Source: Tubulanus polymorphus (taxonomy: Eukaryota; Nemertea; Palaeonemertea; Tubulaniformes; Tubulanidae). Taken from it: DNA of 64,000 bases. The notes under the pieces were generated by a model. It ran no database searches and had not been told where the DNA came from. It saw nothing but the letters and a program-made list of their open reading frames with translations. Numbering within the stretch: position 1 is the stretch's first letter; each line of letters starts with the position of its first letter. The DNA lies in contig NC_134025.1 in the NCBI RefSeq assembly GCF_964204645.1, forward strand, positions 3,539,001-3,603,000, given 5' to 3'. A program made the translations under genes and the position numbers. Shown here in pieces: positions 1 through 64,000 of this stretch.

Positions 1-1200
1 CGTAATACAGTTATCAGTTCAGTGGTTAAGTAGAAAATTAATTTCTTTCAAATACATTAAAATGAAATCCATCCATAAATAATGATACTTCGAAGTATAA
101 CATTTGTTTGAATGCACTTAAATAGAAATACAGCCTATTTTAGATAAAGTGTATGCCTTGAACACGCCTCAACTACCGGTACCGGTATGCTCAAAATGGT
201 GTCTATCAATAATGGAACATGTGCGAGATATTGGTCTATGCTTAAGATACTTCTACGCTAATGGTGCTCAGGAGATACATGTAATAAATAATACTAGTAC
301 CCCGTAATAAATTTGTTAAATACGTATATCAAATTCTGACACAATTTATTTTGCTACATAATTTTATATTCTCACAGCTGTCTCAAAATAATTTCATGCC
401 ATTGGTGCCATGTGGATATATATATTATTATATTGTAGAGAAATGAAGAATTCATGTAGTTATACGTAATTTTTGTTAGGCTTGGACTGCCGAATTGTTA
501 TTTTAGTTACATCGATAAATTGTTTGAAGTAACTTTGTAAGTTTCCTGTGCAGTGGAGTGTTTGTAAATGATATCTCATAAACAAATGATGATTCTTGAT
601 ATAGGAATATTTGATACGACACGTATTCAGTGAAGTAGAATAATCGTGTAATGCCTTCCTAATTACTTCTTTTTATATAACAGAGTAGTGGTATTAATGT
701 ATATTTAGATAAGTTTTCTTTACAAACAAATGATTTAAATGTACGTAAAATTCATATCTCAACGTTATATGTTTGTTAGGCATAAGCTACTTGATTCGAT
801 GATGAAAGTAGATTGTACGAAGTTTAATTCTACTCAGTGAAAGAAATTCAATTGTTTTATGCGGTATATACTGACTATCTTAGTTATCAGTTCAAATGTA
901 AATTTAGTGCATTCGCATTTATATAATCAAGTGATTTTTGCCAATTCTATTTACTTGTTAAGTTATCATCATGTTTCTATCTAAAAACGTATCTATTGTT
1001 ACATGAATTGTTTGATACTAAATATATTTATTTCAATGAATTATTATATGTTCTGTTCCACGTATTTGTAATGTTCTAATTAGCTGAAGCTTATTATATA
1101 CATGAATCACTTAGCAAATAAAAAACTTAAACATGAAATTACTAGTTTGTCATTTGTTTTCTGAATCAAAATCAATTTATGCTTTCATTCATGACCATAA
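1..1200. other. Left flank without recognisable gene
   Basis: AT-rich sequence with no long open frame, no recognisable exon and no RNA gene that I can see. It contains a double TACCGGTA palindrome at 174-187. It is probably intergenic or the 3' untranslated end of a neighbouring gene outside the window. Confidence 0.5.
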
Positions 1201-1328
1201 GGGGTCATTCATTTATTATACGTACTGCAATGCTTAATGTATATGAAATAATGGCCGATTTTATGTACAGAGGGGGAGGGGGGTTGAAAAATTTAAATTT
1301 TATGCGTAGGTAATAAATGATTGATCCC
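1201..1328. mobile_element. MITE, PIF/Harbinger-like, downstream of MSH2
   Basis: Inverted ends GGGGTCATTCATTTATTA (left) and, reading inward on the other strand, GGGATCAATCATTTATTA (right) enclose a 128-bp AT-rich body containing a G-run near 1271. Both ends are flanked by TAA (1198-1200 and 1329-1331), matching the 3-bp TWA target duplication of PIF/Harbinger elements. It has no coding capacity. Its left arm contains the first canonical poly(A) signal downstream of the MSH2 stop codon on the minus strand. Family assignment is inferred from end structure only. Confidence 0.7.
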
Positions 1329-1445
1329 TAAGAAAATAAATATCCATCATATATTGAATTGCAGACTAATTGGAATGAATGATAGTAAGCAACTATATTT
1401 TGTTGAAAACGTATATATTCTGTAATCTCTGAGCAGAAAAACTCT

Positions 1446-4400
1446 TTAGCTACATCTTGACAAAACATTTGAAATGTATGAATTATTTTGAGACGTTAAA
1501 TCAGCTTTCAGTTTGTTCATTTCGGTCTTTAATTCTTCATCATTCATCTCTGCAACTGGCAAATCTTTAATCTTCTGTAGAAAACTGTCGATTAGTTTTT
1601 CTCCTTCCTAAAAACAAAGAATCACAGAGTTCTCATATTTCCATCACATCAAACAACATACCGGTACCCACTGATGTTATAATACCCACCTTTTTAGCTA
1701 TCCTTCTTTTCTTATCAGCAGGTTCATCTGAATGATCGGTACTCATTAGGCTACTAACAGATTGATAATCTTCCAAGGAGTTCGCCTTTTCTTTAGCAAA
1801 CTATGAAGTTGAAAAAAGCCAATGATGATGATCAACCCACAATAATCAAACAATAGTATATCTCAATCCATAAAGAAATTACCTGAATAACATGTTTTGG
1901 AAAATGAGCCATTTCTGCTACATGAATTCCAAAACTCTGATCACATACTCCTGTGACAAAAAGCATACAGTAAAGGATAAGTTGAAAACTAAAGAAATAA
2001 ACGAAGTCAATGTAGAAACTTACCAGGCTTTACTCTGTATAGAAGAGTTAGAGTATTATCAGCCGTTAATGCAGTTACATGGAGATTCTTTACGGTTGAA
2101 ACTGAATCCGCTAATGCTGTCAGTTCGTGGAAGTGTGTTGCAAACAAACAAAAAGCTTTTATCTTGGTAGCGATAAACCTGCAATTTCAATGATTGATAT
2201 TTATATACCGTACTGATTGCAAATGGAATCATTACAGTCGAAAAGAATATTCTACTCACTCTGAAATTGCCCAAGCCAAACCAAACCCATCATAGGTGGA
2301 TGTCCCTCGTCCTAGTTCATCAATGATAATCAGCGATGATTCTGATGCCGACTGAAACCAATAGATTTCAATGGAATGAGCTGAATGCGGGAGAATACAT
2401 AATGACCATACTGTCATCATACCCTTACATACCCGTAATATTGATGCAGTTTCCAACATTTCGGCCATAAAAGTTGATACACCTTTCAGTTGACTGTCAC
2501 CAGCTCCGACTCGCGCCAGAATAGAATCAACAATTGAGATTTCAGCTTCGCTACAGGGTACATAACATCCCAACTGAGCCATTAAAACAACCACACCAAT
2601 CTGTTACATAATAATATATTCAATTAAACGTTTTCCTTGATAATTAGCATTACAAACTTAATTAGGTCAGGAATGACTTACAGATCGTATGTACGTAGAC
2701 TTTCCACCCATGTTTGGACCAGTTATTATCTGGAACATGCTATCATCCTTTGAAAAATTGGAATCATTCGGAATAAATGCAACGTCATCCTGCATCTCGA
2801 GACATGGATGACGTACTTCTTTCAAGTGAATCTTTCCAGCACCTATATTTAAATATATATACACACTGCAATACCTGATTTTATCAGTTACATGAAAATA
2901 AAGATAAACGTTAAATTGAAATGCTCTTACCCATTTCTAAGAGCTTAGGTCTTGTATAAGGAAGAGGAGCGCTAGCTGCAACATGGCCAAAACTAACGAG
3001 AACGTCAAGTTTAGCAATGATATCATTCAATGATACCATAGGTTCAATATATCCTGCTGCGATTGACACAATTTCAGACACAACACTTTTCTGTTGCTCA
3101 TTGTACTGCTCTTTAGCTACTAGATAATCATTGTTCAGCTGTCGTAATGAGGTATTATGAAATCTGACACCGTTTTTGTTTGTATCAATTGTGATGTATT
3201 TCTTGTTATTACGAATTGCCTTCTCATCCTAAAATCAACCATCATAAACAATTTTATCGATACAAATGATAAATCAAATCAATCATGAGTCTAAAAGCTC
3301 TAGCTGTTTCCACTTACTTTCCTCGTCACACGGAAGAAATAACCAATCTGTGCATTACTTTCTAGCTTCAATACTTTACTAGGCTCGACATTCAAATCTC
3401 TGGCAACCTACACAATTAATCCAGAAGTCATCCATTACGGTATTCTAATTTCACAAATATTTCAAAATTCATGATGATGATACCTTATTCAATTCAGTCC
3501 TCATTTCTTCTTCAAGTTCATCTAACTTGTTCCTCAGTTCTGTAAATGTATCGAAATGAAATAAGGAGTAATCACCATAACAATTATGGAGACTGAAAAA
3601 TAAGAAATGGATTGACAAATGTGAAGTATCGTTTGTTTACCTTGCAGATTTTCATCAAAATCAGGTTTGATAAGGTATTCATGGTTTTCTATCTGGGTAA
3701 AATCAAGTGTACTTTCAACCATTTCTTGGAACTTAGCAAAATCCATTAACAACTCCTGCAAAATAACAAGATAATATCATCATCTAAACAATAACAATAA
3801 GGCAACATTGAAATCTTTCCTGAATAACAACAAACCTTTGCTGGATTTGTAAAAACTGCCATTAAGAGTGGTTTGTGTTGGCTTTCATTCTTTTCAAGTG
3901 CTTCCAACAAATGGGGCATTTTCTCCAGAGCTTGATAAACCTTGTAACAATCCTGATCAATAGAAAAAGCATAGAGAACTGCTTACAGTGAATGCCACTG
4001 GGTTTCTAAACATATATCACGTTAAAATCTTACCTGAAGACCAGCTTTTTTGCGTTGAAACTTCTTAGCGAGCCGTTGAAAGTCTGGAATTCTGCGGAGC
4101 TGATCTTCTAAGAGAATCTGTCGTAATTCGGTGTCTTCAACGAATGTTTCCACGATGTTTAAACGTTCCTCTATTAAATATAAGTTCATTTTCATATAAG
4201 TCTCAATACAGAAATGAGACTTCAAGGAAGACTTCTCTGGAAGATGATAATGATATTACCTATTTTTCTAATGTCCATTAGCGGCTGTTTCACCCATTGA
4301 CCAATGAGCCTTTGTCCTTGTGCAGTACGACACTTGTTCAATAGTCCAAGAACACTTTGATTCTTATTTCCACCTTCCAGTATAAATACAAACACTGAGA

Positions 4401-6765
4401 CTAATACTAAAAATTACGCAATAAACATTACTCTTGATATTTACCTTCAGCAAGATTGGGTAAAAGATTCAAAGCCCGTACAGCTGCAGCATCAAGTTTC
4501 ATATACAATCCTAAATCAAATGTCTTGAGGGTAAACTGATTGAAATTACTTTCATCATCCAATAACTGTAAGAAGACAATATGATTAAGTGGTCTTTCTA
4601 CAATGTGTATATGCACAAGTCAAGAGAATATAAAATACCTCTAAATACTTCAGAAGACAAGCTATGGCACACATTGAATGTTCTTTGTCCATTTCAGCTA
4701 CAAAATCAAACTTAACCTGATAAAAGTAGCAGCCTCAACAGGAATTTGAAATATTATTTAAAAGATACTCACGTAAAGCAGTACAGTTCATCTGTTCACC
4801 TTTCGGACATCTTAAAATCTGATTCAAATCTTGAACATTATCTTTTGTTGAGAAATCACCTAAACATCAACGAACATAAAATAATTGAAGCTACAAATCA
4901 ATGAAGTCATCTTAAATTAGATTACCTAGAAATAGACATAAAATGTCTCCCGTTGATTGTAACCAATACGAGATTCAATGAAAATATAAAAACCTTTTTT
5001 TCGTTCAGTAATGAGTAACCCAGAGCGATTCAGTACATCTTTAACTTTCTGCATGTCGGCTGAGTTATCACCGCAATGAACGAGACATTCTTTCGGGCCT
5101 AACTGGACAATCAATGCCTGAAATAATGAAGACTCAAGTTCAGAATTTCGTTCCAAAACTGAATTTCACTGACAAATACGGTATAAACATACCTCCAAGT
5201 TTGAAAACTGTTCATTATCGAGGAATTCGGAAATTTCTAAACTGTGGAGAACAATATCTGCATATCCAATTCCAACAACCTATCAAATATTGAAATATTT
5301 GCTTCGTAGATTTCCCTTTTTAATCATTTAAATCAGATGGGTATCGTAATCATTCTATCTTTACCCGTTGACCATTTTCTGTAGATAATTTCAAAGCCAT
5401 AACTCCAGCAGATGCCGACATCTCATTGTTACCAAACAGAATCTCTTCGAACTGTGTCAAATTACCAGGGGATCCCTAAAATATTTTGTTACATGAAGAT
5501 TCTAATATTCTCACTATGAATTAATAGTATTTAACTTGTTTTACTTGTGTTATGCACTAAAAATATTGTTGAAATGTTGTGTCTCAATATTTTCAATTTA
5601 GCTATAAAGATTTGCTGGTACGCTGAAACTCTTAGGGAGCACTTCAAGATTCCAATCAATTTATTACACCAGCTCTAGTTAGCCATACCTTAAATGCGAG
5701 TGACCAATCATTGTTCCGAGACCCTCCTTTATTCTTATAAAGCTCAACACGATACTGTTTTACAAGGAGCAAATCTCTCACAAACATCTCGAAATTATTC
5801 TTACTGAGGACAACTGACCCCAATTTCTTGGAACCTAGAAATTACATCGGGCAACAATGAATTACATGAACCAGTACAACAACAGGGGTGGATCCAGGAA
5901 AATTCAGTCCAGTTCCAGAAAGAGAGGGCATTACTAGTTGGATAAATGCCACTCGGGGTACTACCCTCGATGTTTAGATATCCCTGATGAAATACATAAA
6001 AGACGCAAATTCCGAGAATGAACATCATTTGTAGGTTTTAACTATTCTGTCTTCTGACAAAAAGGGCAACCTCAATGGGAAGGCCCACACGTAAATCTGC
6101 TCGAGTGAACTGGTAAATCATGGAGTATAGTAAGGCTTCAAAAAAAAGATTATCTCTTAAATCAATCTGATTTCTTCTTTAATTCAGTATTTTATAAGGA
6201 GGTTTAACCTTTTTGTGAGATGTACCGGAATTGCAATTGGGTTGATTATTGTTTGATTACCTGATCCAAAGAACTTGATAACTGCAGTGGATTTATATAC
6301 TTCTTTAGCAGTGAATTCTGCATCACAACCATGAACGGTGTAAAAATCCTAAAAGATGAAAAGATTATTGATAAGGGTTGATATGATTTTTTATGAATTC
6401 GTTTTAAAAATATGAAATTTTCAATAACAGAATAACTTACATTTCGGTCGAATATCCTGATTGTAGTATTTGGTTTCTGAAAAAAAGGTTATCACACAAA
6501 GGCCTATGAGAATTCTGAAATCTGGATTTGATTTAAAGCTGCTTTCAACACTGATGAATGCTTACCTCAGCAAGACTAGAATAGTAGGAATAAAACCCAC
6601 TTTCTTGGGCCGTGTCTAAAAAACAACAAGCAGAATTTGTTTGTTAATATGAACTCAATAGGACAGCAATGGTGTATAAAGAAAGTGCACCCGTTATCAC
6701 ATTGAATACCTAGAATTCGATTAATATTTACCCAGAACTAATTCTTGTTTAGGCTGCACTGCCAT
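1446..6765 (-). CDS. MSH2: DNA mismatch repair protein MSH2
   Basis: MutS-family ATPase that pairs with MSH6 or MSH3 in the nucleus to recognise mismatches and small loops. Roughly two dozen short exons read along the whole human protein. The first exon (6732-6765) starts [12 protein letters not shown], matching the conserved MAVQPK start. Domain II includes [20 protein letters not shown] (around 5050-5200). The core and lever exons include [16 protein letters not shown] and [20 protein letters not shown]. The ATPase has Walker [13 protein letters not shown] (about 2700), then [13 protein letters not shown] and Walker B/signature [20 protein letters not shown] (about 2270-2350). The last exon ends [10 protein letters not shown]...VLSRCS with stop TAA at 1446-1448. 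Catalytic motifs are intact and I see no break. The gene shares a short divergent promoter with LTO1. Intron density is very high, with introns of about 50-400 bp. Confidence 0.97.
5883..5898. repeat. hAT-like terminal motif remnant in MSH2 intron
   Basis: CAGGGGTGGATCCAGG resembles the inverted end of hAT-type elements. A near-identical AGGGGTGGATCCAG occurs at 11059-11072 upstream of TIGAR. I cannot find a matching opposite end close to either copy, so these may be solo ends or fragments. Confidence 0.3.
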
Positions 6766-7014
6766 TTCGATCAAATTTCAGAATTTTCAGAATTTCCCGC
6801 AAGCGCTCGAAGGGCTAATTCCGTTGGTTCATCCAGCTTCTCGATCTGTGTGCGAGAGGGCAATCACGTGACCTGTTTGTATAGTTTTGTAATTGCAAAC
6901 TCTGGGAAGAATCCGAACTGGAGAATGAATATATCTACCAACAAAATAAGCCTTAAGTACGGGTTTTCCCATCTCGGTTTTCCCAGTTCCAACTACAGAT
7001 CACATGACTAAAAG
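6766..7014. promoter_or_regulatory. Divergent promoter between MSH2 and LTO1
   Basis: About 250 bp separate the two start codons, so both genes must fire from here. It contains an E-box CACGTGAC within ATCACGTGACC near 6866 and a second CACATGAC at 7001-7008, directly before AAAGATGGC at the LTO1 start. No TATA box is visible. This fits a TATA-less, bidirectional housekeeping promoter. Confidence 0.6.
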
Positions 7015-7021
7015 ATGGCTG
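7000..7021 (+). promoter_or_regulatory. E-box plus TISU/YY1-like start element of LTO1
   Basis: TCACATGA at 7000-7007 is followed by AAAGATGGCTGC, whose ATG (7015) is the LTO1 start codon. The vertebrate TISU element is SAASATGGCGGC, a YY1-bound motif that sets both transcription and translation starts of very short 5' UTRs. This copy has two mismatches. The same module stands at the acyl-CoA oxidase start (47173-47195). Confidence 0.45.
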
Positions 7022-8032
7022 CGCCCATAGACGACGACGATCTGGACATTTTTAAAGATTTAATAGATGTAGAGTCAAGGTAGAATATTCCTACTGTTAA
7101 TAATCTTTATAACTAACTCTTACAAATCATATTGAACGCGTTTTCTTCTCTCTTGATTTGAAGAATGCAAAACAAGAACCTTCATGTGAAAATATTCTGA
7201 CATATGTTATGTTACAATTACATATATATCTATCTGATCTACACTTTAATAAATTAATCTTTTCACAGATTCCAGAGTGAAGGTTTTGAAAAAGGTTTCG
7301 AAGCTGGAAAGGAAAGTGGTTTCATGGAAGGCTTTAACGCCGGAGTAGAGCAAGGAAGGTCTATTGGTTCAGAGGTTTGTATCTAGTCTAGTACTAGCCG
7401 TCGTTCTACAAACAGCGTCTACTAGGGGTTAACCTCTATATGATACTTTAGCGTCAGACATTGTAGGGAACCGTAACAACGTCTGGTATTCAGACTAGTT
7501 TGTATCCACCATATTACTACGTGACCATATGCTGAGGAGTTTGTCTAATCTGGTGATACTGCTTTACTATATGGTCTGCATCATTAATAATCCCAACCTT
7601 AATGTGCTTTAGATTGGATTTTACAATGGATTCACCAAGCGACTTTTAACTGCATTCAGCGCAGATAAACTGGATAATGAAGACAAAAAATACAAACGGT
7701 AAGAACATCTATTGAACAAAAACTGATAGTCCCAAATAATGCTCTAGATATGTAGCATTTTACTTTTTTCAGGAAAGTCAAAGCCCTGACTTCGTTTCAG
7801 AAAATGTTGATGGATTTTGATATGGAGAATACCAAATCTGAGAATTTTTCTGAAGACCTTGAAAGCATTCGTGCCAAGTTTAAACAGGTGAGGTATAGCT
7901 AGCTGGATCTTTTAGATCACTTAATTTTGTGCAAAATTTCCAGCTTTAACCAAAGCTTTCTTTGAATTGCAGGTGTGTTCATTGATGAAGGCAAGTTCCA
8001 GTGCTCAAGATAATGCCGGCTTACAATTCTGA
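7015..8032 (+). CDS. LTO1: LTO1 homologue (ORAOV1 / Yae1-partner family)
   Basis: Cytosolic adaptor that, with YAE1, delivers iron-sulfur clusters to the ABC protein RLI1/ABCE1 (function known from yeast and human). Five exons (7015-7079, 7269-7374, 7613-7698, 7773-7887, 7973-8032) give a 143-residue protein. Exon 2 carries the diagnostic deca-GX3 type repeat: FEKGFEAGKESGFMEGFNAG, with glycine every fourth residue. Exon 3 continues IGFYNGFTKRLL, like the human IGCYQGFAFAWK stretch. Exon 4 ends with the SIRAKFKQ segment, matching the human IRGKFKQ. The acidic N-terminus PIDDDDLDIFKDL matches the family. An AATAAA signal lies at 8202-8207, so the transcript converges on TIGAR. Confidence 0.9.
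7440..7500. repeat. Dispersed repeat fragment in LTO1 intron
   Basis: TAACAACGTCTGGTATTCAGACT at 7474-7496 recurs exactly at 47831-47853 in an acyl-CoA oxidase intron, with a nearby ACTTTAGC in both. This suggests two decayed copies of one interspersed element. The type is unknown. Confidence 0.55.
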
Positions 8033-8201
8033 AGTGCCCTTTACATGTATTGTGGATTAAACTTGCCAAATTTTCACACAGTGACTATGCGTTTACGGTC
8101 ATACAGTCAGTCCTAAATGAACTAATGATTGTCACACTCAAGGTGTTGGAAATCATATACGCAGACTGTCATATCTTAGATATCGGGTACTCTATGAACT
8201 G

Positions 8202-8207
8202 AAATAA
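8202..8207 (+). terminator. LTO1 poly(A) signal
   Basis: AATAAA lies 170 bp after the LTO1 stop codon. About 160 bp further on, TTTATT (near 8368) serves the opposite-strand TIGAR transcript, so the two genes are tail to tail. Confidence 0.6.
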
Positions 8208-9003
8208 AGGCTATTAAGCATGATTAGATTTAGCGTTCATTTTAAGGATTGCTGATTGATGAAAACTTCTGTCTTAAGCAAACCCTGATATTTCGTGTTG
8301 CCTCTCACCTCGCAGAGTTCCGATAACAAATACCACAATTAATTAAAACTAAGAATATCGATAATATTTTATTAGACATATAAAAGCCAAAAACACCATC
8401 TCAACATTAATATACACTTTTAAAAGTATAACAGCAACTCTGAAACAAATCCGCTTTAAATCGTGAATACCCGTAATTTTGAAATACCAGTTTAAATACC
8501 AATCAATCTAGGCAGGCTGAGATCAAGTGGGTCGTATTATTATCAACCGCAATCCCTGAGAATAATAAATATATACCAATAAAGCCAATATCAATACCGG
8601 CATTTATTCAGAATTGCCACACTATGCTAATTATTATAGACATTTTGCAAACTATATCCTATTATTGCTTATTAAAGATGACAATGATTAATACGGTATA
8701 CATGTTACATGACTTTATGATTTACTTGTAAATATATCTAACTAAACGTGAACAAATGTGTATATAAAATGAGTATTATTACCACTCCAGTTAAATTAAA
8801 GTTGTTGATTATGACATTATAAAAATAAACAGTGAGTTGTTTAAAAAGCCTATGGATGCACAACATAGGCAGGGAATTTTAATTTGCACAGTACAGAACT
8901 ACTTTGTATTATGCTCAATGATCCATATTTTTTCAATGAAAGGTTCATCTATTTTCATGAGTCGAATAATCGAAGAATATCTCTTAAATTATGAAATCTC
9001 TAG

Positions 9004-10935
9004 TTACATTCGATCAGCAGTAATTTCCTCTCTCTCAGTCGATTCGTGTCCTCTTAAATGTTCTGCATCGTTCAAAATCAAACACGTGGCTCTTGTCTTA
9101 TCCAATTCGGCATCGGACGTGCTTATCAAAAACTTCGACACGGCAGTGTTAGGTATACGCCATCTACCTTTTATTCTGGAGCCGTCGGCAAGTTTACAAT
9201 CAAGACCTGACTGTAGATACTTTATCAATTGACGTATAAAACCGCCGTGCGTTACGACTAATGCTTCACCGACTAACGGCGGGATGTACTCGCTATCATC
9301 GAAACTATTCCGACCGGAACTGATACGAGACATGCGAGTAACACGCTGTTCTACGAGCGGTGATAAAGAGACATTCGGGAAAGCAGCTCCCTCTACAACG
9401 GCAGCGTTCAAATTCTTCAGATCCGTATCGCAAAGACTTTTAGGTGGGATATTCACAGGCACTGATATATCTTCTGGATTAATGTCAGTCTGAAGTGGTT
9501 CGATAGCTCCATTACAATTCAAGGTTGAGGTACTATCTGCATTCTGGTTTTTCAAATCGGCCGCATCAGTAAAGACACTTTCAGGACTGCTACTGTAATT
9601 CAGTGAATTTACAATTCTCGTCTGCTTCACGCACAGAACAGGTTCTACATTAGGATCGGTTTTTAGCTTCAGTTTGACCATTTCTTTACATAAATCATGG
9701 AAGAACTGCATGGCTCTTTGTTTCAACTGTAATTAAAACATACATCATGTGTAACTTCATTGAACATAAGACATTAATAATAGGAGGAAGTGGAAATTTT
9801 GCCAATATGGCATTATTCTTGTAAATTCTAATTAACCATACATTTTTGCAATAAGGGTTAGAAAATGAGGTTGATTAATGTTCTAGGACCAGGATTAAAG
9901 TTAAGGTTAGATTAAGGGTCAAGTGAAGGTTTAGGGTTTGAGGTTAGGATAACAGTTAGGGATAGCGTTAGGTTGAGGGCTTCCAACAGTTAAAATCGTC
10001 ATGATTTTGGCTAAGGTTATTGTAGGTTGCACTAACACACAGTAGGGGGTCAGTTCAAATCCCAATTTTTGAGTTGACAGATTTCTCTTTGATACTTTTT
10101 GAATAGTAACGAATTCGAATAGTCCAGTACATTAGTACATATGCCCAACCCGTAACCAATCGGAATGAGCTATAGGCTTAAAGCATTTACAGGAATAATG
10201 TTGCTTCCTAATTCATGTGTTAACGCTTAAGTTACCTGTTCAATAGATTCTCCTTCAGGAGGATTCCACTGATCAAGTCCTAGCTTTTCTGTCTTCATCG
10301 CTTTTTCCAGTGCAATTCTTGTTTTCCCTTCATAAACTCCATAATTCTATAGATTAAACCAAATGTATCTATCTATTTTGACAAAATCACAACACAACTG
10401 TGAATAAATAATCTAGGGGATAAAACTTACTCTTTCACGAATCCGAATATCTTGCTGAATAGGCAGATTTCTAGCTATTTTGTTAGTTTCTCTAATAACC
10501 TCAGCTGTCTGTAACAGAAAATATATTATATTACGATACAAGTGTACATAACACATGCAATATTAGGTATTTAACATGAACAACTTCACCTTAAGAGCAC
10601 GTTGCAGATCACTTGAATAGATATGAGAGAACTTTTCATCCTTTAAACGATTACCGGCTAATTGCGCCTGAGCTATACCCACATCGGACAAATGTACATC
10701 TGATTGCCCTACAAAAAAAATTGTTCTAGTTTAGTAAACCTGATCATAAATATGATATAATCACAAGCTTTTTCTTTCTCACCTTGAATAATTCCGTCTC
10801 TGTTTGCAGGAGTTTCCCCACTGCAAGAAGATAGTATTGTATAGTTCTTAAATAAGCAATAACAGAAAAATAATAAAAGATATTCACTGTCTACTTTACT
10901 TACTGTCGGACTAGAGTTAACGTGAAAACAATCAT
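9004..10935 (-). CDS. TIGAR: TIGAR-type fructose-2,6-bisphosphatase
   Basis: Histidine-phosphatase-fold enzyme that lowers fructose-2,6-bisphosphate and related sugar phosphates, diverting glucose to the pentose phosphate pathway (family knowledge). The start ATG at 10933-10935 begins MIVFTLTLVRHGETPANRDG. The catalytic RHGE is split across an intron between 10909 and about 10822. Later exons give GQSDVHLSDVGIAQAQLAG, IYSSDLQRALK, TAEVIRETN, the YGVYEGKTR motif (human YGVVEGKA), and the final exon from 9726. That last exon carries the second catalytic histidine in ALVVTHGGFIRQLIKY (human VVSHGA) and ends at TAA 9004-9006. Between YGVYEG and VVTHGG it holds a long Ser/Asn/Asp-rich insert that is variable in the family. 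Both catalytic histidines are present. Confidence 0.93.
9851..9982 (+). repeat. Degenerate TTAGGG-like tract in TIGAR intron
   Basis: The stretch is full of variants of the animal telomere unit: AAGGGTTAG, AAGGTTAG, TTAAGGGTC, GTTTAGGGTTTGAGGTTAGG, AGTTAGGG and GCGTTAGGTTGAGGG. It looks like a decayed interstitial telomere-like array or a minisatellite descended from one. Confidence 0.6.
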
Positions 10936-11792
10936 GCTATAGAAGACAGCGGCTTCCAGTTTAAGAAAATTGGTATCTTTAGGAGTCAGAACTGATATCG
11001 AAATCCTGCAAAAAATATGACACAATAGGAAATACGCTAAATTTTGGTAAAACTATGTAGGGGTGGATCCAGCTTACCGCTACTACTGCTTGAGCCGTAC
11101 TCGCAATTCCCTTCTATTTTTCAGGTTCTGGTTTTATATCAATTTAAGATGGCCAAATTTGAATAATCGAAAATGGGTAGGGCCTAAGCTTCTTATTTCT
11201 AATAGGTGAATAATTCTTTAATAGGAAGTCAAACTCAGCCAATCAGAGATGATATACGGTAAAATAACTTTTTTTTGGACCGTAACCACTTCCTTTTTTT
11301 AAACATGTCAAAATGTCATATCTGGATACAGAGATAGACTTTATGCCCCAAATTGACTCAGATTGCATCGAAGAGGCCTAAAAATTCAAGATATTCTATG
11401 ACATAGACCTAATAATGACATAGGTGCCCTTCCACTGGCAGAAGAGTATTCAACTCAAAAAAGACAAAATATCTTGATTGTTCATTTCATAATTCACAGC
11501 GTCATGGAGGAGATCTAACATTTTATCTTATCGGGATACTCACTATACTGCTAATTGAAGAGGATCTTCATTAGCAAAATTAATTAGTATGAAAATTATT
11601 CTTTGCAAAACTGCGCTACGACCTTGGGATTTGTAATCGGAATGTACGTAAAACACGGAAGGAGAGACTTACACTCCTAGTCCAAACCAAGTCCGATTTC
11701 GTCTTTTTTATCTCACGGTTAATTTGTTACAGGTGCGACGCTACAATTTTATTTTGTTCTTTTAAAGAGCTCCACACTGCGGTCTATCAACC

Positions 11793-14700
11793 ATGGCTGA
11801 GTTAAACCACCATGAAACTGCTGAAGTTTCACCAGATGATAAAAAGAAAGCCAGTGAATTCAAAGAAAAAGCGAATGAATTATTCAAAAGTAAAATTTCA
11901 ATATATTTCTTTCAATTCTATATCGCCAACAAGTAGTAGACTCACTCACAAAAAAAGTTTTTCACTTGCGGACTGCTCTTTTCTCTCTCCTGCCTCTGGG
12001 TGTAGTCAGTAACACAGGTGCTCGTATCAGAGTTGTAGGTAATGTAAAAACGATAATCTGTTGATCCTATGTCTATAGTATATACATAGACATAGGATTA
12101 ACAGATTATCGTTTTTACATTCAACTCTGATACGAGCCTGTGGTCAGTAACCTGTCTGTGGTTTAGTTTCACGATCGGATATTTTCACAAACCACATGGT
12201 ATAAGCCCATCCGATTATAAAAAGCTTACCACCAACGTTTAGGTAACTAATTACCTCTGGTTGTAAAATATTCCAGACCCAGGCGTAGCCTTGGAGCCTT
12301 GAGACGCCCTGCTTGTATGTGACTCAACTGTCATTCACAATCAGACATATTTTAATGAATGAACTTCTTGTTCATTATTAATGATTCAATTCATGTTATC
12401 TTATATTTTCAGAACAAGATTACGATAAAGCAATTGACTTCTATACTAATGCTATTGAAATTGATGCAACTGAAGCGGCTTACTTCTCAAACCGCAGTTT
12501 TGCGTATTTAAAAATAGAATGTTTTGGTTATGCGCTTCAAGATGCCAATTCGGCTTTAGAAATAGATCCAAAATATGTGAAGGTATTAATACGAGTAAAC
12601 CAATGTGAAGCAGTTGGTTTAACTTGAACTTGAAATAGTTTTATATTTTAATTACAGGCTTATTATCGACGAGCTTCTGCTAATATGGCTCTCGGAAAAT
12701 TTAAACTGGCACTAAAAGATTTTGAATCGGTAAGCGTAGGTCCTGAAAGGTGTAATATCGAGTTATGGGAATTGTTCTGTTTTCTTGATAATATTTGAAT
12801 AAATTTCAGGTTACAAAATGTCGTCCTAATGATAAGGACGCTCGGACCAAATATCTAGAATGTAAGAAAATAGTTACGCGTATCGCATTTGAAAAAGCTA
12901 TTTCCGTTGATGATAAACAAGTTAGCATCGTTGAAAAACTCGACTTAGACTCAATGAGTATGTGTCCTTCGGATTTCTTCTTGTCGACTTCTCTGACATT
13001 CTGATCAATGTAGTATAAATATCGGTATTTCAGCCATCGAGGATGAGTATAAGGGACCAAAACTTGAAGACGGCAAAGTCACTTTACAGTTCATGAAAGA
13101 TCTCATGGAAACTTATAAGAAACAAGAAAAACTTCATAGAAAATATGCTTATCAGGTAGATATATTCCATGCATTTCGATTCTGATGAACAGTATTAGGA
13201 TTAATTTGAATATTTGCCTAACGTTTTATTGTAGATTTTGGTTGACGTGAAAAAATTATTCATGGAACTTCCAAGTCTTGTTGAAATCAAGGTTCCCGAA
13301 GTATGTCATAGTTATGGATTGGATGATATTTGAAAACAAGCCATTTCTTTTATAATTCGTCCAATGTGCCCCTTTTGTCTATGCATTTCTATTTTTTTTA
13401 CAGGAGAAAAAGTTCACAGTTTGCGGAGACATTCATGGTCAGTTTTATGATTTGATGAATATATTTGAACTCAATGGTCTACCATCGGAAGAAAATCCTT
13501 ACGTATCCTTTTCTATAGAATTGACCAAAATGCGACTGAATACTGTAAATGAAATATCCGTTCTTTAACAATTGCAAAGTTATTTAATGGTGATTTTGTT
13601 GACCGCGGATCGTTTTCAGTTGAATGTATATTTACATTATTTGGATTTCGTTTGCTCTATCCGAACCATTTCTTCATGTCCAGAGGTTTGTGGATTCTAC
13701 TCTTAGTGATGGCCGATTCATCGATTATTAGCGAAAGATTGTTTATTTCACGATGTGTTGCTTTCTCATTGGTACAGGAAATCATGAAAGTTCAACAATG
13801 AACAAAATGTATGGCTTTGAAGGTGAAGTGAAATCAAAGTATAACGCACAGATGATCGATTTGTTTACCGAGGTTTACAATTGGCTTCCATTATGCCATA
13901 CAATCAATAATAAGGTCATGGTATGTACCTGGTAATCTTTAAACCATTCTGAAATAAACTTAGCTTCTCCCTGTCACAATATTACATATATTCTGCCCCA
14001 GTACTCTGGTGGAATATTTTACCTAGTCCAGTTAGATCTAGTCATTCAATCGGTGTTTTTAAATCTAAGCTGAAACTCCTTTTAGATTTCTATGTTCTCT
14101 TATGATGTAAAGCCAATTAGCATATTTTATATGGATTTTAGGCTGAATAAATTATCATTAATTATTATTATCATATAGTGCGTATATGATGTGTTTTATA
14201 GGTAATGCATGGCGGTTTGTTCAGCGATAGTGAATTAACTCTCGATACTCTAAAGAAAATTGATCGTAATCGACAACCTCCTGACAGTGGTATGTTTAAT
14301 AGTATTCACAGATATGTAGAAGAAAAATGAATTCAGTGTAATATCATTAACTTGAAGCTTGAATTGTTGAAATACACTTTTTGAAAATTTTACTTACTCC
14401 AGGCCCAATGTGTGAGCTGTTATGGTCAGATCCTCAACCCCAGTGTGGCTTGGCCCCAAGTAAAAGGGGGATAGGTGTACATTTCGGTCCAGATGTAACG
14501 GAGAATTTCTTAAAACGGAATAATCTAGACTACGTTATACGAAGCCACGAAGTCAGGCAGAAAGGATATGAAGTTGCTCATAATGGGAAATGTATAACTG
14601 TGTTTTCTGCACCAAATTACTGGTAAAGACTTGACAGATAATTGAAAAAAATGTGTTTTAACTGACCGAGATATAGGCCTAATCATGTGTGCTTTATATT

Positions 14701-14930
14701 TTCAGTGATATGATGGGCAATGAAGGTGCATTCATTACTTTGTACGGCCATGATCTTACACCCAAGTTCACAACATATAAGGAAGTGGTGAGTAATTACA
14801 TAATCATCTCATGATTGAATGAAATCCCACTCACAGCTCATTATCATTCGAGTTTTCCCTTCTTTTTCAGCCTCATCCAAATGTAAGACCGATGGCTTAT
14901 GCCAACTCCATCATGTCGATGCTCGCGTGA
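11793..14930 (+). CDS. PPP5C: Serine/threonine-protein phosphatase 5
   Basis: TPR-containing PPP-family phosphatase, normally a partner of Hsp90, acting in cytosol and nucleus. The N-terminal exons encode three TPRs: [40 protein letters not shown] and [18 protein letters not shown]. The linker and regulatory region follows ([18 protein letters not shown]). Metallophosphatase motifs are all intact: GDIHGQF (human PP5 has GDTHGQF), GDFVDRG, RGNHE across an intron, VMHGGLF, WSDPQPQ, IRSHE and APNYCD. The C-terminal auto-inhibitory end is [18 protein letters not shown], stop 14928-14930. The start codon at 11793 gives MAELNHHE. Intron 1 carries a hAT-like MITE and another intron a LINE remnant. 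Poly(A) signal AATAAA is at 15274-15279. Confidence 0.96.
12013..12142. mobile_element. hAT-like foldback MITE in PPP5C intron 1
   Basis: A 130-bp near-perfect palindrome centred near 12079. The left end is CACAGGTGCTCGTATCAGAG; the right end, read inward, is CACAGGCTCGTATCAGAG. The arms continue through AATGTAAAAACGATAATCTG to a loop around TATAGTATATA. It is flanked by an exact 8-bp direct repeat GTCAGTAA (12005-12012 and 12143-12150), the target-duplication size of hAT elements. The nearly identical arms suggest a young insertion. Confidence 0.85.
13998..14180 (+). mobile_element. 3' end of a non-LTR retrotransposon (LINE) in PPP5C intron
   Basis: From 13998 one frame reads [20 protein letters not shown] and then FKSKLKLLL. 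This is the typical C-terminal tail of Jockey/CR1-type reverse transcriptases (LWN-LP--VR-S-S---FK-KLK). Only the end of the open frame remains, followed by an AT-rich tail with ATTATTATTATCAT. It lies sense to the host gene. Confidence 0.65.
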
Positions 14931-15273
14931 GAGTAACTGTTATTTATAACATGAATATAATGAATTAACTTCGGTAAACATCGTTGAAATGAAACACTGT
15001 GGGAGTACTGTTTACAATCATTGTCAAAGTGAACATGGAATTTGCATGGATACAGCTGTGCTGTTTCTTGGATTAGCGAGAATTATTTTGTTCTTCTACC
15101 TAAAGAATGGAATACACGATTTTCGACTAGTTTAAATGACAAGTGATGCTGGTCATGTCTGTCTACCAATGGATGAAGAGTGGCTCTTGTTTAATACGTA
15201 GGAAACAAGTGGCTGTTGCCATTATATGAATTATCTAGATCCCATAAGAATGTATTTTTTGTTACCCGCTATC

Positions 15274-15279
15274 AATAAA
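15274..15279 (+). terminator. PPP5C poly(A) signal
   Basis: AATAAA about 345 bp after the PPP5C stop codon, the first canonical signal downstream. Confidence 0.6.
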
Positions 15280-18200
15280 AATGTCGTAAGAGAAAGCGTG
15301 GTACTTCGATTCAAATTCGATCAATGAATTTGTAGAAAAAATGGAAGTCGTTTTTACAAAATTTTTGTTGACTATTTTAAGACGAATTAACAATAATAAT
15401 AGCAAGTCTACTGTTACTGCCAAAAAGTATTTTTGCTTTTATGGTTTTGCTTTGGTCTTTTATTGAGGCTTGTACTAGTCAAGATCAGTAAGTTTACTCC
15501 TTGATTTCGATCTAATCTGGCCTATGTATAATAATTCGAGCTGATTTCAATTCATTAGTCCCAAATGATCTGAATTGAACTTGTTCCCCTGTATTATATA
15601 GCAATCAGATGATGGAAGTCAAATTTATCCACTGAAACTATTCTCAGCTCAAGTTGGATGTTTTGGGACTGTATAAGTGTCCGGCTTAGTGGTATCCCAG
15701 TTTGATGGCTATGTTGTATAGTCACAAAAATATTTCTACAAATATCCAAGTTGAACAGTTATCCCTGTTAATTGGATCCAAGTGGCGCAGTCGACTGTCA
15801 TTTTCCTCATTAAGCAAGGCAATGTTGAAGGTGAAGTTTCTTGGAAAGTTAGTTAAACTACTCTGCTGGCTGCTTTTAGCATAAATCCATTGGACAGCTT
15901 AAAATCTACTGCTGCATTAAAATCGATGCAACCTTCATTGTATGTATTGGGAACACAATTCATACTTCATTCAAGAGAGAAGAACAAGACGTCCTTAGAG
16001 GCTGATTGGATAACAAATCAACACATGACAAACTAGGCATTTTGTAAGGATAGTATCCTTTATTTTTCATCTTACAAGAATCTTACACATGGTTCATTCG
16101 TAACAACATTCAAACCAGTTCCACTCCAGTATCTATAATAATCAACACGGTAAGCAAGGCGCACCGCGTTGTTTTATAACATTCGTTCAAATGTAGAAAA
16201 GACTGGGTCGAGACAGAATTCATACTATTAACAGACAACAACTAAAAATCTTCTTTTTTGAGACCTCAAACAGGAATGCTAATTGGTTAAAGACCGGAAT
16301 AAAATGCGATGAAATTATTGCTTTTTTAAAGAGATTCTGCATGCTTAGCCACTGTTGGATTTCAATTAATATCAACATTTTCAATATTACTTGCTGTTCA
16401 TTCCTGCATGATGACAAACGCAATGCTATTTATTGCACATGGAACTATCGATAAATTGGCTTTGTAAGGGGAAACCAATCCTTCTAACAGTTACACCGCC
16501 TACGTAGCTTCTGACCCACTCCTTTCTACATCTCACTTCATAACCAAAGTATAACTAACCAAAGTATAAAAAATAAATGAAAAATTACCCCTGGTAGGTT
16601 GAAAACAGTTGACCGATATTATTTCATTTATGTATTCAAACAATTTTAATTTGTTAGCATATTCTGTAACTGAAAATCTACGACCAAAAATATCAGTGAT
16701 TAGACTTCCGACCAAGTCAAGGTGTCAAATCAGTGAAATCAATTTCTCAAACCGGTTTTAGTTCAACAAATAGAATTAAGACCAGAAATTTCGGTGAATT
16801 CCATTCCATCAATAAGTGGAATATCAATGATACTGGTTTTAAAAAATATTCTCTTCATATTGAAACTGGTCTTGTACTTTTCAAGCATTTCTTAACAAAG
16901 TGGAATATGATGATGACGAGTTCATGAACAGTACTCTGTATCATTTTACACATTTCACTCAACATCGATACCAACAATGTATAGAACCATTTCATACAAA
17001 ATATCACAATCTATTCTACCTAAGACGAGTTCTTTTTTACCCTTTTATTAACTGTGAACACTGTATTGAAGAACTTCGTACTTAGGATCGCACTTTTCAT
17101 ATCGAGATCATCTTGTTCAACATTAGCACCCATACATACCATAACACGGCATGATTTACCTCTCGGCCAAACTAAAACTTGGCTTTAACCCAATACATCC
17201 TTGGCCTCAACAACTGTTCTCAACCCATGATGAATATATAGCAATCCAAAAATCAAGGCAACACTGGTCACAGGACTTTTAAGAGAAAACTTTTCGTGAA
17301 GCGGTGAAAAAGAATTACCATTATCATTTAATATAATTATCATCATCATAATTACCATTATCATAATTATTACAATTCATAAATCATAGATTCACTCACC
17401 TCAAAATTTTTTATCATTATAATTTCACTCATACTTAAACATGCCCACAACATTCAATTATTTCCCCGATAAGAGTGCCTAAAGCCTAGCTATATCAGTT
17501 GTGAGTCAACTCTCATGTAAAGACTAATGCAATACGTGATAGTAATTCAATGTTTTCGAACAGGTTCATCAAAAATTTAAAATCCACACAGTCTTTCACA
17601 ATATAATGTTAATTATCATTTAATACGAATGACATATTTAGTGCCACAATGAAACCTCCCAACATATAATAATAGTATAGTAATAATCCCCCGAATTCAA
17701 TAAAATATAATAGTATATCAGTATTTACGAATCATTTCATTATCAATATCGTAATTATATCAACATCGTCATCATTTATCGTTACTTTCGACAAAAAAGT
17801 TGCTTGCAAGTGCCAAAAACTGCCCAATAGTTTTTTTTTTCAACCATTATTTAAATAGTGCCAAATATATTTATAATCGGTATTTATACCACGAAAGCTA
17901 TCAATGAATACTACACTAAATGATTTTCATCATAAAAAGCATTATTATTATTATTATTATCAATTTACAGTTATTTTTAATGATACAATGATAGTTGCCT
18001 GTAACCAGTGCTACAATGACTGCAGCTGTGAATCAATTCTTTGTTAGCCATTTATTTTATTTCTTATTATCATCGACGACATCATCGATATATCAATATT
18101 ATTGCACGTTCAACACAATCGAAAGTTAATTTATTCATTATTTCATTATCATCGTTATAACAATAAATAGCAATAAACATTAAATAAGTTATCATTCAAA

Positions 18201-20250
18201 TTCAACCGCGAAAAAAAATCCGTCAGATCACGCGAAATTCAGAGCGAGAAAACGTTGCTCAATTTTCTATCAGTCAGAATCAATAGATTCCCCTGATTTA
18301 CGAATAAAGTTGTGAGAATGTAGAGATTTTAGAGTCTTCATATACCGCTACATATAAATATCAAACAAAGAATTGCTTGATTCAGATCTGCAAATTGGAT
18401 ATCACATGTGAACACACTCATATGGAGACACCTCCCATAATGTGGCAATGGTTTGGACATCCGTTTAATGCCAAAATGCCCAGAAGTAGGAGGACCAGTG
18501 CCACACACAGATATCTCGATAAATTATTTCAATTTAACGAAGTGGACTCGTCTGCACACTGGATCCTCCAGTTGAACGATTGTCATCTGGTCCTCTTACC
18601 CCGAAGCTAGGTCACCAGCCGGGCCGGCCGATTTCGTCCGGATTGCTCAACCCCATATGGCACTTGCAGCGGTTACGTTGACTTGGGCACTTCAAGCTGA
18701 GAAAAAGAAAGTTAAAACATTAGTCCAACTTTTGTCTTCATGCGCGCGTTTTGCGAATTCCAAACACTATCCGCGTGTGGAGAGAATATTGATGACGACG
18801 TTCCTCAGTCAAATATCAGAAATGAACAAGAGTCGTCAGTGTAGTACGTCGCATACGGATCTCCTGCTTCACATGAAAATAAACAGACACAATAAACAAT
18901 ACCGTACAATCAAATTCATTCACCACCAAGTACATTTTGCGTTCCACTTCCACCATTCTCAATATTATATCTTAAGGCACAATTTTGCATGCCATGCATC
19001 TATGATAAAATGCTTCTAGAAAAAGAATCCGGAAAGGCCAACTAACTATATGTAACGAACGATTTAAAATTTGATTGTACAGTATTACTTAAGAATCTAA
19101 AAACAATATTTAGTTTCTCCCAGATCATTGACAACAGCGAGAACATGGTACACGTATGCAAGACTAATGTCTTAAGAAATCAGTCTCCTATTCAAACTTG
19201 CTTACTTCAGATGATTTCAAACCAAGCAATAAAATTCACTCATAGATCTATATTAGGTTATCAGTTTAGGCCCGACGTATTTTCCTGATGATCAGACATT
19301 AGAATTTAACACAAAGGCATATAATGTGCAACACAGAAGCTCTTGTTAAAATAGATTCCAGCTACTGAAATTTATTTCATTCACAAACCAACCAAAAGGG
19401 AAGGGGCATGCAAGGATGTAACATAATTTGTATGCTACAATGTAATCAAAACAGAATTACTTACAAGAGATAGACATATTTTACTTACTGACTTCAGTTT
19501 TCAATTATTGTTTATTGCTCGATGATAAATTCTTTTAGAGAAATTCACAATCATGATCTTTGGTTTGTTGCAGTCGATAAAATGTTTTAGAGGAGGCAGC
19601 TTTTGCTGAATCGACTGGAATGGTTGGCGAGTTTAGAACACAGAATGTACATGGGTACCGATACGCTTCATAAGTATATCACGGGTTTCGAAAATATGAG
19701 GAACGTTCTGGACAAAAGCATGATCCGAGTTGAAATCATCATTTCACTACGAGACTGCTATTGCACGCCATCGCTTTCACTGCAAGCATTTCATCTCTAT
19801 AACTTACCGAACATAAAAACCTTTCAATAACATAATACAGAATTTCATGTACACAACTCACACCTCAGGACCTCTTTTCAGACTACAATCTTTATCAATT
19901 GAACAACAATGAACATTTACATGTTCAGCCATTCATCAGCAATACGATTTAAAACATTTTAAACCTGTGCAGAGAATAACTGACAGGTAAATATTTACCT
20001 TTTCTGACTAAATAACGAAGTATTCGCCGAAAAGTTACGAGAATTCTTGACGATAATTCAGAATTTGGGGAGTTTGTCAGCATCGACTGCCACCTTGTCA
20101 ACAGATACCCATTTAAAGGAGAAAGATAACTAATTAAAAAGAGCCAATCATTGGTAACATCATCCGTGTCAATAATTGAACTTGGAAGACTTTGAATCGT
20201 TTTCTTTTTTTAGTAAAGATAACAAATTTGTTTCGTTGAAATCAATGACT
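15280..20250. other. Five-kilobase interval without an identified gene
   Basis: No reading frame here resembles a known protein. From about 17300 to 18250 it is very AT-rich with TCAT/ATTATT simple repeats, including an ATT tract at 17940-17960. Two islands are less AT-rich. One spans 18400-18860; in it a minus-strand segment 18600-18696 is bounded by CTCAG and GTAAGA splice-like ends but has stops in all frames. The other spans 19600-19830, where the plus strand has a 75-codon open frame starting MLNRLEWLASLEHRMYMGTD. TTTATT near 16060 could end a minus-strand transcript. A non-coding or lineage-specific transcript is possible but unproven. Confidence 0.4.
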
Positions 20251-20974
20251 ACACTTTATTTGTTTATTTTATTTTACTCAATTACTCTGCACTGAAACAT
20301 CCAGACAATTAATACAAGACATAAGCCAGAATTCTACGAACTGATTATGAATATAATATCATGTCTGCCAAAAACAAAGTCTGGATACAAAGAATATACA
20401 TTATCTGACAAAACCACAAGAGTTTGTTGTATCTCTCTAATGAAGATTGAAAACTACAGCTAAGAATTTTGCTAACATTTAGTAAACACAAAGCAAAAGA
20501 TCTCCGCAGAACTGCTTTTAGTTCTCTGACATCCAGATGATTTTGAGATCACTATCAAAATATATATATGCTGTTACTAGGTAAGAAATCAATCATACCT
20601 TGTCTCTTATATATTCAATATTTTTGGGTAAACGTATTGATTTTGAAGGCAGAATAATCCATTTCTCGTAAGTACTGGTTAAAAGTCTTCAACGTTTCAA
20701 TTTTCAGATATTATGTGTAATCCATGAAGTAGTTGTAGTGATGATGAATGAACGATAAAAACCACATTTTCTGCAGTTTTTAAAGCAGGCACTTTCGCCA
20801 TGGGTCTATTTACAGTGATGGCTATTTACAATGAGTCTCCTTGCGAACCTTCTCTCAATTAGGAAATGGAAAGCTCGATTTTCAAGGGTTTTAGTGAGTT
20901 TTTTGTCCATGATTGCCGTGAAAGAACTGTCGAAACATAGATATCGTTAAGATATCTCGCCGTGAATAGCAAAT

Positions 20975-23900
20975 TTAGCTCCAATTTTGACCATATGAAT
21001 CTTGATACCACTGAGCATCATTATTATTTCCGTAATTGTTGAAGCCAGATTGTCCGAGAGGTTGTTGAGCAATGGGCTGTGCACCCCAATTTTCCTGAAC
21101 ATTACGGCGCTTGCCACCACCCTGGGTGTGGTCGCCACCCATCTTACGCTTACCTCCCCGCTGCTGTTGCTGCTGCTTAGGTCCTCCAGCAGCTCCGCGA
21201 GATAGTGGTGGTGGTGCACCACGACCACGCATACCACCTGCGCCACCACCTCTAACCGGCATACCTCCACGACCGCGTGGAATAGGAGCGATACCTCTAC
21301 CACGAGCACCTCCGCGACCTCGAGGGATCTACAACACATTATCAACAAATATTTGCCAGATGATTATTATACGATCTTAGAAACCGACGATAAAAAGAAA
21401 ACCCTTCCCCACGCCTTAATTGATTTCAGTAAAATTCATAAGGAATTTTCATACAATATGAGAATGAATCAGAATTAGTAAAATAACTGTAACAACACCT
21501 ACATTTACCTTGGCCGGTGGTCCACCTCTTCCACGTCTGGGCGGCGCTGGTCCGTATCCACCAGTGAAGCAATAATCGTCGTAATACTCGTAACCATAAC
21601 AGTACGGATCATTGTATCCACCTCTATAATCATCGTAACATTCATAGCCATAGTCGTAACCATAGTCTTAATAAACGAGAACAAACGTGCAACATCAATA
21701 CAATTAATACCGGTACAACTCTGAATTAACCAGGCCTTACCATATCCTCGGCCCATAGGTGGCGGTGGAGGTCGTCTCATACCCCTTCCCATCGGTCCAC
21801 CACGCTGCGGTCCCCAATCACCATGACTGAAACACAATGAAAGTTGATACTAACGGACCCTACGCGATATCCGTCGTGAAAGCTCGTTTAAAACTGAGAT
21901 AATTACATCTATCGAAGATTCCTCGAAATTCTGTGATGGAAATTTTGAAAACAGTTTCTTAATATTTGCAGTCTAGGTAGATACATTTTATCGACCACAG
22001 AAATCTCAAATAAATCAGTTGAAGCTTTGTCTACAGAGGTATTTTAGTGTACGCAATAAAAATCGAAACTAGTATTCAAGGAGATTAGAAGTATTTACCA
22101 CCTAGCTTGCATCATTATCATCATCATTCGTTGTCTTTCTTGTTCACGTTTCCTCGCTTCTTTGCTTTTCTTGGACGCCTCGGATTGCGGCTTTGCCAAC
22201 GTGATTTCCATTCTAGGTTTATTCGGTTCATCGCCCTCATCAATTGTCTGTAAAAATCAGGATATCAGTTTAACTATTGCAGTGCGGTGTATGAATTGAT
22301 GGCTTTTGCTAGTACACCGCACTGCGGTGTATTGATGTAATTAGTTTTTATCTCTATTGAAAGATGGCAGCACCTGTCAAACATAGTGAAATATTAGTAA
22401 CTAACGATACAACGCACTTTAGTGGTATTCCCGATATTCAACACACTAGGGCGAAAATTTTCAAAATTTTTAAATTATCTCCAGCACTATAGGGTATTGA
22501 TTAGTCAGCGCTGAAAGGATTAAATCGTTTTTTCATAAGACAATCATCGACAAATTCTTTAAAAGATTATTTACGGACCTGTCCTTGAAGTTCGCTCATA
22601 GCGAGTTCAGCGGCATCTCGTTCCTCGTAATGAATAAATGCATAATTCTTTTGTTTCTTCACCCGTTCTAGTGCACCATATTTACAGAACCTCTCCTTCA
22701 ACTGTTCCTCGGTTACCTCAGATGTCAGATTGCGTACGTACAATACTTTAACCTGGAAAACGAGAATCACATGACGTCGAACGCTTTCGATACAACAGAA
22801 CTTGTGCAAGTAGATTATCGATCTAATAATTTTTCCCCAAAAAGTCCCTGAATTCTAATTGTTCATAGTTGAAGTCAGGACATATTTTGCCAGTCACAAA
22901 TTTCGGACGTACGCAAGTTTTACTGAATAATTGTAAACATTGTACGCTAATCATAGAAAAATACTGACTTTAGACATTGTATCTTCATCTGGTTCTTCCT
23001 GTGGATCAGCCCAATCAACGATTATATCACAATTCCACACTTTTCTGCCATTACCCAGTCGACGTTTGGCGGATGAAGCATTCTTGTGTGTATCATATTC
23101 AAGAAATGCGAATCCCCGATTCTTTTTCTTGCAATCATCAGCACAGCCGTATATAATAACCTGTTTCAGGCCCTCTGAAATAAACACCACGTAAGTCCAC
23201 GCTGTAGAAATTCATCGCGGCACAACATGATTCATGATTTGTTCATCATTATTACCTGCTAATTTTTTGAATTCCTCTAAGATTTCTTCTTGGCCTTTGT
23301 TCTTCGGAATATTACCGACGAATATTCTAGTGTTTGCAATCGAGATGTTTACTTTAAGCGCTTTTCCTTTTTTGATTTCATAATTGTTATACTGAAAGAC
23401 GTTTAGATAGTAAATCATCAGTGGAACATCAATAATTTTGTGTTAAGTATCTTCTTATCGAACTAACCTTATCAACAGCATTTTGAGCTCCTTCTTTTGT
23501 ACAAAATGTAACGAAACAATATCCACGATTCTGTCCAGTTAGCGGATCCATCATTAAACGTAAATCCCAAATTTCACCACATTTCTCGAACAAAGGAATC
23601 AACTCGTCTTCAAATACATCTTTCGGTATTTTACCGCAAAAAACCTGAAATTTAGATCGGACATATCAAATCCTTATTCACAAATAGCAAAATAATTAGT
23701 AGTAATGTATAATCAGAGCAACATAGATACCTCGTGACCGGCTCCCGGGCAAGATTCAGAGGGATCAACTCCAGGTGGAGGACCACCGTATTTTCTCTGG
23801 CCTGTCGTGACATCCAGTGAATAACCGGACTTATCTAGAATTTCCTGCAAAACAATGTTAACATTGAGATTAATAATTTTTGTCAGCAATCGAATAAAGA

Positions 23901-24836
23901 TTCAAGCACAATAAGGTACTGGCGGCACAACAATACACTGGCTTACTCCTAGCGAAAATAAGTTCATATTTAATAAAATTTTAAAAAGATTTTTTGACCT
24001 CTCGGGGTATGTTTTAGATTTGAAAATTGATTTACTAATGAGTAAAGCGGATTCAAATTTAACCGAAAATGTAAATGAAATTAAAGCGCAGAAACCAAGT
24101 AACCACTAGCGAACCTGGTGGATGATTGGTCGCTACAGTAGCAATCCCGGTTCATCATCGACTGATCAGTTGTTTTACCTTTAATTTAGCTTCATCCGGA
24201 CCTTTCTTCTCCGCTTGAGGTATCTTGTATTTTTGTCGATATGCTTTCATGACGCCGCACAAATAAGCGCTTTTATTGCCGACATGTTCCAGGTCGCTTT
24301 CCTGAAATTGTTTCAATACTGCAATGGCTCCCTCTGCTGGAAAGTCTTTCAACGCGTCGAGCGCTCGGTTATCCAGATCTTCATGTTTTAATAATGCTAA
24401 AATAAGACGATAATTCAGTCATTATTTCATAATTGACATAATTACATTAATTGCGTCCTCATATTATAATTCTTTAAAAGAGTTATCAAAATTTGAGATG
24501 AAAGCCTCATTTTTAACTCACATCATAACTAGGCCTATTACTTATTATCATTAAACTCTTACTTGAACAAGTTTTGGTTATACTTGCGGTATAATTTTCA
24601 ATATATTTATAACGTCCAAGCAGGACCCAAGTATTGTATTCAGTCATCGAAATCGAGACCTGGATATATCAGTTTAACAACGTACCAGTTTTGTATATAT
24701 CATCCAATTCTTCAGCAACTCTTTTTACTAGGCCGTGTTCGAGCAATTTGTGATAACTTTCAGTTCTTTCTTCTTGTTCTGTTTCCTGTTTGATTTCGGA
24801 TTCTAAAGGCTGTTCCATGCCCCCATTTTCAGTCAT
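20975..24836 (-). CDS. SYNCRIP: hnRNP Q/R orthologue (SYNCRIP/HNRNPR)
   Basis: RNA-binding protein of mRNA processing, transport and translation. The start MTENGGMEQPLE (ATG at 24834-24836) follows a CACAG acceptor. The acidic N-terminal domain reads HKLLEHGLVKRVAEELDDIY, then KDFPAEGAIAVLKQFQESDL and CGVMKAYRQKYK, as in hnRNP Q. Three RRMs follow. The first has TGQNRGYCFVTFCT, the second RIFVGNIPKNKGQEEILEEF and KKKNRGFAFLEYD, the third VLYVRNLTSEVTEEQLKERF and NYAFIHYEERDAA. The C-terminus is RGG/YYGY-rich, then GGKRKMGGD, NWGAQPIAQQPLG and WYQDSYGQNWS, close to the vertebrate QNWGSQPIAQQPL end. The stop is at 20975-20977. TTTATT repeats at 20255-20275 probably end the 3' UTR. One ancestral gene corresponds to both vertebrate paralogues, so the symbol is nominal. 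A TTAA-flanked MITE lies in one intron. Confidence 0.95.
22274..22519 (-). mobile_element. TTAA-flanked MITE (piggyBac-like), hnRNP Q/R intron
   Basis: Flanked by TTAA at 22270-22273 and 22520-22523. The ends are CTATTGCAGTGC and, inward from the right, TCCTTTCAGCGC. Inside is the GC hairpin TACACCGCACTGCGGTGTA. The element is clearly related, in opposite orientation, to the better-preserved copy at 39263-39548 in PAXBP1. Shared stretches include GGTGCTGCCAT, TACTAGCAAAA and CACTATAGGGTAT variants. Confidence 0.75.
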
Positions 24837-25659
24837 TTTCACCTGTGAAATAATATGAACGCAATTAATGACCATCTCGGAATTTCCTGTGATCAAACAA
24901 TGCTAGGTAATATTTTAAAGGTCCAGAGGTCAAAATAATCCAAATTCAAGCCAATGAAGTTCTAGAATACCATCAATTCATTAACATTAAGATATGAAGA
25001 CCATACAAACATTCTTCCTCTTGGCAATTTATTCATTGATTCTCTTCCACAGAATTCATGGATACACACACGTCATGACATAGGCCTATGATATAGGCCT
25101 GCTGGGAATACTCAAGAATTATTTATCATTCTTCATTTTTAACTAGGAGGTATTATCATCAAAGACTCAAGTTCCAGGCTTGTTGATGTCATACTTTATT
25201 CATGTGACCCCTGTACTTTCACTAGCATTGTTTTGACAGGATCTGTCAAAATAAAATTTGACAGCTGATGGATAGGCTGATCGAAATTTTTCTAACTAAA
25301 TATTACATGCATATCTGGACTGAAGTGAGAATACAAATCAGCTTAAAAGAAACTGATCGAGTAACATAACAAGCAGTAAGGGGCTGATAGTGACGTCGGG
25401 TGATAAAAGGCCTTCTTCTTAATTAAATAGCACGACGCAGAATTGAAAATCGACGTAGAGTTTTATTTCGTCGTTCAAATATCAGTGTTTCACGTCTCAT
25501 TTCACATATTTCTGACGTCCTCTCGTGAAAACAAATACATCACGTTAAACATGAGATCATTTCTAATGAGTTCGATGAGTTTAAACGCACCGATTATTCC
25601 AAAAGCGGCCGAAATACGAATGGAAAATAAATTGTTGAATCAGTCCAAATAAAATTTTC

Positions 25660-25695
25660 TAAACCAAAATGGCGTCGATATCCCACGTGACTTCC
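25660..25695 (-). promoter_or_regulatory. Likely promoter elements of hnRNP Q/R
   Basis: On the minus strand GTCACGTG (25684-25691 on plus: CACGTGAC) is followed by CGCCATTTT, a reverse YY1 core (plus AAAATGGCG at 25666-25674). It lies ~850 bp upstream of the start codon and would precede a non-coding first exon. The pairing of an E-box with a YY1 motif recurs at two other promoters in this window. The TSS is inferred. Confidence 0.35.
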
Positions 25696-25699
25696 CGTT

Positions 25700-26270
25700 G
25701 CGGGGCTCTCACATCATTTTCACGGCTATCAAATTATAAATTAACTTTATTTGGTACTATTGATATTTTGCGGGTCCAGTTGCAACGGGTCAAATGACGA
25801 TTCGTAGCAATGGGGGATTAAACCTTCTAATCAACATCCCAAGATCAGTCAGGGCCCAGAACTGGTAAAAAGAACAGCCACATCAAAAAATTCCCATCAA
25901 CTGATCAAGGATGGGCTACGGCGCCCTCATTTTATATTATTAAAAACTCACTGATGGAGAAAAATTAAGTCGGAAAAGCCAATAGTTTATAAATGCGTTT
26001 CAACCATATCCTAATGGTCATCTTCACAAGGAATTAGCGGGAAACATTTAGGACTTTATTTTGCTTCATTTAGCATTTTGCCTTGGCGGGATTCTAAGAA
26101 ATGATGGAAGTCTCTATGGAAAACAGTCTCATGTAAACAGTTTCAGACAGCATCTCAACAAACATTGGGTGATGAAACCTTTAGAGTTATCGTACTAAGA
26201 TTAACATATGAAATCCCATTATGACAGTTTTCAATGCGCACCAAAAACCACAAAGAATTCTATATGTTGT
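25700..26270. other. Intergenic gap between hnRNP Q/R and TAK1
   Basis: No exon, RNA gene or clear repeat can be recognised. It lies between the probable start of the hnRNP Q/R transcript and the 3' end of TAK1; a TTTATT near 26279 on the plus strand is the likely TAK1 poly(A) signal. Confidence 0.5.
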
Positions 26271-26501
26271 TGAATTTCATTTTTATTACATACAATATAA
26301 TACACAAACATTCAAAAATCTTTTTCACCCAAACATTGTGTTAACAACAAATATACAGTGATAATGGTACGTTTCATTATTATAAAAGATCATAATTAAC
26401 ACATCATTGATTGATTGATCCTGCAGGTTTTCACTATTAGTACCGGTACGTATAAAGTCTTTATAAAATTAACAACATCAGTCAAATAACACGATAACTT
26501 C

Positions 26502-26637
26502 CTGGGGCCAGTTGTTTAAATGTTGGTAAAGAGGCAACCATTGGATATTTGACATAGAGACAACTAAATGTTCATTGTTACTATGGTATTTATCGGCCGT
26601 TTATCTTTCAACAACTTTTGAGCAACTTGTCCCTGGT
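26502..26637. mobile_element. Diverged MITE in TAK1 3' UTR
   Basis: The left end CTGGGGCCAGTTGTTTAAAT and the right end read inward, CCAGGGACAAGTTGCTCAAA, match at most positions over about 30 bp. There is no coding capacity. No certain target duplication can be seen. It lies between the TAK1 stop codon and its probable poly(A) signal, so it is transcribed. Confidence 0.55.
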
Positions 26638-26676
26638 GCCTCCATTCTCCTTTCTCTATTGATCCCAGCTATATTT

Positions 26677-34575
<7,899 letters not shown>

Positions 34576-34614
34576 GACATCGTATTGTATCAATGAACAA
34601 CGACTCGATTATTT

Positions 34615-34647
34615 TCATGTACTTTGACGCGGGCTGCCGGTCGCCAT
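34615..34647 (-). promoter_or_regulatory. YY1-like motif and short uORF at TAK1 5' end
   Basis: On the minus strand AAAATGGCGACC occurs about 70 bases upstream of the TAK1 start codon. Its ATG opens a 10-codon frame (MATGSPRQST, then TGA). It may be a YY1-type initiator or an upstream ORF that tunes TAK1 translation. Whether the transcript includes it is unknown. Confidence 0.35.
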
Positions 34648-34855
34648 TTTCTGACCTGAAGCGCAAAGGTTACGCGTAAAACGAAACATTCATTTCAATT
34701 TTCCTTGAGCACACTAAAAAAGGCCAAGTAAGGAGTACGAATTAAGTTTCATTTCCTTAAATTTAATTTCTTTTTGAATACGGTTATCTTAGAACGGTGG
34801 ATTTATAGTTAGGAATGACTTTTTATATTTCGCCGTCTCAGCAAAAATTTTAAGA

Positions 34856-35044
34856 TTAACGATTTTGTCCATCTTTAGCAATGGATTCGATTCCAACGGC
34901 ATCGAAACCCTGCCACGGTGCTCGAGTCTTGCTTCTCTCCGATGACATCGAGTGCGAATCGAGAGAGACGCGATTTTCGTTTCGAGCGTTATTACAAAGG
35001 TGACATGAACCGTGTAAATTGACTTCCGGGTTGAGAAAACGCAC
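34856..35044 (-). other. Candidate exon of an unidentified minus-strand gene
   Basis: A clean acceptor (pyrimidine tract then TTTTAG) at about 35045 precedes 62 open codons, VRFLNPEVNLHGSCHLCNNA onward to stop TAA at 34856-34858. The peptide has an SCHLC pair and codon-like, GC-richer composition than its flanks. A second frame through the same segment is also open. No first exon is evident between here and PAXBP1 at 35354. I do not recognise the protein; it could be a small gene or an exon remnant. Confidence 0.35.
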
Positions 35045-35353
35045 CTAAAACAAATTAAAAATCATTCAAACATCGTCTTTATACTCTAACTGATGAAGTC
35101 ATAATCAGAATTAAGGTCTGTTAATTAATCTTTTTTAATTCACTCACTTAAAAACTAAGTTTAAAGCTGAATTAAGACTTAAATCAAACCATCATCACCA
35201 ACTCATTGCTCTTAAATTTCAAATTAATTTTATTGAACTAGTTATGATTATTAGGCTTGTTCCAAATGGGTCATTCCTTAAAACAATTAACAAAATTGTT
35301 CAAGCAAATATTTCGTTGAATTTACTGCTTGTAGGCTTGGAGAAATAATAATA

Positions 35354-38300
35354 ATGAGCCTGTTTAAAAAACCTCGGAAGAACTACAGGAAAAGAGTTGT
35401 AGCTGAAAGCGATGAAGAAGATGAATCTAACAACGGAACTAGGAATGCCAACTCAACTGCTACAACGGAAAATGAGGAAAGTATCCAAATAGAAATACCG
35501 ATAGAGCAATCACCTTCGATTCAGATGCTCAAGGAAAAAATCAAGAAGGAAAAAGGGAAAAAGGAACGTGACCAGAAGCAAATAAATCTCACAACAACAG
35601 GTTCAGGGAAAAAATTACTGAGCTTTGGAGAGGATGAAGAAGGTTTGTTATGTTGAACTCTTAAGCAGGTTTCGATTGAACGTAGTCCGATATATAGGAA
35701 TGGCAATTCCAAATTGCAAACTCTACACCGGTCTTGGTTTAATACAGATTATACTCTTCCGGAAAAGGTAGAGCCTATTCTGGTCAAAACGAACGGGCCA
35801 GTAGAGAAATCCTGAATCGGTACAGACCAATCAAAACTTGTGTTAGATTAATTGGTCATAGAATATTTTACCTGGACTTCTATTTTATCAATTCTTATCG
35901 ACAGATAGCCTAATTGGCTTCTATTTATTTTCAATTGTTTTTGTTATAGAAGATGAAACCTTTCAAATTAAAAAATCAAGTCGAAGTCAGAAAATCGCTA
36001 AGAAATTGAAATCGGAAAGTCGTAAGGAAAAAGAAATGGAAATAAAGAAAAGAATTCAAGAAAAACATACTGATTCTGATGATGATTATGATTATGATGA
36101 TGATGGATATCAGAATAGAACTAATAAAAACAATGAACCAAAGGTAAATTGAATTATAGTTTGATGTCTGTATTGTATGTGATGATATGGTGAAATATCG
36201 TAATTCAATCATCTGCTTTTCCACAGGGAAGATTTGGTGAAAGTAGAAATGGAGATGAGAATGAAAGTGATTCTGGTTCGGATTCAGAGAATAGTGACAG
36301 ACCGAAAAAACCGTCATTCAAATCAGTTTTAGAGCGTGAGTAGTAGCGTCATCTCTCTGAAAATTGAAATTGAGTTGTTGAATATGTTAAATTGTTTGAT
36401 AATACGATAATTGTGAACAGGTGGAGAAATTCCTGATGCTAATATGATACACCTTGCTCGTAAGAAAAGACAAATGGCAAGAGAAACAGGTTTTCTACCA
36501 TTAGAAGAACCTGTAAGGGAAGAAAATGAAAAATCACGACTTGTGAGGTACTTGAACTAATCGAACAATGTTTATTCTTATCAATTTGAATGTCATTTCT
36601 AACACTTTAATTGTTTATTATTCAGAGATGATGATAATGATGTAAGCGATGATGACGATAATCAGAGAATGTCGTTTGCAACGAATGTATTTGATAAAGA
36701 ACGACAAGCGATGAGGGACCAGTTTCTTGCAGCTGAACACGGTAACATTGAACCGAAAAACCGCTGAAAAATTATTGTCTTTTTTCAAGCTAATTCCAAC
36801 AAATTTGATGCATATATTTAGGGAGTGATGAAGATAGCGATCAGATGAATGAATGGGAACAACAACAAATACGTAAAGGTGTTAGTGTACCGCAGGTGTT
36901 ACCTGAACAGCCATCTCAACCGTTGTATGATCAGTATACCAGTAGTCAAACTATATATCCTACAATATATCCACCATCAACATACTTACCATCTATGGAT
37001 GTACAGTCTACGACACCCACTTTACCGTCTCTCCCTCCTTCTGAAATGCCTCAGATTACTGTGGAACATGTTAAAAATGCTCTTCGGGAAAGGTAAATAT
37101 TCTAAATATTTTGTTGAAATTCACGCTTTCAAGTTTATTGATGAATATGTAATTGTTTGCTGCAGATTAATGGACATAAGTCAAGTGAATCGAACTCATA
37201 TGTTTGAGAAGGATAAAGTCGATAATGACCTCGCCACAAATTTAGAGGATATTTCTCTCTATGAGAGTAAAGTGTCATCCTTGGAAGAACAGTATAAGTT
37301 TTTCCAGGAGATGCGTGGGTATGTTAGAGACTTGGTTGAATGTCTCAATGAAAAGGTACATATTTATTATGTAAATGTGACTTTTTTCCAACTGATGATT
37401 AAATTAAAGCTAGTCCTTTCTGTGAAATATTTGTATTTGATTTAGATTTGTATATTGCTGTGTACTAAAATTAGTTTCTGTTATTTTGATTGTAATTAGC
37501 TTCCACGAATCAATAATCTTGAGGAGAAAATCATATTCATGTTGAAGCAACGTACTCAACGTTTGTGTGAAAGACGGCAACAGGATATTAAAGATCAGTC
37601 AGCCGAATACAATCCTAGTAAGTCTTTCCTTCTCCATCTTTCCAAGCGCTTTATAGGAAAATGTACCGGTACATGTAAAGAAATACAATTTGAAATCTAA
37701 ATTTTAGATAAAGTTGCGCAGCCGGTTGCACCCGATTCTCCTCGTCAGCGCAGAGCTGCTGAAAGAGAAGCCAGGCGGTAAGATTTCTCGAGAAAAAGTT
37801 CACTTTTTGGTTTAGACAAATATTTTTATTGATTTAAAGACAGAAAGATATTCATCTACCTTGAAATTTACAAAAGGTATACGCACATTACAACTGATAC
37901 CTTAATGACTGGATTATGTTTATTTTCAGTGCCCGGCGCCGTAGAGCAAGAGAAGGACAAGACGTTAATAATCACAAGGAAGGCTTATCATCTGATGATG
38001 AAGAAAACAAATCCGAAATCTCCAAATTTCATCAGGAGCGAGGTAGCCTTTCATCTCTCTCTCTGGAAGCTGAGATTGCCCAACCGGGAGGATGACGTCA
38101 CCTGCTGAAAAACTTCATGCTGGTACATGCTCAGATCAGCATATCCACCTGATCTGATCATGTCTTTCTCACTTTCCCTAATAAACAAACAAAACAATCT
38201 TTAAAACTCTGCAGATGGTTCCGAGTGTACGCACAAAATATATCCGGTTCCAATTTCTGAAGTTCTTTTTCTTTTTTCGCTCTAGTTCAAATACACAATG

Positions 38301-40476
38301 AATGTTGCGGCTTGTTCGATGACGTCATTGAAGATTTCTACAAGATAAAACGCGTGAAGAATCGATTTCAACAGTGGAAATTTCAATACGGTGATTCGTA
38401 TAAAGAAGCGTATATTGGATTGTGTCTACCAAAACTGTTTACACCATTGATACGTCTACAGTTAGTTGAATGGAACCCACTTGAGGTGAACATCATATTT
38501 TACTTCAATTAGTAATTAACGAAATTAATACCCGCACTGAATAAGAGAAAACATCTCTCATATACGACTAGCACCGGGTTGTTCTTATCCTTTGAAATCG
38601 GGTATATGCGACATGTTTTTCTAAGTGTATATTTCAGACTTGAAGTCTAACCATCACCAATCTGAATTACAAGAAAGTTTGGTGAGGTTTATTGAGGAAC
38701 CGGCTGTGTGTTAACACATGCACTAGTACACTTTAACCCCCGGGCCAACTTAAAAAATATAGATGATTGTTCCATTTCATGGATATTCGTTAATTCTGTT
38801 TGTTTGTAGACCAGTTCAACGGGCCTGGAAAAGTTACCGTGGTTCCAGTCACTTATATTTTATGGCTTTCGAGAGAATGAAAATACTGATATGACAGAAG
38901 ATGACGATGATTTGAAACTCTTGCCAAATATTCTCGATAAAGTTTTATTGCCACGTCTCATATGTAAGCATTAAAGAAATTTCTATTTTACGTGGAAGTA
39001 ACAGAACATCTGTTTTACTTATTGATTACACATCCTGTTTAGCTACCAGGCTTTGGGTTACTTTCTAAGGTGTTCTGTTTGGATGTTTTAGTATATGTCG
39101 AAGGAGTGTGGGACCCTGTATCTGCAAGTCAAACTGCACAGTTGTCAAACCTGGTGAGGAAACTTATAGCTGATTTTCCAATATCTATGGAAAGTAAAAA
39201 TCTTCAGGTAATTGATACTTCTTTCGTTTATTATTCATTCTTCTACTTGTTAATACTTTTAACCCTTTCAGTGCTGACTTATATACCCTATAGTGCTGGA
39301 GATTTGAAAATTGAAAATTCTAAAAAATTCCACCCTAGAGTGTTGAACAACGGGAATACCACTATAATGCATCTACGCTGTGGTGCGGTGTATCGTTAGT
39401 TACTAGTATTTCACTATGTTTGACAGGTGCTGCCATTTTTCAAGAGAGATTACTATTTACTAAAACATCAATACACCGCCATGCGGTGTACTAGCAAAAT
39501 CTATCACTGATTTATACACCGCACTGCGGTGTAGACGCACTGAAAGGGTTAACCATATTTGTTATGTATATATTTTTTCCCTCTTTTCCTAGGCATTAGT
39601 AAAAGCTGTTGTTGAAAGAATGAAAAAAACATTGAACGATGACGTGTTCATGCCTCTCTATCCTAAAACGTATGGTTTTCGTACATTAGATGATATATGA
39701 CTTACATATACCCGGTAGATCTTGTACATTTGTATAAATGTAGCTTTGGATATATTTTTACAGAGTAACAGCTAATCGAGGTAGCCCTGCTAGTGTATTC
39801 TTTCATAGACAACTATGGAGCTGTATAAAGGTATGCAACTTCTTTCACCATTCTACAGAGGTTATTCATTAGGATTTGTTGAGAAATGTTTGTTTCCTTT
39901 CAGATATTTGGGAATGTGCTTTCGTGGTCTGAGGTGCTAAATGACGGCCTACTCAAAGAGGTTGCTATTGATGGTTTATTGAACAGATACATCCTTCTCG
40001 GTTTGATGAACTCTCCAATGAATCAAGATGGAATACAAAAATGTGAAAAGGTCTTTATCAAGTCGGTTATCGGTATAGATTTGTGTGATTTTAACAAAAC
40101 TATTTCAACCGTATGTCCATTTTGTATTTCTTTGCAGATAATATCATATTTGCCGAAGCACTGGTTTGGTAATCTTGAAGGTGACAGTACATTCCCTCCT
40201 TTGGAAAACTTCTGTCGATTTTTGGTACAGTCTGTGAAGACAGTGGAGCAAGCAACGCCTGCAGTTGAATTCAAAAAGAGGGAGACCAGGTATTCACTAT
40301 AACAACCAGTTGTATTCAGTCAAAACTACCATTCCGTGTACAATGCATTTATAATGATTTGTATATTCATATTCATTTTCAGAGATACAGTGAAACAGAT
40401 AACAAAATTACTAGTGAATCTTCATGCCATGGACCATGCTATACAACTCGCTAATCAGTTTAGCCTGAAGATTTAG
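35354..40476 (+). CDS. PAXBP1: PAXBP1 (GCFC family) orthologue
   Basis: Nuclear protein of the GC-rich-sequence DNA-binding-factor family, linked to PAX3/7 chromatin recruitment and to spliceosome disassembly in related proteins. The start MSLFKKPRKNYRKRVVAESD resembles MFRKARRVNVRKRNDSEEE of human PAXBP1. Acidic segments follow, then GEIPDANMIHLARKKRQMAR (human GEIPDAAFIHAARKKRQMAR), WEQQQIRKGVSVPQV, the coiled coil EEQYKFFQEMRGYVRDLVEC, and the GCFC domain: AYIGLCLPKLFTPLIRLQLV, ALVKAVVERMKKTLNDDVF, SIDGLLNRYIL-type EVAIDGLLNRYILLG, and FPPLENFCRFLVQS. The end is LLVNLHAMDHAIQLANQFSLKI, stop 40474-40476. About 15 exons. Poly(A) signal AATAAA at 40628-40633. One intron contains a TTAA-flanked MITE. 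Confidence 0.95.
39263..39548 (+). mobile_element. TTAA-flanked MITE (piggyBac-like), PAXBP1 intron
   Basis: TTAA at 39259-39262 and 39549-39552 flank a 286-bp element. Its ends are perfect 12-bp inverted repeats CCCTTTCAGTGC/GCACTGAAAGGG, so TTAA included the match is 16 bp. It holds two copies of a TACACCGC...GCGGTGTA hairpin near 39470-39535. TTAA target duplication and a CCCTTT terminus are piggyBac features. A second, more decayed copy lies in the hnRNP Q/R gene. Confidence 0.85.
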
Positions 40477-40633
40477 AACTTTCTGCGTCACTCTGCTATA
40501 GATAAATCACAGTTGAACTCTCTGAAATATCATCGTGTTGCAAAATATTCGAAAATCCATTGATTTTAAACTACCGGTTAGATTGAAGGATTGTATCACT
40601 TCAAAGAACTTCTTATATATTTGAATGAATAAA

Positions 40634-41895
40634 GAAATAAATGGTTTTCTGCATTTAATATTTTGTACCCTGGTGTTGAAAGTGATCTACTTTTTGTGTG
40701 CGTTCAATATAAATTAAAAATTGTAAATCACGGAGCAACGATTTTGTAGCATTTGTAAATAAATGGACATTTGATAGAAAAAATCTTTTTATTCTATTCC
40801 TGGCATTTGGGTGTTTTTCGTGCATTAATCTCTTCTATAAACAAAGTCCCAGGGATACAAGGACAGTTAGCCTTTTAACACTTGATTTGTTGATTGCATT
40901 GCCTACAAAACCATTTCTATTGATTCTATAGACTTGAATGAATCTGACAAACCAATCAATTATCATCTTTTGATCTATTGATCAAAGGTTCTGGTAAATT
41001 AGTCTTGCTGATTTCAGTTCACTCGTCACTGCACCAAGTTTGGAATCATGTTAATTTTAACGGAATTACTTAAATTTGTCAACTGGACTAATGCAAACTA
41101 ATTAATATGTGATGAAAGACAAAATAAATCCTTTGATCTGAAAAGTGAACTACACTTGAGTGTGCTTGGAATAAAGGAACAATGAATATACAATAAGAAT
41201 CTTTAACCTCTATGTAATATACATTATATATTAATGTGAATCTTGAAGATAATTCGTTAAAATATCTTGTATGATGATTAAAAAGAAAAATGAATCAAGA
41301 ATAGTTTTTGAATCATCTAAATATATATTGACTTAGGTGAGAAAACTGAGTAAAAACTTCAAATTCATTGCATGACTTCAGTCTAGTTTATATGAATGTT
41401 TATTTCATGTACATGATTATTTACTTGGGATACTGTTTTCGATTCTCACAATTCAAATGAAGGTGGATTGTTATGCCATACATCTCAAGCTATGAATTAA
41501 GCATAAAACTCAAAAAGCTTAAAATTCTGTAATTTGTCTTTCATATAAGATGTATAGTTATGTATGGTTTTAATGGGCCTATTGCTAAAACATTTAGAAC
41601 ATTTGAGGAAGCGTATTTCCTGAAGGTTAGTTAAATAACGGAAATATGAAATTTTAGATTTTGCTGAAATATCTTCAGTGATAACTACATGTAATATATA
41701 TTCATTCATCATGAATATACCAGATGATACAGTTAGCCTATAGTATTGTTTGCTGACCTAACAAAATTAGTGACCAGACTAATCAAGTAATTTAACTTCA
41801 GATCAAAAACTCTTGATCAAATTTGAAACAACAGTCACAGGTAATTTAACAGTTTGACCAATGAGAGGAAAGCAATTAGCTTTAATTAGAGAAAT
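40634..41895. other. Intergenic region between PAXBP1 and the homeobox gene
   Basis: AT-rich, no recognisable exon or RNA gene. The right end carries promoter-like sequence of the homeobox gene. Confidence 0.5.
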
Positions 41896-41975
41896 AAACC
41901 AATCAAAATGAGGATGTAAGTTAGGACATTGGTCTTATGGGTATAAATACCCCGAGTTTTTGGAGAGAAATCATT
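41896..41975 (+). promoter_or_regulatory. TATA-type promoter of the homeobox gene
   Basis: TATAAATA at 41942-41949 is preceded by CCAAT motifs (ACCAATCAAAAT near 41900 and GACCAATGAG near 41857). Transcription would start about 30 bp on, near 41975, giving a 5' UTR of roughly 40 bases before the ATG at 42015. The open frame extends back to 41937 only because it reads through the TATA box. Confidence 0.6.
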
Positions 41976-42014
41976 CCACTGTTCAACAGTAACAACTCTA
42001 CAACCTCGAGAAAA

Positions 42015-43612
42015 ATGGCAGAATCCGTATCAACACCCGTGTCTGAGATCACTCCGAGCATAGTCATGCATCATAAACCTCTTCTACGTCGCAACCTTCG
42101 ACATCTACTAGACAATGCATCTGAAAACACGAAAAATGTCCTCCAATTGTTGAAATGTGAGAAAGAAGTGAGCATCCAACCCGCAGATATCATAGGCAGC
42201 ATGGATGAATGGTTTAACGATGGACTGGGTGTTGAAGTAGAAGAAATTGAGAATGAACTTTGTAAAGTCATCGCTGAAGAAGTTTCTGCTATTGATGACA
42301 AAGAAGAAATTGTAATATTCGATCTGAAAGCAGAGCTTGATTACAGCAATAGTTTCGGTTCGAATTTCACTGTGAATACCACCATGGAGTCCCCGAGCGA
42401 AAACAGCAAAAGCAAAACATCACTGCATGTCGAATCAAGATATGCGATGAGTTCAAGTGATGAAATTCAGCCGTCATCCTTATCGTCATACAGTCTGTTC
42501 GACAGTGATCTCCTTTCGTCCGGTTCAAATGGTGATTGCAACAGTAGCAGCAGTTTAAACCTGACATCTCTCATTGAACGCTTCGATAAGGTGAACAATG
42601 AAAAGGAAAACAAGGAGAATTGCGTAGATGTTCATTTGAGTCAATCGACATCTAATGTAACGGATATAAGTTTTTCGGATTTCTTTAGTGTTGAACTCAG
42701 TGATGATGTTTATGACTCGGAGAACTCGAGTTATGTTTTACTCAGCGAAAAATCGGATATTTCCACTCCTAATACTTCTTGTACATCATTTCTCGCATCG
42801 AATCCTGGACAATTCTTATCTTCAACACCAGTGGCGAATCATGCGTATTTGGAACCAGGGTCTCTTCTCATGTCTCCCATTAACACGCGTTGTTCGTTGT
42901 TTACCCCGGTGACTGAAGACAGCGGAATGTCTCAATTAATTTTCACATGCGAAGAATCGTCAAATCTGGTCGTCATCCGTCTGCGAGAGATTGAAGCCGA
43001 ATTACATCAAGTTGTAAATCGATACAGCGCCCCTCATCTATGGGACCAATACATTCAATCATATAAACAGGTAAGATTACCGCCGATATTGCGATTGAAT
43101 TAAAGTACTAATCTTAAAAAAAATAATTTCATTTGAAATAATCTTATTCGTGTTTGTTTTTTCAGGCAGATGATACCAAACGGAAGACGATGGCACGAGT
43201 TACGTACAAAAGCCGTGAATACTACTTAGTGCAGCTTCAGTTCAATGATGATTTACTTCACCTCGTCGATAAAACATCGCAGGATCTGAAATACTTCAAA
43301 GCGCAGCTCAATTGTCAAAATTCTACGATGAAACAAAGACTAGCCAGACGTCGCAAGCAAAATATCAGCAACATCGTACCGGCGACGGACTCTAAAATTG
43401 TGAAATCGAACGTTGTACTATCGAGGAAATCGACGCACACTAAAGTTCTCAACGATTGGTTCCAGGCGAATATCACTCATCCGTATCCAAAATCGTACGA
43501 TATTGTTCAGTTGGGGCGAGCTACTGGATTACCGGAAAAAAACATCAAGAAATGGTTTGAAAATAAACGGTATGCAATTCGCAGAAGTGTGGGCTTAGTC
43601 AAATCTTTCTAG
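42015..43612 (+). CDS. Divergent TALE-class homeobox transcription factor
   Basis: Two exons (42015-43070 and 43166-43612) encode about 500 residues. I chose the ATG at 42015 (MAESVSTPVSEI) because the frame upstream lies over a TATA box. The first ~350 residues are Ser/Glu/Asp-rich with no domain I know. The C-terminal ~60 residues form a homeodomain: HTKVLNDWFQANITHPYPKS, then GLPEKNIKKWFENKRYAIRR. It aligns without gaps to PBX (ILNEYFYSHLSNPYPSEE ... WFGNKRIRYKK), including the PYP loop of TALE proteins and W48, F49, N51 and R53. Position 50 is Glu, which is unusual and may alter DNA preference. The short tail ends SVGLVKSF. It lacks PBC, MEIS or IRO companion domains, as do spiralian SPILE genes. 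Poly(A) signal at 43848-43853. Confidence 0.88.
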
Positions 43613-44027
43613 AATGGAGCAGCTAAATACTGTGATGCACACTGTGTTGATATATGTGCTTTCAATAATTCCGTCCAAATATATCTGATGTGCTAGAATG
43701 GAAAATTCAAATACAGTAATGCATACAGACTGTGTACTATTACTTGTGCTATTTCAATGAATATTTGTTCAAATATTTCAAATGCTTACCATTTTATGAA
43801 TGTCTTATTTGATGCAGAAATTGTACATAGAATTTAAATTTTTGTGAAATAAAAACAGTTTTTACAGAATCTCAGTTTTCACAGTAGTTTTTTTTTTGTA
43901 TGATTAAGGGCGCTGGATTTGTTTCTATTTCCATGGATGACGCAAAGATGTAAACGCTACTGATATTTCATCTGATGAGGCAAAGTTTTATTATCAACTT
44001 ACATTCACAAAATAAATGCAAAATTCA

Positions 44028-46803
44028 CTACTCCGCTGAGTCTATTCTCTTTGGCCAATCAAGTTGAACATTCTGAAATGAAATATGAAGCATACTTTAC
44101 AAAATACAAAACACATGAGAGCAATCAATCGAAAACATTGATTATGTTTTACCTCGACATCCAGAGCTAAAATATCACACTCTGACTCTAGTATACTTCC
44201 TAAATTTGGTGTAGTTCGACAAAAATCTCCGTGAACAAATTCTTTGATGTAACTATCGAACACTTGAATTAAGGGTAGTATTCAAAATACAACAAACAGT
44301 TATGACAAACAGTTATCTAAAAGGATACGTTCCGGCTTGAGTTTTCAATGACAATTTAAAGTGATGTCTGTCTAGATATTCTGCAGACATCGAATGAATA
44401 GTCCTCTCTCGAACTGCCAGGGGGCGCCTGAAATACCAGATGAATTAAAACTTAACCAATGAAATGAGGCAAGTTTTACAGTTTTTAATTCATTTTGAAG
44501 AATTTCAGAGGTGGATTTTCATTGTTTACATTATGGAATTAATACCATTGTCTTATTTGGGATAAAATAAAGGTTTGATATATGCAATAGTAGAGGTTTC
44601 ACTGTATATTAATTTCATACCTGTGTAAAACTCTTATAGGTGTTTTTTGATTTAGTACTAAGTCTGTAATTCCATTGATTTTATTGTCAAGTGTTGGTTG
44701 AGTTACAGCGTCTTTAACCCAACATAAAGCAGAGTACGACTTTGTTTTCTCCATTTCTCCATCCTTCAAATTACTTGTATCGTCCTTAGTGATCATTTGT
44801 AAATCTCTGATTTGAACGACAGAGCAAGCAGAATTGATCATCTGAAATAAAAGTAATAGCAAATTATGCCTACATTATAATGAATCTTATAGAAATTTTC
44901 AATTTTACCTGCTGCAGAGATTTCATGTCTTCAGACGAAAAAGAAGTTCGCTTTGGATTGATAAATTCCACAGCAAAGGGGCGACCTAAACGAGTGAAAA
45001 AATCAATATTCACTTGCAGTTTCTGCAGGACTGAGAACATCCATCTAACAATCACTACTTACCACTGCCCAACATACGTACATCAACATCTTCTCTACCA
45101 GACGATGAAAACTTCAAATCTGAAACAACATTCATTCATAACTTGTATTATATTCTCCGATCACAGGTTCAAACAGGTTCATAAAATGCTAACCATCGGA
45201 TTTGACATAAGTTTCCAAAATATCACAGATTTTTTCCTGAACTGATGATTCCATTTTCTTTTCGCCATCAATTAACCAAGGAGTCTGACTCAATTTCCTT
45301 GAATACTTGTTATAACGACCTGAAATATTTCAAGCAGAACAACATCAGCGATCAATGAATAACATATTTACTCATTTCTGAATATCAGCTTATACTTACC
45401 AGCCATATATAAGGATAAATGTGAGCATGAAATCTTATCACAAATAGATTTCAGTACAGGGTTTATTGGAGGACACTGTGAATACCTAAAAACACATTTC
45501 CAAAATAAAGAGAACGACCCAAGAAGCAGTCAATCAAACAATGAATATGCAACTCTAATCACACTTACTTTTTGAATGAGGATTCAAGACATGAGTCTAA
45601 AGCTTTAGAAACATTAGCTCGAGTAAACAACTCCCAACCATACTAAAATCATTATAGAATTGTGTTAACTTAATGAATTTTGAATGGACTTGTATGAAAG
45701 GTTTCTATCTGTATTTACCCTGTTGTTCTTCCTTTTTTTGAAAATTTCAGGAAACAATTCAGTTCTAAAATAGTAATAAGTTACTAATTCAACCTAAATA
45801 GGCCTAACAGAAGTACCTATGCACAAAGTGTCTAGGTTACCAATGTCATCAGATGAAGGTTAAAAATACTTACAGAAATGAAAGTTCCTCATTATTTTTC
45901 TCATAAGTGAAGGTAAGGGATATTTCAAAAGGACTCTGAAAACGAGACCAATAATCTAATATCTAGGCCTATAGCAATAAACAACAGAATTTTAACATTA
46001 TTTAAAGTACAAACCTCTTGTTGAAAAGGTACTCCTAACTTTTTAGCCAATCGAGTCATGCAAATATTTTTCCAAACATCTTTAACTTGAAGAACATCAG
46101 TTTCTTTTTCATAAGACCTAAAAAATTTACACACCGGTGTCGCTTAATTGAATATAAAATTTAGCCATCAAAAGATAATGTACATTTGCTTTGACACTCA
46201 CGGGCATTTATCCTTGATAGTTAACCAAATTGAATGCTGAAAGTAAATAAATGCTTCAAGTTTAAAGTAAATATTTGCATTTTTTTATAAATATTCCACT
46301 GCTATTTACCTCCCTTTTCAACACACAAATTGGTAACGTAATGGAACAAAAGAAATTATGGAATTCATGGTCAGTGGATTTGATCGTATCTGATATCTAA
46401 AAAGAGAGAAAAAGCTTATGCTTAATGATTGAATATGAAAATCATACACCATTTGTCTTATCTTGATAAGGTTCACTACCTTTTCTATAAAATCGTCAGC
46501 TGTATGTTCTTGAAGAATTCCTAAACAGCTACAACAAACATTTTGAGTGATAGATAAAGATTTTTCTGATGTCAATTCTTCTAAATGTGCTTGGAGTTCC
46601 TTATAAAAGAAGATGTAAGGATTAGAAAGCCTTGTTTCTCATTGAAAGTTCTGTTTATTAGTTCACTAATAATAATCAATTACCTGTGGCTGTTTATTGA
46701 AAACTAGGCTGTCCTTTTCACCACTGAGACGCAGTGCACACAAGGCACAGCATCCTATATCTAATAATACTGATGCAACAGATGGCTTACAGGGTATGGA
46801 CAT
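44028..46803 (-). CDS. PUS10: tRNA pseudouridine synthase PUS10
   Basis: Makes pseudouridine 54/55 in the tRNA T-arm; the human enzyme also affects microRNA processing. The start exon gives MSIPCKPSVASVLLDIGCCA with CCALCALRL, then NVCCSCLGILQEH, the zinc-binding CxxC pairs of the family's N-terminal domain. A THUMP-like middle follows. The catalytic exon reads SSGREDVDVRMLGSG (around 45066-45105), holding the catalytic aspartate, then RLGRPFAVEFINPKR, IQVRDLQMITK-like QIRDLQMITKDD, SYSALCWV, LNQKTPIRVLHRR and YIKEFVHGDFCRTTPNLGSI. The last exon ends NVQLDWPKRIDSAE, stop 44028-44030; human ends SVDVDWPPALDD. At least a dozen short exons. Divergent from the acyl-CoA oxidase gene 385 bp away. 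Confidence 0.93.
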
Positions 46804-47187
46804 CGTGAACCTCCGCTTATCTGAAATAAAGAAACGCTTTTTCATGAATTAATACATTTGCCATGATGCAAAAGATATAGGGATTCGAACCTAAAATGTG
46901 TGCGCGCTCCGGGGTAATGTTGATATTCATGAATGGGAGTTACGAATAGATATTTTTACATAAAAAAACAAATCATCCATGTATAATGTATACGTGATAA
47001 AGTGTAGACCATTCCTCATGAAAAGATTAATGGTTTAAGATGCCATGAACTATTTCTTACTCGGCAATTAAGCAGCTCCTAATAATAAAATTAAGCGATC
47101 TAATCGTGACTTAAAAAAGCAACATGTTGCCGCGAAGTCGGTCACAATTTCAATTGAATTGAATTGAATTGGTCACATGATTTAAAG
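46804..47187. promoter_or_regulatory. Divergent promoter region, PUS10 / acyl-CoA oxidase
   Basis: 384 bp between the two start codons. A TTTATTTCAG acceptor just before the PUS10 ATG suggests a non-coding PUS10 first exon here. On the right is TCACATGA followed by AAAGATGGCGGC at the oxidase start. No TATA box is evident. Confidence 0.5.
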
Positions 47188-47195
47188 ATGGCGGC
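47173..47195 (+). promoter_or_regulatory. E-box plus TISU-like start element of acyl-CoA oxidase
   Basis: TCACATGATTTAAAGATGGC then GGC. AAAGATGGCGGC differs from the TISU consensus SAASATGGCGGC only at the first base, and its ATG (47188) is the start codon. Spacing to TCACATGA is nearly the same as at LTO1 (7000-7021). Confidence 0.5.
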
Positions 47196-50100
47196 TGCCT
47201 CCTCATCGATGGAATCACAAGTGTCAAAATTAAAAGCAATTATTGACGGCGAATATGGACCAGTGAAGGACGAAATAAGAGCTTTTCTACGGAACAATGA
47301 CCTTTTCAAGATGAAGTAAACAAAAAATTTGAATATTGTCAATGAATGAATTCTTACTTCATCGGTTGCCTACATTTTATTTTTAGTTCATGATGTTTGT
47401 GGATGTAGTACCGTACCCAGGTGCCGGTCGCTAAGTTATTAGTCTATATCATGTTATTGTTAGTAATAGTAAGCCCTGTTGAAATTACCATTTTGACTGT
47501 CAATCTTATGGAACAATAGTACTAAAGTACTGCAATCTGTGTAGGCCCCTTGCCCTTGGTCCATCCTGTTCATTCATATATCAAAGTCAAAGACTAAGAT
47601 GGACCTACTTAATTAGTCTGTATCTGTATCTGTATCAATTAGGCTGCTCGTGGTCCTTATGAGGCGCTATGGCATTGTGTAAAAAATAAATCTTATCTTA
47701 TCTGGACTGCACAGCCCTACTGATTCGATTAAGACCTATTTGAGTTATGCACACCCAAAATTAAGCGAAATAACCCAAAAAGATCGTGGACAATAGAAAA
47801 TAAATAGACTTTAGCCGTTGTTCAGGACCATAACAACGTCTGGTATTCAGACTTGGCCCATGTATGCTTTAGCCTTGTTGACTGGGCCTTTTATTTATTT
47901 CCAGATATGATTTATCAATGGATGAACATCGGGCGATTACTCTTGAACGAGCTAAAAGTTTATTCAGACTACCAGCAGTCCAGGGTGGTTTTGATGACAT
48001 TGTAAGTGTGAAAACTCCAGCTTTTCATTGAAATAGCTATAACATCATTTTGATGTCAATAAGTTTTCTAAGTCTTCATATTAATGTTTCATTGTACCTT
48101 CTGTATATACTTTTCAATCATCAGGTAATCAATAATGCTGGTCATATTAATAAAGGTTTAGCCATAGGAGAAATAGGTTCCAGTACAGATTCATCTATTG
48201 GAATAAAGGTATGTCCCTCTGGCTATTAAAATCCATCATGGATCTAACCCAATGTTGCCCTGTTTATTCATTTATCATTGCAGTTAGGTGTAATGGTGTG
48301 GCTATTCGGTGGTGCAATACTGAATCTCGGTACTGAAGACCAAATATTGAAATGGTACCGACCTCTTAAAGGGCTCCAGTATACAGGGATGTTCGCAATG
48401 TCTGAACTCAGTCATGGTAGCAATGTGCGAGGAATTGAAACTGAGGCTCATTATGACAAAAACACCCAGGTAAATAGAAAGATAAACCTAAAATTGTCAT
48501 CAAATTGTTTCATTGTTAAAAGGTACACATTATGTATTGTTATATATTTCAGGAGTTTGTTATCAATTCACCGTCACCAGATTCTTATAAGATGTATATT
48601 GGAAATGCTCTGAATGGAGATTTCGCTGCTGTTTTTGCTCAGCTTTATGTTGATGATGATTGCAAAGGTTGAAATTTTTGCATCGAATGCTATAAATCTA
48701 CAGTTCTGCATTCAGAGAGTTAACTCATTGAAATTGAGTTAATTTTCAACTCAGACTTCGCTCTAACTCACAACTACAGAACCGCAGATGAAGGGAATTT
48801 CTGATGTCCTGTTATTTCTGTTGTAGGTCCACACTGCTTTGTCGTGCCAATTCGAGATGAACGTGGGGTTTTACAAGCTGGTGTTACTGTCTCGGATCTT
48901 GGGCCGAAAGGAGGATTAAACGGTGTTGACAATGGAATTCTGTCATTCAACAATATTCGAATTCCCAGAAATAATTTGTTGAACAGGTAGATTATTTGAT
49001 AGAGAGGCAAATTGGGTGCTTTTAATTGTTCACATGAAAACAGAAGAAATATATGTATATGTATATATTCAGATTTGGGGACGTATCTCCAGATGGTATT
49101 TATTCATCGACTATCAAAAATGATGACGCAAGATTCAACGCAATGCTCGCTGCTCTGGTTGGATGTAGATTAGCTGTATGTTACCAAGCACTAGCATCCA
49201 CAAAGGTAAGTGTTGTGAAAATATGTATCTAGTTTTCTTTAGCACTAAGTATAATCATTAAACCATAATGGTAGATTTGCGATTATCATTTTATAGATTG
49301 GACTAGAAATAGCTATCAAATATAGTACGAGGTAGGAGATATTTCTCGTAGTTCATTTCATCTTATTAAGTCTTATCTATAATGTGTTGGTATCGATGAT
49401 TTTCTGACATGTTTAGGAGGAGACAGTTTGGTAAGAAAAATCAACCCGAAGAGATAATCATGGATTATTTAACTCATCAGCTACGTTTGATGCCTCATCT
49501 AGCTACCTCATTAGCGCTTACGTTTTCCATTCGGTATGTTTGTCATCTGATAATCTTCAGAAATGTTGCAGGTTTTCACTAATTGTCACAGCATTTTGTA
49601 AATGAATAATTGCAGTTATGCTGGTAATATATTATCAGAAGAAATCTATGCAAAACGTCCATTAGTTGAAAACCGAAAGTTTCAAGCTTTAGCCGCTGGT
49701 TTGAAAGCATATGCCACGTGGGACTGTATCAGTGCGCTGCAGGCATGTAGGGAATGCACTGGTGGAATGGTATGTACCAGTAGAAATATATACTCTCACC
49801 ATTTCTGAAATGCTCTCGGTCATTTAATAAATTCATTTTAACTTTTCAGGGCTTCATGGAAGTGAATCGATTGTGTTCATTGAAACGTGATGCTGATATA
49901 TTCACTACATTTGAGGGCGATAACATGGTGATGCTTCAGGTGAATTTACATACTGTAGTCACATAATGACGTTCTTCTATCTTAGATACAAGGCTGGACC
50001 CAGTTCCACAGTTGTGAGTTAGAGTTAACTCTTAAGTTAAAGTTAGTTCATTTTCAATGAGCAGAGTTTAATCTTAAATCGGAACTGTGGAACTGGACCC

Positions 50101-51118
50101 TGGTGTAGACTGTTAATTAAAACTTAATATTTTTTTCATTTTTAGCAAGTTACTAAAGAACTGTTAATTGATTATGCAAAAAGATTCAAGAATAGTAAAA
50201 TGCAAGGAGTTGTTTCTGTGTGGGCTGATGATATCGGAGATGCACTAAAAACGAGGTAATTCCATAAGATGATTATTGATGAAAGACGGTTGTCATAATT
50301 AAAATTTTGAATGATTTTCTAATTAAAGTAGATTTGCGATATCATCAATGCCGTTGTGCAGCGTTGAATATGCGATTCAAGCATTGAGCTTTAAGGAAAG
50401 CAGATTGTTGAGAATGTTGGGTAAAAGATTGAAAAGTAAGGTTAGTATCACGACTGATGACAATATACCCGTGTCACTACTCTTGAATGTAGAAATATAT
50501 AAAATACTGATTTTATATCTAAGGTTGACAATGAAGGGATGGAGCCATTCGATGCATGGAACCAGTGTTTAGATCATTCCATTGAGTTAGGATGGTGTTA
50601 TGTTAAAAGGGGTATGTACCGGTATTGTCTCACTAATTAATTGTACGGTATATTAAACAATGTACCATAATACTTGTTCCTGTATTTTAGTCACTCTCGA
50701 GCAGTTCAAACTAGTGGTTGATTCCTGCACTGATCAGGAAACAAAATCCATCCTAGATAAGTTTTTATTGTTGCATGCGATTGATATTATGTATAATGAA
50801 AGAGTTTGGTTCTTGGAAGCTAACTATCTTACAAAATCTGAATCGAAGTTGCTGAGAGACAAGGTGAGTTGAAAGCAGTACCGGTAGTTTTCTGAAATGA
50901 TTTTCTAAGTACACGCACAAAATCTTGTGCGATTTATATTTTTTCAGATGCTTGAATTGTGTAAAGAAACTCGACAGCATGCTTTATCTATAATAAAAGC
51001 ATTTGACCATCCTGATGTGTGTGTCGGAGCTCCAATAGCTGGATACTATGATGAAAGTGCTCCGTGGGCATATTTCCCCGAGTTGAACAACGAAGAAAAA
51101 GTCAAATCGAAATTATGA
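47188..51118 (+). CDS. Peroxisomal acyl-CoA oxidase with C-terminal SKL
   Basis: FAD enzyme that catalyses the first step of peroxisomal beta-oxidation, making trans-2-enoyl-CoA and hydrogen peroxide. The start [20 protein letters not shown] leads into [17 protein letters not shown]. The catalytic core contains [80 protein letters not shown] and RYSTRRRQFG. Later come [20 protein letters not shown] and [20 protein letters not shown], with the catalytic Glu in FEGDN. The end is EKVKSKL: a canonical PTS1 peroxisome signal. The motifs match plant ACX3-type oxidases ([18 protein letters not shown]) more closely than vertebrate ACOX1, from memory. About 14 exons. Poly(A) signal AATAAA at 51425-51430. 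Introns hold several repeat copies. Confidence 0.93.
47600..47705 (+). repeat. Possible LINE 3' tail in acyl-CoA oxidase intron
   Basis: A (CTGTAT)3 tract near 47618 is followed by GGTCCTTATGAGGCGCTATG and a tail AAATAAATCTTATCTTATCT. This layout, a short GC-richer end then a TCTTA microsatellite, is typical of CR1/Jockey-like LINE 3' ends. No coding part is preserved, so it is tentative. Confidence 0.35.
47805..47860. repeat. Dispersed repeat fragment in acyl-CoA oxidase intron
   Basis: Contains TAACAACGTCTGGTATTCAGACT (47831-47853), identical over 23 bp to 7474-7496 in LTO1. Confidence 0.55.
48700..48785. mobile_element. Short inverted-repeat element, acyl-CoA oxidase intron
   Basis: CTACAGTTCTGCATTCAGAG at one end mirrors GTAGTTGTGAGTTAGAG/CAGAACC at the other. 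The inner part has GAGTTAACTCATTGAAATTG. It shares ACAGTTGTGAGTTAGAG-like and CAATGAG sequence with the element at 49996-50100, implying the same family. Confidence 0.5.
49996..50100. mobile_element. MITE in acyl-CoA oxidase intron
   Basis: About 105 bp with inverted ends GGACCCAGTTCCACAGTT and, inward from the right, GGGTCCAGTTCCACAGTT (16 of 18 matching). The body has TTAACTCTTAAGTTAAAGTT. No certain target duplication. Related to the shorter copy at 48700-48785. Confidence 0.65.
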
Positions 51119-51430
51119 ATGCTTTACCTTAAATTAACATCATCATAAACAGCTGTAATTCCATTCAGTGCCATGTCTTCTTTCTGAAGCAATGTAACAT
51201 AATCGTGCAATAGATATATTGATTCTGTATTAACAATGTACACTTGCGTGTATGAAACCATTGCTTGAAAATCACTGTTATAATTCACCTGAAACTACTT
51301 TACCGGTGACTTATTGTATTTCAATTGAATATTATTGTCTCAATGAAGATTTAGCAAACGGAGTTTAAAACGAATATTTATTATGTACCGGTACTTAGAA
51401 TTTGAATGTGTGCATGCCATTCTAAATAAA

Positions 51431-53052
51431 TGTTATTATTTATTGAAATAGGGCTTGCGAGAGATAGCTTGTTACAATAAATTAATTTTATAATTATTTT
51501 TGATAAACTAATAAATAAAGATATTAAGGTGCAATACTGATATTGTTATTTCAATTGTATGTTAGAAAAATTTCGGCGTGGTTTTGTTAATTTCGACGAA
51601 GATCAATAGAGGATTACTGGATGATAAATTTATACACATAGAATCTCATTATGAAAAACACGAGGAATCGGAAAATCTGAGTGTTAGAGCCAATATCTTG
51701 AAGCTTTTTTTAATAAGTTTTATTCCAGTTTATAAAACGGAAAGAAATGATGACGGTTCATGTTTTTCATTTTCCTGTTCTTGCACAACCCACGTGGTTG
51801 GATCTGGTTACTGAGTTGTGAATGATAATATGAAAAGCCTCATGATTCATAAGTTATAGAACATTGGCCCTCCTGAGTTTATATAGATCCACGAGTCTTG
51901 CTTGGTGGTTCAGTCTGGTTCTGTTGCGAAATAAAATCTGGATGAAAAATGACGTCCCCCCACCGAATTGGCTGCTGTCCTTAGCCTCACTCAACGAAAA
52001 ACTTGATATCAAAGCCCACAAGATAAGATGAAATTTCATTGCCAATAAAATTTTCTGTTTATTACAGCATAAGTATATGATTCAGAGAAATAAATGACCA
52101 CTGCAATATACATATTAAAGGAAGTGAAATAATATATGTATTTGACTAAAACTACTGATCTTATAATGTATGCTATGCATGTTATATAGATAATAGGCAT
52201 AAATCCTAAGATTTTCACGTTGTATGAAAAGTATAATTGATAGCCCTAAGTTTAAGGCGCCTCGTCCATCTAATACACAAAACCACAATACCAGAAGTGT
52301 TTTTTACATTGAATTACTATCATAAAGTGTGAGAAGAGACTTCAAAAATACAAAAGAAGTCAAATTTGTGTAATACACATGAATTTCTTAAAATCTGTCG
52401 ACACAATTTATGAAATATAATCTAATTCTGTCCTAGAAGTTATCGTTCTAAATGATTACCTCAAGTCTGCAATAGCCTTTGTACATTAGTTGCAATAGCC
52501 CGTAATGTATCTTAATATATAAAACAACACACGACACAAAGTGACACATCAGTTGATTTTAGACAGCATTACTTGAATTACGAGTACACATTAAGCATGA
52601 ATACTGTTTTTTCTTTTATGAATAATTCACTACCAGGTACTCCTGAAAGGCTAGAAATACATACATCACCAACATCTATTCCACAAACTATATGATACAG
52701 CAACATGCAATGCCACTAAGTGTTCCTCTCCATGCATACATGTAAGATCCACCCAGAAAAATAAATACATAACTATGTGTATTTACACGATTGCCTTTTA
52801 TCTATGTACAATAATATAAAATGTACATGTGAGTGATAGGGAAATGCGAAAAAGTTACATTGATACATGTATATATAGATATTGGCTGACAATAAGTCAT
52901 ATATACATAGTTTTTGGTATCCTCATACGATTTTTCATTCTTTTCTTTTTTTCTAGAGTTTTATGGGACAAAGTGTTATCTGAAACGACAACGAAAAAAT
53001 ATAACATCATCTTAAAAAGAAATCATATGAAACCGCGAAATAAATGATTCAC
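51431..53052 (-). other. 3' untranslated region of the giant Ser/Lys-rich gene
   Basis: No coding exon is recognisable. The coding exon ends with a GTAAGT donor overlapping its stop codon, and acceptors such as TTTCTTTTTAAG near 53009 could splice to a 3' UTR exon. A minus-strand AATAAA (TTTATT at about 52056) would end transcription there. It converges with the acyl-CoA oxidase gene, whose poly(A) signal lies near 51425. The 51431-52050 part is AT-rich intergenic sequence. Confidence 0.4.
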
Positions 53053-56000
53053 TTACCGTCTTTGCTTTTGAATGGTTCTGTGGTCAGTTTTCTTAAACTT
53101 TTCGTAATCACTTTCATCTTCTGATGATGTCAGCAGTGGATATATTCCTTGTGTAACTGGCTGTTTAGATTTGACAGCTGACGATTGATTCTTCGTCGGG
53201 GATATTTTCTTTTTGTCGACCGTCTTTTTTATGACCGCTGTCTCTTGTAACTGTTTCAGTTTTGCATGCGACGTTGATTTGGTCCATGAACGTTTGTGGC
53301 AATGTGGCTGGTCACTACTGTCGCTATCAGATGAGGAAGACTGAGACTTTGGTTCTGTAATCATGTGCATGACTACTTGTTGCTGTTGTAGAGACCGTCT
53401 TTGCAGAGGGCTATGGCTACTATCAGAGATTATTTCACCATCTTCACTAGGCGATTTATGTCTAGATGGACTGCGAGAAGGGCTACGGCCGCTTTGTCGA
53501 TCTGAACGACCGCGATAGTGTTTGTTTCTATAACGGTCTTTATCTGGAGAATATTTCGCTTTATTGTATCTACTTTTGGTAACTCCACTTGATTTTGACG
53601 ACTTTTCTTTTTGACTTATAGACGTCGAACTTGCTTTATATTCAGAATTATGCCCCGTTTTATGAGTAGCATGAGTCTTTCGTCCTGCATAGGGGCTAAC
53701 AGATTTTGACTTTTCATGATTCTTTGTCTTTTCTTCACTTCTTCCATAACTCCTTTTATATCCTTTAAATTCATCATCTTTTCTAGCTACTTTCCTATGG
53801 TAATCAGGCTTATCTAGATTTGGTTTTGATTTCGTTTTGCTGCCAAAAACCTTCTTTTGCATCAGGTTACTGTCACTTTTAATGCTAGGCGAAGGACTAC
53901 GCCTCTTTGGTGCAGGACTGACTGACTTGGATTTGAATTTTTCCTTTGCAATAATTGAAATCTTTTTCTCTTCTTTAACCTCTTCAATTGATTTCTTAAT
54001 GCGCAATGAATCTTTAACAGCTTCTTCGCTGTGCGATGGCTTTGGCTCCTCATGATGCTTGTGCTCCGATATTGGTTCTGGAGTTGATTTCTGAATATGG
54101 ATTGGTTCGCTAATTGGTTCTTCAATAGACAAATCATCTTTATTTGGCTCTTCAATATGACACGGCGGTTTCACGGGCTGATCGATAACTGGCGATTTGC
54201 TTTTACTTTGCATTTGAGAAACACACGAAGAGGATGAAGATGCCGAAGATGACGAAGAACTTGAAGTTGAACTACTGCTTGAACTACTACTACTACTACT
54301 AGAACTGCTGTCACTATCATCATCCGATGACCATTTTTGTCCTTTATCAATTATCGGCAAACAAGTCAACTGAGAAGTAGGTGATACCGTGACAGTTGGT
54401 ACAAGGAAATCCGACCCAAACAACTCTTTCGGGACGTCAGGTTGCATTTCATATTCACTCATAGATGCTTTGATATCGGTTTTATTCGAAGTTATAGATT
54501 CTTGTGAATTCATACATTCTTTCACAGGCGAAACATTTCTTGATCGTTTTGCTGGTGAAATATTTCCCTCGTGTGAAGAAACTTTTGGTGCAGGCGACAA
54601 TACATGTTCATAACCCTGTATATTAGGATGTTTTGATGGAGATTTACTCCGTTCTTCTGGGATTTGCTTCATCAATGTTGATTTTCCTGTTTTCTTCACA
54701 GGGGACATATCGCCACTAATAGATTGTCCAGTTGAAATGGTTTCAGTTTTTGATTCATCTGGCAACTCTTTATTCTGAAAAGATTTCTCTGTAATCTCTT
54801 GTTCAGTTAATTTGAGAATCCTTATTTGCTCCGATTCGTTACAAACTTCAACCTTCTTGGATGGTGATCTAATATCATCATTGTAGTTATACGATTGATC
54901 GCTTTTTATTTTCAGCTTTCCAGTTACTTCGTATTTGATTCCTGAACTTTCTAATAATTTCGTTGAATATATCCATTCATCTGCATTTTCATTTCCGTTT
55001 CCTTTGCTTTCACCTGGCTCATTAGATGGTTTTTCTTCACTTTCCATTTCAAGTTTTTGAGCCACACTTTCTTTTTCACTCGATCTGCTTTCTTTGGTCG
55101 ACATACTCTCTTCACTGCCGGTACTTATGTAAGTCTGATTTTCTAATTTCTCAGATTGATGGGCATGATCGACCACTGAATCTTTTGTGCATTTTTCATC
55201 TTCAGATTCAAAATCGTTTTGCCTCTCATTAGAATTTTCCATGCTACAAAGAGATGCTGATCTTGCGGGAGAGGAACACGTACTACCTGAATGGAAAGAA
55301 CCTGATCCAGACCAACTAGAGCGCATAGAACAACAGCAACTCGCATCTGATGCTGGTGACTGCGATCTTGATCGGGATCCACATTCAGCAGCTTCATTTG
55401 TTTCATCAAGATTCTTATCACCAGAATGATATTCATCAACTTCATTATTTGATTGAGAAGAATCTTTAATATCTTGAGTAGCAACCTCTGAAAAGATTTG
55501 TCTTTCTTTATCACGATGTGAGTTCCTTTGTTCAGAATCATCAGACTTCTCTTCTATATTGGCCTCAACATTATCTATATCTAACGGACATTTAACTGCC
55601 TCCGATGACTGTGCCTCTTTTACTTCAGTTTCCTCCATGCCACTGATATTCATAAATTGAGTCTTTGCTGCTTCCTCAAACTTAGCCTCTTGAAATTTCT
55701 GTTCTTTTTCATGAACATTCGTTACTGGTAATCCCTGAATTTCTTTTTCAGTTCTCGCTAATTGCTTTCTTAAATTCTCCATAGTACCACTTGTAAAATA
55801 CGCAACGGGTTTGCAAAACTTTCCACTTGGTTGTTCGCTGATTTGTATGTTACTTTCATCAGTCTTATCTTGACCTTTAGCCTCAATTGCATGGTGATGA
55901 TCATTAACATTTTCTTGAGCACGGTCATCAGTTGGCGAACAAGGTAGATCACTATAAATATCATCTGATGATGACTGACAAAGAACTGCAAATGGTGAAG

Positions 56001-59000
56001 TTTGGTTTCCCGTAGAATCGTCATTGCTTGCAGTGTTCAATTCTTTATCTTCTTCGTCAGAATTCGCTTTGGACTTTTTGCGGAAAGGGGATGGTGTTCG
56101 ACTTGAGAGCTGATCATTTGATTCACTACTTTCAGTTATTCTACTCTCAATGGGAACTAGTGGTTCACGATTATAATCACTACTGATAGGTATATCATTT
56201 GAGACAATAGCAACAATCTCTGTTACACCCTCTGATGTTGACAAACAATCATTTACTTCGTCAGATTGGAGTTCTAAAATAACATTCCCGTTCTCTTTGA
56301 TTTGATCATTAACCTTTTGGGTTGAGGAGGATGATTCAGTACTTGGTTCTTTACATGATGATGATTCAATATCAACATTTTGCTTTGTAGATGGCTCATT
56401 CTGTTTCTCAAAAGTATTTTCGACACTATCCTTAGGATCATAAACTGCATACATAGGACTTAAAGGGAGAGAAATCTCCGGATTCTCTTCGGTTAAGTGT
56501 GGTACGGCCTCTACAGTAGTTTCAGATTCCAATTGTACCTCAATGGTACCTATCTGCACCATATCTGCCATAATAACATGTTCATCACTCAGTCCAATTC
56601 CATGGGCCTCCCAGGGTGACATTTCCCTCCTTTGTGGCGATACGGACTGTGGTCTACTGTATATAGATGGCTCTGGTGAGGAAATATCAGTTCGATCTCT
56701 AACTGACGGTTTATGAAAATATGGTGCGGGTGATGCAGCACCTTCACTTTCTATAAACATGCCTGGTGATCTGTCATACATTGGAGACATATGTTGGCTT
56801 TGGTCAGGGGTTCTATTTACACTTGGTGAACAATGCGCCGGAGAAACAGAACATCTTGGTTCAGGAGAAGGTATTTGCTGACACGAAGGCGACTCGGCAT
56901 ATTTGTTCAAAGGTCGATTATTTTCCTCTCTCGAGGACGAATGTTCAGATTTCAATCGTTTCTTAGATTTAGAATACCTTTTGCCATCTCTGTAGTGACC
57001 ATACGGCAATACTTGTGGTTCCTTTAGTGCTTTTTCATTGTATATCTCAGATACGTGTCTTTTTGTCTTTGAAGATTTGGCTTCAGTAACGACAGGATAT
57101 TTTTCGTCCATCACGAATTTTGATGACTGAGCAAGTTCACTAGTTTCCTTTTGTATTTCATGAAGAGATTTCGACCGATGGGACTTTGAATGCTTTTTGG
57201 ACCTGGAATGTTGACTTGCGGCAACAGTTTCATGTTTCTCTTCATAACAAATCTGACTCGTGTGCACTGTTGGGCCTACTCCCAATGATTTGGAGTCTAG
57301 TGGGTGGACTACCTGACGATCCCCTGATTTACTACGAGATTTTGAGTGTTTCTTAGATTTGGAATGCTTTTTGCTTTCGATTTCTTCAAACTCCTCTTCA
57401 TCGCAGAAAACTCCACTTGATGACAATGCCACTGAGGAACTATTCGATTTCTTTTTCTTCTTTTTCTTGACTAAAATCCCATCACTTTCAATCCTCATCT
57501 TCTTCTCTTTTTCCTTGTGCTTTTTATGTTTCTTTGGATGTTCATTGTCATTCTTATTCTTTTTTCTTTTTTCTCTCTTTGTAGAGGATTCGAGTTGTCT
57601 CTCATTATTCAACTCAATAACTGGTTTAGTGTCTATAATTTTTTGTCCTTGTACTGTGTCCAATGCGTTAGATGCGTGACTTGATTGCTTCAGCAAATCC
57701 TTTTTGTCAAGACGAATTTGAGCTTCTTCGTGAATTTGTTTTTCATTAACGTCATCCAACGTTTCGGTCTTTTTCATTTCATGAATGAATTTCTCGCTAT
57801 CTTTTTTCGGCACAGATCGATTGATATCATTTATCATTGGTTTTATTTCCATAGATTTGTTAAAGCCTGTAGATGCAAGCTGGAAATTTTCCAAACTTTC
57901 GGAAGACTTCTCTTTGAATTTTCTTAACATCTCTGTATGAACTTCACTAATAACCTTTTTTGGTTTTGACTCCAATGAGGTATTAGGATACAAACTCTGG
58001 TCAACGTGACACCCAACGCGGCCTTCGTTTTTCATATCATTTTCATCTTTTGTCAATGCAGCTGAATTGAGAATATTATCAATTTGGGCAGATTTAGCTT
58101 TGGGGGAAGACTTTGACTTATGCGATATTGTTCTACTAATATGTGTATTGCTTGATTGTTGAGACTGCTTCGATCGTCTAGAACCAACAGATGGAGACCG
58201 ACTAGTGGCTTGGCTTGCAGGCACTGAACTTTTATTTCCAGTCTTCCTTTCGTCAGTACTGCTCCCAAGTTGTTTTTCAAGGAACTTGCTTCTTTTTCGA
58301 GGTATTTCATCTGTTACTGCAGATGGACTAATGTCCCGTGAGCTGCTATCAACGAAACTTGGCACAGAAAGTGTTCCTACATTTTCGTATTGATTGATAG
58401 ACGGTACAGTTGATAACTGATCCTCTGCCTTATGATGAACCTTTTCTGGGTGATCTCTGTATGATGAGGGAGCCGGTGATGGAGATGACCATTGACTTTT
58501 ATTCCTTTTGGTTTCAGAAACCAATGACCGACTTCTATCTGAAATTTCTGAAGCAGAACAAGGTTCTCTCGACAACTGTAATTTTAGCTTTTCTCGTTCC
58601 CTGGTCAGCATTTTATACTCTTCATCTTCGGTTATTGAGGCATATGGAATACACGTGTGTCTATCTTGCGCATGCTGATATATAGAGTCCTCTTCTGAAG
58701 AAGGTCGATATTCGGGTTGCTTTGGCTTTTTCTTGTGGCTATCTTTAGATTTGTTTGATTTACTAGACTTATGACTGTCCTGTCGTTCATATAAAGTACG
58801 GATCTTTGTAGCACTTTGCCCATCGCTCTTACTTGATCGGCGTGACTCCGTTGCTTGTTGCATTACCGATTGCTTACGCCATTCATGCAACTTTAATTCA
58901 TCAATTAACTTTTGTCGAAGTTGTCCAGATGAAGTGTCAGATCGTTGAGTCAACATATCTTCCTCAATGATATGCTGCCTTGCTTTGGGTGAATCAACAC

Positions 59001-60716
59001 TTTTCATTCGATGCTCCTTAGAACGCTGACGTTTCAGTTTGCGTATTAGTGCCGCTCTCTCAGCTGCTTCGGCGTCACTAGATTCATGTTGAATTGATCG
59101 TTTATCTGAAGAAGGAGACTTGTACATATATCCTTGAACTGTTCTCTTATCTTGACTGCACACATGTAAATAATCATGATTCCTCATATACTTTTCTTTC
59201 CTGCCACTCATCAAAGCGTTATCTATCATTTCATACTTGTAAGGTTTTTTCATATATGTTCCAACATAATCAGCTTCTAATTTAGTGGTTGCTATCAATC
59301 TTTCTGGTGATAAAACTGGTGAAGGTACAGGTGGTAACTGCTGTTTCTGAAATCGCTTTTGTTGCATGACATACTGTCTCGTCCAGTCTATATCATTTTC
59401 GTCACTAGCAGGGCTACTATTGCGAGTCTGGTAAGCTAAAGGCAATTCTGCTTTTCTTTGTGCTCTTGCTTGTCTTTCCAAACTCCTCTCGGGTGAACTT
59501 GAAAAGTTTCGTGGAATTTGTTTCGGTTTTGCTTGCGGCAGCATACTTTCATCAGACAGAGGCGAATGAATCATCAACTTTTTATCTTTCTTTAAGATAT
59601 CTGTCGGTGCTTGCTCCAGAGGTGGAGGAGGCGGTGGTGGCAGTGGTGTTGACTGTGGTAATGGCGGTACAGGGGGTAACAGCCCATGCCTTTGGCGCTT
59701 AGATTTCTTAGTTCCTGTACTACTAAATGGCTTAACCACTTTAGGTGAAGAATTCCTCGAATCCGATTTTCTATGACGGCGTTTAGTCTTGGAATACTTC
59801 CAGGGAGCTGATGATTCTTTACCATGATAATCAGAATTTGGTGATAGATTCTGGCTAGATGTTGGGGACATTGATGGAGATGGGGGAAAATTCTTCTTTG
59901 CTTTTACATGTAATCGCTCTGTGGATGAGTGACTAAATGAAGTTTCGCTCGTCACAGGAGATAACGATAATGGTCGATGAGGAGGTCGTTTGTTAGTCAT
60001 TGCCCTGTCTGGTGAAGGTGAGATAGGTTTTATTTTACGCTGTGGTGATGGTGAGCCATGATAAGGTGATGATGCCGAAGGTGAGATCTCCCGTTTTCGA
60101 CGACAGTAATGCTGTTTCGACGAACTGATCAAATGCTCACTTATTACTACACCCGATTTCTGCATTTTCTTCAACCTGCTCGCTGAGAAACCCGAACGTC
60201 GGTCTTTCCTTAGGGAACAACCCGATCCATCACTTACTCTCCGCTCAGAGATATTTGAAGATTGTTCATATCCACAACTTGATGATGATGAATTGCTCAA
60301 GCGTCTCTTTCTCCGTCCATGATTGCCAGAATCGGGTGACTGCCAGTATGGCTCTTTTTCAATTACCAATGGAGACGACACCCTTTTCTTCTTCTTTTTA
60401 AGGATATCATTAGCAGACTGCCAATACTGTTCATCTCCTGTGTCACCGGATCGCTTGGAAATGGATGGAGAACTGAAAGATACCAAGGTTAGAATCTTCA
60501 TTAGGATTTAAACCAGACATGTGAAATAACCCACCAAGATGTACCAATATACATGCAGTTACGAATGTATTGATGAAAATGGTGAATACGTTGATTTAAC
60601 TGACCTAATTCCCGATCGAAGTCCACGACATCAAGAGGTCCCTTTTTACCACAAGTAGTGTAAGACTGGTGACAACATAATATGAAGCACATGAAGTGTG
60701 AGTGTGAAACATTCAT
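53053..60716 (-). CDS. Giant Ser/Lys/Arg-rich, probably nuclear, low-complexity protein
   Basis: One exon of about 7.4 kb (53053-60474) encodes some 2470 residues with no stop. An upstream exon (ending near 60528) adds TTCGKKGPLDVVDFDRELGQ and LNQRIHHFHQYIRN. Its start may be ATG 60714-60716 or lie further up. The protein is dominated by SP dipeptides and RS/KS repeats, for example KKHSKSKKHSKSRSKS near 57330. It also has KEKEKK basic runs, a proline run (PPPPPPP, about 59640) and a polyserine block (54220-54310). It ends YPLLTSSEDESDYEKFKKTD and IQKQRR. This composition is typical of splicing-speckle or mRNA-processing scaffolds such as SRRM2 or SON, but I recognise no specific orthologue. 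The stop codon TAA overlaps a splice donor. It lies 65 bp downstream of the RRM gene on the same strand, so the two may be one transcript. Confidence 0.85.
54220..54310 (-). repeat. Polyserine codon tract
   Basis: A run of Ser codons (AGT/AGC/TCT/TCA mixed) encodes about 30 serines with only Thr and Ala interruptions inside the giant protein. The mixed codons suggest selection for serine rather than simple replication slippage. Confidence 0.8.
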
Positions 60717-60780
60717 TAATATGATTCGGTATTATTCAAACCGAGCTGGCTGATTTTTGGCACCAAGTGATAAGATATGT

Positions 60781-63015
60781 TTACTTGTTGTACCTGCGAT
60801 GAGGTGTTAACAGCTTTCTTGACGATGATTGCTGTAAACGTTGATTTAATTCATTACGTTCAGCATAAAATCCAGCTTGTGTGTATTCACTTGTTAATGA
60901 ATTTTCAGCACTTTTTGATGAAAAAGAGCGATATTCGTTCATGTCACGTTCATTGAAAAACTTATCACGACGAGATCGACTATCAGTCGACGTTGTGATT
61001 GTCCGTTGAGCGTTAGTGGTCATTTGTAAATTGTTACCAGGAGTGAACAAGCGATTTTGTAGCTGATTCGAAGGTCTGTTGAGTAAAGTTCGAGGATCAG
61101 TGTTTAACCGACGGTTATTAGCGTTATTAACATTGTTTATATCACGTGATTGCAGTTGATTTTGATACTGACTGGTTTGAAGTTGAATTGTCTGTGGGTC
61201 GAGATGCTGCTGAGCCTGTTGCTGCTGCTGCTGCTGCTGCTGCTGTTGCTGCTGCTGTTGCTGTTGTTGTAACTGCTGTTGTTGATATTGAAATCGTCGT
61301 CTTGGCCCAGAACTGTTTGAATACTCCACTCGGATTTTCTGGCCACAAAACATCTGTCCACGCATAGCTTGAACACACTTTTTAGCATCTCTCGATGTTG
61401 TGTAATCGACAAACGCAAATCCCGGTGGATTATGCGCTAGCCATATGTGACGAAGAGTTCCAAAACGTGAAAACGTCGTGTTGATATCCTCTTTCGTAAC
61501 GTTATTCTTCAGATTACCGATGTAGACTTTGGTTATGCCAGAGGAGTTGGACTGAGTATGTTGGTTAGTAGCAGTAGCCATACTGAAAAGATCCAGTAGA
61601 AAAAATCATAAGAGACAAAGAAACGCTGATCTTTTCCCTCCTCTCAACAATCTGATGAAATGGGTGTGTACAGAATAAGTGGTATTATGAAACCTTCATC
61701 GCTCTAAGGATATTTTTGAAAACTTGTATCGCAGAATATGATACAACATACGTATTTCAAATAGTTTTTAACGCTGGCAAAATAACCAAAAAATTGATCA
61801 AATATTTGATTAGCGATTATCATGTTTGCGATGGGAAATATTGATAACTTCAGATTGGATTGGCAAAAGCAAAAAATATCGTACATGATGTATTTCTTCA
61901 CCAAAGAATTCAATAGATTGATTGCTGTTTTAATATGATATACATATCTACGAATATTTAAATTACTTACGACATATTGGTTTCTATGGCAACTTTAGAT
62001 GTAATATTTGCTAAAAACGTGATACTTTGTATATGTAACACTCGAGGGCATTTTGAATATTATCAAAAGGATGAAATATGAATACAATATGCACACACTG
62101 CTAGCTACACAGCAGCAAAAAGAATTTCGTTTTTTGCTGCGCGTATGGAAAATTTCTCGATTGGAAGTTATCCATCCATATACCTTATGATATAATAATA
62201 TGATAATTCTCTTACTTTAGGCAAATCTATAGATGTTCAACATTGCTAGAAATATGACAGCATACCTTTCAAGAATCTAGTTTCTAGCATTCTCAACGAG
62301 TTTAACAAAGAAGTGAAGAGTATCGTTTTCTAGTTTGCTTGTCCCTCCGTGATTACACTTATTCTACATTTGAAATCCTAGGGATTATCTAATTTGAGAT
62401 ATTGTGGCGCTAAGGACATCGAACGTATCCAATCAATCATTCATTAGCGAAAGTAATTTCCCCCTTAATTTTGACAGAAAATAATCAGTTCAGATCATTT
62501 TGCTCTATATCTAGATGATTCAGATTTTGAGATTACTTACTTGACCGTAGTTTTCTGTTGAGTTTGTTGCTGTTGTTGTTTCTGTTGCTGCTGCTGCTGT
62601 TGTTGCTGTTGTTGCTGCTGCTGTTGTTGAACCGCTGCTACAGCCTCGGCTGCCTGAACCTGGACTGCTTGTTGTTGCTGTTGGGCAACTTGTAATCTGA
62701 AATGTTCAAACAATCTATCTCTAAAACCTTTCTTATAGGTTAAATCATGCGGAGTTCACTATTCATAAGATTTAGACTTTGTTAGATGTCATCAGAAAGC
62801 AACCAACGGTTCGCATCCCCAAATAACGTAGTTCCTTCAAATAATTTTGTACTTACGAATTCAGATTATTCACTGTATTGTAGTAGTTATTCTCAGCTTC
62901 GCCTGTCCAGTAATTTGGCTGACCGAATGTAGCACTGCACTCGGCAGCTGTCCCCGTACAGGACGGACCACATGTTCCTGCTGTTACTGGTACCTGGATC
63001 GGTTGTAAATTCCAC
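60781..63015 (-). CDS. Q-rich RRM protein, SRSF3/7-like RRM (5' end outside window)
   Basis: Three exons are visible: 62857-63015, 62541-62696 and 60781-61582, with matching splice phases. The first reads WNLQPIQVPVTAGTCGPSCT and YWTGEAENNYYNTVNNLNS; the second is almost all glutamine (QVAQQQQQAVQVQAAEAVAA, then polyQ). The third opens MATATNQHTQSNSSGITKVY and holds one RRM: RNP2 VYIGNL, then FGTLRHIWLAHNPPGFAFVD containing RNP1, and FCGQKIRVEYSNS. This matches the SRSF3/SRSF7 RRM (VGNLG...PPGFAFVEF...RVELSNG). A second polyQ and an Asn/Gln/Arg-rich tail follow, ending TPHRRYNK at 60781-60783. The N-terminus is beyond the window, or MATATN at 61581 is an alternative start. The protein lacks a long RS tail in this frame; the Ser/Arg-rich ORF lies just downstream. 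Confidence 0.8.
61210..61290 (-). repeat. CAG/CAA polyglutamine tract 1
   Basis: About 25 glutamine codons (mostly CAG with some CAA) in the RRM gene, directly after the RRM. Repeat-length variation is likely. Confidence 0.85.
62560..62640 (-). repeat. CAG/CAA polyglutamine tract 2
   Basis: A second polyglutamine run in the upstream exon of the same gene, mixed CAG/CAA. Confidence 0.85.
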
Positions 63016-64000
63016 CTGCAAAATGCAGATTTTTAAGTAAATGGACAAAAAGTATGGTTAAAGAATTAGCTTGATGTTTGTAAAGATGTTTCTGTTAAAA
63101 TGAAATATCAGATGGTAATATTATCAACTTGAAAAAAGGCCAATCTTAAGGCAGTGTATGATATATAAGAAAATTAAGTTATACAAATGTATATAGTAAA
63201 ATTGATATAGCGCAGCACCAAAATTCAATATTGTGTTATTACTGAATTGCGAAGCCGACATTTTCTCTGTAGGTGTATTTGTTTTATATGTGGATTCTAA
63301 ATGAAGCATGAAACACAACGAATCATCCCATCAAAGCCTCGGGTGAACATCAGAAAAAATCAATCTCACCATTGATCATCTCATCTATGACATTTTATAC
63401 ACGTTTTCGAAACGCGAAATGATGATAGCCGCGGGTGGCATCATTCTCTTCATTTTACCGTCATAGAAATGGCTGATGATAAGATGCGAAAAATATATAC
63501 ATATAATTACACTTTTCAGATTAAATCACACGAAAAGCAAAATTTTTTCTATCATAAAAACCTCTCTATCGCAGCTAATGCAAAAATTCAAAATGAAATT
63601 CTCCCGAATATATATGTATGGAATTTATGATCAAAGTTGTAGTGAAAAGACGCTCCCCTGGTGTTATATTGATGGCTATACTTAAATGTTGAAGCGCGGA
63701 CGACCAAAGTTGTTTGATGGATGAAAAAAATATTTACAGTTCCCCCATTTTATCCATTCCAAACATAGCCTCGCTACACATTTTGGTAAAATGAATGCGA
63801 GTTCTGATTTAATGTTGACGTATATATTGTAAGAGTACCGATACTTATCAGTGTGCGTATTCACTGAAGTCCAGAATTTACAGGGACAATATGTATAAAC
63901 CAACAATCTAAATCGTATTCAATTATACAAAGAAATATTGTAGTTTTGGAATTGAATAGGGGATTTTTTTTATCGTGCTTCTGAATCGCGAAGTATGTCA
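63016..64000. other. Right flank, probably intron of the RRM gene
   Basis: No exon or RNA gene recognised. The exon at 62857-63015 begins in mid-codon after an acceptor, so the gene continues upstream and this stretch is most likely intronic. Confidence 0.45.

Follow-up and report, generated by a model that had tools for sequence, protein, structure and literature searches.

An unusually diverged TALE homeobox gene, probably of SPILE type, with an altered recognition helix and a core promoter layout common to its paralogues

The window considered here, a stretch of 64,000 nucleotides (G000:C1:3539001-3603000) from a genome of 268 Mb, harbours a real and intact two-exon homeobox gene at 42015-43612, referred to below as the query gene (Table 1). 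Its exons are joined at canonical splice sites (donor GTAAGA, acceptor TTTTTTCAG) to yield a product of 500 amino acids, and since the intron carries in-frame TAA codons, read-through is impossible. Codon usage scores highest in frame +1 of both exon 1 (0.13 bits/codon) and exon 2 (0.19 bits/codon) and is negative in every frame of the flanks. While the query gene has an intron, most of its non-canonical TALE sister genes consist of an uninterrupted open reading frame.

Downstream, exons of the pseudouridine synthase PUS10 (44602-46638, minus strand) are arranged convergently with the query gene. Elsewhere on the minus strand, the window contains exons of the MutS family encoding domains IV and V (2259-3228), a full-length U2 spliceosomal RNA gene (28612-28804, 188 bits) and a single open frame of 2484 amino acids rich in Ser, Lys and Arg (53056-60507), whose SR-type stretches would be compatible with a nuclear speckle-type protein. 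Outside the window, some 31 kb downstream from the homeobox of the query gene, lies a divergent non-TALE homeodomain (NIWFQNKRARVKK; L027, G000:C1:3613635-3613736, minus strand). A tandem or cluster origin of the query gene was rejected, as it is separated by long distances from the remaining C1 genes of the non-canonical TALE set.

Table 1. Features of the query gene and its proximal promoter, in window positions.
Feature	Position	Strand	Evidence or remark
CCAAT box (GACCAATGAG)	41858..41862	+	sequence
TAATTA site, over-represented in the upstream regions of the non-canonical TALE genes	41883..41888	+	sequence
Second CCAAT box	41899..41903	+	sequence
Third CCAAT box, inverted (ATTGG on +)	41928..41932	-	sequence
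TATA box TATAAATA, 73 bp upstream of ATG	41942..41949	+	position shared with sister genes
Exon 1	42015..43070	+	ATG start; 352 N-terminal residues (codons), acidic, Ser-rich, without known domain; phase 0
Candidate activation region: residues 216-245 (TDISFSDFFSVELSDDVYDSENSSYVLLSE), the 30-residue stretch richest in acidic/aromatic residues	42660..42749	+	composition
Intron	43071..43165	+	95 bp, GT-AG, phase 0, in-frame stops
Exon 2	43166..43612	+	residues 353-500 including the homeodomain; TAG stop included
TALE homeodomain, 63 residues (about 432-494)	43403..43591	+	Pfam, PDB sequence matches, AlphaFold2, Foldseek
PYP of the three-residue loop extension	43481..43489	+	sequence
Recognition-helix motif WFENKR with E50, N51, R53; Ala55 two residues on	43553..43570	+	sequence
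Polyadenylation signal AATAAA	43848..43853	+	downstream of exon 2

The original prediction of a C-terminal homeodomain with the TALE-type PYP loop, aligning to PBX without gaps, is borne out by several lines of evidence. The protein displays the three-residue loop extension with PYP between helices 1 and 2 that defines the TALE class, and a Pfam scan places Homeobox_KN (PF05920) at residues 450-487 with 35.5 bits (cut-off 24) and Homeodomain (PF00046) near the C terminus with 31.5 bits (cut-off 22.9). The best sequence matches in the PDB are PBX1 and Exd (E about 1e-5), and the alignment with PBX1 runs free of gaps across residues 443-496. An AlphaFold2 model of exon 2, built from a single sequence (mean pLDDT 71, pTM 0.33), contains the three homeodomain helices (87-101, 110-120 and 124-147), and its best Foldseek matches are homeodomains, including those of Exd, Meis, PKNOX and MATalpha2. 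Beyond the homeodomain families, the Pfam scan of the query protein found no other or companion domain, in keeping with the proposed lack of PBC, MEIS, IRO and TGIF companions. Likewise, the N-terminal exon of about 350 residues, said at the outset to resemble nothing known, matched no Pfam domain, and in the host genome it matched only itself, with no second copy. Its 352 residues comprise 56 Asp and Glu, 23 Lys and Arg, and 61 Ser. From this composition, the acidic, Ser-rich N-terminal half may serve in activation of transcription, with the stretch given in Table 1 as a candidate activation region, while the C-terminal homeodomain would bind DNA.

The recognition helix of the query protein is exceptional. 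Among 19 TALE homeodomains for which this helix was available, E50, A55 and N44 are found in the query alone, and where the query has Ala at position 55, all the remaining ones carry Arg. In known TALE-DNA structures, the G of the TGA core is contacted by Arg55, so a protein devoid of this residue would be expected to recognise DNA differently or less strongly. The query thus appears to have lost a DNA-contact residue that all relatives compared have retained, and the combination of Arg55 loss and Glu50 gain should shift or weaken the standard TGA-type recognition. A rather unlikely alternative is that the query protein has given up specific DNA binding and acts by contacting proteins, in which case it might compete with other SPILE or TALE factors. 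Ala55 and Glu50 in the recognition helix, set against Arg55 in every other homeodomain compared, would be in line with such a role, as would the additional changes of Gln44 and Val45; however, W48, F49, N51 and R53 are kept, and the end of the helix remains basic (RR at 57-58). This alternative fits a SPILE-type origin of the gene and bears on its mechanism only. Glu50 itself, which had been pointed out within WFENKR, is indeed present and departs from the I, A or G at position 50 that is diagnostic for TALE genes (PMC5322547). Because several non-canonical paralogues also deviate from I, A or G at this position (S, N), Glu50 is regarded as a sign of divergence and not as grounds for exclusion from the TALE class.

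The TALE genes of the genome were collected by a Homeobox_KN search, which also picks up SIX genes. The canonical set encompasses TGIF (L001), IRX (L002, L005 and L006), MKX (L003), MEIS/PKNOX-type exons (L021 and L024) and a PBX exon (L018). Besides the query there are 10 non-canonical TALE genes (L007, L008, L010, L013, L014, L016, L019, L020, L023 and L022/L011). The initial view of the query as a non-canonical member is supported, and so is its residence in a genome with the spiralian TALE expansion. The last of them, L022/L011 (G000:C12:4539346-4539771, plus strand), is a single gene that combines two TALE homeodomains with a PADRE-like region; two homeodomains typify TALE-IV/SPILE-B (PMC6118893, PMC8524836), and it is this gene that points to a probable spiralian origin of the genome. 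The PADRE-like region, 128-149 amino acids upstream of the homeodomain, is common to L016, L019, L020, L022 and L023 and recovers each of these five members in a leave-one-out search at 32-89 bits; by its position, its distribution and published descriptions it is read as PADRE. Compared by description, the two-homeodomain gene and the PADRE-like region are traits that mark the spiralian TALE (SPILE) expansion known from the literature. Two pairs of non-canonical genes lie close together: L013 and L014 (G000:C5:20740970-20775140) are nearly identical, including their proximal promoters, and occupy opposite strands about 34 kb apart, and L008 and L010 (G000:C1:31217601-31220805) are arranged head to head in a stretch of about 3 kb.

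The non-canonical TALE genes also have a core promoter layout in common. For comparison, short stretches upstream of 20 Fox/bHLH genes of the same genome served as controls, their start codons being set at the first Met codon of each open frame, and a TATA-like box was defined as an 8-mer with 7 or 8 of 8 matches to TATAWAWR. Of the nine non-canonical TALE genes, 8/9 have such a box between -110 and -45 relative to the ATG, as compared to 1/9 and 3/9 in two bins further upstream and to 2.6 on average in random sequence from the window, which reached a value as high in 1/2000 draws. The proportion is likewise higher than in the Fox/bHLH genes (5/20, Fisher p 0.002), a comparison in which some sister genes are close duplicates and the TALE set is somewhat more A+T-rich than the controls; when only exact TATA matches are counted, there is no difference (3/9 versus 2/20, p 0.16). 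In a test picked after the sequences had been looked at, the nine TALE genes contain 13 TAATTA sites versus 1.4 expected (0/2000) and 2 in the 20 controls, and the motif is present in 6/9 TALE genes as opposed to 2/20 controls (p 0.004). CCAAT boxes showed no significant difference between the TALE set (7/9) and the Fox/bHLH controls (10/20, p 0.16). Within the window, no comparable TATA match was found upstream of the first Met of the three neighbours examined, consistent with the earlier claim that the TATA and CCAAT promoter of the query gene sets it apart from its surroundings.

Several observations place the query gene next to the PADRE-bearing genes. An in-genome search retrieved L020 (E 1.5e-6), L023 (7.8e-5), L016 (2.1e-4) and L019 (4.0e-4), all of PADRE type, as the best matches, and none of the matches reported, with E values up to 1, was to a canonical TALE. 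The match with L020 extends upstream of the homeodomain, and the reverse search from L023 recovers the query (E 4.1e-5). In a homeodomain tree of 20 rows, an in-genome proxy, the query groups with L019, L020 and L023 (79/96, the node not being starred). The starred clade of the canonical genes (95/93) does not include it, and its terminal branch measures 5.8 changes per site. Moreover, a basic pair at positions 46-47 occurs in the query (KK), L019 (RR), L020 (RK), L023 (RK) and, for L022, the first of the two homeodomains (KK); all remaining rows of the comparison lack it. By search, tree position and residues 46-47, there is modest support for PADRE-bearing genes as the closest in-genome relatives of the query, which most likely derives from this group. 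The phylogeny called for by the original prediction, with the canonical TALE families included, favours the PADRE-type genes by grouping, yet on this long branch the unstarred node and the AU tests make no placement decisive: neither a clade of the query with PBX nor one with MEIS, TGIF, IRX and MKX is rejected (p-AU 0.13 each).

PADRE itself is not claimed for the query, because neither of the two in-genome profiles used in the search gives a significant match (3.5 bits for the first, with 29/2000 shuffles as good, and 255/2000 for the second). In addition, homeodomain identity amounts to 30% or less with any relative (PBX 25%, MEIS2 29%, PADRE-type paralogues 25-30%). The suggestion of a SPILE-like member is partly supported: it holds with respect to the PADRE-bearing nearest relatives and the shared promoter layout, and is qualified by the excessive branch length and the undetected PADRE. 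With a probability of about 0.68, the query gene would represent a strongly diverged, single-copy SPILE-type TALE gene, set beside the published SPILE genes by their descriptions. The best reading of these comparisons is an unusually fast-evolving new member of the known extra spiralian TALE homeobox genes, which are deployed in the early embryos of snails, mussels, worms and related animals.

Similar to the SPILE A/C-clade genes (TALE clades VI, VII, XV and XVII of molluscs), the query has a TALE homeodomain of non-canonical type, its nearest in-genome relatives carry a PADRE-like domain, and it is basic at 46-47, which is reminiscent of QVKK, the motif of TALE Clade VI (Paps et al., PMC5322547). 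Unlike these genes, it is devoid of a detectable PADRE, features E50 together with A55 and has an intron, and its identity to the relatives in its own genome is 30% at best. SPILE-E/TALE-III, a spiralian non-canonical TALE type reported to be without PADRE, can be likened to the query by description only. SPILE-B/TALE-IV is represented in the genome by the two-homeodomain gene on C12, whose first homeodomain shares K46-K47 with the query; the query itself has a single homeodomain according to Pfam, and PADRE was not detected in it.

An affiliation with the canonical families has to be weighed against this SPILE-type reading. The query could be a fast-evolving duplicate of a PBX- or MEIS-family gene that lost its companion domain independently of the SPILE expansion. 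Its best solved-structure sequence matches are PBX1/Exd, its identity to MEIS2 equals that to the best paralogues, and a monophyletic group with either PBX or the remaining canonical TALEs is not rejected (p-AU 0.13). On the other hand, the closest in-genome matches are of PADRE type, with no canonical TALE among those reported up to E 1, none of the canonical rows in the comparison has the basic pair at 46-47, and the query shares its promoter layout with the non-canonical set, so that such a duplicate is considered improbable. As for PBX/Extradenticle, the query lacks a PBC domain, has E50 for G50 and A55 for R55, and is not joined to PBX in the tree; the resemblance appears to be limited to the gap-free alignment, identity being no higher than to MEIS2 or the PADRE-type paralogues. 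Similarly, the query carries no companion domain of MEIS/PKNOX, IRX, TGIF or MKX and lies outside the starred clade of these families, albeit with the p-AU of 0.13 given above. Finally, a decaying gene or pseudogene whose unused homeodomain is drifting, to which the very long branch and the loss of an otherwise constant residue might point, is very improbable because the 500-codon frame is free of lesions and codon usage is coding-like in both exons, and splice sites, core promoter and polyadenylation signal are all in place.

With regard to the function of the SPILE-type gene proposed here, guidance comes from other animals. The first genes to be transcribed from the zygotic genome of Drosophila are short, frequently lack introns and show an enrichment of TATA boxes (PMC3743134). 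Novel TALE genes of the oyster are expressed from egg to blastula (PMC5322547), SPILE genes of mussel and limpet in cleavage-stage blastomeres (PMC8524836), and in Owenia more than 10 unclassified TALE genes rise early (PMC12550047). By analogy, expression of the query in the early embryo is most likely, and the gene is probably active at that stage: its strong TATA/CCAAT promoter and short, intron-poor transcript would allow it to be expressed in a rapid burst, probably at cleavage stages. A tentative and rather doubtful extension is that a common promoter type (TATA, CCAAT, TAATTA) drives the animal's spiralian TALE genes, while the rebuilt helix of the query (E50, A55) would confer a new DNA target or turn the protein into a non-binding regulator in early blastomere specification.

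The loss of Arg55 in conjunction with E50 and the promoter layout common to the paralogues are the less expected observations made at this locus. Fast-evolving novel TALE genes have been recruited into the strongly conserved programme of spiral cleavage, and the manner of their integration is unsettled. A member devoid of Arg55, together with sister genes sharing a core promoter, offers an entry to what such proteins bind, and the promoter sharing among the sister genes bears on whether their sharply timed early expression could be due to one promoter type.
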